DNA of 64,000 nt from Candidatus Anaeroferrophillus wilburensis (GTDB lineage Bacteria > Desulfobacterota > Anaeroferrophillalia > Anaeroferrophillales > Anaeroferrophillaceae): assembly GCA_016934315.1 (NCBI GenBank), contig JAFGSY010000010.1, positions 1-64,000 on the forward strand, read 5' to 3'. The notes below the pieces were generated by a model. The model saw only the letters and a program-made list of their open reading frames with translations, searched no databases and had not been told where the DNA came from. This document shows, piece after piece, positions 1 through 64,000 of the stretch. Position 1 is the first letter of the stretch, and every line of letters starts with the position of its first letter. A program made the translations under genes and the position numbers.

Positions 1-29
1 CGGAGGTTCAAATCCTCTCGCCCCGACCA
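1..29 (+). tRNA. tRNA-Pro, 3' end only
   Basis: Only the 3' part of the gene is inside the window. A T-arm is visible (stem 2-6 with 14-18, loop 7-13), followed by the acceptor 3' strand 19-25, discriminator A26 and an encoded CCA at 27-29. The T-arm and acceptor sequences match bacterial tRNA-Pro as I know it. The anticodon lies to the left of the window, so the amino acid is inferred, not read. Confidence 0.85.
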
Positions 30-37
30 GTATGTTC

Positions 38-70
38 AAGGGGTCAGCCTTAAGAGGCTGGCCCCTTTGT
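38..70 (+). terminator. Intrinsic terminator of the tRNA-Pro gene
   Basis: A 12-bp GC-rich stem (38-49 with 56-67) has a six-base loop and is followed by a short T-rich run. It sits 8 bases after the tRNA CCA end. Confidence 0.8.
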
Positions 71-149
71 GTTTGTTGATAAACCTGCAATGGGAAAAGG
101 TCCCACTCTTTAATTGCATTGTATATTTTATTTTTTTATGCCCACAGCA

Positions 150-177
150 TTGACTTTGCAAGTAAGTCGGCTATAGT
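150..177 (+). promoter_or_regulatory. Sigma-70-type promoter of the adhesin transcript
   Basis: The -35 box TTGACT (150-155) and -10 box TATAGT (172-177) are 16 bases apart. Transcription would start near 184, giving a leader of about 240 bases that contains the riboswitch. Bases 71-149 upstream are AT-rich with no other feature seen. Confidence 0.6.
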
Positions 178-232
178 AGACAATGAAAGAGAAGCTCTTG
201 ATTGTAGGTGCTTTTTCGGTTTTGATGTTGTT

Positions 233-308
233 GGAACAGCATAAAGCCAAACCTATCGTGAGATAGGGACGGAAAGCCACGGGTTTCAGCTGAAACAGCC
301 GGGTTGCC
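233..308 (+). ncRNA. GEMM-I (cyclic di-GMP-I) riboswitch aptamer
   Basis: The conserved GEMM core is present: CCAAACC, a hairpin of TATC/GATA capped by a GNRA-type GTGA loop, GGGACGGAAAGCC, then a second hairpin (GGTTTC, AGCT loop, GAAAC) followed by AGCCGGGTTGCC. The closing helix pairs GGAAC (233-237) with GTTGCC (303-308), with one bulged G. Compared with the Vc2 aptamer (alignment from memory), the G21-C46 pair is flipped to C-G, a compensatory change that supports the fold. The ligand-contacting base at position 20 appears to be G, which favours cyclic di-GMP over cyclic AMP-GMP. It lies in the leader of a giant adhesin gene. Confidence 0.88.
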
Positions 309-333
309 TTGAATGAGGTAGCCCGGTTTTTTT
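299..333 (+). terminator. Riboswitch expression-platform terminator
   Basis: A 10-bp stem (299-308 with 317-326, two G-U pairs) with an 8-base loop is followed by seven T residues. Its 5' arm is the same segment that closes the aptamer, so the two folds exclude each other. Ligand binding should hold 303-308 in the aptamer and prevent termination, predicting an ON switch. Confidence 0.82.
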
Positions 334-421
334 GTTGATAGAAAAATCAGGAGTTTCATGTTGATTTGGAGCTCCCGGGATGAAGTTCAGGCAGCCATCA
401 AGAGGTGAAAAGGAGAACCCC

Positions 422-3400
422 ATGGCCAGCAAGAGAATCTCTGAAAACCCTAAAAAAACAAGGTCCAATAGTGGTCTTCCGTTTTCATGGCATAGGCCGT
501 TTATGGCGAAAAAAATTGTTTTTGCCTTCAGGGTTTTTTGCTTCAGAGAGCTGTTTTTTTTGGCAGCCATTGCATGCTGCCTGCCGTCGGCAATGGCTGC
601 CGGTCCATGGATTCAGGATGGTAATACCATGACCTGCACCGGTGAGCAGCTAAATGGCATTGAGATTCACGATAACAGTCTGACGACGCTGAACGTCTTG
701 GATCTTGATCCCAATCTCATCCAACCTGGTGGCCATGGGGTAAACGGTATTGCTTTCAAAAACAACGCGGGCGGTAATATCACCATCAACAGCGGTGAAT
801 CCCAGTCTTCTGTGGTCATCACCACGGTCACCGATCAGGCGTCCGGCATTGTTGCCGAGAGCAAGGGCAGCCCGCCACCGGCGCCCAACGATCCGTTATT
901 GAATATTCCTATTCCCGGAACACCGGAGGTGTCCGGCGGGGTGGTCGGAGTGCTGAGCTTCAGCGAGATCACCACCAGTGGCAGCCATGCCCATGGGATA
1001 GCGGCCTACAGCAACACCACCGGCTACGGTGGTTCGGTGATCAGTTCGCTGGAAAACTTTTCCGATGCCGGGATTGTTTTCCAGGTAGTGTCAGTCAAAA
1101 ATCCGGATGGATCGGAAGCGGGTGACTGGAATCAGGTGCAGGGGCGCATCCTGGAACTGGATGCTGATAACCTGTTTGTCGGCTACGGCGATGAAGCAGG
1201 GACCTTTACTTTGGCTGTGGATGGCAGTTGTGCTTTTAATCCCGGGACAGCATTTGATGATCTGGCGTTGGGTGAGTCTCGGACTGTTTCGGTGAGTTAC
1301 GCCCTTGATGGCTATCGGGGTGGGGATCTGAAGCGTGAGGATATCAACGCGGAACTGTTTGCCACGGTGACCAGGACCGAGAGCGGTCTCGAAACAGTAA
1401 CCCATGCCTACTTTGATGACTATGGCGAAAGCTCAAGGCCGCACGATGAGCAGCTGGTGCTGCCCGACCTTTATAGCTACGTGGGAGGCTTGATCGGCAT
1501 TGCCAGCGAGGCTGGTGGGGCCGGCAACAGTGTTTCCGTGATCAATCAGGGAAGCATCGCCACCAGTGGTGCCGCTTCCCATGGCATCTTTGCCGAAAGC
1601 AGGGGCAACTCAGGTGGCGGCGGCAGAAACGGCGGCGGTTTCTGGAGCTTTGGCTCACGCAGACCGACGGCGGGGGGTGACGGTTCAGATGGCGGCAATG
1701 TTTCAGTAATCGTTGAAGGGATGATCTCGACCACCTATGAGACCAGTTTGGACAAGCCCGAGGATGCCGGCTACGGGGTGCTCGCAATCAGCCGGGGCGG
1801 CAATGGCGGCCGGGGTGGCAATGGCGGTACCTACTATGACGGCCGGCGGGGCGGCACCGGCGGTGACGGTGGTCTGGTGGAAGTTTTTGGCAGCGGCACG
1901 ATTTCTACCCTAGGCAACTACGCTTCCGGCATCATGGCGGTCAGTCAGGGCGGTTTTGGCGGCAATGGTGGTGACGGCGGCTTTGTTACCGATGGCAGCC
2001 ATGGCGGTTTTGGGGGCATGGGTGGGACAGTGGATGTCGATGGGAACTGGGATATTACGACTGAAGGGGAAAAGGCCCATGGGATCTGGGCAAAAAGTAT
2101 CGGCGGCAATGCCGGCATGGGCGGCAGCGGTGGTTGGCTAGCCGGTCAGCCGGCCCCCGGAGGACAGGCAACCGACGGCGGTACTGTGAGCCTTTTCAGC
2201 GGCGGTATCATAGAAACATTTGGCAATGATGCGTTTGGTCTCTACGGCCAGAGTGTTGGTGGTTTCGGTGGCCAGGGCGGTAGCGGCGGCAGCATCTTCT
2301 ATTCCTCCGGTGGCGATGGCGCCAGTGCCGGCAGCGGTGGAATGGTCACGGTCGTCAACACCGCTGACGGTATTGTTAGTACCCATGGAGCCCGAGCCCA
2401 CGCGGTCTATGCCCAGAGTGTGGGCGGCGGCGGTGGCAGCGGCGGCGGTGCCGGCGCAATTGTTGGGGTTGGCGGCACCGGGGCGGCCGGCGGGCATGGT
2501 GGTGATGTGGATGTTGGTAATGATGGCCAGATTTTGACCTTTGGTGAAAACTCACGGGGCATCTATGCCCAGAGCATCGGCGGCGGCGGCGGCGACGGCG
2601 GTGATTCCGGCGGCCTGGTGGCTATTGGCGGGGCCGGCAGCGGCACCAGTGACGGTGGCCGGGTCACGGTTGTCAACACCGGAACCATTGCAACCGAGGG
2701 CGCGCAGTCGATTGCCATTTTTGCTGAAAGCATCGGCGGCGGCGGTGGTGACGGCGGTTCCAGCTCAGGTCTGGTGTCCATTGGCGGTGACGGTGGCGGT
2801 GGCGGTGACGCCGATAATGTTGTCGTTGATAACAGTGGCCAGCTTAAGACATTGCTGGAGGATTCCAGCGGTATATTTGCTCAAAGTGTTGGTGGCGGCG
2901 GTGGTAACGGCGGTGGTTCCTACAGCAGCGGCGGGTCGGTCAGCGTTGCTATTGGCGGCAATGGGGCCGAAGGGGGTGATGCCGGTGAACTGGTGGCGGT
3001 GACCAGCAGCGGTTCCATTGAGACAGCCGGGGAGCGTTCCCATGGTATTTTTGCCCAGAGTGTGGGCGGCGGTGGCGGCAATGGCGGTTATGCCATCAGC
3101 ATGTCCCAGGGTAGCGGTTTGTCGCTGAGCGTTGCTCTGGGCGGCAATGGCGGTCTGGGGGGTGCCGGCAACGCGGTGGTCATCGACAGTGAGAGTTTGA
3201 TTGTTACCGAAGGATCGGATGCCCACGGTATTTTTGCCCAGAGTGTGGGCGGTGGCGGCGGTTCCGGTGGTTTTAGTGTTGCCCTGGCAACCGGCGGTTT
3301 TGCCGGCTCTTTGGCCATGGGCGGTCAGGGAGAGGCCGGTGGTGATGCTGGCGAGGTGACGGTTGACAGCAGCGGGATGATCGATACTTCAGGCAACCAT

Positions 3401-6400
3401 GCCTACGGCATCTTGGCGCAGAGCGTCGGTGGCGGCGGTGGTGATGGTGGTTTCAGCATTGCTGGGGCTGCCGGCGGTGGTGCGGTAAGTCTTGGTTTTG
3501 GCGGCAGCGGCAGCGGTGGTGGTGACGGCAGTATGGTGCTGCTCACCAGTGGCAGCAGTATTACGACCCGGGGGACGGATGCCCATGCCATGGTAGTGCA
3601 GAGTGTGGGTGGTGGTGGCGGTTCGGGTGGTTTCAGTGGTGCCGGCGCTGTGGGTGGTGTGGGTGCCGGGTTGAGCTTTGGCGGTTCCGGTGGCGGCGGT
3701 GGCGAAGGTGGCCAAGTCAGTCTCAGCAGCCTTGGTGAAACCATGGTAACCTTTGGTGATCATAGCTATGGGATGCTGGCGCAGAGTGTGGGCGGCGGCG
3801 GTGGTGATGGCGGTTTCAGCATCGGCCTTGGGGCCGGCAAGTTTTCCGGTGCCTTCAGTATGGGTGGCAGCGGTGCCGGTGGCGGCAGCGGCCACGAGGT
3901 GAACCTCTATAGTGAAAGTGCTGTTATCACTGAAGGCGATGACGCCCATGGGATTGTCGCCCAGAGTGTGGGCGGTGGCGGTGGTTCCGGTGGTTTCAGT
4001 ATTGCGGTTGCTCTGAGCCTCGAAGGAGGGATTGCTGCGAGCCTGGGTGGCTCCGGAGGCGGCGGTGGTGATGGGGGTGCCGTATTTGTTGGCGGTGATC
4101 CTGCTGCCGGCCAGCAGGAGGCTATCCACGGTGATATTGCGACGTTTGGTGATCATGCCTATGGCATTCTGGCGCAGAGCGTGGGCGGCGGCGGCGGTGA
4201 CGGGGGTTTCAGCATTGCCGGGGCCTTGAGTCTGTCCGGCCCGACGGCCGCTTTCAGCCTGGGTGGCAGTGGCAATGGCGGTGGTTTTGGCAGTAATGTT
4301 GAACTTTACAGTATGAATACTATTACTACCGTAGGCACCGATGCTCACGGGGTCGTTGTTCAGAGTGTGGGTGGTGGCGGTGGTTCCGGAGGATTCAGTG
4401 TTGCCGGCGGAGCTTCGGCGGGCAGTGTCGGCATTGGTGCCAGTATTGGCGGCAGTGGCGCCGGCGGCGGTGGTGCCGGTATTGTTACCGCCGACCTGCA
4501 GGGTGATATTGCGACGTTTGGCGACCACGCCTATGGCATTCTGGCGCAGAGTGTGGGCGGCGGCGGTGGTGACGGTGGTTTCAGTATTGCCGGGGCAATC
4601 AGTAAAGGCCCGGCGGTCACCTTCAGCCTTGGTGGCGGTGGCGGTGCGGGTGGTAGCGGCGAATTGGTCGATGTCAGCAGCACCGGCGATATTTATACCG
4701 ATGGTGTCGATTCTTACGGACTTTTTGCCCAGAGTGTGGGTGGTGGCGGTGGTTCCGGTGGTTTCAGTATTGCCGGCAGTTTTGCTGCTGACAGTGGCGG
4801 CCTCAGTGCCAGTCTGGGCGGTTTTGGCGACCAGGGTGGTGACGCCGGTGAGGTGATTGTTGACCAGCGCGGCATGATTACGACCCGCAGCGATGGATCT
4901 CACGGCCTAGTGGCCCAGAGCGTCGGCGGGGGTGGTGGCGCCGGCGGTTTTTCCGGTGCCATTACCGGTGCCTTTGGCGATGGTGCCAGTGTTGCCCTGA
5001 GTGTCGGTGGTTTTGGTGGTGAGGGCGGTGATGGCAACCTGGTAGATGTCGATAATAGTGGTCCTGTTTCTACTCTCGGTGCCGGTGCCTACGGTATTCT
5101 GGCTCAGAGCGTCGGCGGCGGCGGTGGTGACGGCGGCGACAGCGTCAGCGTCGCCATTGGCAAGGAAGATAAGCAGGTCAATCTGTCGGTTGCCGTTGGT
5201 GGCTTTGGCGGTCCTGGCGGTACCGGTGGCAGCGTTGAACTTGACAATCAAGGACTGGTGCAGACCGCCGGCAGCAAAGCCCATGGCATCTATGCTCAGA
5301 GCGTCGGTGGCGGCGGTGGTAATGGCGGTTTCAGTGCCACCGGTTCTCTCAGTGCCGGTACCAGCAGCAAACAATTGGCGGTTGCTATTGGCGGTTTTGG
5401 TGGACCCGGCAGCAACAGCGGATCGGTGACCGTCGCCAACAGCGGCGATATTATGATTAGTGGTGAGCAATCAGCCGGCATCTATGCTCAGAGCGTTGGT
5501 GGCGGTGGTGGCGACGGCGGCTTCAGTTTTGCCGGTTCCTTTGCCGGCCCGGAGGCGAAAAATCTTTCGGTGGCGGTCGGCGGCTTCGGCGGCGATGGTG
5601 GTTACGCCGGTGCGGTGGTGGTGAACAACAGCGGAATCATCGATACGATTGAAGATTTTTCCCATGGCATTCAGGCCCAGAGCATTGGTGGCGGCGGTGG
5701 CAATGGGGGGACGAGTGTTGCTCTAGACTTTGGTGTTTCAACCAAGAGCGGCGCTAATCATAATGTTGCCGTTTCGGTGGGTGGCAGCGGTGGTGATGGC
5801 AATACTGCCGGTACGGTGGAAGTGGTCAACAGCAACATGATTACTACACGGGGTATTGCCTCCCATGGTATTCAGGCCCAGAGCCTCGGCGGTGGTGGTG
5901 GCAACGGTGGCTACAGCCTGGCCGGGACGATTAGTTTTGAGAAAAAAACCGGTGATGATGAAGCCAAACAGCCGGTTAATGTCAGCATGGCGATTGGCGG
6001 CGGCGGCGGAGACGGCAATGATGGCGGTTCGGTGGACGTCGAAAACAGCGGTGTCATTGATACCTCCGCCGATGGTTCCCATGGTATTTTTGCCCAGAGC
6101 ATCGGCGGCGGCGGTGGTACCGGCGGCTGTTCGCGGGCACTGACCCTGGATGTCAACCCTGAAGACTGGATCCCGACGTTTGAAAAAGAAGATTTCAATG
6201 ACTTTTGCTCCGATTTGTTCAGCACCTGGAATCTGGCGGTCGGCGGTGCCGGTGGTGGCGCCAGTGACGGCGGGCTGGTGACGATTACCAACCAGAATGT
6301 CATTATTACCCGAGGTGCCGACGCCCATGGTATTTTTGTCCAGAGCATCGGCGGCGGTGGTGGGGCAGGGGGCGATGCTGCCCATGGTATTCCTTTTGTC

Positions 6401-9019
6401 CCCACTTGGCTTGAACCTTTTCTTGAACTGACGCCGCTAAAAGGCCTGGAGGATATGCAGATCGTGGTCGGTGGTTCTGGCGGCAGCAGCGGCAATGGCA
6501 AAAAGGTCAGTATTAGCAATGAAAGTGATGTTGCAACCTTCGGTGATGGTTCCTGTGGCATTTTTGTCCAGAGCATCGGCGGTGGTGGTGGGGTTGGCGG
6601 CAGTGGTGCCCAGGGTCTGGTGGGCAATATCGGTATAGGTGGCGCCGCCGGGGCTGCCGGCAATGGTGGTGAGGTGGCGGTTAGCCATGATGGCCGGATC
6701 GAAACCGCTGGCGCGGCCGCCTACGGCATCTTTGCCCAGAGTGTGGGGGGTGGCGGTGGGATGGCTGGCAATGTTGATCGGGGGTTGTTTGATCTTGGGA
6801 TTGGCTATTCATTTGCCCAATCCGGTGGTGGTGGCGGTGACGGTGGTCGGGTTGAGGTTGTCAGCCGCGGTGATATTGTCACCAAAGGTGAGGGTGCCAA
6901 CGGCATTGTTGCCCAGAGTGTGGGCGGTGGCGGTGGAATCGCCGGTGATACGGGCCTGGGCATCGGTTTTGCCGGCAGTGTCGGCGGTGATGGCTCAGGG
7001 GGCGTGGTCAAGGTCACCCATGAGGGAACCATTAGCACCAGTGGTGCTCATTCCCACGGTATTGTCGCCCAGAGTGCCGGTGGCAATGATGTTGGTGGTG
7101 CCGTTACCATAACCCTTGCCGGTGATATTACGGTTATAGGTGATGGTTCCGATGCTCTTGTTGCCCAGAGCCGCGGGGATCAGGGCGGCGGGATGATTAC
7201 CGTACAGATCAGCAGCGGCACCGTGCAGGGAGGTGGAGGTTCTGCTGCCGGAATACGGATTATTGACGGCAATGATAACCTGCTTACCAACGAAGGGACG
7301 CTTCTAGCTTTGAGCGGGAGTGCAATTATTGCCGGAGATTGCAACGATACCGTCAGCAATGGTGGCACGATTATCGGTTCGGTTGATTTGGGTCTGGGCT
7401 CTAATGCGTTCAACAATCGAGCCGGCGGCCGTTTTGAAGCCGGGCCAATGATTACGATTGGTGCCGGCAATCAATTGTTAAATGCCGGGGTGTTATCTCC
7501 GGGAGGTAAGGAAACTTTTCAAACCACGGTGTTTTCTGGTAACCTGGTGCAAGCGGATACGGGGGTTGTAGAGGCCAATATTTCCGGTTCCGGTGTCCAT
7601 GACCAACTGCTGGTTGATGGTGCCGTTTCGCTTGCTGGAACCTTGTCGGTGATCAGGGGGCAAGGCCCCTATTTTGATGGAACCTCTTACGAGCTTATCA
7701 GAGTGGATGATCCCGGCTCCATGACCGGGAGTTTTGGTACCTATGACCTGCCTGAAGCCAAACCGCTGCTCAGCTTTCAGGTCAATGAATTGCCTGAGGC
7801 CGTGCAGTTGGAGACCCATGCCCCTAGCTTTACAACGGTGGCCGAAAATCCGATGGAGCTGTCCCTGGGCAAGTGTTTTGATGATACCCTGCTGTCAGCC
7901 GACGGTGATTGGTCAACCATTCTTGCTGAGTTTCAGCTGCTGTCGGCTGATGACTTTGCCGAAGCCTTCCTGTCCATCAGTCCAGCCGCCTACGGCAATG
8001 CCACCAGCGTGACCGAAACTGTTGCTCAGGAATATCTCCGTGCCTTGGAAAAGCGGCTTGGCGGCCTGCGGATGACCAACAACGGCCTTCGTGCCCAAAC
8101 TGATAATGAACCACTGCTGCTGGCCTATAACGGTTCGGACGCGGGCATCGGCCAACTGTTAAACAGAGGCTTGGAGCCGGAAAACCCGCAGTACGGACTG
8201 TGGCTTGACGGATTCGGACGCTGGGGAGATGAGGATGGCAGCAATGGTTTTCACGGTTTTGATTACCGGGTGGCCGGCATCTTGGGAGGTTTTGATTATC
8301 TGTTGACGGATCAGCTTACGGTTGGCGTAAGCCTGGGGTATTCCCGTACCGATGTAGATCTTGACGGCAGCCTGGGAGACAGCGATATCAACAGTACCTT
8401 CGGTTCCCTGTATGGTAGTTATGTCCAAGGCAGCACCTACCTCGATGCGGCCTTGTCCTATGGCAGACAGCATTATAAAAACAGTCGGCTTGCGGTTGTC
8501 GGCCCGCTGCTGCGCATTGCCCGGAGCCATCACGATGGTGATCTCTATGGAGCTTTTGTTGAAGGGGGCTATGTGCACCGGCTTGATGGATGGGCTTTAA
8601 GTCCTTTTGTCTCCTTGCAGTATGCCGTTCTGAATGAAGATGGTTTTTCTGAAACCGGCGCTGACAGCTTAAACTTGACCATTGGTGATCGGTCTGCCGA
8701 CTCCCTTTCTTCAGAGTTGGGGGTCAGGGTTGCCCGGGTCATCGAGCGGCCGGAAGGACAATGGATTCCTGAACTTTCCCTCTCATGGCTGCATGATTTT
8801 GATCTTGATGATCAGATGATCAGCGCTGCTTTTGCCGGTGCGCCGGCCAGTGAATTTACCATTGAAGGTCAGGATCTGCAAAAGGACAGTGCTATGATTG
8901 GTGGGGCTGTCTCTCTGGTTCGCAACGGTGGTTGTTCACTGTCCTTACGGTACAGTGGTGAGTTTCGTGGCAGTTATAAGGCACATGGGTTGGTGGCAAA
9001 AATCCGTTACAAATTCTGA
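422..9019 (+). CDS. Giant repeat-rich autotransporter adhesin (type Va)
   Basis: A predicted outer-membrane adhesin of about 2,865 residues. An in-frame ATG lies at 380, but the ATG at 422 has a good AAGGAG site six bases upstream and is preferred. The N-terminus has a long basic region, then a hydrophobic signal segment ending near AMA. A VCBS-like module (about nt 1020-1450) precedes at least 32 copies of a unit whose core reads HGI.AQSVGGGGG.GGFS. After the repeats (about 7200-7900) comes beta-helix sequence with NGGTI.GSVDLG motifs. The last 275 residues or so form an autotransporter beta-barrel with alternating strands and a terminal phenylalanine. Two RGD triplets occur near the end of the repeats (about 6870 and 7170). 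Control by the upstream riboswitch is inferred. Role in surface attachment or biofilm is inferred from architecture; the binding target is unknown. Confidence 0.88.
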   Translation: MASKRISENPKKTRSNSGLPFSWHRPFMAKKIVFAFRVFCFRELFFLAAIACCLPSAMAAGPWIQDGNTMTCTGEQLNGIEIHDNSLTTLNVLDLDPNLIQPGGHGVNGIAFKNNAGGNITINSGESQSSVVITTVTDQASGIVAESKGSPPPAPNDPLLNIPIPGTPEVSGGVVGVLSFSEITTSGSHAHGIAAYSNTTGYGGSVISSLENFSDAGIVFQVVSVKNPDGSEAGDWNQVQGRILELDADNLFVGYGDEAGTFTLAVDGSCAFNPGTAFDDLALGESRTVSVSYALDGYRGGDLKREDINAELFATVTRTESGLETVTHAYFDDYGESSRPHDEQLVLPDLYSYVGGLIGIASEAGGAGNSVSVINQGSIATSGAASHGIFAESRGNSGGGGRNGGGFWSFGSRRPTAGGDGSDGGNVSVIVEGMISTTYETSLDKPEDAGYGVLAISRGGNGGRGGNGGTYYDGRRGGTGGDGGLVEVFGSGTISTLGNYASGIMAVSQGGFGGNGGDGGFVTDGSHGGFGGMGGTVDVDGNWDITTEGEKAHGIWAKSIGGNAGMGGSGGWLAGQPAPGGQATDGGTVSLFSGGIIETFGNDAFGLYGQSVGGFGGQGGSGGSIFYSSGGDGASAGSGGMVTVVNTADGIVSTHGARAHAVYAQSVGGGGGSGGGAGAIVGVGGTGAAGGHGGDVDVGNDGQILTFGENSRGIYAQSIGGGGGDGGDSGGLVAIGGAGSGTSDGGRVTVVNTGTIATEGAQSIAIFAESIGGGGGDGGSSSGLVSIGGDGGGGGDADNVVVDNSGQLKTLLEDSSGIFAQSVGGGGGNGGGSYSSGGSVSVAIGGNGAEGGDAGELVAVTSSGSIETAGERSHGIFAQSVGGGGGNGGYAISMSQGSGLSLSVALGGNGGLGGAGNAVVIDSESLIVTEGSDAHGIFAQSVGGGGGSGGFSVALATGGFAGSLAMGGQGEAGGDAGEVTVDSSGMIDTSGNHAYGILAQSVGGGGGDGGFSIAGAAGGGAVSLGFGGSGSGGGDGSMVLLTSGSSITTRGTDAHAMVVQSVGGGGGSGGFSGAGAVGGVGAGLSFGGSGGGGGEGGQVSLSSLGETMVTFGDHSYGMLAQSVGGGGGDGGFSIGLGAGKFSGAFSMGGSGAGGGSGHEVNLYSESAVITEGDDAHGIVAQSVGGGGGSGGFSIAVALSLEGGIAASLGGSGGGGGDGGAVFVGGDPAAGQQEAIHGDIATFGDHAYGILAQSVGGGGGDGGFSIAGALSLSGPTAAFSLGGSGNGGGFGSNVELYSMNTITTVGTDAHGVVVQSVGGGGGSGGFSVAGGASAGSVGIGASIGGSGAGGGGAGIVTADLQGDIATFGDHAYGILAQSVGGGGGDGGFSIAGAISKGPAVTFSLGGGGGAGGSGELVDVSSTGDIYTDGVDSYGLFAQSVGGGGGSGGFSIAGSFAADSGGLSASLGGFGDQGGDAGEVIVDQRGMITTRSDGSHGLVAQSVGGGGGAGGFSGAITGAFGDGASVALSVGGFGGEGGDGNLVDVDNSGPVSTLGAGAYGILAQSVGGGGGDGGDSVSVAIGKEDKQVNLSVAVGGFGGPGGTGGSVELDNQGLVQTAGSKAHGIYAQSVGGGGGNGGFSATGSLSAGTSSKQLAVAIGGFGGPGSNSGSVTVANSGDIMISGEQSAGIYAQSVGGGGGDGGFSFAGSFAGPEAKNLSVAVGGFGGDGGYAGAVVVNNSGIIDTIEDFSHGIQAQSIGGGGGNGGTSVALDFGVSTKSGANHNVAVSVGGSGGDGNTAGTVEVVNSNMITTRGIASHGIQAQSLGGGGGNGGYSLAGTISFEKKTGDDEAKQPVNVSMAIGGGGGDGNDGGSVDVENSGVIDTSADGSHGIFAQSIGGGGGTGGCSRALTLDVNPEDWIPTFEKEDFNDFCSDLFSTWNLAVGGAGGGASDGGLVTITNQNVIITRGADAHGIFVQSIGGGGGAGGDAAHGIPFVPTWLEPFLELTPLKGLEDMQIVVGGSGGSSGNGKKVSISNESDVATFGDGSCGIFVQSIGGGGGVGGSGAQGLVGNIGIGGAAGAAGNGGEVAVSHDGRIETAGAAAYGIFAQSVGGGGGMAGNVDRGLFDLGIGYSFAQSGGGGGDGGRVEVVSRGDIVTKGEGANGIVAQSVGGGGGIAGDTGLGIGFAGSVGGDGSGGVVKVTHEGTISTSGAHSHGIVAQSAGGNDVGGAVTITLAGDITVIGDGSDALVAQSRGDQGGGMITVQISSGTVQGGGGSAAGIRIIDGNDNLLTNEGTLLALSGSAIIAGDCNDTVSNGGTIIGSVDLGLGSNAFNNRAGGRFEAGPMITIGAGNQLLNAGVLSPGGKETFQTTVFSGNLVQADTGVVEANISGSGVHDQLLVDGAVSLAGTLSVIRGQGPYFDGTSYELIRVDDPGSMTGSFGTYDLPEAKPLLSFQVNELPEAVQLETHAPSFTTVAENPMELSLGKCFDDTLLSADGDWSTILAEFQLLSADDFAEAFLSISPAAYGNATSVTETVAQEYLRALEKRLGGLRMTNNGLRAQTDNEPLLLAYNGSDAGIGQLLNRGLEPENPQYGLWLDGFGRWGDEDGSNGFHGFDYRVAGILGGFDYLLTDQLTVGVSLGYSRTDVDLDGSLGDSDINSTFGSLYGSYVQGSTYLDAALSYGRQHYKNSRLAVVGPLLRIARSHHDGDLYGAFVEGGYVHRLDGWALSPFVSLQYAVLNEDGFSETGADSLNLTIGDRSADSLSSELGVRVARVIERPEGQWIPELSLSWLHDFDLDDQMISAAFAGAPASEFTIEGQDLQKDSAMIGGAVSLVRNGGCSLSLRYSGEFRGSYKAHGLVAKIRYKF
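1500..7190 (+). repeat. Tandem glycine-rich coding repeats within the adhesin
   Basis: At least 32 degenerate units of roughly 55-75 codons, each with the core (A/S)(H/Y)GI.AQS(V/I)GGGGG.GG. In the middle (about 3215-4770) the units alternate strictly: AH-type cores ending SGGFS and AY/SY-type cores ending DGGFS. A 59-base stretch at 4130 recurs at 4502 with four mismatches, an offset of 372 bases (124 codons). This indicates expansion by duplication of a two-unit block. Early (before 2400) and late (after 6700) units are the most diverged. Confidence 0.9.
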
Positions 9020-9186
9020 TGTCGGATCATCCATCTGCCATTTCCTGCCAGGCCTTTTCAGTCACCGGCTGGTGGTACAAGAGTGAGCAAAGATCTGTGC
9101 GTTGTAGTTTCTCACAGCTTCATGCAGCTTGTATTGCCCGATCAGGGTTGTAAGTTGGCAGCAGAAAAAAACAAGAGATATGATTG

Positions 9187-9214
9187 ACGGGCAGGGGATT
9201 TCCTGCCCGTTTTA
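9187..9214 (+). terminator. Intrinsic terminator after the adhesin gene
   Basis: A 9-bp stem (9187-9195 with 9202-9210) has a six-base loop followed by TTTT. It lies 168 bases after the adhesin stop; the stretch between holds no gene I can support. Confidence 0.75.
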
Positions 9215-9261
9215 CTTGCGGGAAATGGCCCAAAGCTTTCTGCCGTTGTGGGAATTGGCGT

Positions 9262-9290
9262 TTGACAAATACCCTCTGGCACCGTATCTT
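9262..9290 (+). promoter_or_regulatory. Promoter of the ABC exporter operon
   Basis: TTGACA (9262-9267) and TATCTT (9285-9290) are separated by 17 bases. The pair sits about 70 bases upstream of the preferred ATPase start and downstream of the adhesin terminator. Confidence 0.6.
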
Positions 9291-9359
9291 TTCTGTAGAG
9301 GTGAATTGCTGTTAGCCTCTTTTAGTATTATCCTTTCAGCCTTTTGCCGGGAGAAGGGG

Positions 9360-10112
9360 ATGTCTGATCAGGCCGGACTGTCAGCTGCTGTCCACGGTAG
9401 ATATGCACATGAGGTGGTGTTTGCCGCCGCCGGGCTGACAAAAGTCTACCAGATGGGCGAAGTCCAGGTTCATGCCCTGCGCGGGGTTGATCTGACTCTC
9501 TATGCCGGTGAACTGGTGGTGTTGCTGGGGCCTTCCGGCAGCGGTAAATCCACTTTGTTAAACATCATCGGTGGCTTGGATGTTCCCAGCAGCGGTACCT
9601 TGCGCTATCAGGGCCAGGAGTTGATTGGTGCGTCCGACCGGGAGCTGACCGATTTCCGACGCCATCATATCGGTTTTGTCTTCCAGTTTTACAACCTGAT
9701 CCCCAGCCTCACCGCCCGGGAGAATATTGCGGTGGTTACCGAAATCTCGCCGGCGCCGATGGCGCCGGCGGCAGCACTGGAGCTGGTCGGTCTTGGGGAC
9801 CGACTGGATCATTTCCCGGCCCAGCTTTCCGGCGGCGAACAGCAGCGGGTGGCCATCGCCCGGGCGATCGCCAAAAATCCTTCTGTGCTCCTTTGCGATG
9901 AGCCCACCGGGGCCCTTGATTCCACCACCGGTATTGTGGTGCTGGAAGCGCTGGCCCGTATCAATCAGGAATTGGGCACCACCACGGTGCTGATCACCCA
10001 CAATGCCGTTATTGCGGAGATGGCTGACCGGGTAATCCGTTTGGCGGATGGTATTATTGTCGGGGTCAACTATCCGGAGCGCAAGAAAAGTCCCAAAGAA
10101 TTGAACTGGTGA
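9360..10112 (+). CDS. ABC transporter ATP-binding protein (MacB/LolD/YbbA type)
   Basis: Cytoplasmic ATPase of an exporter-type ABC system, about 250 residues. It shows Walker [11 protein letters not shown]-loop FVFQ, signature [14 protein letters not shown], Walker [13 protein letters not shown] and the switch histidine in LITHN. The frame is open further upstream to 9129, but the ATG at 9360 has GGAG six bases before it and gives the family's usual length. It is followed 16 bases later by its permease and then by a membrane-fusion adaptor. This three-gene order is typical of MacAB-like or YbbAP-like exporters. The substrate cannot be read from the sequence. Confidence 0.92.
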
Positions 10113-10128
10113 TCAAGGCAAGGTGTTC

Positions 10129-12492
10129 ATGAACTCTCTGGATCGCAAACGATGGCGTGACTTCTGGCATCTTCGCGGCCAGGTGGTTGCCATTACCCTG
10201 GTGGTTGCCAGCGGGGTGGCCATCGCTATCATGTCCCTTTCCACCCTCTACTCGCTTCGCCAAACCCGATCGCTCTATTATCAGCAAAATCGTTTTGCCG
10301 AGGTGTTTGCCGAGCTCAAAAGGGCGCCGGAGTCCCTGCGCCGTCGTTTGGCAGCAATTCCCGGCATGGGTATAGTTGAAACGCGGGTGGTGGCGGCTGC
10401 CAGCCTGAGAATTGCCGGTTGTGATGAACCGGTTACCGGCCAGCTGATTGCCATTCCCGAACAGCGTGATGTCTGGCTTAACCGGCTGACGGTGCGGCAT
10501 GGCCGGCTGGTGGAGCCTGATCGGGATGATGAGGTGGTGATCAGTGAGTCGTTTGCTCGCGCCCACCGCTTTTCTCCGGGGGATACCCTGACGGTGATTA
10601 TCAACGGTCGGCAGCAAAACCTGGAGATTGTCGGCATTGCCCTGTCGCCCGAATTTGTCTACGAGGCGAAACCCGGTTCTTTGCTGCCCGATTACAAACG
10701 TTTCGGCATTCTTTGGCTCGGACGGAAAGCCTTGGAAAATGCCTATGATATGGAGGGGGCGTTCAATAATGTGGTGGCCACCCTGGGGTCGGGGGCGGTC
10801 ATTGGCAGTGTGGTTGACCGGCTGGATCAGTTGCTGGAACCCTACGGTGGCCAGGGGGCGTACGGGCGCGCTGAGCAGTTGTCGCACCGCTATCTCAGCG
10901 AGGAATTTCGCCAGCTGGAACAGATGGCCACCATCTATCCGACTATTTTCCTCGGGGTGGCGGCTTTCCTGCTCCATGTGGTGATTTCCCGGCTGGTTCA
11001 CACCGAACGACAGCAGATTGCCATTCTGAAAGCGTTCGGCTATCAGAACGGGGTTATTGGGCTGCACTATTTCAGACTGGTGATGATGATCGTCCTGGTG
11101 GGGGTTGCCTGCGGTGTTGCCGTCGGTGTGTGGCTCGGGCGGCATTTGAGCGAACTCTATATGGAGTATTACCGCTTTCCCTTCCTCTCCTATACGGTGA
11201 GTCCAGGTGTTGTGGCCGCGGTGGCGGCGGTGACGGTACTGGCTGCGGCCCTGGGGACCGTCTGGTCAGTGAGTGGCGCTGTCCGATTGCCGCCGGCGGT
11301 TGCCATGCGCCCGGCACCGCCGGCAGTCTATCGGCCAAGCTGGCTTGAACGTCTGGGGCTGCAGCGTTTTTTCTCCCAGCCGGCCAGGATGGTTATCCGC
11401 CATCTCGAACGCCAGCCCCTGAGAAGCGGACTTACCATTATCGGGATTGCCATGGCCGGGGCTATCCTCATGGTCGGCAGCATTTTTCAGAATTCCATCG
11501 AATATCTGGTTGATGTTCATTTCGGTCTGGCCCACCGGGAAGATCTGACGGTTGCCTTTGTTGAACCGACGGCCAGCCGGTCCCTCTATGAACTGCAGCG
11601 TTATCCCGGCGTCATTTGGGGGGAAGTCTATCGCACCGTGCCGGTGCGTTTGCGCAGCCGGCACCGCCAGTACCGTACCGCAGTGATGGGGGTTCGGCCG
11701 GAGAATGAACTGCATCGCTTGCTTGACCGCGACCTGCAGCCGTTCCAGCCGTCGCCGGCCGGCATCATGCTTACCGACCAGCTGGGCAGCATCCTCCAGG
11801 TCAAGGAGGGCGACCGGCTGACGGTGGAAGCCTTGGAGGGGCGTCGTCCGGTGCGGGAGTTGACCGTCGCCGGGCTGGTGAAGGAATATGTGGGGGTTTC
11901 AGCATATATGGAGCTGGCTGCTTTGAACCGCTTTATGGCGGAGGGAGAGCTGGTCTCCGGGGTCTATCTGCGGGTTGATGAGGACCGGTTACCGGCAGTC
12001 TATGCGGCGTTGAACACCATGCCCCGGGTAGCAGGGACGGTGGTTCAACGGCATGCGGTGGAAAGCTTCTATGAAACCATGGCTGAACAGGTGCTGATTT
12101 TCACCTTTTTTGTGACCATGTTTGCCGGTATTATCGCTTTCGGCGTGGTCTACAACAGTGCCCGGATTTCCCTGGCCGAGCGGGGACGGGAGCTGGCCAG
12201 CCTACGGGTTCTGGGTTTCAGCCGGCGGGAAATTTCCGCCATACTCCTGGGGGAGCTGGCGATCCTGACTCTGGCGGCGATTCCCCTTGGCTTTCTGGCA
12301 GGGTATGGTTTATGCTTCTACATCATTTCATATCTGCAGACCGATTTGTATAGGATTCCCCTGGTGATTGATGGTTCTACCTATGCCTTTTCAGCCGTCA
12401 TGGTTTTGCTGGCCGCCGGCATTTCAGGATTGCTGGTCCGTCGGCGTCTGGATCATCTGGATTTGATCGCCGTTCTCAAAACAAGGGAGTAA
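10129..12492 (+). CDS. FtsX/MacB-family ABC transporter permease
   Basis: Large inner-membrane permease of about 787 residues. A first transmembrane helix near residues 18-40 is followed by a periplasmic core-type domain, then an FtsX helix bundle at about 265-395. A second membrane-anchored periplasmic domain starts near 425 and a second FtsX bundle lies at about 655-785. Both bundles carry the typical loop in which a helix ends with [14 protein letters not shown] or [14 protein letters not shown]. Two FtsX domains in one chain resemble YbbP-type permeases rather than the single-domain MacB. A GTG two codons upstream (10123) is an alternative start; ATG 10129 has AAGG five bases before it. 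The stop is followed one base later by the adaptor gene. Confidence 0.9.
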
Positions 12493-12493
12493 C

Positions 12494-13693
12494 ATGGCTG
12501 TGCAGTGGCGAAAATATGTGTTCATAACCATTGGTATCGGGTTGGTGGTGCTAGGTATTGTCTATGGTTTCTGGCCACGACCGGTGATGGTGGAAACAGC
12601 TGCGGTTGAGCGGGGTCCCCTGACGGTTACGATTGCCGAGGAGGGCAAGGCGAGGGTCGTTGATCGCTATCTGCTGTCAGCTCCGATTGCCGGTTTTGTC
12701 CGCCGGCTCACCTGGGATGTGGGGGATAAGATTGGTGTCGGTGAAAGGGTGGCTGAGCTGCTGCCGCTCACGGAGGAGATGCTTGATCGTCGCAGTCGTG
12801 CCCAAGCCGAAGCAAAGGTTGCCGCTGCCCGGGCAGCATTACAGGCTACCCGTGAGCAGGTTGTTGCGGCCCGGGCAGCGATGGAACTGGCCCAAGTGAA
12901 GGAAGCGCGGCTGCAGCAGCTGGTGGCTACCGACAGTGCGGCGCGGGAATCGCTGGATGAGGCAGAAAGCCGGGCCAGAACTAGCGAGGCAGCGCTGCGG
13001 TCAGCTGAGTTTATGGTCCAAGTTGCCGGCTATGAACTGGAGGCGGCGCTGGCGGTGCTGCAGATCTCGGCTGCGGAAATGGTTCCCGAACCACGTGAGC
13101 AAGTGGTAATCAAGGCGCCGGCAGCTGGCAGGGTCCTGGCGGTCTACCATGAAAGTGCCGGCGTCGTTGGAGCTGGAGAAGCACTGCTGGAAGTGGGCGA
13201 TCCCCGTTCCCTGGAAGTGGAGGTAGATCTTTTGTCAGCTGATGCAGTACGGGTAGCTGCTGGAACCCCAGTGATTTTTGAGCACTGGGGAGGGGAAGAC
13301 CCGTTGCATGGCGTGGTTAAAAGGGTGGAACCCCGTGGTTTTACCAAGATATCAGCCCTCGGGGTGGAGGAACAGCGGGTGCTGGTTATTGTTGATTTTA
13401 CCTCGTCTGCAGAGGAGTGGGAGCGTCTGGGTGACGGCTATCGTCTGGATGCCCGCTTTATCCTGTGGCATGACGATGATGTGCTGCAGGTGCCGAGCAG
13501 CTCCCTCTTCCGGGAGGCAGGCCGCTGGGCGGTGTTTGTTGTCGAGCGGGGCCGGGCTCGCCAACAGCTGGTGGAGGTTGGCCGGCACGGCGGACTGCAG
13601 GTCCAGATCCTTGCCGGCCTGGCAGAGGGTCAGCAGGTCATTATCCACCCTTCCGCCAAGGTTGAGGCTGGCCGGCGGATTGCCCGCCGCTGA
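12494..13693 (+). CDS. Periplasmic adaptor (HlyD/MacA-type membrane-fusion protein)
   Basis: An adaptor of 399 residues that would link the ABC permease to an outer-membrane channel. One transmembrane anchor (about residues 8-28) is followed by a half lipoyl domain (LSAPIAGFVRRL), an alanine- and glutamate-rich coiled-coil hairpin (about 100-190) and the second lipoyl half (VIKAPAAGRVLAVY). A beta-barrel region and C-terminal membrane-proximal domain end with IIHPSAKVEAGRRI. The start has GGGAG upstream and lies one base after the permease stop, so the genes are co-transcribed. No TolC-like gene is present in the window. Confidence 0.9.
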   Translation: MAVQWRKYVFITIGIGLVVLGIVYGFWPRPVMVETAAVERGPLTVTIAEEGKARVVDRYLLSAPIAGFVRRLTWDVGDKIGVGERVAELLPLTEEMLDRRSRAQAEAKVAAARAALQATREQVVAARAAMELAQVKEARLQQLVATDSAARESLDEAESRARTSEAALRSAEFMVQVAGYELEAALAVLQISAAEMVPEPREQVVIKAPAAGRVLAVYHESAGVVGAGEALLEVGDPRSLEVEVDLLSADAVRVAAGTPVIFEHWGGEDPLHGVVKRVEPRGFTKISALGVEEQRVLVIVDFTSSAEEWERLGDGYRLDARFILWHDDDVLQVPSSSLFREAGRWAVFVVERGRARQQLVEVGRHGGLQVQILAGLAEGQQVIIHPSAKVEAGRRIARR

Positions 13694-13786
13694 TGAAACT
13701 GCCTTTTATTTCGCCCGTTTCTGGAAGTGGTAGACGTTTCCGGCTTCTCCTGTCGGTTGCTGGAAGAATGTGGGGGTGATGGTAGG

Positions 13787-15034
13787 ATGAACAGCCAGCC
13801 GGAAGCAAACCCATCCCTGCAACGGGTGATCACCCTTCCTTTCCTGATTTTTTATGGTTTGGGGAATATCGTCGGAGCGGGGATCTACGTTCTCATCGGT
13901 GAAATTGCCGGCATCGTCGGCTACCAGACACCATTTTCCTTCTTGATCGCCCTGTTTGCTGTTCTTGGTACCGCTTTCAGCTATGCCGAGTTGTCCTCCT
14001 GTTTTCCTGTCAGTGCTGGTGAAGCTGTTTATGTTAAAGAAGGCTATGGCAGTGACAGCCTGGCGATTTTTATCGGTTTTTTGATCATTTGCAGCGGTTT
14101 GGTATCGTCGGCTACCTTGATCAGGGGATTTTATGGCTATTGTGCGGTTTTTTCCGGGCTGACCGAGTATCAGATTATTGTCCTGATTGGGGTGATCCTG
14201 TTCCTGATTGCCGTTTGGGGAATCGGTACATCGGTGGCCATCGCATCCCTCTTTACCCTGGTGGAACTGGGGGGGCTGCTAGTCATTATCGTGGTCGGCA
14301 GCGGCCTGATCCAGCAGCAGGGAACTTCCTTCTGGGAGTTGGTTCCGCGGGGCTTCTCTGCCTGGCCGGCCATCTTCTCGGGGGGGTTCATTGCCTTTTA
14401 TGCCTTTATTGGCTTTGAAGATATGGTCAATATTGCCGAAGAGGTCAAAAATCCCCGGGTAGTGATGCCCATGGCGATCATTGCTGTCCTGCTCTTATCG
14501 ACGATTCTCTATTGTGGAGTGGCAATGGTGACCGTGCTGGCGGTTGATCCGGCTGAACTGGCCCGGAGTCGAGCCCCGCTGGCTGCTGTTTACAGTGCCG
14601 CTACTGGTCGGCCGGCCACGATCCTCAGCCTGATCGGCATGGCGGCAGTGATCAATGGCGCCCTGGTACAGATGATCATGGTTGCCCGCATGCTCTATGG
14701 TATGAGTCGGCAACACTGGCTGCCGGCCCTGTTTTCCAGGGTGAACCCGGTTACCCGCACCCCGGTCCAGTCGACTGCTTTGGTGGTGGCAATGGTAGTG
14801 CTTTTGGCCCTCTGGCTGCCGGTGTTGACCCTGGCCAAGCTGACCAGTTTTTTTATTCTCATCACCTTTACCTTAGTTAACGGGGCTCTGATTCGTATCA
14901 AAAAACATCATATTACCCGCTCGGATATCATGGTCATTCCTCTGTGGGTGCCTTATGCTGCCATTGTCATTAATTTCCTGCTGCTGGGCAGTGAGTTGAT
15001 GGCCTTGATGAAAGGTTTTTTTCAGGTTGTATGA
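13787..15034 (+). CDS. APC-superfamily amino acid permease
   Basis: Polytopic inner-membrane transporter of about 415 residues with roughly 12 hydrophobic segments. The first helix has the APC signature GLGNIVGAGIYVLIG, and FIAFYAFIGFEDMVNIAEEVKNP is the conserved TM6 to loop region (here given only as the family marker). Amino acids or polyamines are the likely substrates but cannot be told apart. The frame opens at 13727; ATG 13787 fits the family N-terminus and has a G-rich site 6-15 bases upstream. It follows the ABC adaptor by 93 bases with no clear terminator, so read-through from the exporter operon is possible. Confidence 0.85.
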   Translation: MNSQPEANPSLQRVITLPFLIFYGLGNIVGAGIYVLIGEIAGIVGYQTPFSFLIALFAVLGTAFSYAELSSCFPVSAGEAVYVKEGYGSDSLAIFIGFLIICSGLVSSATLIRGFYGYCAVFSGLTEYQIIVLIGVILFLIAVWGIGTSVAIASLFTLVELGGLLVIIVVGSGLIQQQGTSFWELVPRGFSAWPAIFSGGFIAFYAFIGFEDMVNIAEEVKNPRVVMPMAIIAVLLLSTILYCGVAMVTVLAVDPAELARSRAPLAAVYSAATGRPATILSLIGMAAVINGALVQMIMVARMLYGMSRQHWLPALFSRVNPVTRTPVQSTALVVAMVVLLALWLPVLTLAKLTSFFILITFTLVNGALIRIKKHHITRSDIMVIPLWVPYAAIVINFLLLGSELMALMKGFFQVV

Positions 15035-15037
15035 TGA

Positions 15038-15054
15038 GGGTGTTGCCGACACCC
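15038..15054 (+). terminator. Weak terminator-like hairpin after the permease
   Basis: A 6-bp stem (15038-15043 with 15049-15054) with a five-base loop. The T-run is displaced (about 15070), so termination is doubtful. Confidence 0.3.
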
Positions 15055-15091
15055 GTTATCTTCCTGGCTTTTTTGAGCACAATATAACTTC

Positions 15092-15120
15092 TTGTCTTTA
15101 TAGCTTATTTTTGCTATGCA
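15092..15120 (+). promoter_or_regulatory. Possible promoter of the etf operon
   Basis: TTGTCT (15092-15097) and TATGCA (15115-15120) are 17 bases apart. It would give a leader of about 120 bases before etfB. The match to consensus is moderate. Confidence 0.4.
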
Positions 15121-15246
15121 GATGGGCTTGTCTTAATGAGATGGGTGAATGGTTTGCAGCAGAGAGTCGTCTTCAGGACTTTCGCCGCTGTTGTTGTATG
15201 ATTCAGAAAAATATTTTTTTACATCAAAGAGGTGGAGGAAGTATCC

Positions 15247-16116
15247 ATGGGGTTACGGATAATCGTAACGGTTAAGCAGGTGCCGGATACTCATAATGTG
15301 TCCGGAGATGCAATGAAAGAGGATGGTACGGTCAACCGGGCGGCGCTACCGGCAATTTTTAATCCGGAAGATCTCAATGCTCTGGAAGAAGCTTTGAAAA
15401 TCAAGGAGGCAATGGGAGGTACGGTTACCTGCATATCCATGGGGCCGCCCAATGCTGCCGAGGTGTTGAAAGAGTGTCTCTATCGTGGTGCCGACGATGT
15501 CATTCTGGTCTCTGATCGGCGTTTTGCCGGGGCTGATACCCTGGCGACATCATACGCGCTCAAATGTGCCATTGAGCAGGTGGGGGAATACGATCTTATT
15601 CTCTGCGGCCGGCAGGCGATTGACGGTGATACCGCCCAGGTAGGACCCCAGATTGCTGAAAAACTTGCCATTAATCAGTTGACCTGTGTGGGTGCCGTGG
15701 TGGCGATTGACGCCCAGGAGATTGCAGTCAGGCGACTGGTTGAGGATGGCAGCGAGATCGTTAAAAGCCGATTCCCTGTACTGCTTACCGTTACGGGTGT
15801 GGCTAATGAACCTCGCTCAGCCGGTGCCAAGCGGGTGATGGCCTATAAAAATATCGGCAATGAGGCTTGTGCCGTTTCCTATGATGAGGCTTATCTGGTG
15901 CCCGGAGCCTGCCCAATGGTTAGCCATATCAAGGAGTGGAATCTGGAAGCGATCGGCGCAGATCCCGAGCAGTGCGGTTTCTCCGGATCACCGACCAAGG
16001 TGAAAAAAATTCAGAGCGTGGTGTTGACCGCTTGTGAAAGCAAACTGGTTGCCAATACCGATGCTGGCATCGGTGACTTGATGCATGAACTGATTGAAGA
16101 GAATATCATCGGATAG
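15247..16116 (+). CDS. etfB: Electron transfer flavoprotein beta subunit
   Basis: Beta subunit, about 289 residues, of the FAD-containing heterodimer that takes electrons from acyl-CoA dehydrogenases. The ETF N-terminal signature VTVKQVPDT, the conserved NPEDLNALEEALKIKE region and the CGRQAIDGDTAQVGPQ segment identify it. The length is somewhat above the roughly 255 residues of mitochondrial-type EtfB. The frame is open from 15232, but ATG 15247 has a GGAGGAAG site at the right distance. It is followed nine bases later by etfA and then by the dehydrogenase, so the three form one operon. Whether this pair bifurcates electrons cannot be decided from motifs alone. Confidence 0.93.
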   Translation: MGLRIIVTVKQVPDTHNVSGDAMKEDGTVNRAALPAIFNPEDLNALEEALKIKEAMGGTVTCISMGPPNAAEVLKECLYRGADDVILVSDRRFAGADTLATSYALKCAIEQVGEYDLILCGRQAIDGDTAQVGPQIAEKLAINQLTCVGAVVAIDAQEIAVRRLVEDGSEIVKSRFPVLLTVTGVANEPRSAGAKRVMAYKNIGNEACAVSYDEAYLVPGACPMVSHIKEWNLEAIGADPEQCGFSGSPTKVKKIQSVVLTACESKLVANTDAGIGDLMHELIEENIIG

Positions 16117-16125
16117 GAGTGGGGA

Positions 16126-17139
16126 ATGGGTACGGGAAAAAATGTCATGGTGTTCATTGAAGCTAGGGATGGCTGTGTTGCCGATGTCAGTTTGGAGCTT
16201 ATTTGTGCTGCCAGGCGATTGGCGGCCAAACTGGGCTGTGAGGTTGAGGCTGTTGCTTTGGGTTGCAATCTGAAAACAGTGCTGGAAAGTCTTGGCCAGT
16301 ATGGTTGTCAGCGGGTTTTTTATACTGATGATAGTCGATTGGCTCGTTTCACTTCCGTTCCGTATGCCAAGACGGTTGTGCAGACGATTAAAAGCCACCA
16401 GCCGCGAATTGTCCTTTTCGGGGCAACCACCATGGGCCGGGATGTTGCTCCCCGGGTGGCTTCGGCATTGAAATGTGGTTTAACTGCTGATTGCACCGAT
16501 TTGCAGATTGGCGAACACCAGATCAAGGATGTTGTTTATCAGGATACTCTGCTCCAGATCCGTCCTGCCTTTGGCGGCAATATTGTCGCAACCATCGTTT
16601 CACCCGAAAGCGTGCCCAGCATGGCAACCGTTCGCGAAGGGGTGATGAAAATGACTGCCCCGGAAGTCGGCAAAACTGCCGAGGTGGTTATGACGCCATG
16701 CCTGGTTGCCGACGATGATTTTTTGACTGAGGTGCTTGACGTGGTGCGGGAGGAGAAAAAAGTCAATCTGAAAGCAGCGCAGATCATTGTTTCTGCCGGG
16801 ATGGGGGCGAGCGACCCTGATGCACTCGACAAAGTCAAGGAGCTGGCTCGTCTTCTGGGCGGTGAGGTCGGCTGTTCCCGACCTGTTGTCGATGCAGGGG
16901 TGTTGGACAAGGATCACCAAGTGGGCCAGACGGGGATGACCGTCCGTCCCAACCTTTATATTGCTTGTGGCGTTTCAGGGCAGATTCAGCATCGTGCCGG
17001 GATGTCAGAGGCCAAACGGATTATTGCCATCAATAGTGATCCCCAGGCACCGATTTTTTCCATTGCCCATTACGCAATTGTTGGTGATGTCAAAGATGTG
17101 CTGACCAGAATGGTCAAAGCCTATAAAACCAACGTTTAG
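16126..17139 (+). CDS. etfA: Electron transfer flavoprotein alpha subunit
   Basis: Alpha subunit, 337 residues. The C-terminal FAD-binding domain is clear: GQTGMTVRPNLYIACGVSG, then IAINSDPQAPIF and a C-terminal DV helix. No N-terminal ferredoxin-like extension with cysteine clusters is present, unlike some bifurcating EtfA proteins. A TAGGAG-type site precedes the ATG. It lies between etfB and the dehydrogenase gene with gaps of 9 and 10 bases, which indicates translation from one mRNA. The expected role is to carry electrons from the neighbouring dehydrogenase to a membrane quinone oxidoreductase or other acceptor, none of which is encoded nearby. Confidence 0.93.
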   Translation: MGTGKNVMVFIEARDGCVADVSLELICAARRLAAKLGCEVEAVALGCNLKTVLESLGQYGCQRVFYTDDSRLARFTSVPYAKTVVQTIKSHQPRIVLFGATTMGRDVAPRVASALKCGLTADCTDLQIGEHQIKDVVYQDTLLQIRPAFGGNIVATIVSPESVPSMATVREGVMKMTAPEVGKTAEVVMTPCLVADDDFLTEVLDVVREEKKVNLKAAQIIVSAGMGASDPDALDKVKELARLLGGEVGCSRPVVDAGVLDKDHQVGQTGMTVRPNLYIACGVSGQIQHRAGMSEAKRIIAINSDPQAPIFSIAHYAIVGDVKDVLTRMVKAYKTNV

Positions 17140-17149
17140 GAGTCCGATA

Positions 17150-18877
17150 ATGGCGAATTTTTATCGTGATAATGCAGATATTCTTTTTCATATGAAACAT
17201 ATGGACCTGGCCCGGGTGATTGATCTGCGGGAAGACGGGTTTGCCGAAAAAGATTTGTTCCCCTATGCTCCCCAGGATACTGCTGACGCCCGCGACAACT
17301 ATGATCGGGTGTTGGCGATTGTTGGTGAGATTGCCGGCGAGTTTGCCGCTCCGAGAGCCCGGGAAGTGGACGAGGAGGGGGCTCACTTTGCCGATGGTGA
17401 GGTGACCTATCCCAGGGGAATCAGGGAAACGATGGAACGGATGAATCAGGCTGACATGGCTGGCTTCACCATGCCGCGCACCTATGGCGGCATTAATATG
17501 CCCATGACTATTTTTTCAGCGGCTATTGAGATGGTTTCCCGGGCGGATGCTTCGCTGATGCTGGTTTTCGGTTTGCAGGGACTGAGTGATACGATTGCCA
17601 AGTTTGGTTCTGAGGATCAGAAACAGCGCTATCTTCCCCGGTTTGCCACCGGCGAAGTGGTGGGTTCCATGGCGTTGACCGAGCCTGATTCCGGCTCCGA
17701 TCTGCAGTCGGCCATGCTGCGGGCTCACCAGGATGAGGATGGCATCTGGCGGCTCAACGGGGTGAAACGTTTCATTACCAATGGCTGCGGCAAGGTTTCA
17801 CTGGTGATGGCCCGTTCTGAGGATGGCAGCAGCAGCGGCCGTGGTCTGTCCCTGTTCATTTATGAGCGTGATCAGGATATGAAAATCCGTCGGATCGAAC
17901 ATAAGCTGGGGATTAAAGGTTCGCCAACCTGTGAGCTGCAGTTTAACAACGCCCGGGCGGAACTGTTGGGGCAGCGCAAATTGGGGTTGATAAAATATAC
18001 CATCTACCTGATGAATGGCGCCCGTCTGGCGGTGGCTGCCCAGTCGTTGGGGATTGCTGAAGCTGCGTATCGTGAAGCCTATGCCTATGCCAATGATCGG
18101 GTGCAGTTCAAAAAACCGGTACGTGATTTTACCGCAGTCTATGAGATGCTCACCGATATGAAGGTGGCGATTGAGGCGGCCCGTTCATTGGTGTATGAAA
18201 CCTCACGCATAGTTGATATCAAGGAGGGGATCGAAGATCGGATTGAGAAACATCCTGAACGGTCTGCTGATCTCAGGGATGACCTGAAACGCTATACTCG
18301 GTTTGCCTCCCTGTTCACCCCCCTGGCCAAAAGCTATGCTGCCGAAATGGCCAACAAGGTTTGTTATGATGCTATTCAGGTTCATGGCGGGGTTGGCTAT
18401 ACGAGCGAATTTGACGTGGAACGCCACTATCGGGATGCCCGGATTACCAATATTTACGAAGGGACCACGCAGCTGCAGGTGGTGGCTGCCATGGGTGGTG
18501 TTGTTGGTGGGGTGGTCTCCGAGCGCCTCAATGAATATGAGGAGGACTATGATTTTGCTCCGCTGGGCGATCTTTTCCTATCTGCCCAGCAGCTGCGTAT
18601 GCTGCTGGAGCGGGCAATCTCCCATGTTAAAGAGCGTGGCGATGTGACCTTTCAGGAATTTCATGCAGCCCGCCTGGTGGCCATGACCTCCGATGTTATC
18701 ATCGGTTACCTGCTGTGCATTACTGGCCTTCATTCGGAGCGCAAAAAAGTTGTTGCCCGCTTGTATATTGCTAAGGCGTTGTCGCGGGCCAAGGGGACGC
18801 TTGACTATATTCTCAATGATGATTGCAGTTTCATCGACTACCACACAACCGTCATTGATGCTGAGGAACAGCTCTAG
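17150..18877 (+). CDS. Acyl-CoA dehydrogenase, long form with C-terminal extension
   Basis: An FAD-dependent acyl-CoA dehydrogenase of 575 residues. ALTEPDSGSD and GVKRFITNG are the flavin and substrate signatures, and QVHGGVGYTSEFDVERHYRD followed by ITNIYEGTTQLQ is the C-terminal catalytic region with its glutamate. Classical enzymes are about 380-400 residues. This one has a long N-terminal lead and about 150 extra C-terminal residues, as in the longer FadE/AcdA-like class. The start has AGGAGT upstream and is 10 bases from etfA. Its electron acceptor is almost certainly the ETF encoded just before it. The substrate (fatty, aromatic or branched acyl-CoA) is unknown. Confidence 0.9.
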   Translation: MANFYRDNADILFHMKHMDLARVIDLREDGFAEKDLFPYAPQDTADARDNYDRVLAIVGEIAGEFAAPRAREVDEEGAHFADGEVTYPRGIRETMERMNQADMAGFTMPRTYGGINMPMTIFSAAIEMVSRADASLMLVFGLQGLSDTIAKFGSEDQKQRYLPRFATGEVVGSMALTEPDSGSDLQSAMLRAHQDEDGIWRLNGVKRFITNGCGKVSLVMARSEDGSSSGRGLSLFIYERDQDMKIRRIEHKLGIKGSPTCELQFNNARAELLGQRKLGLIKYTIYLMNGARLAVAAQSLGIAEAAYREAYAYANDRVQFKKPVRDFTAVYEMLTDMKVAIEAARSLVYETSRIVDIKEGIEDRIEKHPERSADLRDDLKRYTRFASLFTPLAKSYAAEMANKVCYDAIQVHGGVGYTSEFDVERHYRDARITNIYEGTTQLQVVAAMGGVVGGVVSERLNEYEEDYDFAPLGDLFLSAQQLRMLLERAISHVKERGDVTFQEFHAARLVAMTSDVIIGYLLCITGLHSERKKVVARLYIAKALSRAKGTLDYILNDDCSFIDYHTTVIDAEEQL

Positions 18878-18910
18878 CCTGGTGTGTCGTCCTTATCTTT
18901 CGAGATCATC

Positions 18911-18942
18911 AGAAAGCCGCGGTAACGCGGCTTTCTTTGTTT
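18911..18942 (+). terminator. Intrinsic terminator of the etf-dehydrogenase operon
   Basis: An 11-bp perfect stem (18911-18921 with 18926-18936) with a GTAA loop and a T-rich tail, 34 bases after the stop. Confidence 0.85.
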
Positions 18943-18997
18943 ACTTTCTCCCTATCCAGCTGGGATGCCCCTTCCTAAAGTGTTGTTACCCATTTGA

Positions 18998-19201
18998 CTA
19001 CTGCGATTTGGTTGTTAAACTTAGATTAGAGCCTTTTTCTTGCCGGCCCCAAGGCATCTCGTGAATAGCCATCCAGGTTGTTTCTCCGGGTGTCCAAATC
19101 GCGTCACAGAATCCGAAATTTTCCGCATTGACAGCTTTGCCATACGCACTATTACTGGAGTAAGTGTTGTTGATCTTGAAGGGGTACGCTGTTTTTGCCA
19201 T
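18998..19201 (-). other. Possible small ORF or gene remnant, 67 residues
   Basis: The 326-base stretch 18943-19268 has no recognised gene. On the minus strand it holds a 67-codon ORF rich in Trp, Met, His, Asn and Cys, unlike the low-complexity shadow frames elsewhere. No ribosome binding site is visible before its ATG, and an in-frame stop lies about 30 bases upstream. I do not recognise the protein. It could be a decayed gene, a small uncharacterised protein, or chance. Confidence 0.2.
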
Positions 19202-19268
19202 CGAAGTGCAGCAGTCTGAATAATGTTTTTAAAAAGCTGATTATGTTGCGGGAGAAAGGAGGTCCTGG

Positions 19269-19718
19269 ATGTCGGTAGGAAAATTCTGCAATCGTGATGT
19301 GGTTATTGTTGAGCCAACGGCGACCATCGTTGAAGCAGCAAGGCTTATGCGCCATCACCATGTGGGTGGTCTGGTGGTTGTCGATCAGCAGGGAAGCAAG
19401 GTAGAGCCCATTGGGATTGTCACCGATCGTGACATGGTGGTTTCACTCATTGCGGAGCAGATTGATATCTCCCTCCTGACGGTCAGCGACCTCATGAGCG
19501 GTGAGTTGATCAGCGCCGTCGAGCATGACAGTCTGTGGGATACCATGCAGCGCATGGTGGGCGGCGGTATCCGCCGGCTGCCGGTGGTGAGCGACGACGG
19601 ATCCTTGGTGGGGATTATCGCCGTTGATGATATCCTGGAGCTGCTGGCTGATGAGATGGGTGCCCTGGTGAGAATAATCCAGAGTGAGCAGGCAAAAGAG
19701 CGGGAGCTGAAAGTCTGA
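19269..19718 (+). CDS. Two-CBS-domain protein
   Basis: A soluble protein of 149 residues made of a tandem CBS pair (Bateman module): about residues 1-65, with GGLVVVDQ and PIGIVTDRDMV, and about 75-140, with RRLPVVSDDG and LVGIIAVDDILELL. Such pairs bind adenosine nucleotides and act as energy sensors in many proteins; here no effector domain is attached. A near-perfect AAGGAGGT site precedes the ATG. It is 65 bases upstream of the hibernation-factor-like gene, and co-expression is likely. A second stand-alone CBS protein is encoded at 43602. Confidence 0.9.
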   Translation: MSVGKFCNRDVVIVEPTATIVEAARLMRHHHVGGLVVVDQQGSKVEPIGIVTDRDMVVSLIAEQIDISLLTVSDLMSGELISAVEHDSLWDTMQRMVGGGIRRLPVVSDDGSLVGIIAVDDILELLADEMGALVRIIQSEQAKERELKV

Positions 19719-19783
19719 ACGCTGTTTGCCGGTCTTGAAGGGGTGCAGGTTTTTGTTGCCAAACAAGTTGAGGAGGGATGAAT

Positions 19784-20350
19784 ATGCAAGTTCCCTTGCA
19801 AATTAGTTATCGCAACCTGGACCCATCACCGTCAGTGGAGGATGATATCCGGGAAAAGGCGGCTAAGTTAGATCAGCGGTACAGCGATATTATGAGCTGT
19901 CGGGTTGTGGTGGAGATGCCCCATCAACATCATCAGAAGGGCAAGCTCTACCATGTGCGGATTAATCTGACATTGCCCGGTGCGGAACTGGTTGTCAACC
20001 GGGAGCCGGACTTGCACCAGGCCTACCAGGATATCTATGTGGTGGTGCGTGATGCCTTTGCCGCCATGGAGAGGCAGCTGGCAGCCTATGTGGAGCGTCG
20101 CAAAGGGGAGATAAAAATCCATGAGCTTCCGCCCCATGGTCGGGTCGTCCGGCTCTATCCGGACCAGCACTACGGTTTCATTGAAACCTCCGATGGCCGG
20201 GAGGTCTATTTTCACGCCCACAGCGTGCTGCAGATGGATTTCAAGGATGTGGAAATTGGCGCCGAAGTCAGGTTCAGTGAAGAGATGGGCGACCATGGTC
20301 CCCAGGCAAGCAGCGTTCTCATGGTGGGCAAGCATCACCTTGTGGACTAG
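19784..20350 (+). CDS. HPF/RaiA ribosome hibernation-like domain fused to a cold-shock-like domain
   Basis: 188 residues. The N-terminal portion (about 1-105) matches the ribosome-associated inhibitor/HPF fold: LQISYRNLDPS near the start, IREKAAKLDQRY, and DIYVVVRDAFAAMERQL in the last helix. The C-terminal portion (about 115-185) reads like an S1/cold-shock fold: GRVVRLYPDQHYGFIETSDG, then VYFHAHSV and GAEVRFSEEMGDHGPQAS. A ribosome-binding and RNA-binding role under stress is inferred. Two ATGs lie six bases apart; the second (19784) has AGGAGG seven bases upstream, while the first has only one base of spacing. Confidence 0.85.
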   Translation: MQVPLQISYRNLDPSPSVEDDIREKAAKLDQRYSDIMSCRVVVEMPHQHHQKGKLYHVRINLTLPGAELVVNREPDLHQAYQDIYVVVRDAFAAMERQLAAYVERRKGEIKIHELPPHGRVVRLYPDQHYGFIETSDGREVYFHAHSVLQMDFKDVEIGAEVRFSEEMGDHGPQASSVLMVGKHHLVD

Positions 20351-20479
20351 TAGTTCAGCAGGCTGGGCAGGAGATGCTTGGATGAAGAAACTGGGTGTTT
20401 CTGAATGCTTGGCGGGAGTGCTCCTGAAGCTGAATCTGGCAGCCCTTGAGGATGCAATGATTCAATATGGGGGCGCAAG

Positions 20480-22228
20480 ATGGTGTTGTCGACAGAACCT
20501 ATGGATGCCGCCCGTCTGATTTCACTGGCCCGCGGCAGTGAACAAGTTGACCTGCTTTTAACCAACCTGAGACTTGTTGATGTGATCTCAGGCGAAATTT
20601 TCCCCACGGAGATTGCCATTGCCGGCACGACAATTGCCGGCATTGGTTTCGGTTATGGCGGCCGTAAGGTTCTTGATCTCCAGAATCGATATGTTTGTCC
20701 CGGATTTATTGATGCCCACGTGCATGTGGAAAGTTCCCTGTTGCGCCCCTGTGAGTTTGCTCGGGCGGTGGTCCCCCATGGGGTGACGACCGTGGTGAGC
20801 AATCCCCATGAAATTGCCAATGTTTGTGGTCTCGAGGGGATCTATTTCATGCTTGCCGATGGCAAGCGGAGTCCTTTAACGACCTATGTCACTATTCCCT
20901 CCTGCGTCCCGGCAACCAATCTGGCAACGTCCGGGGCGGAGTTGTCATTGGCGGCAATCGCGCGGCTGCAGGCGGAACCGCAGGTGATTGGGTTGGGTGA
21001 GGTGATGGATGTTCATGGCCTGCTGGCTGGCGATGGACGGGTGCTCGCCGAGCTGGATCGTTTTCGCAGCCAGATTATTGACGGTCATTGTCCCGGATTA
21101 CAGGGACGGGATCTGAATGCCTATGTGGTGGCTGGTATTACCTCTGATCATGAGTGCTCAACCGTTGCAGAGGCGCAGGAAAAACTGCGTGCAGGGATAA
21201 GCCTGTTCATTCGCGAAGGAAGTGTGGCCCATAATCTTGAGGCGCTGGCTCCGATGATTACCCCTGATAATGAGCGCTGGTTTTCTTTTTGCACCGATGA
21301 CCGCCAGCCTATTGATCTGCAGGGTGAAGGGTCCATCGATCATCTGGTGCGGTTGGCGGTCAGTTATGGGGTGCCGCCGTTGACGGCTATTCGCCTGGCG
21401 ACCATAAATCCGGCGGTGCACTTCCGTTTATCTGACCGGGGGGCGGTAACCCCCGGGAGGCGGGCTGACCTGATCGTTTTCAGTGATCTGCAGCGGTTGA
21501 AAACGGAGTTGGTGTTTCAGGATGGTGTGCTGCGGGCTCGTGATGGCGAATGCCTGTCGGCTGTCGCCGGTGATTGTGCCCAGCAGGATGCTGCATGGCA
21601 GATGCAGGATACGGTCCATGTTAACTGGTCCAGGGTTGATTGGCGAATCCCCCGGCAAGGGCCGCAGATGCGGGTTATTGGTGTCGTGCCCGGGCAGCTG
21701 TCTACGGAAACCTTGATGCTGGCTCCAGCAACCGCTGGTGGTCAGGTGGTGGCCGACCCCGAGAGAGACGTGGCTAAAATGATGGTTATCGAGCGGCATC
21801 GGGCTTCGGGCCGGGTCGGTCGGGGCTTTGTTCACGGTCTAGGGTTGCAACGGGGGGCGCTGGCCAGCACGGTTGCCCACGATCATCATAATCTCATGGT
21901 GGTCGGGATTGATAATCGTTCCATGAAGACCGCTGCCAGGACAGCGGCCGCCAGTGGTGGCGGTCAGGCTGTTGCTCTCGGTGACCATATTCTTGCCCAT
22001 CTGCCGTTACCCATAGCCGGTCTGATGGCCTCGGCCTCACTCGAGGATGTCTGTTTTCAGGTTGGTTTGTTGACTGCAGCGGTCCACACTCTTGGTTCAC
22101 CACTGCCTGATCCGTTCATGACTATGAGTTTTCTCGGACTTGAGGTTATACCGTCGCTTAAATTGACCGATCGGGGCTTGGTGGATGTCAACAGCCAAAG
22201 TTTTGTGCCCCTGTTTTCCGCCTCATGA
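20480..22228 (+). CDS. ade: Adenine deaminase
   Basis: Amidohydrolase-superfamily enzyme of 582 residues, the usual Ade length, that converts adenine to hypoxanthine and ammonia. The metal-binding motif FIDAHVHVESS is at about residues 75-85, followed by VVSNPHEIANVCG. GHCPGLQG and SDHEC supply further ligands, and FCTDDR and the C-terminal GGQAVALGD region are typical. Upstream, 129 bases separate it from the hibernation-like gene. A purine phosphoribosyltransferase follows 39 bases later, so the two could form a salvage unit that takes adenine to hypoxanthine to IMP. An alternative start is the Met seven codons downstream. Confidence 0.93.
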   Translation: MVLSTEPMDAARLISLARGSEQVDLLLTNLRLVDVISGEIFPTEIAIAGTTIAGIGFGYGGRKVLDLQNRYVCPGFIDAHVHVESSLLRPCEFARAVVPHGVTTVVSNPHEIANVCGLEGIYFMLADGKRSPLTTYVTIPSCVPATNLATSGAELSLAAIARLQAEPQVIGLGEVMDVHGLLAGDGRVLAELDRFRSQIIDGHCPGLQGRDLNAYVVAGITSDHECSTVAEAQEKLRAGISLFIREGSVAHNLEALAPMITPDNERWFSFCTDDRQPIDLQGEGSIDHLVRLAVSYGVPPLTAIRLATINPAVHFRLSDRGAVTPGRRADLIVFSDLQRLKTELVFQDGVLRARDGECLSAVAGDCAQQDAAWQMQDTVHVNWSRVDWRIPRQGPQMRVIGVVPGQLSTETLMLAPATAGGQVVADPERDVAKMMVIERHRASGRVGRGFVHGLGLQRGALASTVAHDHHNLMVVGIDNRSMKTAARTAAASGGGQAVALGDHILAHLPLPIAGLMASASLEDVCFQVGLLTAAVHTLGSPLPDPFMTMSFLGLEVIPSLKLTDRGLVDVNSQSFVPLFSAS

Positions 22229-22267
22229 GTCACAGTCATTGGCTGTGAAAGGATTTCCCGGAGCGTC

Positions 22268-22915
22268 ATGGTGTCTCCACCCTCTTTTTGCTGTGAACTG
22301 TTAACCTGGTGTGCCGTTCAGCATCTGGCCCGCGAGCTGGCATTCAAGATACTCGCCTCCCGGTATCATCCTGATCTTATTGTGGCCATTGGTCGAGGCG
22401 GCTATGTACCGGCCCGACTGGTTGCCGATTATCTTCAGATATCGCAGCTGACCACCATTAAAATTGAACACTATACTATGGGTGCCCAGCGGCGCCGGTG
22501 GGCTAGCATCAGGTATCCCCTGAAAGTCGCGATTGCCGGCATGAAGGTCCTTATTGTCGATGATGTCAACGATACTGGTGAAACGTTGGCCTTGGCCAGC
22601 AAGCATCTCGCGATGCATAACCCAAGAGAGAACCGGACGGCGGTATTGCATCATAAAACCGTTTCCCACCTTCAGCCTGATTTTGCCGCTCGGCGGATTA
22701 TCAAATGGCGCTGGCTTATTTATCCGTGGGCGGTGATTGAAGATCTTACCGGTTTTCTCAGCCGAATGGACAATAGACCCACGTCACCGACGAAGGTTGT
22801 CCGGCGGTTTGAGCGGGACTATGGAATAAAAGTTTCCCTGGTTATGGCGCAAGATCTCCTGGACCTGCTACCGCGACCGGGCCTTCCCCCCGCCGGTGGA
22901 TGTTTCCCTGGATAA
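22268..22915 (+). CDS. Purine-type phosphoribosyltransferase
   Basis: A type I phosphoribosyltransferase of 215 residues. The PRPP-binding loop is VLIVDDVNDTGET at about residues 95-107, preceded by an IVAIGRGGYVPARLVADYL segment (the PPi loop region). It resembles xanthine/hypoxanthine-type enzymes of deltaproteobacteria and archaea. Its position after adenine deaminase suggests that hypoxanthine is the substrate. A GGAG site lies five bases before the ATG. Exact base specificity cannot be read from the motifs. Confidence 0.85.
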   Translation: MVSPPSFCCELLTWCAVQHLARELAFKILASRYHPDLIVAIGRGGYVPARLVADYLQISQLTTIKIEHYTMGAQRRRWASIRYPLKVAIAGMKVLIVDDVNDTGETLALASKHLAMHNPRENRTAVLHHKTVSHLQPDFAARRIIKWRWLIYPWAVIEDLTGFLSRMDNRPTSPTKVVRRFERDYGIKVSLVMAQDLLDLLPRPGLPPAGGCFPG

Positions 22916-23150
22916 TTTTTTCCGTTGAGTGTGCCCTGGCATCAATAATGCTGCCAGAATTCAGCTTCCCGCTCATTCAAGGCTGTGTTCCGAGATCCCC
23001 ACCAGCCAGATGGAATACAAGCATGTAAAGATTCGCTTTCTCCTGTGGGTTTCTGCAGGTGAGGTGGTAGACATCATCAGCCGGCCAGTCTGCTGATTGA
23101 TATGCAGTGGTGGCAGCCGTGCAGTAGTTTGCCCTTTACCGCTTTCTTCG
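22916..23150. other. Intergenic stretch without a supported gene
   Basis: This 235-base stretch lies before the promoter at 23151. I see no ORF with a ribosome binding site, no strong hairpin with a T-run and no known RNA motif. Confidence 0.5.
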
Positions 23151-23180
23151 TTGACAAATGCCGGAAAAGACCATTATGAT
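23151..23180 (+). promoter_or_regulatory. Promoter of the nuclease-lipoprotein pair
   Basis: TTGACA (23151-23156) and TATGAT (23175-23180) with an 18-base spacer, 38 bases before the ATG of the PLD-type gene. Confidence 0.65.
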
Positions 23181-23218
23181 GCCAGCCTGGTTGTGGCAGC
23201 CACTTCGCGAGGTGGACA

Positions 23219-23752
23219 ATGAAAAAAACGGCACTTTTTCTTCTATTGCCGATTTTTTTGCTGGTTGTGGTATCGGCGGCCGGTGCTACGCCGGTAGCGG
23301 TCTATTTCAGCCCTGAGGGTGGGGCTGAACAGGTACTGGTTGAAAAAATAGACGGAGCAAAGACGTCTATCAGGGTGGCTGTCTATACCTTCACCAATCG
23401 AGTGTTGGCCCAGGCGCTGCTCAGAGCCCAGGAACGGGGGGTGGCGGTGTCGTTGATCCTTGACGGGAATGACGAAAGTGAATATTCCAAGGGATTCTAT
23501 CTTTACAAGCGGGGAATTGATGTACGATATGCCCGCGGCCGACGGCGCAAAGGGAAAAAGGCATCATTCGGCTTGATGCATCATAAATTTGCTGTCATTG
23601 ATAAAAAAACGGTCATCACCGGTTCCTATAATTGGACTGCTTCGGCGGAACAGTGGAATTATGAAAATCTGCTGATTGTCAATTCAGTTGAGCTGGCATT
23701 GCGATATGAACAGGAGTTTTGTGAGTTATGGGCCAACACCTTCGCCAAATAA
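23219..23752 (+). CDS. Secreted phospholipase D-family nuclease, single HKD motif
   Basis: A 177-residue exported protein. A signal peptide (residues 1-23, KKT then a leucine/valine-rich core, ending near AGA) precedes a PLD fold. One catalytic HKD motif is clear at about residues 121-137: HHKFAVIDKKTVITGSYN. The size and single motif match the Nuc-type endonucleases that work as homodimers. Such enzymes degrade DNA in the periplasm or outside the cell; substrate is inferred. The last 25 bases overlap the start of the next gene, pointing to translational coupling. Confidence 0.88.
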   Translation: MKKTALFLLLPIFLLVVVSAAGATPVAVYFSPEGGAEQVLVEKIDGAKTSIRVAVYTFTNRVLAQALLRAQERGVAVSLILDGNDESEYSKGFYLYKRGIDVRYARGRRRKGKKASFGLMHHKFAVIDKKTVITGSYNWTASAEQWNYENLLIVNSVELALRYEQEFCELWANTFAK

Positions 23753-25509
23753 CCAGCCCCATTCTGGTCATTATCATCCTTTTTTCATGGTTGCCCGGCT
23801 GTGTTCGGGCACCGGTACGTCATTCCCTGCCCCAGCCTCCTGCCCAAAGGATTCCCACTGTGGATGAACCTGCATGGGAGCGGCAGGCCCGCCAGTTGGA
23901 GTTTGAGGGCCAGTATCTCGCGGCATATCTGCAGATCCATGATCCCTATTTCCGCTCACTGCGTCCTGATCTGCATCGATGGCTGGTACGCTTGCTTGAT
24001 GCCATGTCGCTGGAGGACCTCGAGCGTGTCCGCGTGCAGGAGCAAAGTAATGAACTGCGCTGCCAGGTTCTGGCAGTGCTGAGTGATCGTTTGCAGACTA
24101 TGGAGCCTGAAGACGCACGTGTTGTTCCCATCATAATGGAGATTCTTACCCACTGCACCCTGCCTGCCGCCAAACGCCATTCCTATGAACAGCTGCTCCA
24201 GCGCCTTTCCCAGGAAAAAAGGGAAAAGCCGCTGGTTGTTGGTTGTCTGCTACCGTTGTCAGGAGAATATGCCAGCTATGGCCAAAAAGTGCTGCGGGGG
24301 ATGGAGCTGGCTTTGGAAGTATTTCATCATGGAGAGGAGTATGGGACTTTCCCCCCGCTCAAACTGTTGGTCCGTGATACCGCCGGCGAGGGTGAGCAGG
24401 CCAGGAGTTTGGTTCAAGAGCTTGATGACGAAGGTGTCAGCCTGCTGCTGGGACCGGTGACCGGCAAAGCGGCTCTCTATGCAGCCATTGAAGCAGACAG
24501 CAGGAGTATCCCCATTATTACCCTGACTCCCCGTTCCGGAGTTGCCGGCCGGGGGGACTATGTGTTTCAGCATTTTCTGACGATGCGCAATCAGGCCGAG
24601 CAGCTCCTTGATCTGGCGGTGGGTCGTTTGGGGATTACTTCCCTGGTCGTTCTTTACCCGGCGACTCTGTTTGGCCGGGAGTTCGCCGAGGTTTTTGAAA
24701 CACTGAGTGAGCAGTGGGGTGCCGATCTGGTTCGGGTGGTGAGCTATGACCCTGCCAGCGATGATTACAGCCGCAGCATTAAAACCCTGATCGGCGAACA
24801 GCGGTATGCGGAGTACCAGCGAAAAAAGGATGAGTATGAGGCCTGGCTGGAGGCGAAAAAACAGCAGGAGAATGCTGCGGAGGTTGCTGAAGAAAAGAAT
24901 TCCCTCCTGACGTTGGCGCAGGAAATAGGGCTGACAGAGGAAGGTCTTTTCGCCAAAGAGGTGGAGTTGGCAGCGTTTATGCCGCGCCCGATCCTGGAGC
25001 TTGATTTTGCCGGCATTGTCATCCCCGACTTTTATCAGCGGGTCCGCCTGCTGGCTCCGCAGCTGGCTTTTTATGATCTGACCGACTGCCGACTTTTTGG
25101 TACCCGGGGATGGAACTCGCCGCAGCTGGCTGATGATGCCGGCAACCAGGTGGAGGGGGCCTTGTTTGTTGATGCCTACTGTGATGATTGCGTGGAACCT
25201 CCGCAGCTGGCTGACTATCGCCAGCGGTATGGCGACATGTTTATGGAACCGGCGTCGGTGTATGACGCCTATGGTTTTGACACCATTGTCTTGGTGAACA
25301 CCATTCTTGCCGGCCGAGAGCAGCACCAGGTGGCACCGGATTCCGCATGGTTGGTGGAGGCATTGAAAAATTTTCAAGACGTACCGATGGTAACCGGAAT
25401 TACCTCGGTGCTCCCCGACGGTGAGGTGGCTAAAAAACTCCAGACCCTGACCTTTCAAAGGGGAGCTATTGTGGCCGAGGATGCCATATGCCGGGAAGGA
25501 TGGGATTAG
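23728..25509 (+). CDS. LpoA-like lipoprotein with periplasmic binding-protein fold
   Basis: 593 residues. A lipoprotein signal is present (hydrophobic core, then LPGC, with Cys near residue 25). Residues about 45-165 are helical, and about 170-593 are a type I periplasmic-binding fold: VGCLLPLSGEYASYGQKVL, then LLLGPVTGKAALYA, VFQHFLTMRNQAEQL and SVYDAYGFDTIVL. This arrangement matches proteins named penicillin-binding protein activators (LpoA-like) or LivK-like lipoproteins. A charged, Gln/Glu/Lys-rich segment at about 355-410 looks like a coiled-coil insertion that is absent from its paralog at 60374. It overlaps the nuclease gene by 25 bases. Partner and ligand are unknown. Confidence 0.82.
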   Translation: MGQHLRQITSPILVIIILFSWLPGCVRAPVRHSLPQPPAQRIPTVDEPAWERQARQLEFEGQYLAAYLQIHDPYFRSLRPDLHRWLVRLLDAMSLEDLERVRVQEQSNELRCQVLAVLSDRLQTMEPEDARVVPIIMEILTHCTLPAAKRHSYEQLLQRLSQEKREKPLVVGCLLPLSGEYASYGQKVLRGMELALEVFHHGEEYGTFPPLKLLVRDTAGEGEQARSLVQELDDEGVSLLLGPVTGKAALYAAIEADSRSIPIITLTPRSGVAGRGDYVFQHFLTMRNQAEQLLDLAVGRLGITSLVVLYPATLFGREFAEVFETLSEQWGADLVRVVSYDPASDDYSRSIKTLIGEQRYAEYQRKKDEYEAWLEAKKQQENAAEVAEEKNSLLTLAQEIGLTEEGLFAKEVELAAFMPRPILELDFAGIVIPDFYQRVRLLAPQLAFYDLTDCRLFGTRGWNSPQLADDAGNQVEGALFVDAYCDDCVEPPQLADYRQRYGDMFMEPASVYDAYGFDTIVLVNTILAGREQHQVAPDSAWLVEALKNFQDVPMVTGITSVLPDGEVAKKLQTLTFQRGAIVAEDAICREGWD

Positions 25510-25556
25510 AAGACTTTTTGTTGATCAATAAAAAAATCTTATGGCCCAGAGATGCT

Positions 25557-25596
25557 AAAAAAGGCCGATCCTGAATCAGGGATCGGCCTTTTTTAC
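25557..25596. terminator. Bidirectional intrinsic terminator between convergent operons
   Basis: A long GC-rich stem flanked by A-run and T-run (AAAAAAGGCCGATCC paired with GGATCGGCCTTTTTT). It sits between the lipoprotein stop (25509) and the end of the minus-strand antiporter operon (25623), so it can serve both. Confidence 0.9.
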
Positions 25597-25622
25597 GCTT
25601 ACCAGCGGTCGGGAGGAGGGGA

Positions 25623-27413
25623 TTAACCCGCAACCCGCATATAGACCAGAGCGTAAAGAAAGAGGAAGATCAGTGAAGCGCAGACGCCGATGCCGATGGG
25701 AATCCGGTAGGCGTTTTCATTATATGCCCTTTGCAGAAGAGTTTCCAAGACAGCATTCTTTCCCTGCAGCGATGCCCAGATCATTTCCAGGAGAATGTAG
25801 GGGTTTTTACTGAGCCGGCAGACAGTCTTGGTTTTCTCCGCAAAAGCCAGTTGGATCAGAAGGCGGAAACGGTTCAAGGGATAGAGGCAGAACAGCAACA
25901 CCGCCCGGCCGAATTGGCGGTAAAACCAGTCCGTATCCAGAGTGATGGCAGGTTTGCCGGCCATCAGTTTGTCGAGATAGAGCCAGAAGCCGGCCAGGGT
26001 AAGGATCAGCAGCTGCAGGCTGGCCACTACATGACTGGGAGTATAGGGATGAAAATGGACCGGGTGAGGCAGCAGATCATAGAGCAGCTTGGGGTAGATG
26101 CCGGTCAGAATGCAGAGAAAAGAGCCGATGCCCATGGCCAGCAGCATGTTGATTGGTGGTTCCTTTGCTTCAGGGATATCGTCTTCCTGCCCGGTTGGTT
26201 TGCCAAACCAGGCTCCCCAGGGAAGTTTCAGGCCGACGCTGAGAAAGGTACCCACGGAAGCCAGGTGAAGCAACAGCTCAATGACTGGCCGATGATCATA
26301 GCCGGCTGCGGCTACCACCATGGTCTTGCTGATAAAACCGTTGAACAGGGGGACGGCCGAGATGGAGAAGGCCCCCACCATATAGAGGATCAGGGTGATG
26401 GGCATCTTGCGATAGAGGTTGCGGCCCTTCAGGTCAAAGATATTACGCCGGCCGGTAACGTGAATGATGGCTCCCATGCCCATGAAGAGGACCGCTTTAT
26501 AGAGGATGTGGCAGAAAGCGTGGGCGGTGGCTCCGTTGATGGCCATCTCGGTTCCCAGGCCGACGCCGCAGACCATGTAGCCCACCTGACTGACAATATG
26601 GTAGGCCAGCAGCCGGCGGATATCTTTTTCCAGAACGGCGTAAAAAACCCCATAGAGGGCCATGATGGCTCCCAGCCAGACCAGCATTTCGGTTCCCGCA
26701 AAAGAGCGGGCCAGAACGTACACCGCACTTTTGGTGGTGAAGGCAGTCATGAAGACACTACCGGTGATCGTTCCTTCCGGGTAGGCATCCGGCAGCCAGG
26801 CATGCAGCGGTGGAACGGCGGCGTTGATGAGGAATCCCACCAGGATGAACTTGGCTGCCGTTGTGTGGAGATCGAAAGGATTAAAAGCGATGGAGCCGGT
26901 GGTTGCCGTCTGCATGACGATGCCGGCCAGGAGAATGGCGCCGCCCAGCAGGTGAACCATGGCATAGCGGAATCCGGCATCCAGGGATGTTTTGGTTTTA
27001 TTGTACCAGATGAGAAAAACCGAGGAGGCGGCCATGATTTCCCAGAAAACGAAGAGGGAAAAGAGATCGCCGGCGAAAACGACCCCCAAGGTACTGCCCA
27101 CATAAAGATAGGCTGCGACATGCTGACCGGTTTCCCGGATATGGATGGCATAGACCATGCCGATAAACGAGATGATGACAAAGACATAGGCAAAGAGCAG
27201 GCTCAGCTTGTCAACCCGTCCGAAGACCAGGTCATAGCCAAGAAATTTTCCGGTCCAGTAGATTCCTGGCTGCAGCTGCAGGAGACTCACCATGGCAATG
27301 ACCGGGATCAGCAGGGCAAGAGCCTGCTGCACCCGTCTGATCCTGACCACGGGCAGAATCAGGGCGCCGAGGATATAGATAAAAGCCGGCGGCATGCTGT
27401 TAATTACGGTCAT
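25623..27413 (-). CDS. Third MrpD/NuoL-like proton-pumping antiporter subunit
   Basis: Polytopic membrane protein of 596 residues, last gene of the antiporter operon. It has the Proton_antipo_M core with 14 or more helices: the TM5 glutamate in FVFWEIMAASS, an HAWLPDAYPEG motif, a YKAVLF lysine in the later helix and SKTMV with the TM12 lysine. The position usually held by lysine before P.H.WLP (GVKAG in the sister protein) is Asn here (FLINAAVPPLHAWLP), and DIKR is DIRR. The C-terminal 120 residues extend beyond the core, with one more helix at the end. It overlaps the small upstream gene by 14 bases. Confidence 0.88.
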   Translation of the reverse strand: MTVINSMPPAFIYILGALILPVVRIRRVQQALALLIPVIAMVSLLQLQPGIYWTGKFLGYDLVFGRVDKLSLLFAYVFVIISFIGMVYAIHIRETGQHVAAYLYVGSTLGVVFAGDLFSLFVFWEIMAASSVFLIWYNKTKTSLDAGFRYAMVHLLGGAILLAGIVMQTATTGSIAFNPFDLHTTAAKFILVGFLINAAVPPLHAWLPDAYPEGTITGSVFMTAFTTKSAVYVLARSFAGTEMLVWLGAIMALYGVFYAVLEKDIRRLLAYHIVSQVGYMVCGVGLGTEMAINGATAHAFCHILYKAVLFMGMGAIIHVTGRRNIFDLKGRNLYRKMPITLILYMVGAFSISAVPLFNGFISKTMVVAAAGYDHRPVIELLLHLASVGTFLSVGLKLPWGAWFGKPTGQEDDIPEAKEPPINMLLAMGIGSFLCILTGIYPKLLYDLLPHPVHFHPYTPSHVVASLQLLILTLAGFWLYLDKLMAGKPAITLDTDWFYRQFGRAVLLFCLYPLNRFRLLIQLAFAEKTKTVCRLSKNPYILLEMIWASLQGKNAVLETLLQRAYNENAYRIPIGIGVCASLIFLFLYALVYMRVAG

Positions 27414-27618
27414 AGTAATCCCTGTCCTTCATCAACCAGTTATGACCAACCCACTTGGCAAAGACAATAATCAGAATGCAGCCGAAAAAACCAAAAAAAA
27501 CATCAAAGACCGGCAGCTTCTGCCACCAGAAATGGGGATGTTGATTGGGGAAGAAAAACCCCAGGATGAACGTTGAAGCGATGCTGATCCACAAAGCATA
27601 GCGCAACTTGATGATCAT
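27400..27618 (-). CDS. Small two-helix membrane protein of the antiporter operon
   Basis: 72 residues with two predicted transmembrane segments (about 8-25 and 38-58) and a basic, tyrosine-rich C-terminus ending KDRDYYDRN. I do not recognise a family. It lies between two MrpD-like genes, 9 bases after one and overlapping the next, so it is translated as part of the operon. A role as an accessory or assembly subunit is inferred from position only. Confidence 0.7.
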   Translation of the reverse strand: MIIKLRYALWISIASTFILGFFFPNQHPHFWWQKLPVFDVFFGFFGCILIIVFAKWVGHNWLMKDRDYYDRN

Positions 27619-27627
27619 TGTTTCTTC

Positions 27628-29121
27628 CTATCCTCCCAAAACGCTGGCTACCGCTTGGGCGGTAATGCTGAAAAAATGAAGAATGGCGTCGGGCATAATG
27701 CCAAAGGTGACGGACAACAGGGCGGTCAGACACAGGGGAATGACCATGATCATGGGTGCTTCATCAAGGTGTGGGGCGACGTCATCCAGTGGTTTTTTGA
27801 AAAAGCCGTTGTAGATGATGGGAAAAAAGAAGGCAACATCCAGCATGGCGCTGGTGAGGATGGCAAAGAGAAAAATCAGCTGATGGGCTTCAACGGCACC
27901 CAGGCAGAGAAACCACTTACTGATGAAACCGTTGACCGGTGGAATGCCGGATAGCCCCATGGCGCCAATGGTGAAAGCGGCGAAAGTCAAAGGCATCTGC
28001 CGTCCCAGGCCATCCAGCTGACTAACGTGGTCTTTGTGCGTCTTGGCATAGATCGCTCCGGCGCAGAAAAACAGGGTGATCTTCATGAAGGCGTGGTTGG
28101 CAATATGTAAAATGCCGCCGGTAATGGCGTTTTTGCTGAGCAGGGTGACCCCCAGAAGAATCAGTGCCAGATTGTTGATGGTGGAAAATGCCAGCCTTCG
28201 CTTCAGGTGGTCCTGACCCAGGGCCAGGAGCCCGGCGGCCACCACTGTAAAGGCGGCGACGCCGGCCATGATCTGCCAGATCCCCAGTTCTTGTAAGAGG
28301 TTTGGGCCGAAAACGAAGAGGAGAACGCGGACGCAGCCGAATACCCCCGCTTTGACCACCGCCACTGCATGGAGCAGGGCGCTTACCGGGGTGGGCGCCA
28401 CCATGGCGGTGGGCAGCCATTCATGAAACGGCATGAGTCCGGCCTTGACCCCAAAACCGGCAATGAACATGACAAAGAGCAGGATCAGCAGCCCAGGTGA
28501 GCCATGCCCGGCAAGGAAGCCGCCGCCCTGGAAATCCAGGGTGCCGGTCAGGGTGTAGGTGATGGCAATAGCCAGCAGCAGAATACAGCCGGCAGTCAGG
28601 GTGTAGGCGAAATATTTTCGCCCCCCCATAACGGCACTTTCATCTTCATGGTGAATCACCAGCGGCCAAGTGGCGATGGTGAGGATTTCATAAAAAATTA
28701 GCAGGGTCAGCAGGTTGCCGGCAAACGCTACCCCGACTGCCGATGACAGGCACATGGCAAAGCTGAAAAAATAGCGGCTCTGGCCATGTTCGTTCAGGGT
28801 TCGGACATAGCCGATGGAATAAAATGAGGTGGGGATCCATAAGGTGGAGGCGATAACCCCGAACAACAGGCCAAAGGCATCAACCCTGAAGGTGAGGCCG
28901 ACCCCGGGAAGGAGGGTGATCAGGTCGTAGACGATGGTTTTACCCTGGAGAATGGGGGCAATCAGGGAAAACACCAGGCAGAACTTGATAACTGCGGCGA
29001 TGATCGTCCAGCTTTCCCGCAGATTACGGGCCCTTTCCCCGGTTAGCAGAATCAGCAAGGCGGCAATCATGGAAACCAGGACGGCCCACAGCGGCTTTGC
29101 AGAGTAGATCACCTCACCCAT
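27628..29121 (-). CDS. Second MrpD/NuoM-like antiporter subunit
   Basis: 497 residues with about 14 helices of the proton-conducting transporter core. The conserved features are all present: the TM5 glutamate in LIFYEILTIATW, the TM7 lysine in FGVKAGLMPFHEWLP, the HLKRRLAFS segment, the later-helix lysine in NHAFMKITLFF and the TM12 lysine in GFISKWFLCLG. It is therefore the most canonical of the three antiporter-like subunits here and a good candidate for a working proton or sodium channel. It lies 26 bases downstream of the first MrpD-like gene. Confidence 0.9.
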   Translation of the reverse strand: MGEVIYSAKPLWAVLVSMIAALLILLTGERARNLRESWTIIAAVIKFCLVFSLIAPILQGKTIVYDLITLLPGVGLTFRVDAFGLLFGVIASTLWIPTSFYSIGYVRTLNEHGQSRYFFSFAMCLSSAVGVAFAGNLLTLLIFYEILTIATWPLVIHHEDESAVMGGRKYFAYTLTAGCILLLAIAITYTLTGTLDFQGGGFLAGHGSPGLLILLFVMFIAGFGVKAGLMPFHEWLPTAMVAPTPVSALLHAVAVVKAGVFGCVRVLLFVFGPNLLQELGIWQIMAGVAAFTVVAAGLLALGQDHLKRRLAFSTINNLALILLGVTLLSKNAITGGILHIANHAFMKITLFFCAGAIYAKTHKDHVSQLDGLGRQMPLTFAAFTIGAMGLSGIPPVNGFISKWFLCLGAVEAHQLIFLFAILTSAMLDVAFFFPIIYNGFFKKPLDDVAPHLDEAPMIMVIPLCLTALLSVTFGIMPDAILHFFSITAQAVASVLGG

Positions 29122-29147
29122 AGAATCAGTTTTCCTTCACCAGAGAG

Positions 29148-30647
29148 TTAAAAAATTACCGGTACCGCATGCTGGATAACTGCGGTGATGATTTTGCCGC
29201 TCAAAGGGCCCAGCAGGATGATCGTAGCCGCCATGATAATGATCGGGATCAACATGCTCGGTGGTGCTTCATTGGCGGTGATGACCTCTTCGTGGCTTTG
29301 CCCGAGGCCATGTTCGCTATTGCTGATCGGCAGCAGATAGGCCTGTTCGATGATCCGGAAAAAAAGTACCGCATTGATCAGGCTGCTGGTCAGCAGGGTG
29401 GCGGCAAATATCCACTGGTGGGCTTTGATGGTTCCCAGAATAAGATACCATTTACTGAAAAAGCCGCAGGCCGGCGGGATGCCGCACATGGAAAGGGCAG
29501 TGATCGTAAAGGCGGCCATGGTCAACGGCATTTTTTTGTGGAGATTGTTCAAATGATAAATGTTCCGTCCATGGCCCCGGTGGGCGATGGCTCCGATAAT
29601 CAGAAAGAGGGAGAAGACCATGCAGGCATCATTGAGAATGTGGAGAATTGCCCCCGTCAAGCCCATCCGATTCATGACGCTGACCCCCATGACGATGTAG
29701 CCGACTTCAGCAACCATAATGTAGGTTACCATTCTCTTGATATCCGTTTGCGCCAGGGCCTTCAGTCCCCCCGCCAGGATGGCAATCACCGACATCCAGC
29801 CCAGAATGGTGGCTACCGGAATGACGGTGATGGCAAAGTCAGGCTGAAAGAGGGTGAACATGATGCGGATGAGGATGTAGGCGGCGACCTTGGTCATCAA
29901 AGGGGCAATCAGTGTACTCACCGGATTGGGGGCGGTGGTGTAGGCATCCGGCATCCAGATATGGAGGGGAAACAGCCCCATCTTGATGGCCACGCCAACA
30001 GTAAAAAAGGCAAAAGCCACCAAAATAACTTTCGAGTGATACAGGGCCGGCAGCATGGCTGCCAGGTCGGCAATGTTAAGCGAGCCGGTGGCGATGTAGA
30101 GGTAGCCGACGCCCAGCAGATAAAAACAGGCGCCCACCGTTCCGATCATAATGTAGTTGAAGGTCGCCAGGGGGGCGCCGTCTTCTCCGTGGGCGATCAG
30201 ACCGTAGCCGGACAGGGAGGAGATCTCCAGAAAGACAAAAAGGTTGAACAGATCACCGGTAATGACAATGCCCATCAAGCCAACAATCTGGAGGAGCAGC
30301 AGGGTGTAAAACTGCGGCTCTTTACCGGCCAGCCTGTTGCTGACTCCCTGTTTTGCATTGATAGCCGCCAGCAGTCCGATGGCCGAAATGATAACCAGCA
30401 TCAGGGCGTTCAGGTGATCAAGGGCATACTCAATCCCCCATGGTGGTGCCCAGTTGCCCAGCCGGTAGGAGAAGGGGCCGGTCGTGACTACCTGCCACAG
30501 GATGCCGGTCGCCCCGTAAAAGGGTATGATCAAAACGGCAACGGCCCAGGTATGGCACAGATTTTTATAATGCCAGCCGATGAGCGGCGTCAAAAAAGCG
30601 CCGAGCAGGGGGATAACAATAATGAGGGCAGGCAGCTGATCAGTCAT
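29148..30647 (-). CDS. First MrpD/NuoN-like antiporter subunit
   Basis: About 499 residues with 14 or so helices. The TM5 glutamate (LFVFLEISSLSG), the TM7 lysine (VAIKMGLFPLHIWMPDAY), the DIKR lysine and the TM12 lysine (GFFSKWYLILG) are present. The lysine of the later NHAxxK-type helix is replaced: HILNDACMVFSLF has Val at that position. An in-frame GTG at 30683 would overlap mrpC by 32 bases; the ATG at 30647 starts four bases after the mrpC stop and directly before the first helix, so it is preferred, although its Shine-Dalgarno match is weak. Confidence 0.88.
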   Translation of the reverse strand: MTDQLPALIIVIPLLGAFLTPLIGWHYKNLCHTWAVAVLIIPFYGATGILWQVVTTGPFSYRLGNWAPPWGIEYALDHLNALMLVIISAIGLLAAINAKQGVSNRLAGKEPQFYTLLLLQIVGLMGIVITGDLFNLFVFLEISSLSGYGLIAHGEDGAPLATFNYIMIGTVGACFYLLGVGYLYIATGSLNIADLAAMLPALYHSKVILVAFAFFTVGVAIKMGLFPLHIWMPDAYTTAPNPVSTLIAPLMTKVAAYILIRIMFTLFQPDFAITVIPVATILGWMSVIAILAGGLKALAQTDIKRMVTYIMVAEVGYIVMGVSVMNRMGLTGAILHILNDACMVFSLFLIIGAIAHRGHGRNIYHLNNLHKKMPLTMAAFTITALSMCGIPPACGFFSKWYLILGTIKAHQWIFAATLLTSSLINAVLFFRIIEQAYLLPISNSEHGLGQSHEEVITANEAPPSMLIPIIIMAATIILLGPLSGKIITAVIQHAVPVIF

Positions 30648-30651
30648 CTTT

Positions 30652-31065
30652 TTATCGAGTCTCTCGTAAGGTTGTTTCTTCACGTCTGATGAGCATGATT
30701 TCGTCCTCTTCCAGAGACCGGTAACGTCGGTAAATGAGAATCAGGGTGGCCAGGGCAACGCCGGTGGTGGCGATGGAAACCACGATGGCCGTCAGCATCA
30801 GCACATGGGGCAAGGGGTTGAGATAATGGGCGACGTTGATAAGGTGGTGTTCGTGGCCATGGCCAAGACCTTCGAGAATGGGCACCGTAGCGCCGCCCTT
30901 TTTAACTCCGATGGAAACGAAAAAGAGGATAATGGAGGTCTGGAATATGTTCATGCCAATGAGTTTTTTGACCAGGTTGCGCTTTCCCATCATGGCATAG
31001 AGACCGATCATCATCAGGATGACGTAAACCCAGAAATTATATTTGCTGATAATATATTCCAGCAT
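30652..31065 (-). CDS. mrpC: MrpC/NuoK-like antiporter subunit
   Basis: 137 residues with three transmembrane helices, homologous to MrpC (MnhC) and complex I NuoK. Conserved segments are KRNLVKKLIGMNIFQTSIIL and the second-half helix PHVLMLTAIVVSIATTGVAL. A His-rich loop (GHGHEHH) lies between helices 2 and 3. Charged C-terminal tail of about 25 residues. It starts exactly where the upstream gene stops, which indicates tight coupling. Confidence 0.9.
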   Translation of the reverse strand: MLEYIISKYNFWVYVILMMIGLYAMMGKRNLVKKLIGMNIFQTSIILFFVSIGVKKGGATVPILEGLGHGHEHHLINVAHYLNPLPHVLMLTAIVVSIATTGVALATLILIYRRYRSLEEDEIMLIRREETTLRETR

Positions 31066-31362
31066 CTATTTTCCCCCTCCTCTGATGCGACGCAGCAGGA
31101 AAAGGCAGGCCATGGCAGCGGTAAAAATAACCGTGGTTTCCCCCAGGGTGTCATATCCCCGGTAGTCAGCCAGCACCGCAGTAACGATATTCGGGGTGGC
31201 GGTGGTCTCCAGGGCTTCCTCGATATACCTGGGGGAGACATGGGAGTTGGCCGGTGAATGGGGATCTCCCCAGGCCGGCATGTCGTGGATGCCGTAGATG
31301 AGCAGGGCTCCGGTCATTAGAACGGCAATCCAGGCTATCAGTTTAAACCAGAAGTGTTTCAA
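31066..31362 (-). CDS. MbhE-like subunit (split C-terminal part of MrpA)
   Basis: 98 residues with two helices and a conserved central motif. VTAVLADYRGYDTLGETTVIF corresponds to the C-terminal MrpA / MbhE segment (VN.IL.DFRG.DT.GE). In canonical Mrp complexes this piece is fused to the large MrpA; here it is a separate gene, as in archaeal membrane-bound hydrogenase operons. It overlaps the preceding gene by 4 bases. Confidence 0.85.
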   Translation of the reverse strand: MKHFWFKLIAWIAVLMTGALLIYGIHDMPAWGDPHSPANSHVSPRYIEEALETTATPNIVTAVLADYRGYDTLGETTVIFTAAMACLFLLRRIRGGGK

Positions 31363-31604
31363 TCTTTTGATCTCCTGATGGTTTTGTTGACCGCCGCGAT
31401 AAAAAGAACCGTGCCGACACCGGCACCAACGGCGGCTTCGGTAAAGGCGACGTCAACGGCGCCCATCTCGGTCCACAGCAGGCACATGAAAAAGCTGTAG
31501 GCTCCGAGAATAATGACCGCACTGAGCAGATCCTTGACATTGATGGCGGCAATGGCGCAGATGACGATAAATACCAGGAGGATAAGGTCCAGCTGCCAGA
31601 TCAT
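31359..31604 (-). CDS. MbhD-like DUF4040 subunit (split MrpA segment)
   Basis: 81 residues forming about three short helices. The motif DLLSAVIILGAYSFFMCLLW followed by AVDVAFTEAAVGAGV matches the DUF4040/MbhD piece of the MrpA C-terminus. The conserved glutamate in FTEA is present. Four-base overlaps with both neighbours show translational coupling. Confidence 0.87.
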   Translation of the reverse strand: MIWQLDLILLVFIVICAIAAINVKDLLSAVIILGAYSFFMCLLWTEMGAVDVAFTEAAVGAGVGTVLFIAAVNKTIRRSKD

Positions 31605-31912
31605 CTATTTTTCTCCCTGGTCCAGTGTTTGACACCGCATCTGAATGCGGCCCGACAGATGGCATGGGTGCCGGTGGGGTTGGCAACAAAAACGAAAGCG
31701 GCAATGAGGACAAGCTTGAAGCTGTCAAGGGTCAGTCCATGATGGATGGCCAGCCCGCTGAGGCACAGCAGTACGGCAAGAGTATCACCTTTGCCGGTGG
31801 CGTGCATCCGTGAATAGAAGTCGGGGAAGCGAAGCAGACCAACGGTGCTGGTGAAAAAGAAAAAGCATCCGGCAACGATAAAGGCTGCCGCGATCAGGTC
31901 GTTGATGGCCAT
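31601..31912 (-). CDS. mrpG: MrpG-type antiporter subunit
   Basis: 103 residues with three predicted helices. The MrpG/MnhG signature GLLRFPDFYSRMHATGKGDT is intact, followed by the helix VLIAAFVFVANPTGTHAICRAA. The start is immediately before the end of mrpF (adjacent), and the 3' end overlaps the DUF4040 gene by four bases. Confidence 0.92.
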   Translation of the reverse strand: MAINDLIAAAFIVAGCFFFFTSTVGLLRFPDFYSRMHATGKGDTLAVLLCLSGLAIHHGLTLDSFKLVLIAAFVFVANPTGTHAICRAAFRCGVKHWTREKNR

Positions 31913-32179
31913 TCAGATCTCCCCCTTTCCCTCAAAATATCTGGCTGCGGCCAGGGTGCCGACAAAGTTGAGGATGGCGTACACCATGCTGATATCAATG
32001 AACATGGCGATGCGTTCATACATGAAGCCCATGAGGACCAGAATAACCAGGGTTTTGGTGCCGATGGCCCCCACCGCAACCATCCGGTCAATGATCGTTG
32101 GTCCCCAGATGACCCGATAGAGGCAGGGAAAGATCAGCAGGCAGAGAAAAAGACTGATGAATAAGAAGAACTGTTCCAT
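31913..32179 (-). CDS. mrpF: MrpF-type antiporter subunit
   Basis: 88 residues with three helices. The signature RVIWGPTIIDRMVAVGAIGTK followed by a DISMVYAILNFVGTLAAAR helix is typical of MrpF/MnhF. It is three bases downstream of the fused mrpE-mrpB gene and directly adjoins mrpG. Confidence 0.92.
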   Translation of the reverse strand: MEQFFLFISLFLCLLIFPCLYRVIWGPTIIDRMVAVGAIGTKTLVILVLMGFMYERIAMFIDISMVYAILNFVGTLAAARYFEGKGEI

Positions 32180-32182
32180 TGC

Positions 32183-33259
32183 TTAGGGCTTTGTTTGCTT
32201 GTCGTCCTGTTGTGTGGCCGGGAGTTTCCCCCCGGTGGCAATATCCAGAAAAATCGATACCATGGCGGCCATAACCGCAATTCCCACGCCGATTTCAACG
32301 CCGAGGATTCCCAGGGAGCGTGCATGCGGCGGATCAACGCCGAGAATGCCGGCCAAGGCGGCATAGTCAAGGTACTTGCCGCCGAGCAGCAGGCACAAAA
32401 GGCCGATGCCGCCGTAGATGAAAACCCCCGTGCTGCAGAGCAGGGTGGAGAGACCTTCTCCCATTTTGGCCAGCAGTTTTCTAATGTCAAAAGCCAGCGC
32501 CAGCAGGATGATGCTGGCCCCCAGGATGACTCCTCCCTGGAATCCTCCCCCGGGCGAATAGTGTCCGTGGGCGATGACATACAGGGCATACAACTGGATA
32601 AAGGGGATAAAAATGCGGATGACCGTTTTGACGATCAGGTTGTCGGATTCCGTCGACAGCATGTATGTCGATCGTTCATGGGCGTGGGCCAGAGGGAGGA
32701 AGATATTGCTGATCCGGTCTTCCATTTCGCCGGTGTTCAGGTCGTCGGCAACTTTGTCATCAATAGCATGGACATGGAAGAGATCGTCAACCAGGTCGAC
32801 CGTGATGGTTCCGGGTGTCAAGGTGATGGAGTTGGCGAACGTCACCAGGGCGAGGCCGTTATTCAGCGTGGTTTTGTAGGTGATGATCTGTGGATTCAGC
32901 CGTGCTTTTGGCGACAGAACCAATTGTGCCACATAGATGTTTGACAGGATAATCTGGTGCAGGTGCCAGGGGATGTAGGCCAGGAAGCGGGGTACGATGA
33001 GGTGGGTATCTTCGGCACCCACATGGATAAAAAGGAGTTCGCTTGATGTGTGGGAAATCAGCAGGCAGCAGAAAACCCCGATACTGATGTGGAAAACATC
33101 GTAATGGCCGGAAAGCAGCAGCCAGAAAAGCAGCAGAAGAACAAACGTCAGACTGAAATGGCGTATTTTAACCGTCTGCTGCGTAGGTAAAAGTGTCGAA
33201 CAGCCAACCGTAGGTGCATGGGTTTCAGGCTGTTTTTCAAGGGAGGTTTTCTTTCCCAT
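32183..33259 (-). CDS. Fused MrpE-MrpB antiporter subunit
   Basis: 358 residues, first gene of the operon. Residues about 35-195 are MrpE-like: FVLLLLFWLLLSGHYD, two or three helices, then the soluble tail with ITLTPGTITVDL and FHVHAIDD. Residues about 200-350 are MrpB/MnhB-like: RIFIPFIQLYALYVIAHGH, SPGGGFQGGVILGA and further helices. These two subunits are normally encoded separately. The reading frame is continuous with no sign of frameshift. The first 30 residues lack the usual MrpE start and no better ATG is seen, so the N-terminus is uncertain. Confidence 0.88.
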   Translation of the reverse strand: MGKKTSLEKQPETHAPTVGCSTLLPTQQTVKIRHFSLTFVLLLLFWLLLSGHYDVFHISIGVFCCLLISHTSSELLFIHVGAEDTHLIVPRFLAYIPWHLHQIILSNIYVAQLVLSPKARLNPQIITYKTTLNNGLALVTFANSITLTPGTITVDLVDDLFHVHAIDDKVADDLNTGEMEDRISNIFLPLAHAHERSTYMLSTESDNLIVKTVIRIFIPFIQLYALYVIAHGHYSPGGGFQGGVILGASIILLALAFDIRKLLAKMGEGLSTLLCSTGVFIYGGIGLLCLLLGGKYLDYAALAGILGVDPPHARSLGILGVEIGVGIAVMAAMVSIFLDIATGGKLPATQQDDKQTKP

Positions 33260-33387
33260 GTGATTACGCTCAGGAATCTTTTTATGAAATTACTAAATCA
33301 ATGTTTCAATTCAGATGCCAGCTGCTGAAACGGTGCCGGACAAAAAGATAAGCTGCATAAAAGCTGCCCTTTTCATATGGGAAGTGT

Positions 33388-33415
33388 AGTATACCGGCAA
33401 AGGAATATGTGTCAA
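33388..33415 (-). promoter_or_regulatory. Promoter of the antiporter operon
   Basis: On the minus strand, TTGACA (33415-33410) and TATACT (33393-33388) with a 16-base spacer. It would give a leader of about 120 bases before the fused mrpE-mrpB gene. Confidence 0.65.
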
Positions 33416-33471
33416 GGTAAAATAGCATGTTGTGCCGGTTTTTTCTCGATCCATGGGGCGGGAAAAAAGCC

Positions 33472-33499
33472 TTGACAGAGAAGGTTTTGTTGTGATAAC
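33472..33499 (+). promoter_or_regulatory. Extended -10 promoter of the ATP synthase operon
   Basis: TTGACA (33472-33477), a 16-base spacer and GATAAC (33494-33499) preceded by TG at 33491-33492, an extended -10 arrangement. It lies in the 377-base divergent region shared with the antiporter operon; the rest of that region (33500-33622) shows nothing else I can support. Confidence 0.55.
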
Positions 33500-33636
33500 T
33501 GTCCTACCGCTTTCGCTGTATGTGGTGGCTGTTCGGGAAAAGTTTTTTGTCGAATGTATGCGCCGTCGGTTGCCGCATGAACCCCACCTGTTGTATCGTC
33601 TGACTTATTGAAGGTGCTAGCCAAGGAGTCTGTTAC

Positions 33637-34062
33637 GTGATTGATCTCAATAGTACGCTCGTCATTCAATGGGTAATTTTCATCTTTGTGATGATTTTCC
33701 TGAATCAGTTCCTTTTTAAGCCGGTATTGCGCATTGTCGATGCCCGCCGCGAGAAGGTTGAGGGAACTCAGGAGAGTGCGGCGCAAACGAACGCCCGCAC
33801 CAGAGAGCATAAAGAGAGTTACGAAACGCAAATTGCCCAGGCCCAGGAACGGCTGGCCCGGGAGAGTCAGGCGGTTCGCGAAAAAACTGCAGGTGCTGCT
33901 CGGGAGCAGATGGACAAGGCTCGGGATGAGGCGATGCGTCTGGTGGAAAGCATGCGCCAGCGCATTGATGTTGAATATGATAAGGTGCGGGCAGAGATGG
34001 CCGGTGATATCGATCAGGTTGCCAGGCTTATTTCCGGCAAAATTCTGGGAAGGGACGTTTGA
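33637..34062 (+). CDS. atpF': ATP synthase subunit b'
   Basis: 141 residues: an N-terminal helix (about residues 8-28) and a long charged coiled coil that forms half of the peripheral stalk of F1Fo ATP synthase. GTG start with AAGGAG eight bases upstream. Paired b' and b genes occur in deltaproteobacteria, cyanobacteria and phototrophs. The stop overlaps the start of the b gene. Confidence 0.88.
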   Translation: MIDLNSTLVIQWVIFIFVMIFLNQFLFKPVLRIVDARREKVEGTQESAAQTNARTREHKESYETQIAQAQERLARESQAVREKTAGAAREQMDKARDEAMRLVESMRQRIDVEYDKVRAEMAGDIDQVARLISGKILGRDV

Positions 34063-34700
34063 TGATGAGGTGCAGCAGGGCGATGAAGAAAAAAGCGGTC
34101 ATTGCCAGCCTGGTGGTAGCGCTTGTATCCATGGTGCTGGTGGTTAGCGTCTGCGCCAGTGGTGGCGGACATGAGGCTGAGCATAAATCATTGTATACTC
34201 TGCTGGCAGAAAATCCCATGCCCCTGCTGAAGGATTTCCTGTGGCGGATCATCAATTTTGCCGTTCTCTTATGGATTCTTATCAAGTTCACCGGCAAACC
34301 GATCAAAAACTACTTTGCCAATCGGCGGGAAGCATTGCTTCAGGGGATTAATGAGGCCCGGGAAGCCAAGGATGCTGCTGATCGCATGTATAAGGAATAT
34401 CAGGAAAAACTGGCGCAGCTTGATGATGAGATCAAGGCGTTGGAGAATCGTATACGGTCTGAGGCGGAAGCGGAGAAGAAGCGGATTACTGCCGAAGCTG
34501 AGCAGTTTGTTGCCAAGGTCACGAGGCAGGCTGAACAGATGGCTGACCAAGAGGTGTTGATGGCCAAGCGGCGGTTGAAAGATGAAGCGGCCCGGCTGGC
34601 CATTGAGGCGGCTGAAGCAATGATTAAGCATAAAATCTCTGCTGATGATCAGGAGAAGATGGTTCACAACTATCTAGAAAAAGTGGTGGGTGCCCAGTGA
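34062..34700 (+). CDS. atpF: ATP synthase subunit b, with extra N-terminal segment
   Basis: About 212 residues. An N-terminal hydrophobic, signal-like segment (about residues 10-30) and a His/Gly stretch precede the true stalk helix (WRIINFAVLLWILIKF), followed by a long coiled coil. The extra leader is a known trait of deltaproteobacterial b subunits. The ATG at 34062 overlaps the b' stop and has AAGGGA upstream; ATGs at 34065 and 34083 are alternatives. Its last bases overlap the delta gene. Confidence 0.87.
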   Translation: MMRCSRAMKKKAVIASLVVALVSMVLVVSVCASGGGHEAEHKSLYTLLAENPMPLLKDFLWRIINFAVLLWILIKFTGKPIKNYFANRREALLQGINEAREAKDAADRMYKEYQEKLAQLDDEIKALENRIRSEAEAEKKRITAEAEQFVAKVTRQAEQMADQEVLMAKRRLKDEAARLAIEAAEAMIKHKISADDQEKMVHNYLEKVVGAQ

Positions 34701-35245
34701 TTCGCGATATCATAGCTAAACGGTATGCCAAGGCATTTTTTTCCTTTGCCAGTGAGCAGGGGATACTGGAGCAGGCAACCGGGGAACTGAGTGGATTTTC
34801 CGACTTGGTGCAGAAGCATGTTGACCTTGCCGATGTGCTGGTCAACCCGGTATTTGAGGCCGCTGAGCGCAAGGCGATTCTGGTCGCTGTTGCCGACAAG
34901 GTTGGTGTCAGCGCCAATGTCCGGGTGTTTCTCTCAATTTTGATTGAAAAAAATAAGATGAAATATCTGGCGGCGATTCTCGACCATCTGGGGAAGATGG
35001 TTGATGAAGCTGAAGGAATTCTGCGGGTTGCGGTGGTCTCCGCCACCCAGCTGGATGGTGAAACGGTGGATCGTCTGAAGCAGAAGCTGGTGGAGCTGAC
35101 CAGAAAAGAGGATGTACAGCTTTCGGTCGAGGTCGATGAGTCGCTGATTGGTGGTCTCATCACCCGTTTTGCCGGCATGGTTTATGATGGCAGCGTGAGG
35201 ACGCAACTGAACAATCTTGGAGAAAATCTAATAAAGGAGTGGTAG
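34697..35245 (+). CDS. atpH: ATP synthase subunit delta
   Basis: 182 residues, the usual length for the delta subunit that joins F1 to the peripheral stalk. AKRYAKAFFSFASEQG at the start and the C-terminal signature SLIGGLITRFAGMVYDGSV are diagnostic. It starts with GTG overlapping the b-subunit stop by four bases (GTGA). Confidence 0.93.
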   Translation: MIRDIIAKRYAKAFFSFASEQGILEQATGELSGFSDLVQKHVDLADVLVNPVFEAAERKAILVAVADKVGVSANVRVFLSILIEKNKMKYLAAILDHLGKMVDEAEGILRVAVVSATQLDGETVDRLKQKLVELTRKEDVQLSVEVDESLIGGLITRFAGMVYDGSVRTQLNNLGENLIKEW

Positions 35246-35251
35246 ACAACC

Positions 35252-36760
35252 ATGGAACTACGCGCAGAAGAAATAAGCCAGATTATCAAGAATCAGATTG
35301 AGAACTATGATAAGAAGGTTGAGGTTAGCGAGACCGGAACCATTCTGACGGTTGGTGATGGTATTGCCAGGATCTATGGCCTGGAAAAAGCCATGGCTGG
35401 AGAGTTGCTCCTTTTTCCCCATGATATTTATGGTATGGTGCTGAACCTTGAGGAAGACAACGTCGGAGCGGCGATCTTTGGCGAGGATATCGAGATCAAG
35501 GAAGGCGATGAAGTAAAGCGGACTGGCAGAATTGTCGAGGTGCCGGTTGGCAAATCTATTCTTGGCCGCGTTGTCAATGGCCTCGGACAGCCCATTGACG
35601 GCAAGGGCCCCATCGAGTCTACCGATTTCCGACGGGTTGAAATCAAGGCTCCCGGGATTGTTGACCGTAAATCAGTTAACGAGCCCCTGCAGACCGGCTT
35701 GAAGGCGATTGACTCCATGGTGCCCATCGGCCGGGGGCAGCGTGAGCTGATTATTGGTGACCGGCAGACCGGTAAAACCGCGGTGGCCATCGATACGATC
35801 ATCAACCAGAAAAACACGGATGTGTATTGCATCTATGTCGCCATCGGCCAGAAACGTTCCACCGTCGCCCAGGTGGTTGCCAAGCTGGAGGAGTATGGTG
35901 CGATGGAGTATACCACTGTCGTTGCTGCCACCGCCAGCGAACCGGCACCGCTGCAGTATCTTTCACCCTATACCGGGGTAACCATGGGTGAGTATTTCCG
36001 TGACAACGGCATGCATGCCCTGATTATTTATGATGACTTTTCCAAACAGGCCACCGCCTATCGTCAGCTCTCCCTGCTGCTTCGTCGTCCTCCGGGCCGT
36101 GAAGCCTATCCGGGCGACGTCTTCTATCTCCATTCCCGCTTGCTGGAGCGGGCGGCCAAGATGAGCGACGAGCGGGGCGGCGGTTCGCTGACCGCTCTGC
36201 CGATCATTGAAACCCAGGCTGGTGATGTGTCGGCCTATATCCCCACCAATGTTATTTCTATTACCGATGGCCAGATATACCTGGAATCTGATCTCTTTTA
36301 TTCAGGTATCCGGCCGGCCATTAATGTTGGCTTGTCGGTTTCCCGGGTTGGCGGCGCCGCCCAGGTAAAGGCGATGAAACAGGTTGCCGGATCGTTGCGC
36401 CTTGACTTGGCCCAGTATCGTGAAATGGCTGCTTTTGCCCAGTTTGGCAGCGACCTCGACAAGGCGACCCAGGCGCAGCTGGCCCGTGGTAGCCGGCTGG
36501 TGGAGATCCTCAAACAGGATCAGTATGTGCCGCTGACGGTGGAAAAACAGGTGCTGATCATCTTTGCGGCAACCAATGGCTTTGTCGATGCCTATGATGA
36601 ATCGGTCCTCGGCCGTTATGAAAAAGAGCTGTACGATTTTGCAGCCAGCAAGTTTGCCTCAGTGGTTGAGGAGATCAAAGAGAAGAAGCAGATTGATGAT
36701 GACTTGAAGTTGAAGGTTGAAGGCCTTCTCAACGAGTTCAAGGGTGTTTTTAAACCGTAG
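35252..36760 (+). CDS. atpA: ATP synthase subunit alpha
   Basis: 502 residues, full length. Nucleotide-binding loop GDRQTGKT, then the conserved arginine-containing [13 protein letters not shown] segment near residue 370. An AAGGAG site lies 12 bases before the ATG. Catalytic hexamer component with AtpD. Six bases separate it from atpH, while 94 bases separate it from atpG. Confidence 0.97.
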
Positions 36761-36854
36761 GTTGACAAGACTGGTAGCCAATGTCCGCCTGATCGAAAAG
36801 ATGGCGGTGGATACCCCCGTAATGAAGCAGTGCAATTCTGCTGAGGGAAGATAG

Positions 36855-37715
36855 ATGGCAAATCTCAGGGATATACGTAAGCGGATCAGCAGCGTAAAGA
36901 GTACCCAGCAGATCACCAAGGCGATGCAGATGGTGGCTGCCTCCAAGCTGAAGCGGGCCCAGGATGGCGTGGTGGCTGCCCGGCCATATGCCACCAAAAT
37001 GAGTGAAGTGCTGGCCAGTTTGGCTCTGCGGACCGAAGCCGGCAAGCACCCCTTGTTGCAGCGGCGTGAAGAGAAAAACGTCGAATTGATCGTCATGACC
37101 TCTGACCGTGGGCTGTGCGGCGGCTATAACAACAATGTCATCAAGGCCAGTGACCAGTTTCTCCGGGAGAAGCAGGGGGACTATGAGAAGGTGATTCTCA
37201 GCGTGGTGGGCAAGAAGGTGCGGGACTACTACCGGCGCCGCAATTGGGAGTTTTCCTCTGAATTTCTCAATCCCGGCAATGTAACCTTTTCTTATGCTGA
37301 AGAGATCGCCAACGAGGTTATTGATCGGTATGTGGAAAAGACCACTGATGCCGTCTATGTTGTCTACACCGAATTTAAATCGGCTATGTCGCAGAATGTG
37401 ATAGTTCAGCGGCTGCTGCCGGTGGAGCCGCAGGCTCTGGGTGAAGATGAGGTGGCGGTGGAATATATTTATGAACCGTCTGAAGATGAATTGCTCGCAG
37501 ATATCCTGCCCCGTTATGTTTACACCCAGTTGTTCAGGATGTTGCTGGAATCCATTGCCAGCGAGCATGGGTCGAGGATGACGGCAATGGATTCGGCGAC
37601 GAACAATGCGGTTGAGATGGTTGCCAAGCTTACCCTGTTGTACAACCGGGCCCGGCAGGCGGCGATCACCACCGAATTGATGGAAATTGTGAGCGGTGCT
37701 GAGGCATTAGGGTAA
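36855..37715 (+). CDS. atpG: ATP synthase subunit gamma
   Basis: 286 residues; the rotor shaft of F1. N-terminal coiled-coil signature RDIRKRISSVKSTQQITKAM and the C-terminal MDSATNNAVEMV with the RQAAITTELMEIVSGAEAL helix are complete. A GAGG-type site precedes the ATG. Confidence 0.96.
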   Translation: MANLRDIRKRISSVKSTQQITKAMQMVAASKLKRAQDGVVAARPYATKMSEVLASLALRTEAGKHPLLQRREEKNVELIVMTSDRGLCGGYNNNVIKASDQFLREKQGDYEKVILSVVGKKVRDYYRRRNWEFSSEFLNPGNVTFSYAEEIANEVIDRYVEKTTDAVYVVYTEFKSAMSQNVIVQRLLPVEPQALGEDEVAVEYIYEPSEDELLADILPRYVYTQLFRMLLESIASEHGSRMTAMDSATNNAVEMVAKLTLLYNRARQAAITTELMEIVSGAEALG

Positions 37716-37749
37716 GCTCCAAAAATAAAACCTTTAAGGAGGCATGTAG

Positions 37750-39168
<1,419 letters not shown>

Positions 39169-39194
39169 CAGGTCTCAGCTAGACAGGAAATTCT

Positions 39195-39605
39195 ATGGAA
39201 ACCGATAAAATTATTCTTGAAGTGGTAACCCCCTATCGCCAGGTGCTCAGCGAAGAGGTTGATGAGGTTATCGCTCCCGGTGAAGAGGGACAGTTCGGCA
39301 TTCTTCCCGGACATACCCCGTTTCTGGCCAAGATCAGGATCGGTGATCTGCTTTATCGTAAAGATAACCAGATATTCCACCTGGCTGTCAGTAACGGTTA
39401 TTCGGAAGCCAGCTATCACAAGGTTATCGCCATGCTTGATGCAGCTGAACGGCCTTCAGAGATTGATATCCAGCGGGCTGAGAAAGCATTGAAGCGGGCT
39501 GAAGAGAAACTGGCTGTGCTATCGCCGGAAGACAAAGCTTTTTTCGAGGAGCGGACTGCTTTGGAGCGGGCCCTCAATCGGATTCATATTGCCAAAGTCA
39601 AATAG
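39195..39605 (+). CDS. atpC: ATP synthase subunit epsilon
   Basis: 136 residues. The N-terminal beta-sandwich (VTPYRQVLSEEVDEVIAPGEEG, with GQFGILPGHTPFLA) and a two-helix C-terminal domain are present. Last gene of the operon; a strong terminator follows. The a, c and i genes (atpB, atpE, atpI) are not in this operon or window. Confidence 0.95.
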   Translation: METDKIILEVVTPYRQVLSEEVDEVIAPGEEGQFGILPGHTPFLAKIRIGDLLYRKDNQIFHLAVSNGYSEASYHKVIAMLDAAERPSEIDIQRAEKALKRAEEKLAVLSPEDKAFFEERTALERALNRIHIAKVK

Positions 39606-39634
39606 TTTATCTGTAGCGTGATGTGAAAAACATG

Positions 39635-39666
39635 AAAAGACGGGGTTGATGCCCCGTCTTTTTATA
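39635..39666 (+). terminator. Intrinsic terminator of the ATP synthase operon
   Basis: An 11-bp stem (AAAAGACGGGG at 39635-39645 with CCCCGTCTTTT from 39652) with a six-base loop and a T-run, 30 bases after atpC. Confidence 0.9.
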
Positions 39667-39857
39667 TTTCCCTGCTTCTTATCTGGCGAGATTTTATTCT
39701 GTTCAGGAGGAAGTGCCGTGATTGACGAAAGCCACCCGGCACCAGGCGGTCGCCACATCAATGCCTAGTGGCTGAAAAAACAATTAATATTTAGACCCAT
39801 GGTGCCGAAGGCATGGGGAAGGCATTGGTCCATGTTTGTGTTGTAGAGGAGGAGTAC

Positions 39858-41252
39858 GTGAGCGATCAGGTTGCAGCGATTGTCCTGGCGGCCGGCAAGG
39901 GAACCAGGATGAAATCTTCAATTCCTAAAGTGTTACATCCCTTGCTGGGACTTCCCATGCTGGCTTATCCCCTTCGGGTGCTGGCATCGCTGAAAATTGT
40001 TCAAAGTGTGGTAGTGGTCGGCAGCGGCCGGCAGCAGGTGATGGACCGTTTTGCCGGGTGGCCGGGGGTAAGTTTTGCCTGGCAGCGTGAGCAGCGGGGA
40101 ACTGCTGATGCGGCAGCTGTGGGCTTGGCTCAATTGGCAGGCTTTACCGGGACCATTCTCATTATCTGTGGCGATGTGCCACTCCTTACTACCGCCACCG
40201 TCAAGGATCTTCTGATCCGGCATCGACATGATGGTGCGGCGGTAACAGTGCTGAGTGCCACCCTAACCGATGGTGGCGCCTATGGCAGGGTGGTACTCGA
40301 CCGGGATGGGCAGCTGGAACGGATCGTTGAGGCTCGCGATGCCACCCTGGAAGAACTGGCCATCAACCGGATCAATTCCGGTATCTATTGTGTGCAGGCG
40401 GAGTTCCTACGTCAGGTGTTGAAGGAGATTGACTGTCAGAATGTCCAGGGAGAGTATTACCTTACCGACATGATTGCTGGTGCCCGCCGGGTAGCAGCAG
40501 TGGCGGCATATCATGATGTTGTCAATCCTGATGAAATCCAGGGAATTAATGACCGGCAACAGCTGAGTTCTCTGGAAATACTGCTGGCTGATCGGATCAG
40601 AAAACAATGGCAACAGGCGGGGGTCACCATCAGGTTCCCGGAGCAGGTAGATATTGAGCCTGATGTAACCATTGCCCCGGATACCGTTATTGAAAAAGGT
40701 GTTTCACTAAAAGGGAAAACAACCATTGGCAGGGGCTGTTACCTGGGGGAAGGGGTGCTTCTCCGAGATGTTGTTCTCGCGGATGGAGTCAAAGTGTTTC
40801 CCTATTCAGTGCTGGAACAGGCGGTGGTGGAACGAGAGGTTCAGATTGGTCCCTTTGCCCGCCTGCGGCCGGGGACGGTCTTGCGGGAAGCGGCAAAAAT
40901 AGGCAATTTCGTTGAAGTGAAAAAGGCGGAAATTGGTATGGGTAGCAAAGCCTCCCACCTTTCCTATCTTGGTGATGCAAAAATTGGTAAGGGAGTTAAT
41001 ATTGGCGCCGGTACCATTACGTGTAATTATGATGGTTTTCATAAGCATGAGACGGTTATTGAAGATGGGGTTTTTGTTGGTTGTGATACCCAGTTTGTGG
41101 CCCCGGTAACCATAGGGAAAGATGCTTTGGTGGGAGCCGGCAGCACGGTTACCAAGGATGTGCCGGAAAATGCCGTGGTCACCAGCAGAAACCGGCAAAC
41201 GGTGTATCCCGGCCGGGGGATGGCATCCCGGGCAGTAAAAAACAAGGAGTAG
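39858..41252 (+). CDS. glmU: Bifunctional UDP-GlcNAc pyrophosphorylase / GlcN-1-P acetyltransferase
   Basis: About 464 residues. Makes UDP-GlcNAc from glucosamine-1-phosphate for peptidoglycan and LPS. N-terminal uridyltransferase with VLAAGKGTRMKS and QRGTADA; C-terminal left-handed beta-helix acyltransferase with hexapeptide repeats, NIGAGTITCNYDG and the LSYLGDAKIG region. The frame is open from 39813, but GTG 39858 has AGGAGG five bases upstream and matches the family N-terminus. glmS follows six bases later. Confidence 0.95.
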   Translation: MSDQVAAIVLAAGKGTRMKSSIPKVLHPLLGLPMLAYPLRVLASLKIVQSVVVVGSGRQQVMDRFAGWPGVSFAWQREQRGTADAAAVGLAQLAGFTGTILIICGDVPLLTTATVKDLLIRHRHDGAAVTVLSATLTDGGAYGRVVLDRDGQLERIVEARDATLEELAINRINSGIYCVQAEFLRQVLKEIDCQNVQGEYYLTDMIAGARRVAAVAAYHDVVNPDEIQGINDRQQLSSLEILLADRIRKQWQQAGVTIRFPEQVDIEPDVTIAPDTVIEKGVSLKGKTTIGRGCYLGEGVLLRDVVLADGVKVFPYSVLEQAVVEREVQIGPFARLRPGTVLREAAKIGNFVEVKKAEIGMGSKASHLSYLGDAKIGKGVNIGAGTITCNYDGFHKHETVIEDGVFVGCDTQFVAPVTIGKDALVGAGSTVTKDVPENAVVTSRNRQTVYPGRGMASRAVKNKE

Positions 41253-41258
41253 ACACCT

Positions 41259-43097
41259 ATGTGTGGCATTGTTGGTTATATGGGTCCCCAGGATGGTGTG
41301 CCGGTGGTCATGGACGGCCTGCATAAACTTGAGTATCGCGGTTATGACTCCGCCGGCATTGCAACGTTTCAGGAAGGTCGGATTGTCATTTCCCGCAGTG
41401 TGGGTAAATTACGGCAGCTGGAGCAGAAGCTTCTTTCGTCAACCATGGCTGGTTCGCCGACCATTGGCCACACCCGGTGGGCAACCCATGGCCGGCCAAC
41501 GGAGCCCAATGCCCACCCCCACGCTTATAAAGGGGTCGTGGTTGTCCATAATGGCATTATTGAAAATTATGTGGCCCTGAGGAGGGAACTGGAAGCTGAG
41601 GGCAACCGTTTTGCTTCTGAAACTGATACGGAGATTATCAGCCACCTTATTGCCAGAGAACTGGGTGGTGGTGCGGGCCTTCCTGAAGCGGTGCGCAAGG
41701 CGTTGCACCGGGTGCGGGGCGCCTTTGCCCTGGGAATCTTATATGAAAAAACACCGGAGATGATGATTGCCGCCCGCAAAGGCAGCCCTCTGGTGGTTGC
41801 CTATGGGGAGCAGCAGGGAGAATATTATCTTGCTTCCGATATTCCGGCTCTGCTGGCCTATTCCCGGGAGGTCATCTTTCTTGATGATGATGAGATGGCG
41901 GTCTGTACTCCCGGCGGGATGACGATCAGCAGGATAGCTGATGGCCGGGAAGAGCAGAAAGAGGTACATCGGATTACCTGGGATCCGATTATGGCAGAAA
42001 AGGGTGGCTATAAACACTTCATGCTGAAGGAGATCTTTGAACAGCCACAGGCGGTCAGCAACACCCTGCTGGGAAGAATTTCAGAAGACCGGCAACGGGT
42101 TGATCTCCAGGAATCAGGCTTTAGTGCCGATGACTGGCGGCAGTTCAATAAGGTGGTTATCCTTGCCTGCGGTACTTCCTGGCATGCGGGACTGGTGGGC
42201 AAATTCTGGTTTGAAAAACTGGCCCGCATTCCCACGGAGGTGGATATTGCCTCTGAATTCAGATATCGCGAGCCGCTGGTGGATGAGTCCACCCTGCTGG
42301 TGGGCATTTCCCAGTCTGGGGAAACCGCTGATACCCTGGCGGCCCTGCAGGAGGGTAAACGCCGGGGGGCAAAGATTTTTTCCATCTGCAACGTGATGGG
42401 GAGCAGTATTGCCCGCCAATCCGATGGAGTACTCTACACCCATGCCGGTCCCGAGATCGGGGTGGCGTCCACCAAGGCATTCACGACCCAGTTGGCTTGC
42501 CTGATGCTGCTGGCTTTGGATATGGCGGCGGCCAGGGGGTCCATGGCTGGTGAAGAGATTGCCCATGTCGTCGATCAACTGTTGCACCTGCCGGTGTTGA
42601 TGGAAAAGGTGCTTGAACGGGCACCCAGGTTGGAAAACATTGCCCGGAACTATCATCATGCGACCGATTATCTCTATCTTGCCCGGGGGTTGAACTATCC
42701 CATTGCTCTAGAGGGTGCCCTGAAGCTGAAGGAAATTTCCTACATCCATGCCGAGGGGTATCCTGCCGGGGAGATGAAACATGGTCCCATTGCTCTCATC
42801 GATGAACAGATGCCGGTGGTTGTTCTGGCCCCCCATGACCGCCATTATGAAAAAGTTTTAAGCAACCTTCAGGAGGTGGTGGCCAGGGATGGTAAGGTAA
42901 TCGCGTTTACCGCCGATGGTGATGAGCAGGTGGGCGAGCACAGCGCCGAAGTGGTGTTTGTTGAAGAACCAGGAGAACTGCTGAATCCACTGGTTTATAC
43001 TGTTCCCCTGCAACTGTTGGCTTACTATACGGCTGTTTTTAAAGGAACTGACGTTGATCAGCCCCGTAATCTGGCTAAAAGCGTGACCGTGGAGTAA
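41259..43097 (+). CDS. glmS: Glutamine-fructose-6-phosphate aminotransferase (isomerizing)
   Basis: 612 residues. Converts fructose-6-phosphate and glutamine to glucosamine-6-phosphate. N-terminal class II amidotransferase with Cys at position 2 as nucleophile (MCGIVGYMG) and HTRWATHG. Two SIS isomerase domains carry GTSWHAG and SQSGETADTL. C-terminal LAKSVTVE is canonical. Co-transcribed with glmU, so the two hexosamine steps are expressed together. No glmS ribozyme is seen upstream. Confidence 0.97.
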   Translation: MCGIVGYMGPQDGVPVVMDGLHKLEYRGYDSAGIATFQEGRIVISRSVGKLRQLEQKLLSSTMAGSPTIGHTRWATHGRPTEPNAHPHAYKGVVVVHNGIIENYVALRRELEAEGNRFASETDTEIISHLIARELGGGAGLPEAVRKALHRVRGAFALGILYEKTPEMMIAARKGSPLVVAYGEQQGEYYLASDIPALLAYSREVIFLDDDEMAVCTPGGMTISRIADGREEQKEVHRITWDPIMAEKGGYKHFMLKEIFEQPQAVSNTLLGRISEDRQRVDLQESGFSADDWRQFNKVVILACGTSWHAGLVGKFWFEKLARIPTEVDIASEFRYREPLVDESTLLVGISQSGETADTLAALQEGKRRGAKIFSICNVMGSSIARQSDGVLYTHAGPEIGVASTKAFTTQLACLMLLALDMAAARGSMAGEEIAHVVDQLLHLPVLMEKVLERAPRLENIARNYHHATDYLYLARGLNYPIALEGALKLKEISYIHAEGYPAGEMKHGPIALIDEQMPVVVLAPHDRHYEKVLSNLQEVVARDGKVIAFTADGDEQVGEHSAEVVFVEEPGELLNPLVYTVPLQLLAYYTAVFKGTDVDQPRNLAKSVTVE

Positions 43098-43126
43098 CGA
43101 ACTGGATGCTGTTGTCTCCATGTAGC

Positions 43127-43155
43127 AAGGGGCGCTGTTAAGGCGCCTTTTTCTT
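43127..43155 (+). terminator. Intrinsic terminator after glmS
   Basis: A GGCGC/GCGCC stem extended by G-U and A-T pairs, with a seven-base loop and a TTTTT tail. Confidence 0.7.
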
Positions 43156-43405
43156 GTGGATGCTAAAAACCATCCCTCCTGTGCCGTGGTTGGCGCTGGG
43201 CAAAAAGACAACGGGGTTGGCTGCATTTTTCCCTGAAAGAAGTAATGGATTTTGTGGAAACAGCCCCGATTGGGAGTGATGCACGGCAAACGGTCAGCTT
43301 GTTAAATTTTGGAAGCCTCCGGGCGGTGAACGTGTGTCTGGAAGCCGATTGCCTGGCAGGAGATTGGGGTAGCCGCGTATAAACAACAAAAAAATGGAAC
43401 TTCCA
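43156..43405. other. Intergenic stretch with one weak small ORF
   Basis: 250 bases between the glmS terminator and the next promoter. A short inverted repeat lies near 43158-43175 (GGATG..CATCC). A plus-strand ORF at 43245-43382 encodes 45 residues after a weak GAAAGAAG site; I do not recognise the product. No known RNA family is evident. Confidence 0.3.
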
Positions 43406-43433
43406 TTGACAGCAGCAGGGAAAAGCGTATAAA
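43406..43433 (+). promoter_or_regulatory. Promoter of the CBS-protein gene
   Basis: TTGACA (43406-43411), a 16-base spacer and TATAAA (43428-43433), close to consensus. It implies an untranslated leader of about 160 bases before the gene at 43602. Confidence 0.65.
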
Positions 43434-43601
43434 AAGATAAAATATCAAGCTTTTTTATCGAGGAATCAAAGATTGTCGCAAGGCTTTCAATTGTTGCACA
43501 ACCCTGCGGTTATGAGCTTTTATCGGGGCAAGCCTCAGGTATGTGTTTCGTCGGCAATCGCAGTTTTCGCTTGACCAGCGGTATGGATGCAGGAGATAAC
43601 C

Positions 43602-44036
43602 ATGGCGAAAATTTCGGATGTTCTTAAGGAAAAAGGCACGCAGGTCTATTCTGTTGATCGGCAGACGACGGTTTATGACGCGATCAAACTGATGGCCGAA
43701 AAAAATGTTGGCGGGCTTGTCGTAACTGCTGCGGGACAGGTGGTGGGCATTATTACGGAACGTGATTATCTTAAAAAAGTTATTCTGCAGGGGAAAGCCT
43801 CCAATACTACCGCAGTGGAAGAGATCATGACCGAAAAAGTTGTTGTTGTCACTCCCGATCAGACGGTGGAATCCTGTATGGCAATCATGGCGGAAAAGAA
43901 TTGCCGTCATTTGCCGGTTATGGAACAGGGGGTTCTGGCCGGCGTGGTTTCCATCCTTGATCTGACCCGGCAGTTAACCAGGGAACAGCAGACGACGATT
44001 AAATATCTCCAGGATTATATCTATGGAAAATGCTGA
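43602..44036 (+). CDS. Two-CBS-domain protein
   Basis: 144 residues consisting of a CBS pair: about residues 5-65, with VGGLVVTAAGQVVGIITERDYL, and 75-135, with CRHLPVMEQGVLAGVVSILDL. The frame opens 15 bases earlier, but ATG 43602 has CAGGAGA upstream. Adenine-nucleotide sensing is the family role; no partner domain is attached. It lies 285 bases before the CLC channel gene, which carries its own CBS pair. It resembles the protein encoded at 19269 in layout. Confidence 0.9.
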   Translation: MAKISDVLKEKGTQVYSVDRQTTVYDAIKLMAEKNVGGLVVTAAGQVVGIITERDYLKKVILQGKASNTTAVEEIMTEKVVVVTPDQTVESCMAIMAEKNCRHLPVMEQGVLAGVVSILDLTRQLTREQQTTIKYLQDYIYGKC

Positions 44037-44243
44037 TCTTTTTAGCGGGCTCCCAGACAGGAAATGATTACACCGGGTGTTGCCGCATCCGTTTAACGGC
44101 CATGGCTGCGATTAAAAGGATTTTTGCAACAGCGGGGTAGTTGTCTCGCATGGCACCCTGGCTTCAGATGTTGTGTATCATTGCATTATGTGGAAAGTGA
44201 GTAATTCCCTTCTGGGCGAATGTGCACTTGATTCCCCTTTTCA

Positions 44244-44273
44244 TTGACAGGCGTCCCCGTTTCCGACTATTCT
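44244..44273 (+). promoter_or_regulatory. Possible promoter of the CLC channel gene
   Basis: TTGACA (44244-44249) and TATTCT (44268-44273) with an 18-base spacer. It overlaps the 5' end of the open frame and so argues for a translation start downstream of 44280. Bases 44037-44243 show nothing else. Confidence 0.5.
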
Positions 44274-44321
44274 TCCCGGCTTGGTTCCCGGCAAAATTAT
44301 TACCTGCTTTTGTTTCTATTG

Positions 44322-46127
44322 ATGACCTATCGTACATTTCTTACTCATATGCAGAATCTGGTGGTACGGCTCAAGCGTCGATTATCCGTGTCGGAAAATT
44401 ACTTTCTTATTTTTCTGGCCATGGTTATCGGACTGCTGAGCGGTCTGGGAAACCTCGGGCTGCGCAAATCCATCGAGTTGTGTCATGAATATATTTTTAT
44501 GACCGGCTTTGACGCCCTGGATATCGGTGCAGGTGGATGGCGCTGGTTGTTGCTGCCCTTGCTGCCGATGATCGGCGGTGCCCTGCTGATTCCTCTGGAG
44601 ATGTTGTTCCCCGGCCAGGTTTCCGGTTACAGCCTGCCAAACTTTCTCAAAGCCGTCAATCTGGGCGGTGGGTCGCTGAAGAAGAGAAATATTTTTATCA
44701 AGATGATTGCCCCGGCCATAACCATCGGCACCGGTGGTTCCGCTGGCCAGGAGGGTCCCATTGTCACGATTGGCGGCACCCTCGGATATACGGTGGGGCA
44801 GTTGTTTTCCATGGGCGCGGCCAGGATCAAGCTGCTGATTGCCTGTGGCGTAGCCGGTGGCATCGCCGCGACTTTCAATGCCCCCATTGCCGGGGTGTTC
44901 TTTGCCCTCGAAATTATCATGATGGGTCAGCTTGATCTGGCCATTTTTGCGCCCATTGTCATCTCATCGGCCACTGCCGTTGTGTTTACCCGGGTGGTAT
45001 TTGGTGAGGCGGCTTTTTTTTCGGTGCCGGCGTTTTCCCTCGGAAGCCATCTGGAACTGATCAATTACATCGTCATGGGGGTGATCATCGGTTTTCTGGC
45101 GGTGCTGTTTATCCGCTTTTTTTACCGGGTTCAGGATTTTTTCCAGCAGCTCAAGCTGCCTCGCTGGAGCAAACCAATCCTGGGCGGTTTTCTGGTGGGG
45201 GTTATCGGCTTGGTTCACCCGCAGGTGATGGGTGATGTCTACCATTATATGGGGGAAGTGCTGCGACAGCCGACGTTGTGGCATGTTGTCTTGCCGTTGA
45301 TTTTCACCAAGATGCTGGCTACCTCCATTACCTTGGGCTCTGGAGGCGCCGGTGGTTTGTTTGCCCCGATTCTTTTTATCGGTACCATGATCGGCGAAAC
45401 CTGTGGCCAGCTTGGCAATATGCTGCTGCCCGGCGTGGTGGTCAACTATGACGGTTACGCCGTGGTGGCTATGGGGGCCTTTCTGTCAGCGGTTACCCAT
45501 GCTCCGATGACGGCAATTTTTCTGGCCTATGAGTTGACCAGCAAATACCAGATCATTCTGCCGGCCATGTTTGCCACGGTGATCGGCACCGTCATCGCCC
45601 GCAGCCTGGAACGGGAAGGAATCGATACCTTTGGTCTGGCCCGGGAGGGTATCCATTTGGAAGGCGGCCGGGAGGTGAACCTCCTGCGTTCCATCACGGT
45701 TGGTGATATTATGACCTCCGGTCCCATTGAGACTATTCCGGAGGATATGAAGCTGAAGACTATTCTGCAATTTTTGCCCCGTTCCCGCAATACGACCTTT
45801 CCGGTGGTTGATAAGGCTGGTTTGATAAGCGGCATTCTTAGTATCCAGGATATTCGCGAGCTGGTTTACGAGCAGGGTCTTGAAGAGTTGTTGGTGGCCA
45901 AAGAATTGGCTACCCCCCGGGTGGTGACCGTCACCGCCGGCGACAATCTAGATCTGGCACTGAAAAAAATCGGCTATCGCAATATTGACTATTTGCCGGT
46001 AGTGGCCGTCGATAACGCTCGGCAAATAATTGGCATGGTTTCCCGGCAGGACATTATTTCTGCCTACAACCGTTCATTGCTGGGCAGAGAACTGCAGGGA
46101 AAAACAGTGCCGGATGAGGTGGCCTGA
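44322..46127 (+). CDS. CLC-family chloride channel/antiporter with C-terminal CBS domains
   Basis: About 601 residues with the CLC helix bundle followed by a CBS pair at about 470-590. CLC motif 2 reads GTGGSAGQEGPIV, keeping the gating glutamate (GREGP-type). Motif 3 is GGAGGLFAPILFIG, and the usual GSGIP motif is replaced by SGYSLPNF. The fluoride-exporter type is not supported by these motifs. No start has a good ribosome binding site: the frame opens with TTG at 44244, and ATGs at 44322 and 44349 are alternatives. The stop overlaps the helicase start (TGATG). Confidence 0.88.
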   Translation: MTYRTFLTHMQNLVVRLKRRLSVSENYFLIFLAMVIGLLSGLGNLGLRKSIELCHEYIFMTGFDALDIGAGGWRWLLLPLLPMIGGALLIPLEMLFPGQVSGYSLPNFLKAVNLGGGSLKKRNIFIKMIAPAITIGTGGSAGQEGPIVTIGGTLGYTVGQLFSMGAARIKLLIACGVAGGIAATFNAPIAGVFFALEIIMMGQLDLAIFAPIVISSATAVVFTRVVFGEAAFFSVPAFSLGSHLELINYIVMGVIIGFLAVLFIRFFYRVQDFFQQLKLPRWSKPILGGFLVGVIGLVHPQVMGDVYHYMGEVLRQPTLWHVVLPLIFTKMLATSITLGSGGAGGLFAPILFIGTMIGETCGQLGNMLLPGVVVNYDGYAVVAMGAFLSAVTHAPMTAIFLAYELTSKYQIILPAMFATVIGTVIARSLEREGIDTFGLAREGIHLEGGREVNLLRSITVGDIMTSGPIETIPEDMKLKTILQFLPRSRNTTFPVVDKAGLISGILSIQDIRELVYEQGLEELLVAKELATPRVVTVTAGDNLDLALKKIGYRNIDYLPVVAVDNARQIIGMVSRQDIISAYNRSLLGRELQGKTVPDEVA

Positions 46128-48349
46128 TGGTGGCCATGAGTCGGACAGGATATGCAGCCGATCCGGAGACTGTTCTGGCCGGTCTCAATCCCGGCCAGCG
46201 GGAGGCGGTAAGAAAGTGCACTGGGCCGTTGCTCATTCTGGCGGGAGCGGGGAGCGGCAAGACCAGGGTTATTGTCCACCGGATTGCCTATATGATCGGT
46301 GTTGTAGGGATTGAACCGGCATCCATCATGGCGGTTACCTTCACCAATAAAGCAGCTGGAGAGATGCGTGAGCGGGTTCACCGGATGGTTGGCCCGGCCG
46401 CTGGCAAACTCTGGATCAATACCTTTCATGCTACATGTGCCCGTATTTTGCGCCGTCATATCGGCCGTCTTGGTTTCAGTGAACGGTTTGTCATCTATGA
46501 TGACAAGGATCAGCTGAGTATTATCAAGGAGGTTTTTAAGAAACATAATCTTTCAGAAGTGAGCCTTAAACCGGAAGTGGTGCGGGCGGTTATCAATGAT
46601 GCCAAGAACAAGGCTCTCGATGCCGATGATTTCAGCCGCCGGGCATCGACCTGGCAGGAAGAGACCATCGCCGGAATTTATACCGCCTATCAGCAGCAGC
46701 TGCAGCACAACGATGCCCTCGATTTTGGCGATCTCCATCTTAAGACGATTAAACTTTTTTCCCAATGTCCTGACGTTTTGGCGGAGTATCAGGAACGTTT
46801 CCACTATCTGCTGGTCGATGAGTATCAGGATACCAATGAGGTTCAGTACCGTTTGCTGAGGATGCTGGTTGAAAAACGTGGCAACCTCTGCGTGGTTGGT
46901 GATGATGATCAGTCGATCTACAGCTGGCGGGGGGCGCGGCTGAAAAATATTCTTGATTTTGAAGCTGATTATCCTGCTGCCTTGGTTGTCCGTCTCGAAG
47001 AGAACTATCGTTCCACCCAGAATATCCTTGAAGCCGCCAACGGGGTTATCTCTCATAACCGGCAACGGAAAGGAAAGGATTTGTGGACCCGCAATGAGAC
47101 TGGAGCGTTGATCAGTCTGCATGTGGCTGCCGATGAATACGATGAAGCCCGCTTTATTATCGGTAAAATAAGGGGGCAGGAGCGGGATTTGGCCGACCAT
47201 GCTATTTTTTACCGTACCAACGCCCAGTCCCGGGTATTGGAGGAAGTCCTTAGCCGACAGGGGATTCCCTATGTTATCGTTGGTGGTTTCCGGTTTTATG
47301 ATCGGGCTGAAGTAAAGGATCTGCTGGCCTACCTGCGGGTGGTTAATAATGTCAAAGATAGTGTCAGTCTGTTACGGGTTATCAACGTTCCCGCCCGGGG
47401 GGTGGGGAAAAAAACGGTAGAGAGTCTTAAGGAACTGGCGTTAGCGCAGGGGTGTTCTCTTTGGCAGGCATTGGAGTTGTGGGTGGCGGATTCGGCGTCA
47501 GCCGGGAAAAGCAAGCAGGCGCTGGTTGCTTTTGTCCAGCAGGTTCAGGAATGGCGCCGGCAGGAAGAGGGGACAATCAGTGCACTGCTGCAGGATATCA
47601 TTGCCAAAACCGACTATTCTGCCTGGCTGCAGCGGGGTTCTGGTGCCCATTTGTATGAGGGAAAAAAGGAGAATATCGCCGAACTCTTCAATTCCATTGT
47701 AACCTGGGAAAGCAATGAAAGTCAGCCATTGCTGGCCAACTATCTGGAGTCGGTGGCTTTGATCAGCGAGGTTGACCGCAGTGCGCCGGAGCAGTCACGG
47801 GTAACCCTGATGACGCTCCACAGCGCTAAAGGGCTTGAATTCCCGGTTGTTTTCATGGCTGGAATGGAGGAAGGCCTGTTTCCAAATCGCAAATGCTACA
47901 ATCGGGATGCCGAGATGGAAGAGGAGCGTCGGTTGTGCTATGTGGGGATGACCAGGGCCCGGGAGAAGCTCTACCTGGTTGCCAGCCGTAGTCGTCAATT
48001 CCAGGGGGTCCGAAGTGACAATAAGCCATCTCGTTTTTTGTTTGATATTCCCCGTCAGCTTATTCAGCAGGAGGATGCGGCTTCAGGTCCAACCCATGGT
48101 GGGAAAAGGGTCCGGGAACATCAGCAAAGCAGCGGAGTAAAACCGGCGCCGGCCAAAAAGGTTTCGCCGGGTGATTCCTCTTCCAATGCCGGGTTTCCGG
48201 TTGGCTGCAAGGTGATTCATGGGGTTTTTGGCCCCGGAGTGGTGGCTGCCAGAGAGGGTCATGGCGATGACCTGAAGCTGGTTATTATCTTTCGTGATCG
48301 TGGGCGCAAGAAAATATCCTTGCGTTATGCGAAGCTGGAACGTTGCTGA
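46127..48349 (+). CDS. UvrD/PcrA-type DNA helicase
   Basis: 740 residues, superfamily 1A 3'-5' helicase. Motifs in order: GQREAVRKCTGPLLILAGAGSGKT (Walker A), TFHATCARIL, LLVDEYQDTNEVQ (Walker B), GDDDQSIYSWRGA, LEENYRSTQNIL, VTLMTLHSAKGLEFPVVFMAG and YVGMTRARE. The C-terminus ends in a small Tudor-like PcrA domain (VIHGVFGPGVVAAREG). Functions in DNA repair and replication. It overlaps the CLC stop by one base. Confidence 0.93.
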   Translation: MVAMSRTGYAADPETVLAGLNPGQREAVRKCTGPLLILAGAGSGKTRVIVHRIAYMIGVVGIEPASIMAVTFTNKAAGEMRERVHRMVGPAAGKLWINTFHATCARILRRHIGRLGFSERFVIYDDKDQLSIIKEVFKKHNLSEVSLKPEVVRAVINDAKNKALDADDFSRRASTWQEETIAGIYTAYQQQLQHNDALDFGDLHLKTIKLFSQCPDVLAEYQERFHYLLVDEYQDTNEVQYRLLRMLVEKRGNLCVVGDDDQSIYSWRGARLKNILDFEADYPAALVVRLEENYRSTQNILEAANGVISHNRQRKGKDLWTRNETGALISLHVAADEYDEARFIIGKIRGQERDLADHAIFYRTNAQSRVLEEVLSRQGIPYVIVGGFRFYDRAEVKDLLAYLRVVNNVKDSVSLLRVINVPARGVGKKTVESLKELALAQGCSLWQALELWVADSASAGKSKQALVAFVQQVQEWRRQEEGTISALLQDIIAKTDYSAWLQRGSGAHLYEGKKENIAELFNSIVTWESNESQPLLANYLESVALISEVDRSAPEQSRVTLMTLHSAKGLEFPVVFMAGMEEGLFPNRKCYNRDAEMEEERRLCYVGMTRAREKLYLVASRSRQFQGVRSDNKPSRFLFDIPRQLIQQEDAASGPTHGGKRVREHQQSSGVKPAPAKKVSPGDSSSNAGFPVGCKVIHGVFGPGVVAAREGHGDDLKLVIIFRDRGRKKISLRYAKLERC

Positions 48350-48400
48350 AAGGGTGTTAACCGGGGTTTTCCCAGAGTGATTTTTATCATTTCCCCGCCC

Positions 48401-48429
48401 TTGACTTTTCCATTTCCTTGAGGTATCAT
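48401..48429 (+). promoter_or_regulatory. Promoter of the ffh-rpsP-trmD cluster
   Basis: TTGACT (48401-48406), a 17-base spacer and TATCAT (48424-48429), 41 bases before the ffh ATG. Confidence 0.65.
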
Positions 48430-48470
48430 CGCAGGCTTCATTATTCTGGGGGAAGTGTCTGTGGAACGCT

Positions 48471-49799
48471 ATGTTTGAATCATTATCAGATAAGTTAGAG
48501 CTAAGTTTTAAGAAGCTGCGCGGACATGGCCGGCTGACCGAAGAGAACATCAAGGAAGCGCTCCGGGATGTCCGGATGGTGTTGCTGGAAGCTGATGTCA
48601 ACTTCGTAGTGGTCAAGCAGTTTGTTAAGGCTGTGCGTGAGCGGGCCATGGGGCAGGAGGTTCTCCAGAGCCTGACTCCGGCCCAGCAATTTGTCAAGAT
48701 TGTTCACGATGAGCTGGTTTCCCTGATGGGCGGTGTTGGTGTCCCCCTCGATCTGGCGGCAGCCCCCCCGGTGGTGATCATGATGGTAGGTCTCCAGGGG
48801 TCAGGGAAAACAACCACCAGTGGCAAACTGGCCCTGCATCTGAAAAAGAGGGAAAAAAAGTCGGTTTTGCTGGTGCCGGCAGACGTTTATCGGCCGGCGG
48901 CCATTGACCAGTTGCAAAGTCTTGGCAAGCAGATCGATATTCCGGTTTTTTCGTCGCATGCCGGCCAGGATCCTGTTGACATCAGCCGGGATGCGTTGCA
49001 TTACGGTAAAGACCATGGGATTGATGTCCTTATAATTGATACTGCCGGTCGGTTGCATATCGATGAACAGTTGATGGCTGAGCTCGAGCGAATGAAAGGG
49101 GCAGTGAAGCCGCAGGAAATTCTCTTGGTTGCCGATTCTATGACTGGCCAGGAGGCGGTAACGATAGCCAAATCGTTTCACGACTTGCTCGATATCACCG
49201 GGGTAGTGCTGACCAAGCTTGACGGTGACGCCCGCGGCGGCGCAGCCCTCTCGATTAACGCCGTGACCGGCAAGCCAATCAAGTTTGTCGGTGAAGGGGA
49301 GAAGCTCAACGCCCTGGATGTCTTTTATCCCGATCGCATGGCTTCCCGGATTTTGGGAATGGGTGATGTCCTGACCCTCATTGAACGGGCCCAGGAAGTT
49401 GTTGATGAAAAAAACGCCGCTGCGCTGGCGCAAAAACTCAAGAAAAATGATTTTAATTTTGAAGACTTTCGCACCCAGTTGCAGCAGATTAAAAAGATGG
49501 GCTCGATGGGTGGTCTGCTGAAAATGATCCCCGGTCTGGGTAAAGTAAAAGATCTGGTTGAGGATGGTCAGCATGATAAGGAGTTGAGCAGGGTTGAGGC
49601 GATTATCAATTCCATGACCGCCAAGGAGCGCCAGGATTACCGGCTCATTAACGGCAGTCGTCGTAAGCGTATTGCTGCTGGCAGCGGCACCACCGTGCAG
49701 GATATCAACCGATTGCTGAAAAATTATCTGGAAATGAAAAAAATGATGAAAACATTCAATAAAATGGGTCCCAAAGGATTGAAAAAACTTTTACAGTAA
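48471..49799 (+). CDS. ffh: Signal recognition particle GTPase
   Basis: 442 residues. Protein part of the signal recognition particle, which targets membrane proteins to FtsY and Sec. N and G domains: GLQGSGKTT, DTAGRLHIDE, TKLDGDARGGAAL. The Met-rich M domain binds 4.5S RNA and signal peptides: GSMGGLLKMIPG, RKRIAAGSGTTVQDIN and MMKTFNKMGPKG. First gene of a housekeeping cluster; rpsP is 32 bases downstream. The ribosome binding site is weak. Confidence 0.96.
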   Translation: MFESLSDKLELSFKKLRGHGRLTEENIKEALRDVRMVLLEADVNFVVVKQFVKAVRERAMGQEVLQSLTPAQQFVKIVHDELVSLMGGVGVPLDLAAAPPVVIMMVGLQGSGKTTTSGKLALHLKKREKKSVLLVPADVYRPAAIDQLQSLGKQIDIPVFSSHAGQDPVDISRDALHYGKDHGIDVLIIDTAGRLHIDEQLMAELERMKGAVKPQEILLVADSMTGQEAVTIAKSFHDLLDITGVVLTKLDGDARGGAALSINAVTGKPIKFVGEGEKLNALDVFYPDRMASRILGMGDVLTLIERAQEVVDEKNAAALAQKLKKNDFNFEDFRTQLQQIKKMGSMGGLLKMIPGLGKVKDLVEDGQHDKELSRVEAIINSMTAKERQDYRLINGSRRKRIAAGSGTTVQDINRLLKNYLEMKKMMKTFNKMGPKGLKKLLQ

Positions 49800-49831
49800 G
49801 GGTATTTCCCTGAAAAAGGAGAACAGAGCGA

Positions 49832-50086
49832 ATGGCAGTGCGAATCAGATTGACCCGTAAAGGTGCAAAGAAAAAACCTTTTTACCGGATAGTAGTGGCC
49901 GATTCCCAAGCTCCCCGTGACGGGCGTTTTATCGAAGTGGTGGGAACCTACGACCCCTGTAAAAACCCCAGTGAAGTTGTCCTGAAGGAAGACAAGGTCA
50001 ACTATTGGTTGGGGCAGGGTGCAACGCCTACGACGACGGTTGCCAACCTGATCAAGCGGGCGCAGTCTGCCGGTAATCAGGAATAG
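49832..50086 (+). CDS. rpsP: 30S ribosomal protein S16
   Basis: 84 residues, normal length. N-terminal [23 protein letters not shown] is diagnostic. Second gene in the ffh-trmD cluster. 129 bases separate it from khpA. Confidence 0.97.
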
Positions 50087-50215
50087 GCCGCTGTTCCTGA
50101 GGGGTGAGGGGTAAGGCTGGTGGTCCGGCGTCCCATCTCCGCAAGGGTGCCACGGTCCACGCTATCCTCAAGGGAGCCGGTTGGCCAGCTCCGAGAGATC
50201 AATGGAGGAAGAGCC

Positions 50216-50449
50216 ATGCTGAAAGATTTGATCGAATATCTTGCCAAAGCCCTGGTTGATAATCCTGAAGAGGTGAAAGTCACCGAAGTCGAGGGTGAAA
50301 ATGCTACCGTGATCGAGTTGTCGGTTGCCAAGAGTGATTTGGGCAAGGTCATCGGCCGACAAGGTAAAACAGCGCGAGCGATGCGAACGATCATGGGGGC
50401 AACCTCGGCGAAGTTGGGCAAGAAAACCATTTTAGAGATTGTTGAGTAA
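50216..50449 (+). CDS. khpA: KH-domain RNA-binding protein KhpA (YlqC)
   Basis: 77 residues. A single KH domain with the loop VIGRQGKTARAMRT, which contacts RNA. It sits between rpsP and rimM as in many bacteria. The frame is open from 50120, but ATG 50216 has GGAGGAAG just upstream and gives the usual size. The stop overlaps the rimM start (TAATG). Confidence 0.93.
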   Translation: MLKDLIEYLAKALVDNPEEVKVTEVEGENATVIELSVAKSDLGKVIGRQGKTARAMRTIMGATSAKLGKKTILEIVE

Positions 50450-50967
50450 TGGCTGATTCCTGGCTGGTGCTGGGAAAGATTGTCAAGTCCCATGGCCTGC
50501 GTGGTGATGTGAAGGTGGTGCTGCTGGGGGAATCGCTTGAAAATCTGACGCTTCCCGGGGTTCATCTGCGGCTTCCCGGCGGTCGTCTGGTGCCGGTCAC
50601 CCTTGCCGGTGGACGACCGGTGAGCGGCGGCTATATTTTTCACCTCGATGGCTATGCTGATGTCAATGCAGTCCAATCCCTGATCCCGGCGGAAGTAGTT
50701 GTCAGGGCTGAGAATCTACCAACTTTGGCTGATGATGAGTATTATCATTTCCAACTGTTGGGGCTGACCGTCAAAGATACGGCTGGTACGGTTCTTGGTA
50801 CGCTGGATGAAATAATGCAGACCGGAGCCCACGATGTCTACTGTATTCGTGGGCAGGCTGGTATGGCGGAGGTTCTTGTCCCGGCCGCCGCTCCGTTCAT
50901 TGTCAGTATTGATCTTGAGGCAAGGTGCATGGTTGTTGATCTGCAGAATCTGCAGGAAGGTGAATAG
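50449..50967 (+). CDS. rimM: 16S rRNA processing protein RimM
   Basis: 172 residues. N-terminal RimM domain ([17 protein letters not shown]) and C-terminal PRC-barrel ([11 protein letters not shown], with [15 protein letters not shown]). Assists 30S subunit maturation near S19. Overlaps khpA by one base and precedes trmD by seven. Confidence 0.95.
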
Positions 50968-50974
50968 CTCTGTC

Positions 50975-51721
50975 ATGTTGCAGATCGATGTGGTGACGAT
51001 CTTTCCCAGGATGTTCGATTCGCCGTTTGCCGAGAGCATGATCAGGCGGGCTATTGACCGGGGACTTCTTGACCTGAAGGTCCACAACCTCAGGGACTAC
51101 TGTCATGATCGCCATCGGGTGGTGGACGATTACCCTTATGGGGGCGGGGCAGGGATGGTCATGCGGCCGGAGCCGGCAATCCGGGCTATTACAGCAATCA
51201 AGGGGAAGGGCGGCCCGGGAAAAGTCATCCTGACTTCACCTCAGGGAACGCAGCTGACCCAGAAGCTGGCCGGTGAGCTGGCCGGTGAAAGGCAACTGAT
51301 TTTCTTCTGTGGCCACTATGAAGGCGTTGATGAGCGGATACGCGCTTTTGTGGATCAGGAGATCAGCATTGGCGATTATGTCCTGACTGGCGGCGAATTG
51401 CCGGCAATGGTGATAATTGACACTGTTGTGCGGTTGTTGCCCGGGGTGCTTGGTTCTGCCGATTCACTGGCCGAAGAGAGCTTTTCGCCGTTGCTGGAAT
51501 ATCCGCACTACACCCGGCCGGCTGACTATGATGGTTTGGTGGTCCCGGAGGTGTTGCGTTCTGGACACCATGAGCAGATCAGCCAATGGCGTCGCACGCA
51601 GGCTCTCTGGCGGACGTTTTGCCGCCGGCCGGATCTGCTGTCGACGGCACGGCTTTCAGCTGAGGAAATGGAGTTGGTTGCCCGCTGGGAAAGGGAACGG
51701 GAGAACGGCAAACAGTCGTGA
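50975..51721 (+). CDS. trmD: tRNA (guanine-37-N1)-methyltransferase
   Basis: 248 residues. Methylates G37 of tRNAs, preventing frameshifting. Diagnostic segments: [12 protein letters not shown] near the start, [25 protein letters not shown] and the knot region [17 protein letters not shown]. The frame is open from 50834, but the ATG at 50975 starts the conserved sequence. The stop overlaps the next gene (TGATG). Confidence 0.96.
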
Positions 51722-52296
51722 TGAATGGTTCTGTTTCCTTGGTGCTTCTCCACTACCCGGTTGTCGATAAGGCAGGCAACGAGATTACCTCGGCGGTAAC
51801 CAATCTTGACCTCCATGATCTGGCCAGGATATCATGCACATATGGTGCCGGTGAGGTGTGGATTGTCACGCCGATTCCTGAGCAGCAGCAGTTGGTCAGA
51901 GACATTGTCACCCATTGGACGGATGGCCATGGAGGCCGCCATAATCCTGATCGACGCCTGGCATTGTCTTGCATCAGGTTGGCGCACAGCCTTGGTGAGG
52001 TTGTCGAGAGCGTGGCGAAGCAGACTGATGGCGAGGTCTTTACGGTAGCCACCAGTGCGAAGAAAATCGGGACAACCATAAGTTTTGCCGGCCTGCGCCA
52101 ACTTTTGGAAAGGCAAGCCGGACGGTATCTGCTGTTGCTGGGCACCTCCTGGGGGATCAGCGGCCGATTGCTGGCAACCGTGGATTATCTTTTGGAACCG
52201 ATTGAGCCGGATAGAGGGTACAACCACCTGCCGGTCAGGGCTGCCGCAGCGATTATGTTTGACCGACTGCTGGCCAGACGACCGGAGAGCAGGTAG
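51721..52296 (+). CDS. TrmD-associated SPOUT RNA methyltransferase
   Basis: 191 residues. Matches the deltaproteobacterial family of SAM-dependent RNA methyltransferases found next to trmD: LVLLHYPVVDKAGNEITSAV at the N-terminus, LHDLARISCTYG, and the knot-like LLLLGTSWGIS. The target RNA is not known to me. The ATG overlaps the trmD stop by one base, so the pair is translationally coupled. Confidence 0.85.
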   Translation: MNGSVSLVLLHYPVVDKAGNEITSAVTNLDLHDLARISCTYGAGEVWIVTPIPEQQQLVRDIVTHWTDGHGGRHNPDRRLALSCIRLAHSLGEVVESVAKQTDGEVFTVATSAKKIGTTISFAGLRQLLERQAGRYLLLLGTSWGISGRLLATVDYLLEPIEPDRGYNHLPVRAAAAIMFDRLLARRPESR

Positions 52297-52328
52297 AGCA
52301 TAACATCATCAGGCGTGATGTAGCTTGT

Positions 52329-52337
52329 TGTTATAAT
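52329..52337 (+). promoter_or_regulatory. Internal extended -10 element before rplS
   Basis: TATAAT at 52332-52337 preceded by TG one base earlier (52329-52330), without a recognisable -35 box. It could give rplS its own promoter inside the cluster. Confidence 0.45.
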
Positions 52338-52409
52338 GTTGCACGTGGATCATGTTGTTTTATCAGCCAGTCTTGACTGGTGGACATGTTGTGAGGAAAG
52401 GTTAGCATA

Positions 52410-52751
52410 ATGAATCAGATAGCACAGATTGAACAGGATTTTTTGCGGTTGGATATCCCACCGTTCAAAGCTGGTGATACGGTGAAGGTACACGTTAAGA
52501 TTCGTGAGGGAGAAAAGGAAAGAATCCAGGTCTTCCAGGGGTTTGTCCTCCGCCGTCAGGGTGAATCAAATCGTGAAACCTTTACCGTCCGCAAAGTTTC
52601 CGGCGGCATTGGAGTTGAACGGACGTTCCCGATGCATTCTCCCATGATTGATCGGCTTGAACTGGTATCGCGTGGTCGGGTACGACGGGCAAAACTGTAC
52701 TACATGCGGAAACTGCAAGGCAAAGCTGCTCGAATCAGAACCATCAGGTAG
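52410..52751 (+). CDS. rplS: 50S ribosomal protein L19
   Basis: 113 residues, standard length. [42 protein letters not shown] and the end [15 protein letters not shown] are diagnostic. AGGAAAGG site upstream. Located at the 30S/50S interface in the ribosome. Confidence 0.97.
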
Positions 52752-52834
52752 CTTCTTTTGCTTGCCGGCCTGCCTCTCGAAGTTGCTGTTTGCCGTTTAT
52801 TGCTCTTTTCGTACCAGGGTGGTGTAGAGAGACG

Positions 52835-53434
52835 ATGACTGCCTCACTAAGGGGACTTCAGAGGTGTTTCAACCATCTCGGTTACCCTTTGGTGGCCGGG
52901 GTTGATGAGGTGGGGCGTGGTCCGCTGGCCGGGCCGGTGGTGGCAGCTGCGGTGGTATTGCCGGCAGCAACGACATTAGCTGGGGTTAAAGATTCAAAAG
53001 CTCTTTCCTTCACACGGAGGGAGGAGCTTTTTCATATGATCGTCAGCAATGCGATTACCTATGGTATCGGGGTGGTCGGTGCCGTTGATATTGACCGCCT
53101 GAATATCCTTCAGGCGACCTTTCTGGCCATGGGCAGGGCGGTCAGCCGGATGCACCTGTATCCGGATCTGGTGGTGGTCGATGGCTGTCAGCGGCTCCCT
53201 TTGTCTTTGTGCCAGTATGCTTTGGTGAAAGGTGATGCCCGTTGCCAGGCTGTTGCTGCCGCCTCCATCCTTGCCAAAGTTGTTCGTGACCGGATCATGG
53301 CCTACTATCACCGCTGCTACCCTGAATATGGTTTTGACCGGCATAAGGGGTATGGCACTGTTGCACACCGCCAGGCAGTGGGAGTGTGGGGGCTTTCCCC
53401 GGTTCACCGCCGAACGTTTAAAGTGAAGCCATGA
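52835..53434 (+). CDS. rnhB: Ribonuclease HII
   Basis: About 199 residues. Cuts RNA in RNA-DNA hybrids. The active-site motif GVDEVGRGPLAGPVV supplies Asp and Glu, and VVDGCQRLPL and AAASILAKVVRDR carry the further acidic and conserved residues. The frame is open from 52790, but ATG 52835 is preferred. The end overlaps yraN by four bases (ATGA). Confidence 0.95.
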   Translation: MTASLRGLQRCFNHLGYPLVAGVDEVGRGPLAGPVVAAAVVLPAATTLAGVKDSKALSFTRREELFHMIVSNAITYGIGVVGAVDIDRLNILQATFLAMGRAVSRMHLYPDLVVVDGCQRLPLSLCQYALVKGDARCQAVAAASILAKVVRDRIMAYYHRCYPEYGFDRHKGYGTVAHRQAVGVWGLSPVHRRTFKVKP

Positions 53435-53817
53435 AGAAGATCAGGTCTAAACCGGCGGGGGCAAACCAGCGGTTGGGACAATGGGGAGAGGGGCTGGCGG
53501 CAGTCTATCTTGAAGAACGGGGGCTGCGGATTGTGGAGCGGAACTTCCGATGTCCCTTAGGTGAAATTGACCTCATTGCCCAGGATGGCGACTGTCTGGT
53601 ATTCTGTGAAGTGAAAACCAGACGGTCGACGGCCTTTGGCCAGCCACAGGAAGCAGTGGCGCTTGCCAAGCAGAGAAAAATTATCCGTAGTGCCACGTGG
53701 TATATTGCTGCGCGGCAATGGAGTACAGATGTTCGGTTCGATGTGGTGGCAATCAGCAAACCAACAGCTGGCGAGCCGGTGATTGAGTGGCTGCCGGCCG
53801 CTTTTTTTATATCCTGA
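53431..53817 (+). CDS. yraN: YraN family (UPF0102) endonuclease-like protein
   Basis: 128 residues. GQWGEGLAAVYLEERG and NFRCPLGEIDLIAQDGDCLVFCEVKTRR form a PD-(D/E)XK-like nuclease core, with D and EVK as potential metal ligands. The function is poorly defined in the family. Starts four bases inside the rnhB stop, as in many bacteria. Confidence 0.92.
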   Translation: MKKIRSKPAGANQRLGQWGEGLAAVYLEERGLRIVERNFRCPLGEIDLIAQDGDCLVFCEVKTRRSTAFGQPQEAVALAKQRKIIRSATWYIAARQWSTDVRFDVVAISKPTAGEPVIEWLPAAFFIS

Positions 53818-53831
53818 CAGGGGAGTGATGA

Positions 53832-54131
53832 ATGGCAGACCAGCAGGGAAAAAAAGGACAGCGTCTAGAGGATGAAAACCTTCTTCCTGATCAGGTTGAT
53901 GACGAACAATGGATGCCGTCCCTGCTGGCGGAAGTTGACGAGGAGTTGGGGCAGGTTACCGAGCAGCTGCAGGAATCCTATGCAAAGCTGGCTGCCGCCC
54001 TGGATCAGCTAGAGGGGGAGATTGCCGCGGCCCTTGAGGATGGTGATGAGATGAAGTATGAAGCGGGCCAGTTGAAAAAACATATGGTGTTAGCCCGGCT
54101 GCGGGAAATCGAGGCACTGAAAATTTTTTAA
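53832..54131 (+). CDS. Small acidic coiled-coil protein
   Basis: 99 residues, strongly acidic. Two helical stretches (about 30-70 and 72-97) look like a coiled coil, with DEELGQVTEQLQESYAKL as one heptad-rich segment. No known domain is recognised. It lies 14 bases after yraN and seven bases before the HD-domain gene, so it is part of the same transcript. Function unknown; a partner of the HD enzyme is possible but only inferred. Confidence 0.75.
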   Translation: MADQQGKKGQRLEDENLLPDQVDDEQWMPSLLAEVDEELGQVTEQLQESYAKLAAALDQLEGEIAAALEDGDEMKYEAGQLKKHMVLARLREIEALKIF

Positions 54132-54138
54132 GGCAGGC

Positions 54139-54711
54139 ATGGATAAGATAGCGAAATTTCTTTTTGAAGTGGGCATGCTGAAGAGGACGCCCCGCAGTGG
54201 CCTGCAGTTTTTGGGTTCGGGCAATGAGTCGGTTGCCGAGCATATCTGCCGCACGGTGTACATTGGTTTTGTCCTGGCCCAATTGACGGATGATGTTGAT
54301 GAAGGCCGGCTGCTGAAGATGTGTCTTTTCCATGATCTGGTGGAGTCGCGTACCGGCGACCTCAATTATGTCAATAAAAAGTATGTTCAGTCCAATGAAG
54401 AAAGGGCCATGAAAGATATCTCCCGGCCGCTTTTTTTCGGTCAGGAGATGGCCGTCCTTTTTGCCGAGTTCAATGAGGGGAAGTCACAGGAATCCCGGCT
54501 GGCCAACGATGCCGATCAGCTTGAGTTATTGTTGCTGCTGCGCGAATGTCAGGATTTGGGCAATAAATATTCGGCTGACTGGATTCCGCTTGTTATCAAA
54601 CGGCTGCAAACGGAAGCCGGCATCAAGCTGGCGCATGTGATTTTAAAGACAGATTGGTCAGCCTGGTGGTTTGAGGATGAGGATGAAGCTTGGTGGATCA
54701 ATGGCAAGTAG
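54139..54711 (+). CDS. HD-domain phosphohydrolase (YfbR-like)
   Basis: 190 residues. HD metal-binding motifs: AEH at about residue 35, FHDLVESRTGDLNYVNKKY and DADQLELLLLL. The layout matches the YfbR/HDDC2 group of deoxynucleoside 5'-monophosphatases, which remove phosphate from dNMPs. Nucleotide preference cannot be read from the sequence. Cytosolic; seven bases after the small acidic gene. Confidence 0.86.
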   Translation: MDKIAKFLFEVGMLKRTPRSGLQFLGSGNESVAEHICRTVYIGFVLAQLTDDVDEGRLLKMCLFHDLVESRTGDLNYVNKKYVQSNEERAMKDISRPLFFGQEMAVLFAEFNEGKSQESRLANDADQLELLLLLRECQDLGNKYSADWIPLVIKRLQTEAGIKLAHVILKTDWSAWWFEDEDEAWWINGK

Positions 54712-54817
54712 AAGCGTGATTAATCAGCGCAAACCACTGCTCCCGGCATAATGTTCCAGAGGGAGTTTGGCCGTGTACCGGGCGCCGGGATTCCTGGTGG
54801 CGGGAAGGAACTGAGGT

Positions 54818-56272
54818 ATGGATAGTACTATGCAATGGCAGGTTAGGTCAGCGGTGCCGCTTGACCGGCAGGAATTACGGGTTTATCTGTTGGCTGATGA
54901 CCGGCAGTTTTTTGCTGCCGATGACCGGCTTTTGAAGCTGCGTGACGTGCTGGCTCGTAAGGAGATCAAAAAGGCGGTTTTTGTTGCGGGTGAGGACCTT
55001 TCCTCTGGTGACTACCTGATCCCCCTGCAGTCGTTTTCCCCCCTGAATATCTGGGAGTCGGTGAAGGCTGCCGCTGCCCAGGCCCTCGGCGTTGCCCGGG
55101 AGATGAAGCTGTCAGGGGTTACCTTGGTCCTTGATGCCCCGGATGCCCTGGGGTTTCATAAAAAAGCCCTGGAGGGGATCATGCTGGGCGGCTACCGTTT
55201 TGCCACCTTTAAAAAAGAGGCCAGAGAGGAAAGCCTGCTGCCGGAGATCACCTTTGTTGTCGGCGCCCTTGATGCCGTTGCCATCAATGCTGATCTGCAG
55301 CGGACGGAGAAGGTATGTGCGACCGTCAATCGGGTGCGCCATCTGGTTGATCAGCCGGCCGCCAATCTTGGGCCGGAGGAATTGACTGCTGCCTGTCTGG
55401 ACATAGCCAAACGATCAGATTTGTTAGTGGAGGTCTGGGATGAAAGCCGTCTCCGGCGTGAGGGGTATGCCGGTTTGCTGGCGGTGGGCAGAGGGAGCGA
55501 ACGGCCGCCCCGGATGGTCCAGTTGCAGTATCACCCGGCAGGAGAAAGTCGTTTCCATGTCGCTCTGGTGGGTAAAGGGATAACCTTTGATTCCGGCGGG
55601 ATATCGCTAAAGCCTTCGGCGTCCATGGAAGAGATGAAACGGGATATGGCTGGTGCTGCCGCGGTTATCGGGGCGATGGAGATTATTGCGGCGCTGAAAC
55701 CGTCGGTGTCGGTTACCGGCATTGTGGTGCTGGCAGAAAATATGCCGGATGCCAGGGCCCAGCGGCCGGGCGATGTTCTGGTGATGAAAAACGGCACTTC
55801 GGTGGAGGTGAAAAATACCGATGCCGAAGGGCGTCTGGTGCTGGTCGATGGCATCTTGCGGGCGGTTGAATTGAACCCTGACTATCTGCTTGATATCGCC
55901 ACGCTGACCGGTGCCTGCCTGGTGGCTCTGGGAACCCGCATTGCCGGGGTCCTAGGTGAACAGAAGGTTGTCGACCGTCTGTGTAAAGCCGGTGAGAACT
56001 GTGGTGAGATGCTCTGGCAACTGCCGCTGGAGCAAGGCTATAAGGAAGACTTGAAATCGGATATTGCTGATTTGGCCAATGTGGGCAGTGACCGTTATGC
56101 CGGCACCATCCGCGGTGCCCTTTTTCTGCAGGAATTTGTGCCGCCGGAGCTTCCCTGGGCGCATCTGGACATTGCCGGCCCCTCCTTTGTGAATAAGAAA
56201 TGGAAGTATTTTGCTCCCGGAGCAACCGGCTTCGGTGCCCGGGTACTGGCCGGATTTGTCAAAAACCTGTAG
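54818..56272 (+). CDS. pepA: Leucyl aminopeptidase (M17)
   Basis: 484 residues. C-terminal M17 catalytic domain with GKGITFDSGGISLKPS (Lys and Asp ligands), NTDAEGRLVL (Asp-Glu-Arg, diagnostic) and DIATLTGACLVALG. The N-terminal half is the usual PepA oligomerisation domain. Cleaves N-terminal residues from peptides; two divalent metals per subunit. Ends with a strong terminator. Confidence 0.95.
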   Translation: MDSTMQWQVRSAVPLDRQELRVYLLADDRQFFAADDRLLKLRDVLARKEIKKAVFVAGEDLSSGDYLIPLQSFSPLNIWESVKAAAAQALGVAREMKLSGVTLVLDAPDALGFHKKALEGIMLGGYRFATFKKEAREESLLPEITFVVGALDAVAINADLQRTEKVCATVNRVRHLVDQPAANLGPEELTAACLDIAKRSDLLVEVWDESRLRREGYAGLLAVGRGSERPPRMVQLQYHPAGESRFHVALVGKGITFDSGGISLKPSASMEEMKRDMAGAAAVIGAMEIIAALKPSVSVTGIVVLAENMPDARAQRPGDVLVMKNGTSVEVKNTDAEGRLVLVDGILRAVELNPDYLLDIATLTGACLVALGTRIAGVLGEQKVVDRLCKAGENCGEMLWQLPLEQGYKEDLKSDIADLANVGSDRYAGTIRGALFLQEFVPPELPWAHLDIAGPSFVNKKWKYFAPGATGFGARVLAGFVKNL

Positions 56273-56298
56273 CTTTGGCTGTGCTGTTATGTGGATAT

Positions 56299-56337
56299 AA
56301 AGGGGGTATGGCTTAGCCATACCCCCTTGTTGTTTTT
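56299..56337 (+). terminator. Intrinsic terminator after pepA
   Basis: A 13-bp perfect stem (AAGGGGGTATGGC with GCCATACCCCCTT) and a TTA loop, followed by TGTTGTTTTT. Confidence 0.88.
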
Positions 56338-56392
56338 GCCAGGATAGTACTGTCTTTTCAGAGGTAAGCGATGAGCGGCCAACAAGGTCACG

Positions 56393-57034
56393 TTAGGGCG
56401 TATCTTTGATGTGAGGTCCGTAGATATATTTTGGTTCCAGGTGATAGGTATATGGAAGTCCGTAGAATTTCCAGCCATTGACCACATTGCGGTGGCCATA
56501 AAAGCTGCTGTACTGAGGCAGCAGATCTTTTTCGGTTTCCGTCCGACCGGTAAACTTATCCCCTTCAAAACCGTCGCTGATATTATAGACCTTGGTAAAA
56601 CCACTTTTTACCAGCAGATCGACTGCCGGGACGCTGCGGTTGCCGCTGCGACAGGTGACCAGCAGTGTGTCGGTTTTCTTGAATTTTTTGCCCACTTCGC
56701 GTATAAAATCGGGGTTGAGATAATACTGATAGCGGGTTTTGCCGGCCGTCTGACCACGGAACTTATCTCCCTTGACAACGAATTCATCGCTGAGAAACAT
56801 GAAGGGAATATTGTAAGCCATGGGGGCATGGCCGATAAGCTGATATTCTTCCGGGGTTCTGACATCTACCAGATAGGTATCTGCCGTTTTCATTAAGATA
56901 TTATAGGCCTCCAAAGAGGTGATGTTGGCCGTCAGGGTGGAATCCTGTGCTGCCCAGGCTGGTGCTGCCAGGCAGAATATCATGGCAAGGAATAGTGCGG
57001 CTGTTTTAGGCGGGGAACTGCAGGTATGCTTCAT
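56393..57034 (-). CDS. Periplasmic rhodanese-domain protein
   Basis: About 213 residues. The ATG at 57034 follows GGGAGGATT; the frame opens 31 codons earlier. A signal peptide ends near AWA. The rhodanese domain (about 40-165) has YLVDVRTPEEYQLIGHAP, an inserted segment, the active-site loop CRSGNRS with its cysteine, and YNISDGFEGDKFTG. It may carry sulfane sulfur in the periplasm, and a C-terminal tail of about 40 residues lies beyond the domain. Substrate unknown. Confidence 0.88.
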   Translation of the reverse strand: MKHTCSSPPKTAALFLAMIFCLAAPAWAAQDSTLTANITSLEAYNILMKTADTYLVDVRTPEEYQLIGHAPMAYNIPFMFLSDEFVVKGDKFRGQTAGKTRYQYYLNPDFIREVGKKFKKTDTLLVTCRSGNRSVPAVDLLVKSGFTKVYNISDGFEGDKFTGRTETEKDLLPQYSSFYGHRNVVNGWKFYGLPYTYHLEPKYIYGPHIKDTP

Positions 57035-57063
57035 GGTAATCCTCCCTTTCAAGATATGGATGA

Positions 57064-57082
57064 ATAGTATAGAAATTACTAT
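57064..57082. promoter_or_regulatory. Inverted repeat over the rhodanese promoter
   Basis: ATAGTA (57064-57069), a seven-base spacer and TACTAT (57077-57082). It overlaps the minus-strand -10 box, the position expected of a repressor operator. The regulator is not known. Confidence 0.4.
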
Positions 57083-57106
57083 ATTCAGCGGTAGTTCATT
57101 TGTCAA
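57078..57106 (-). promoter_or_regulatory. Promoter of the rhodanese gene
   Basis: On the minus strand, TTGACA (57106-57101) and TATAGT (57083-57078) with a 17-base spacer, close to consensus. Confidence 0.7.
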
Positions 57107-57243
57107 TAGATTAGCTTTTCTTGCCACCGTGACAATTCTTGCACAAAATTTTCCTGAACGGGTTGGTTTTGATGCAGCTGTCGTCGGCCTCTTACAGACG
57201 CTTCTCCCGGTTGCCGCCGGCGTTTAGGTAAACAGCATGGGCT

Positions 57244-58125
57244 ATGTGGGGTGTGATGAGGTCGTCAGCAGCTGAAGAAAATCCTCTGGTCAGTGTCATT
57301 ATTCCGACTTTTAACCGTTCCTCACAGGTTGTTGAAGCGGTGCAGTCGGTACTTGAGCAGACCTACCGGCCGCTGGAGATCATTGTTGTTGATGATGGTT
57401 CCACCGACGGGACCAGAGAGCATGTAGCGGCCTACAGTGATCGTTGTACCCTGCTCTCTTCCAAGGAAAATCGAGGAGTCAGTGCGGCCCGCAACCGTGG
57501 GATCCGTAAAAGCTGCGGTCAGTTTGTCGCTTTGCTGGATTCGGATGATCTCTGGCTGCCTGACAAGCTTGCCCACCAGATAGCTTTTTTCCGTCGCCAT
57601 CCCCAGGCACTGATCTGCCAGACGGAAGAGATCTGGATGCGCCGGGGTGTGCGGGTCAATCCGCGTAAGATACACCGGAAGTACTCCGGTCATATTTTTT
57701 CCCGGTGTCTGCCGCTCTGTATTGTCAGTCCCTCGGCGGTGATGATCAAACGGGAGCTTTTCGATCTGGTTGGCCTGTTTGACGAGCAGCTGCCAGCTTG
57801 CGAAGATTATGATCTGTGGCTCAGAATTGCGGCACAGCACCCTATTTTTCTTGTTCGGCAGCCGTTGATTGTCAAGCGCGGCGGACATGAGGATCAACTC
57901 TCCCGTACGGTTTTGTTCCTTGATCGTTACCGGATTCAGTCCCTCTGCAAACTCTTGCAGGGCGCCAGGTTGACACCGGAACAGTGGTGGCAGGCAGCCG
58001 GCGAACTGCAAAAAAAAGCTGCAGTGTATTGCGGCGGGTGCCGGAAGCGGGGGAAAACTGACGAAGCTGATAGGGTGGATATGCTGGTAAACGCTGCTCT
58101 TAAGATGCCTGACTCTACTAGGTGA
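57244..58125 (+). CDS. Family 2 glycosyltransferase
   Basis: 293 residues. GT-A fold: VSVIIPTFNRSSQVVEAVQSV, IIVVDDGSTDGT, VSAARNRGI and LLDSDDLWLPDKL with the metal-binding aspartates, then CEDYDLWLRIA. Transfers a sugar from a nucleotide donor; donor and acceptor unknown. It is an isolated gene. Starts at 57244 or at the ATG at 57256. Stops six bases from sfsA, converging, with no terminator between. Confidence 0.9.
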   Translation: MWGVMRSSAAEENPLVSVIIPTFNRSSQVVEAVQSVLEQTYRPLEIIVVDDGSTDGTREHVAAYSDRCTLLSSKENRGVSAARNRGIRKSCGQFVALLDSDDLWLPDKLAHQIAFFRRHPQALICQTEEIWMRRGVRVNPRKIHRKYSGHIFSRCLPLCIVSPSAVMIKRELFDLVGLFDEQLPACEDYDLWLRIAAQHPIFLVRQPLIVKRGGHEDQLSRTVLFLDRYRIQSLCKLLQGARLTPEQWWQAAGELQKKAAVYCGGCRKRGKTDEADRVDMLVNAALKMPDSTR

Positions 58126-58131
58126 CTTCAG

Positions 58132-58854
58132 TTAGAAACTGGCCGGCAGCGGATGGCCGATGCTTATCCGTTTAGTATCTATGAAGACGTCGTAGATGAC
58201 TAGTTCAACTCCGTGGTCACGGGCATGGCGCAGTTGCCGGCCATAGGCTGGATCGATATGGTCTGCCGGTCGGAAACGTTGGGCATCCATTCTCTGGATG
58301 AGGAAGAAGATGATTCCCCGCTGCTCTTCTGCCACCTGTTTTTCCAGTTCCACCAGATGTTTTAGGCCGCGGCTGGTGACGGCATCGGGAAACATGGCCA
58401 GACCATCTTCCACTAAAGTGCAATTTTTTATCTCAACGTAGCAGCGTTTTTCCTGTTCCGGATTGCTGAGCAGGAGATCAATACGGGAATTCTGGCCGTA
58501 GGGTACTTCGCTATTGATTATCAGATAGCCGTCCAATTCGGGGATCTGGTGCTCGATAATTGCTTTTTTTACCAGTCGGTTGGGAACGATGGTGTTAACA
58601 CCGACCAGTGATGACGGCATATCGATCAACTCCCAGGTGTAGGGCAGGCGGCGCTTGGGATTGTTGGCCCGGGAGAGATAAACCGGGCGCCCTGGTTCAC
58701 TGCAACTGATCATACGGCCGGAATTGGGGCAGTGGGCGGTAACCAGTTGACCGTTTTCCAGCTGAACATCGGCCAGGAAACGTTTATAGCGTCTTACCAG
58801 CCTGCCTTTTATCAAGGGCGGCCATAACAGGCCGTTTTTTTCCTCAGCTGCCAT
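58132..58854 (-). CDS. sfsA: SfsA family protein
   Basis: About 240 residues. Conserved segments: GRLVRRYKRFLADV, HCPNSGRM, IDLLLSN, YVEIKNCTLVEDGLAMFPDAVTSRG (shortened here to its family core) and the C-terminal acidic knot. The name comes from sugar fermentation stimulation in E. coli; a nuclease-like fold is suggested for the family. ATG 58854 overlaps the end of the upstream permease gene by 11 bases; the frame opens at 58893. Confidence 0.9.
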   Translation of the reverse strand: MAAEEKNGLLWPPLIKGRLVRRYKRFLADVQLENGQLVTAHCPNSGRMISCSEPGRPVYLSRANNPKRRLPYTWELIDMPSSLVGVNTIVPNRLVKKAIIEHQIPELDGYLIINSEVPYGQNSRIDLLLSNPEQEKRCYVEIKNCTLVEDGLAMFPDAVTSRGLKHLVELEKQVAEEQRGIIFFLIQRMDAQRFRPADHIDPAYGRQLRHARDHGVELVIYDVFIDTKRISIGHPLPASF

Positions 58855-60163
58855 GGAAAGGAAAAAAGCAATAAAACAATGAAGCAAGGGCAAAGAGGCC
58901 CCACATGCCCGGGTGTACCTCCCGGACCCTGCCGGTCAGCAGCTTCAATAGTGGATAGACCATAAATCCGGCGGTGATGCCGATGCCGAGATTGTAGGTA
59001 AAGCACATCAGGACGATGGTGATGAAACTGGGCAGCCATTCGGTATAATCATGGAAGTCTATATGCTCTATGGCGCTGATCATCAATGAGCCGACCACTA
59101 TCAGGGTTGGTCCGTAGGCATAGGCAGGGATGGAGGTGATGAAGGGGGCGCAGAACAGCCCGGTGAGGAAAAGCAGGGCAGCAGTTACCGCTGTCAGTCC
59201 GGTGCGTCCTCCCGCTTCAATGCCGGCAGCGGATTCGATGAAGGTGCCGGTAGTGGTGGTGCCCAACAGGGCGGCGGCAACCGTTGCCAGGGCGTCAGCC
59301 AGCATGGGTTTCTCGATTTCCGGCAGGTTGCCATGCTCGTCCAGCATGCCGGCCCGGGCCGAGAGACCAATAAGAGTCCCCATGGTATCAACAAAATCCA
59401 TGATGAAGACGGTCAAAATGACCGAAAAAAACCCCCAGGTACATGCCCCGGCAATATCGAGGTGGAGAAAAATCGGCCCGAGTGACGGTGGCGGGCTGAA
59501 AAAAGTTTTCGGCAGCGGCGTAATCCCGGTCAAGTAGCCAAGGAAAGTGATGACCGTCATGCCGAGCAGAATGCCACCGGGAACTTTACGGATTGTCAGG
59601 GTGCTGATCAGCAGAAAGCCGCCGATTGCCAGCAGCGAGGTGGATGAGGTGAACGTTCCTGCGGTCAACGGGGCACCGGGAACACCGACTGTTACCAGGC
59701 CGGTGGTGACCAGGCCGATCAGGGTGAGAAAGAAGCCGATGCCGACGGCAAAGGCATATTTCAGCGAGGCGGGGATCGCCTGAACAAACCAGGAGCGGAT
59801 TTTCAACAGGGTCAGCAGGACAAATAATACCCCGCCGATGAAAATGGCTCCCAGGGCGGTTTGCCACGAATAACCAAGCACCTTGACGACGGTGTAGGCG
59901 ATGAAAGCGTTTTCTCCCATGTATGGGGCGATGACAAACGGACGCTTGGCATAAAGTCCCATGAGCAGGGTGCCAACCGCGGCGCTGAGAATGGTGGCCA
60001 CCATCGATGGTCCACGGGGAATGCCGGCGACTTCAAGGATGGCTGGATTGACAACGATAATATAGGCAACCGTGATAAAGGTTGTCAGGCCGGAATATAG
60101 CTCCCGCTTGATGGTGGAATGGTTGCCGGTGATGATAAAATAGTTGTCGAGCCATTTTTTCAT
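58844..60163 (-). CDS. AzgA-type purine permease
   Basis: 439 residues with about 13-14 transmembrane segments of the AzgA/NCS2 fold. Diagnostic segments: GLTTFITVAYIIVVNP, FVIAPYMGENAFIAYTV, the DFVDTMGTLIGLSA loop and TGTFIESAAGIEAGGRTGL. Imports hypoxanthine, guanine or adenine by proton symport; specificity is inferred from family. It fits functionally with the adenine deaminase and phosphoribosyltransferase at 20.5-22.9 kb. sfsA follows on the same strand, overlapping. Confidence 0.92.
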   Translation of the reverse strand: MKKWLDNYFIITGNHSTIKRELYSGLTTFITVAYIIVVNPAILEVAGIPRGPSMVATILSAAVGTLLMGLYAKRPFVIAPYMGENAFIAYTVVKVLGYSWQTALGAIFIGGVLFVLLTLLKIRSWFVQAIPASLKYAFAVGIGFFLTLIGLVTTGLVTVGVPGAPLTAGTFTSSTSLLAIGGFLLISTLTIRKVPGGILLGMTVITFLGYLTGITPLPKTFFSPPPSLGPIFLHLDIAGACTWGFFSVILTVFIMDFVDTMGTLIGLSARAGMLDEHGNLPEIEKPMLADALATVAAALLGTTTTGTFIESAAGIEAGGRTGLTAVTAALLFLTGLFCAPFITSIPAYAYGPTLIVVGSLMISAIEHIDFHDYTEWLPSFITIVLMCFTYNLGIGITAGFMVYPLLKLLTGRVREVHPGMWGLFALASLFYCFFPFHGS

Positions 60164-60373
60164 GGTCTTGGTGTACTAGAAATGATCTTTTCTGTCAAAC
60201 AGTGTTGCTGGCTTCGTCAAAAGATCATCATGACAAGCAGGTGCCAACATGGCTTGCTGTGTCAAGCTATTATACCCGCCCTTGTTGTGCCCGATGTTCA
60301 GCCTGTGGCGGCGATCTAATGTCAAGCTCATAATAAGGGTTTTTCGAAAATTTCAGAGGTGATTTTTTATCCT
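60164..60373. other. Divergent intergenic region
   Basis: About 210 bases between the permease and the binding-protein gene. It contains minus-strand TATAAT and TTGACA hexamers in the wrong order to form one promoter. No convincing promoter pair or operator is seen. Confidence 0.4.
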
Positions 60374-61723
60374 ATGCGTTGCCGACGCTTTCTTTTACTT
60401 CTTGCAGTTATGGTTGTTTGTCTGGAGGGAATTTCCCTCTGTATGCCCCCGCCGGCATCGGCAATTTCCGCTGTTCGGGAGAGAGTCAGGGTTGTTGCGC
60501 CGCCGATGGTTGGTGATCGTGATGGTCAATCGGCAGCGAAGAGGAGTTTTTTGACGGGGAAAGAGGGGGGCTTGCCAACAGGAAAGCTGTCGCTGCTGCG
60601 GGTTGGCTGCCTGCTGCCGTTGTCAGGAGATTTTTCATCCTATGGCCGCCGGTTCCTGAAAGGGATGGAACTGGCTTTGAGTGTCTATGGACAGGCGACT
60701 GGTGGCGCATTGGTCCGGGAGATTGTTTTGCTGGTTCGGGATACCGGTGGCCTGGCTGATGCAGCCATTCCCCTGGTACATGAGCTGGCTGTCAAGGAAC
60801 ACGTTTCCCTGCTTGTCGGTCCGGTAGTTGGTTCGGTTGCCAGTGCCGTGGCCCGTGAAACACTGGACCTGGGGATTCCCCTTATTCTCCTCAGTTCTCA
60901 GCCTGGCCTGGTGAATGGGGAGCATGGTGTCTTTCAGCATTTTCTGACATCCCGCAATCAGGCCGAACAGCTGGCCCGGCTGATGAGTTCCCGGGCGGCG
61001 GTTACGGTGCCGTCGGTTTTCTATCCGGATACGGTTTTTGGCCGCACCTTCAGCCAGTTTTTTGCTGCCGCTGCCGGTCGGGCTGGATTTGCCCCTTCTC
61101 GCCTGGTTTCTTATCAGGCCTCGGCAACCGATTTTGGTATACCCATCCGTCGTCTGCTTGTCGACTGCTTACCGGTACCAGTCGAGGAGGGGGAAAAACC
61201 GGCAACTGAATGTCAATTGCCGGAGCAGTTCCTGGTGATTCCCGACAATGCCCGCCGCCTGCGGCTGCTGGCGCCGCAACTGGCCCACTATGGTATGACC
61301 CGAGTGCATATCTTTGGCAGCCGTGGCTGGCATGAACTCCATGATGAACTCAAAAAAGAGTCGGGTGTGGCAGGGGTGCAGTTTGTTGATGCCTTTTATG
61401 CCGGCAGCGATGCTCCCGAGCGGTTGGTATGCTATCGGAATCGCTATCAGGCCATGTTTGCTCAACCAGCCTCTCTTTACGATGCCTACGGTTTTGACAC
61501 CGTTTGCCTGCTCAAGGAGATCGGTGAAGCAATCACCGGCGATACCAGTGACCCACAGCAGGTGATCAGTGCCGTTCGCAGCCTGCCGCCATTGGAGATG
61601 GTGACCGGCTGCACGTCACTGACTGCCGATGGTGAATTTGAAAAGCAGCTCTACTGGTTGTCGATAAGCGATGATGGTACGATACAAGGGGTCGCTGGAG
61701 AGCAGGCGTTAATGAACCAGTAA
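60374..61723 (+). CDS. LivK/LpoA-like periplasmic binding protein
   Basis: About 449 residues. N-terminal signal peptide (MRCRRFLLLLAVMVV, ending near ASA) without a clear lipobox. The type I binding fold begins with VGCLLPLSGDFSSYGRRF and includes LLVGPVVGSVASA, FQHFLTSRNQAEQL and ASLYDAYGFDTVCLL. It is a shorter paralog of the lipoprotein at 23728: it lacks the helical N-terminal domain and the charged insertion. GTG 60359 is an alternative start. Its 3' end overlaps the convergent FlgO-like gene by 15 bases. Confidence 0.85.
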   Translation: MRCRRFLLLLAVMVVCLEGISLCMPPPASAISAVRERVRVVAPPMVGDRDGQSAAKRSFLTGKEGGLPTGKLSLLRVGCLLPLSGDFSSYGRRFLKGMELALSVYGQATGGALVREIVLLVRDTGGLADAAIPLVHELAVKEHVSLLVGPVVGSVASAVARETLDLGIPLILLSSQPGLVNGEHGVFQHFLTSRNQAEQLARLMSSRAAVTVPSVFYPDTVFGRTFSQFFAAAAGRAGFAPSRLVSYQASATDFGIPIRRLLVDCLPVPVEEGEKPATECQLPEQFLVIPDNARRLRLLAPQLAHYGMTRVHIFGSRGWHELHDELKKESGVAGVQFVDAFYAGSDAPERLVCYRNRYQAMFAQPASLYDAYGFDTVCLLKEIGEAITGDTSDPQQVISAVRSLPPLEMVTGCTSLTADGEFEKQLYWLSISDDGTIQGVAGEQALMNQ

Positions 61724-62287
61724 CTCAATAATATCTTCGTTTTTGGCCAGTTGACAATCAAAGGAGCTGACCACCTCGTTGCTTTTAAAATCCACCAGTC
61801 TGGTATTTATCAAGACGTTGTTCCGGGTTTCCATATACGTTCCCACCAGCACCAGATCTGCCTTCATTTCATGGGCCAAGCTGGTAAACTCACGGGTCAG
61901 AACAAACTCGCCGTTCTTGCCCTGATAAAAAATGTCCTTCAATCTGGTTTCCCGGACACGAAAGCCGAGGGCAGCCAGCCGACTCAACATCTGTTCCCCC
62001 ATCACCATGCCAAAATGGCTGGTTTGGGAAAAGTCAGCCAAAGTGACAAACGAGGTCACCACGATAACCGTATCATGACTGTTATGTGGCGGTGACAGGG
62101 AGGTGATCAGATGTTCGGCAATGACCCCGGTTTTATAGGTTCGTTCATACAGGTAATCGCTATAGCTCAGTTCCCCGGAGGTGAGGCAGCCACTGAGGGT
62201 AGCTGTGAGCAACAGCGAGAGCAGTATGGCACCTAATAACATGGTTCGCTGGCCACGAGCTGCCTTGATCTCTTTGTTCGCCGGCAT
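61709..62287 (-). CDS. FlgO-domain lipoprotein
   Basis: 192 residues. Hydrophobic signal with lipobox LSGC at about residue 34, then a FlgO-type domain: VIVVTSFVTLADFSQTSHFG, MGEQMLSRLAALGFRVRE, FVLTREFTSL and DLVLVGTYMETRNNVLINTRLVD. FlgO proteins are outer-membrane lipoproteins linked to flagella in Vibrio; no flagellar genes lie in this window. The gene starts one base after the stop of its neighbour. The 3' end overlaps the gene on the other strand. Confidence 0.82.
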   Translation of the reverse strand: MPANKEIKAARGQRTMLLGAILLSLLLTATLSGCLTSGELSYSDYLYERTYKTGVIAEHLITSLSPPHNSHDTVIVVTSFVTLADFSQTSHFGMVMGEQMLSRLAALGFRVRETRLKDIFYQGKNGEFVLTREFTSLAHEMKADLVLVGTYMETRNNVLINTRLVDFKSNEVVSSFDCQLAKNEDIIELLVH

Positions 62288-62288
62288 G

Positions 62289-63035
62289 TCAGTTCATCTC
62301 TTCTATTTTGATAACGGGCTCCTGGTAATTGAGCAGATAATCGATCAGCGTTGTTCGGGGCAGCCAGCGGCCGGCGGAGGAATAGATAATCTGCGAGGTC
62401 TTGCCAATGATTTTAGCAGAGACATAGACTCCCACCGGAGTCAAGGTGTATGATCCGGTGATGATGAAACTGGCTTGATGTTCATCCATAAGTTTCTGCA
62501 GGTCCTGGGAAAGGGCCACAATGCCATACTCCTTATGTATCCTCATGGCTTTGCTGAGTCGGATTTCTATGACTTGGAACCCTTCATTCTGGATGTTGGT
62601 TGCCAGGGCATCTCCCAGCAGCCTGCCCAGTGGTGTAGTTTCATCATAGTTGCTTTGATCGACAAACGATGAGTAAAGAAAGCGGTAATCCTGCTTTAGG
62701 GCGGCATTCTTGATCAGTTCCTGATCAAGAAAGTATTGCAGCAGATCAGCGGTGATGTCCTCCATGAATTGGGTCATATCTGCCGCCTGGTCCATGGGAG
62801 AAGGTGGTGCAGTAGATTCCATCCCCACAGCAGCCACTATTTCATTCGGGGCGTCGGCGCTTGCGATGTCTTGTTCTGGTTCAACGGGCTGGTCGGCGGC
62901 AGCCGCTGGCTGGGTCACCGATGCCGGTTGGTGGCTGGAGCTGCCGAGATGCCAGGGAAGCCAGCTGCGACAGCCGGTCAATAAGACCAGCAGTAAAAAC
63001 AGTGAACAGATACCCAGGTGATGGATTTTATTCAT
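62289..63035 (-). CDS. FlgO-like lipoprotein
   Basis: About 248 residues. The ATG at 63035 has AAGGAGG seven bases upstream; the frame is open to 63263. Lipobox LLTGC at about residue 22. A Pro/Ala/Gln-rich linker (30-90) precedes a FlgO-like domain: TPLGRLLGDALATNIQNEGFQVIE, IALSQDLQKL-like text and SFIITGSYTLTPVGVYVSAKI. It is upstream of a second FlgO-type gene in the same two-gene unit. Outer-membrane or periplasmic anchoring is inferred. Confidence 0.8.
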   Translation of the reverse strand: MNKIHHLGICSLFLLLVLLTGCRSWLPWHLGSSSHQPASVTQPAAAADQPVEPEQDIASADAPNEIVAAVGMESTAPPSPMDQAADMTQFMEDITADLLQYFLDQELIKNAALKQDYRFLYSSFVDQSNYDETTPLGRLLGDALATNIQNEGFQVIEIRLSKAMRIHKEYGIVALSQDLQKLMDEHQASFIITGSYTLTPVGVYVSAKIIGKTSQIIYSSAGRWLPRTTLIDYLLNYQEPVIKIEEMN

Positions 63036-63092
63036 GGTGCAGCCTCCTTGCCAGGGCCATGACGTTGCAGGTAGGGGTCCCCTGTAGTGTGT

Positions 63093-63121
63093 TGTATAGC
63101 ATGGATAGCAAAGAGTTGCAA
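63093..63121 (-). promoter_or_regulatory. Promoter of the FlgO-like pair
   Basis: On the minus strand, TTGCAA (63121-63116) and TATACA (63098-63093) with a 17-base spacer, about 58 bases before the ATG at 63035. Confidence 0.6.
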
Positions 63122-63490
63122 AAAACACACCATAGAAGGATGAATAAAAAGGAAATGTTGCTGGCTGAAAAATAGTCTGCCGTTTTTCTGGGCGTTTTCT
63201 GTAAAAAGCACGTAATCTGAGTCTCCCAAGGTAAAAAACCGCAGCCAATGAGCATCTGCTCAACTGTGAGCCGGGGAATTGACTGTTTTTTTATATGCAA
63301 GAGACGGGATGCCATGGCGATTTTTTGCCGGAAAATGTCATGAAAATCAGCAATGTTTGTCGTTTTTTTGACAGTGAAGGCATGTGGTGTCGGATGAGTT
63401 TGGCAGTGAAGAGGGAACTATGCCGCACCTTGCTGCTGCTGCCAGTCAGGCTGTGGGTGTGGTGAAATGGGTCCGGCCGGCAGTCGCCCA
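63122..63490. other. Intergenic region without a supported gene
   Basis: About 370 bases between the FlgO-like promoter and the tRNA-Ala terminator. Short ORFs occur on both strands, but none has a ribosome binding site or recognisable product. Confidence 0.5.
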
Positions 63491-63528
63491 GAAAAAAGAC
63501 CCGCCCGGAAACGGGGCGGGTCTTTTGA
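63491..63528 (-). terminator. Intrinsic terminator of tRNA-Ala (bidirectional stem)
   Basis: A long stem (AAAAGACCCGCCC with GGGCGGGTCTTTT) with a short loop and a T-run on the minus strand, directly downstream of the tRNA gene. Confidence 0.85.
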
Positions 63529-63535
63529 AAAATTC

Positions 63536-63611
63536 TGGTGGAGGATAAGGGACTCGAACCCTCGACTTCCACGTTGCGAACGTGGCGCTCTCCCAGCTGA
63601 GCTAATCCCCC
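63536..63611 (-). tRNA. tRNA-Ala, anticodon CGC
   Basis: Complete cloverleaf of 76 bases with CCA encoded. Acceptor 5' strand GGGGGAT pairs with ATCCTCC and contains the G3-U70 pair that marks alanine tRNAs. The anticodon stem CCACG/CGTGG encloses the loop TTCGCAA, giving anticodon CGC for codon GCG. Confidence 0.95.
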
Positions 63612-63659
63612 TCATCTCTGCACTATGGTCTCGTCGCCAATCAAGGCGAGCAGACATCC

Positions 63660-63688
63660 TTCGTACAAGAAAATCTGCTCCTTGTCAA
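63660..63688 (-). promoter_or_regulatory. Promoter of tRNA-Ala
   Basis: On the minus strand, TTGACA (63688-63683) and TACGAA (63665-63660) with a 17-base spacer, about 48 bases before the tRNA. The -10 box is weak. Confidence 0.5.
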
Positions 63689-63708
63689 CGCCTTTGCCGG
63701 TGTGTTGC

Positions 63709-64000
63709 TCAGCTCTTTTCCCGGGGCAGGCCGGTCAACAAATGTTTGATATGCTCCTTGAGCTCGCCGAGATTGGCAGACTTTACCACATAGGCATCCG
63801 AAGCCCACGTGGAGAAATCCTGTTTATACTCGCCATAAGCAGAACAGAGAATAACCGGCAGCTCCCGGTTCTGTTCCTTGATTTTGATTAAGGCCTCCAC
63901 CCCCGACATGCCAGGCATCTTAATATCCATAATGACTAAATCCGGCTGAAAGGCCGGGATGATTTCCAGTGCTTCTTCAGCAGTGGCGGCAGTGCTTATC
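63709..64000 (-). CDS. Response regulator receiver domain, 3' part only
   Basis: The last 96 codons of a CheY-like protein; the start lies beyond the right edge. The phosphoacceptor aspartate is in DLVIMDIKMPGMSG, followed by PVILCSAYG with the conserved switch Ser and AYVVKSANLGELKEHIK with the conserved Lys. It ends soon after the receiver domain (LTGLPREKS), so there is no C-terminal output domain in what is visible. An N-terminal domain outside the window cannot be excluded. Confidence 0.88.
   Translation of the reverse strand, partial: ISTAATAEEALEIIPAFQPDLVIMDIKMPGMSGVEALIKIKEQNRELPVILCSAYGEYKQDFSTWASDAYVVKSANLGELKEHIKHLLTGLPREKS

Follow-up and report, generated by a model that had tools for sequence, protein, structure and literature searches.

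The window analysed here is a stretch of 64,000 nucleotides from Candidatus Anaeroferrophillus wilburensis (contig JAFGSY010000010.1, positions 1 to 64,000 of the forward strand). The contig begins within what is apparently the 3' end of a tRNA gene, and a terminator-like stem comes next (1-67). Beyond it lies a leader that precedes a very long open reading frame, and the features of this locus are as follows:

150-177, + strand: candidate sigma-70-type promoter, TTGACT-16-TATAGT (consensus score 10/12)
218-248, + strand: predicted hairpin masking the aptamer 5' strand including G20-C22, a possible competitor (-12.6 kcal/mol)
236-312, + strand: c-di-GMP-I (GEMM-I) aptamer (Rfam matches, contact residues, P2/P3 covariation)
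297-335, + strand: intrinsic terminator, arms 298-310 and 315-327 followed by T7 (folding, covariation, conserved overlap)
407-424, + strand: AGGAG-like ribosome binding site (AAAAGGAGAACCCC) and start codon ATG at 422 (sequence)
422-9019, + strand: type V autotransporter of 2,865 aa, a probable adhesin (open reading frame, PF03797, repeats)
8198-8956, + strand: autotransporter beta-domain PF03797 (227.6 bits, E 2.8e-67)
9186-9217, + strand: terminator-like inverted repeat after the gene (GGGCAGG...CCTGCCCGTTTT), found by eye and missed by the terminator scan

A preliminary description of this DNA had proposed an autotransporter of roughly 2,865 residues as the target of a riboswitch, and the reading frame from the ATG at 422 to 9019 bears this out. 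The protein has the marks of a classical type V protein, namely a C-terminal PF03797 barrel and an aromatic last residue (it ends in IRYKF). The barrel was matched when the C-terminus was scanned alone; a Pfam scan of the whole protein missed it. Glycine makes up 25% of the residues, and there are about 25 repeats of about 60 aa each with the motif QS(V/I)GGGGG. Judged by these repeats and the type of secretion, the protein is probably an adhesin. The inverted repeat at 9186-9217 suggests a single-gene transcript. Farther downstream (9360-13693) lie genes for an ABC ATPase, a MacB/FtsX permease and HlyD, apparently on a separate transcript.

We searched the 64 kb with Rfam covariance models. 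RF01051, the model on which the preliminary description had staked its riboswitch, matched at 236-311 with 64 bits against a gathering cut-off of 35, and its sister RF03167 ('c-di-GMP-I-GGC') matched at 237-312 with 66.9 bits (cut-off 59, E 1.3e-13). The GEMM-I aptamer, earlier placed at 233-308, is thus recovered by both models at 236-312. Rfam alignments and a script were used to place P2 at 252-257/262-267 with a GUGA loop and P3 at 275-305, and to transfer position numbering from RF01051 and RF03167. The basal pairs are C21-G46 (C247-G272) and C22-G45 (C248-G271); the register of the very short P1 is uncertain. All of the canonical c-di-GMP contacts are present: G20 at 246, A47 at 273 and C92 at 307. 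We take C92 to be the first C of UGCC, following the numbering of the cGAMP aptamer. The published account of C75 in the pilM riboswitch (PMC9262584) also entered into this assignment, and the contacts in Vc2 are likewise G20, A47 and C92 (PMC4744006). Across 32 aligned leaders, compensatory changes altered both sides in 9 of 20 P2/P3 pairs, with 49 double-change cells in the aptamer compared with 14.9 in shuffles and 19 in the terminator arm compared with 9.1; since possession of a terminator was the criterion by which these leaders were selected, the percentage paired in the terminator is biased.

The 3' portion of the aptamer is also part of a terminator. The terminator scan found a stem of 14 pairs (297-328) that closes a 4-nt loop and is followed by a T run, and the 5' arm of this stem is shared with P3 and C92, so that C92 (C307) pairs with G318. 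The earlier statement that the 5' arm (299-308) is the closing strand of the aptamer proved correct; this segment pairs with 317-326. Because the terminator reuses 298-310 and pairs C92 with G318, the ligand-bound aptamer and the terminator should be mutually exclusive, which predicts an ON switch. The ON direction that had been proposed on the grounds of mutually exclusive pairing therefore holds computationally. The minimum-energy fold of the leader (184-335) contains the terminator, at -58.3 kcal/mol versus -43.9 kcal/mol with the aptamer fold imposed. When the growing chain was folded, P3 was complete at 308-317 and the terminator took over at 323-326; free folding gave an aptamer-like P3 in the transcript ending at 312 and the terminator once its 3' arm emerged. 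Since the folds favour the terminator from that point on, the decision would have to be kinetic, as argued for pilM.

Our main reading, to which we assign a probability of about 0.85, is that a transcriptional riboswitch of c-di-GMP class I (GEMM-I) precedes the gene of a giant autotransporter, a probable adhesin, and is predicted to act as an ON switch. In the absence of ligand, the strand at 315-327 would capture 298-310, the aptamer's 3' strand with its ligand-pairing C92; the terminator would form and transcription would stop near 335. If c-di-GMP instead binds before the 3' arm has been transcribed, the strand would stay in P3 and the pocket, the terminator would be blocked, and the polymerase would proceed into the giant autotransporter gene. 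The protein is probably exposed on the surface, where it may serve in attachment or aggregation.

As a further check on the overlap, we fetched 56 GEMM-I loci of the order in addition to that of the window; two of the 56 lie in the window's own genome. Among the 52 scorable GEMM-I RNAs of the order, the window included, C92 falls within a terminator of 9 or more pairs in 35 cases, compared with 1.1% when the downstream sequence was shuffled; the design is therefore routine in this lineage. Among loci found by pattern in diverse named genomes, 37 of the 81 that could be scored had such a terminator (0.6% in shuffles). An initial, looser score for the overlap was discarded because it gave 37-52% positives in shuffles.

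Several alternatives concern the ligand. A whole-genome search found three GEMM-I RNAs in the 2.7-Mb genome, and their alignments give G20 in all three. The genome also encodes 13 GGDEF domains, 12 of which have a readable motif; all 12 have D at the GHxxGD position and none has the serine of Hypr (cGAMP) enzymes, the position being that known from PleD, WspR and GacA. Because of G20 and the missing Hypr serine, c-di-GMP appears from sequence to be the most likely ligand. A preference for 3',3'-cGAMP, as in the GEMM-Ib type, would leave the ON logic unchanged, and the C21-G46 pair together with the terminator arrangement resembles the Geobacter cGAMP switches. Some relatives in family f2 have A20, the GEMM-Ib hallmark of cGAMP binding, but this aptamer has G246 at that position and both other copies in the genome agree with it. 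Changes of P2 bases affect ligand selectivity (PMC9262584), which counts for cGAMP; against it, the A20G change made a Geobacter GEMM-Ib RNA selective for c-di-GMP (PMC6456294). With the GGDEF domains also on the side of c-di-GMP, we consider a cGAMP preference improbable here. In family f2, GEMM-I RNAs with A20 (cGAMP type) occur alongside G20 copies (L077, L098, L100, L102, L105, L110, L113 and L123), and the order may therefore make use of both ligands. The slightly better score of RF03167 could be taken to mean a c-di-GMP-I-GGC variant with a divergent ligand and a different specificity, but the additional score stems from the remaining sequence rather than from the pocket. The consensus of RF03167 has G47, which we take to be the G meant by 'GGC', judging from the consensus lines of the two models, whereas the window aptamer has A47 (A273) like RF01051, as does the survey's best RF03167 match among relatives (L007). 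Having A47, the aptamer is no GGC variant in its pocket, and we regard a divergent specificity as very improbable. The Rfam label 'c-di-GMP-I-GGC' needs position 47 checked before it is read as denoting a variant of the ligand pocket.

A different doubt concerns the sequence upstream of the aptamer. What had been called a good promoter (TTGACT-16-TATAGT) is not distinguishable from chance, with 1 candidate found versus 1.1 expected per kb in shuffled sequence. If it is real, transcription would start near 184, and the hairpin at 218-248, which was missing from the preliminary description, would then compete with the ligand pocket. The probability that N20-22 pair upstream is 0.998 in the window, the highest of 164 related leaders, so that an intact aptamer could have its 5' strand trapped and regulation could be weak or broken in this copy. 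This would hang on the unproven start site, however, and the pocket is fully conserved. Moreover, 8.7% of shuffles yield an equally stable hairpin, and the class shows no enrichment for one (0.38 real versus 0.44 shuffled), the comparison on which an upstream anti-aptamer hairpin was rejected as a class feature. We give little credence to a broken copy, and retain the predicted c-di-GMP ON switch as our reading of the locus.

The association of such a switch with an autotransporter is found again outside this genome. Among the 198 genomes surveyed in the phylum, autotransporters over the cut-off were present in 36 and GEMM-I RNAs in at least 89. The N-terminal region of the window autotransporter occurs in 3 of 395 genomes. 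One of these (G146, family f62, another family of the same phylum) encodes a 1,709-aa homologue, 43-45% identical to the window protein and with about 8 repeats, whose gene is preceded by a GEMM-I RNA with an overlapping terminator; the pairing therefore recurs. In the third (G001), the contig begins inside the leader. The linkage thus holds in two of the two cases where the upstream region is visible, few cases but suggestive. Elsewhere in G001 (L025), a cobalamin riboswitch (1095-1312) precedes a GEMM-I RNA (1500-1582) on the same strand by about 190 nt. The barrel used as a query against the genome contigs found no relative, and no GEMM-I match lies near the second giant autotransporter of the genome, of 1,730 aa (L128, G000:C14:110618-111430). 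A bolder proposal would be that the riboswitch and an autotransporter of variable repeat length form a unit conserved across distant Thermodesulfobacteriota families (the same two of two), with the extra 5' hairpin serving here as a second lock on the aptamer, one that opposes the ligand; we think this unlikely.

Precedents exist for the logic, the architecture and the adhesin theme. The logic is that of Bc2-cap in Bacillus thuringiensis, a class I c-di-GMP antitermination switch shown experimentally to control an adhesion protein (PMC4933901): the ligand prevents a terminator and a surface adhesion protein is switched on. There, however, the target is a Gram-positive collagen adhesion protein, while here it is a type V autotransporter of Thermodesulfobacteriota and the switch is predicted. 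The architecture is that of the pilM riboswitch of Geobacter metallireducens, an ON switch whose terminator sequesters C75 and which loses ligand binding at length 102 (PMC9262584). Both RNAs have a GEMM-I fold and a terminator that reuses the 3' strand of the aptamer and masks the ligand-pairing C (C75 in pilM, C307 here), with ON predicted here; pilM differs in responding to cGAMP and controlling a pilus gene. Vc1-gbpA of Vibrio cholerae, likewise a GEMM-I RNA with the G, A and C contacts, upregulates a colonization factor, but it has no apparent terminator and its mechanism is unknown (PMC4744006). In Clostridioides difficile, c-di-GMP likewise turns on predicted adhesins through Cdi-2-1 and Cdi-2-3, although these are class II aptamers and the proteins are sortase-dependent (PMC6366702). 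The same review lists Bc2-cap and warns against extrapolating the direction of control between species. Judged by title and abstract, the accessible literature, which leaves out most subscription papers, names GEMM-I and autotransporters only apart, and no paper found in it has an autotransporter as the target of a GEMM-I RNA. The circuit type is known elsewhere, and an autotransporter target in this bacterial group appears undescribed. In other words, the locus is well supported and ordinary in kind, and what is new is its target and lineage.

The overlapping terminator is missing from both remaining GEMM-I RNAs of the genome, which may therefore rely on a different platform. One lies directly before a gene for a six-CxxCH cytochrome (L070, G000:C27:20841-25500); the end of its aptamer nearly reaches the ribosome site, a terminator is absent, and control of this gene is perhaps translational. 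The other precedes a secreted H-lectin/TSP3/fn3 protein (L069, G000:C40:5500-10000), and a different hairpin, with no T run, follows its aptamer. The three targets, an autotransporter, a multihaem cytochrome and a lectin, suggest a small c-di-GMP surface regulon. Within it, the switch described here, if it binds c-di-GMP as predicted, would give this second messenger a direct, RNA-only route to a very large type V surface protein, in a lineage that has been little studied.
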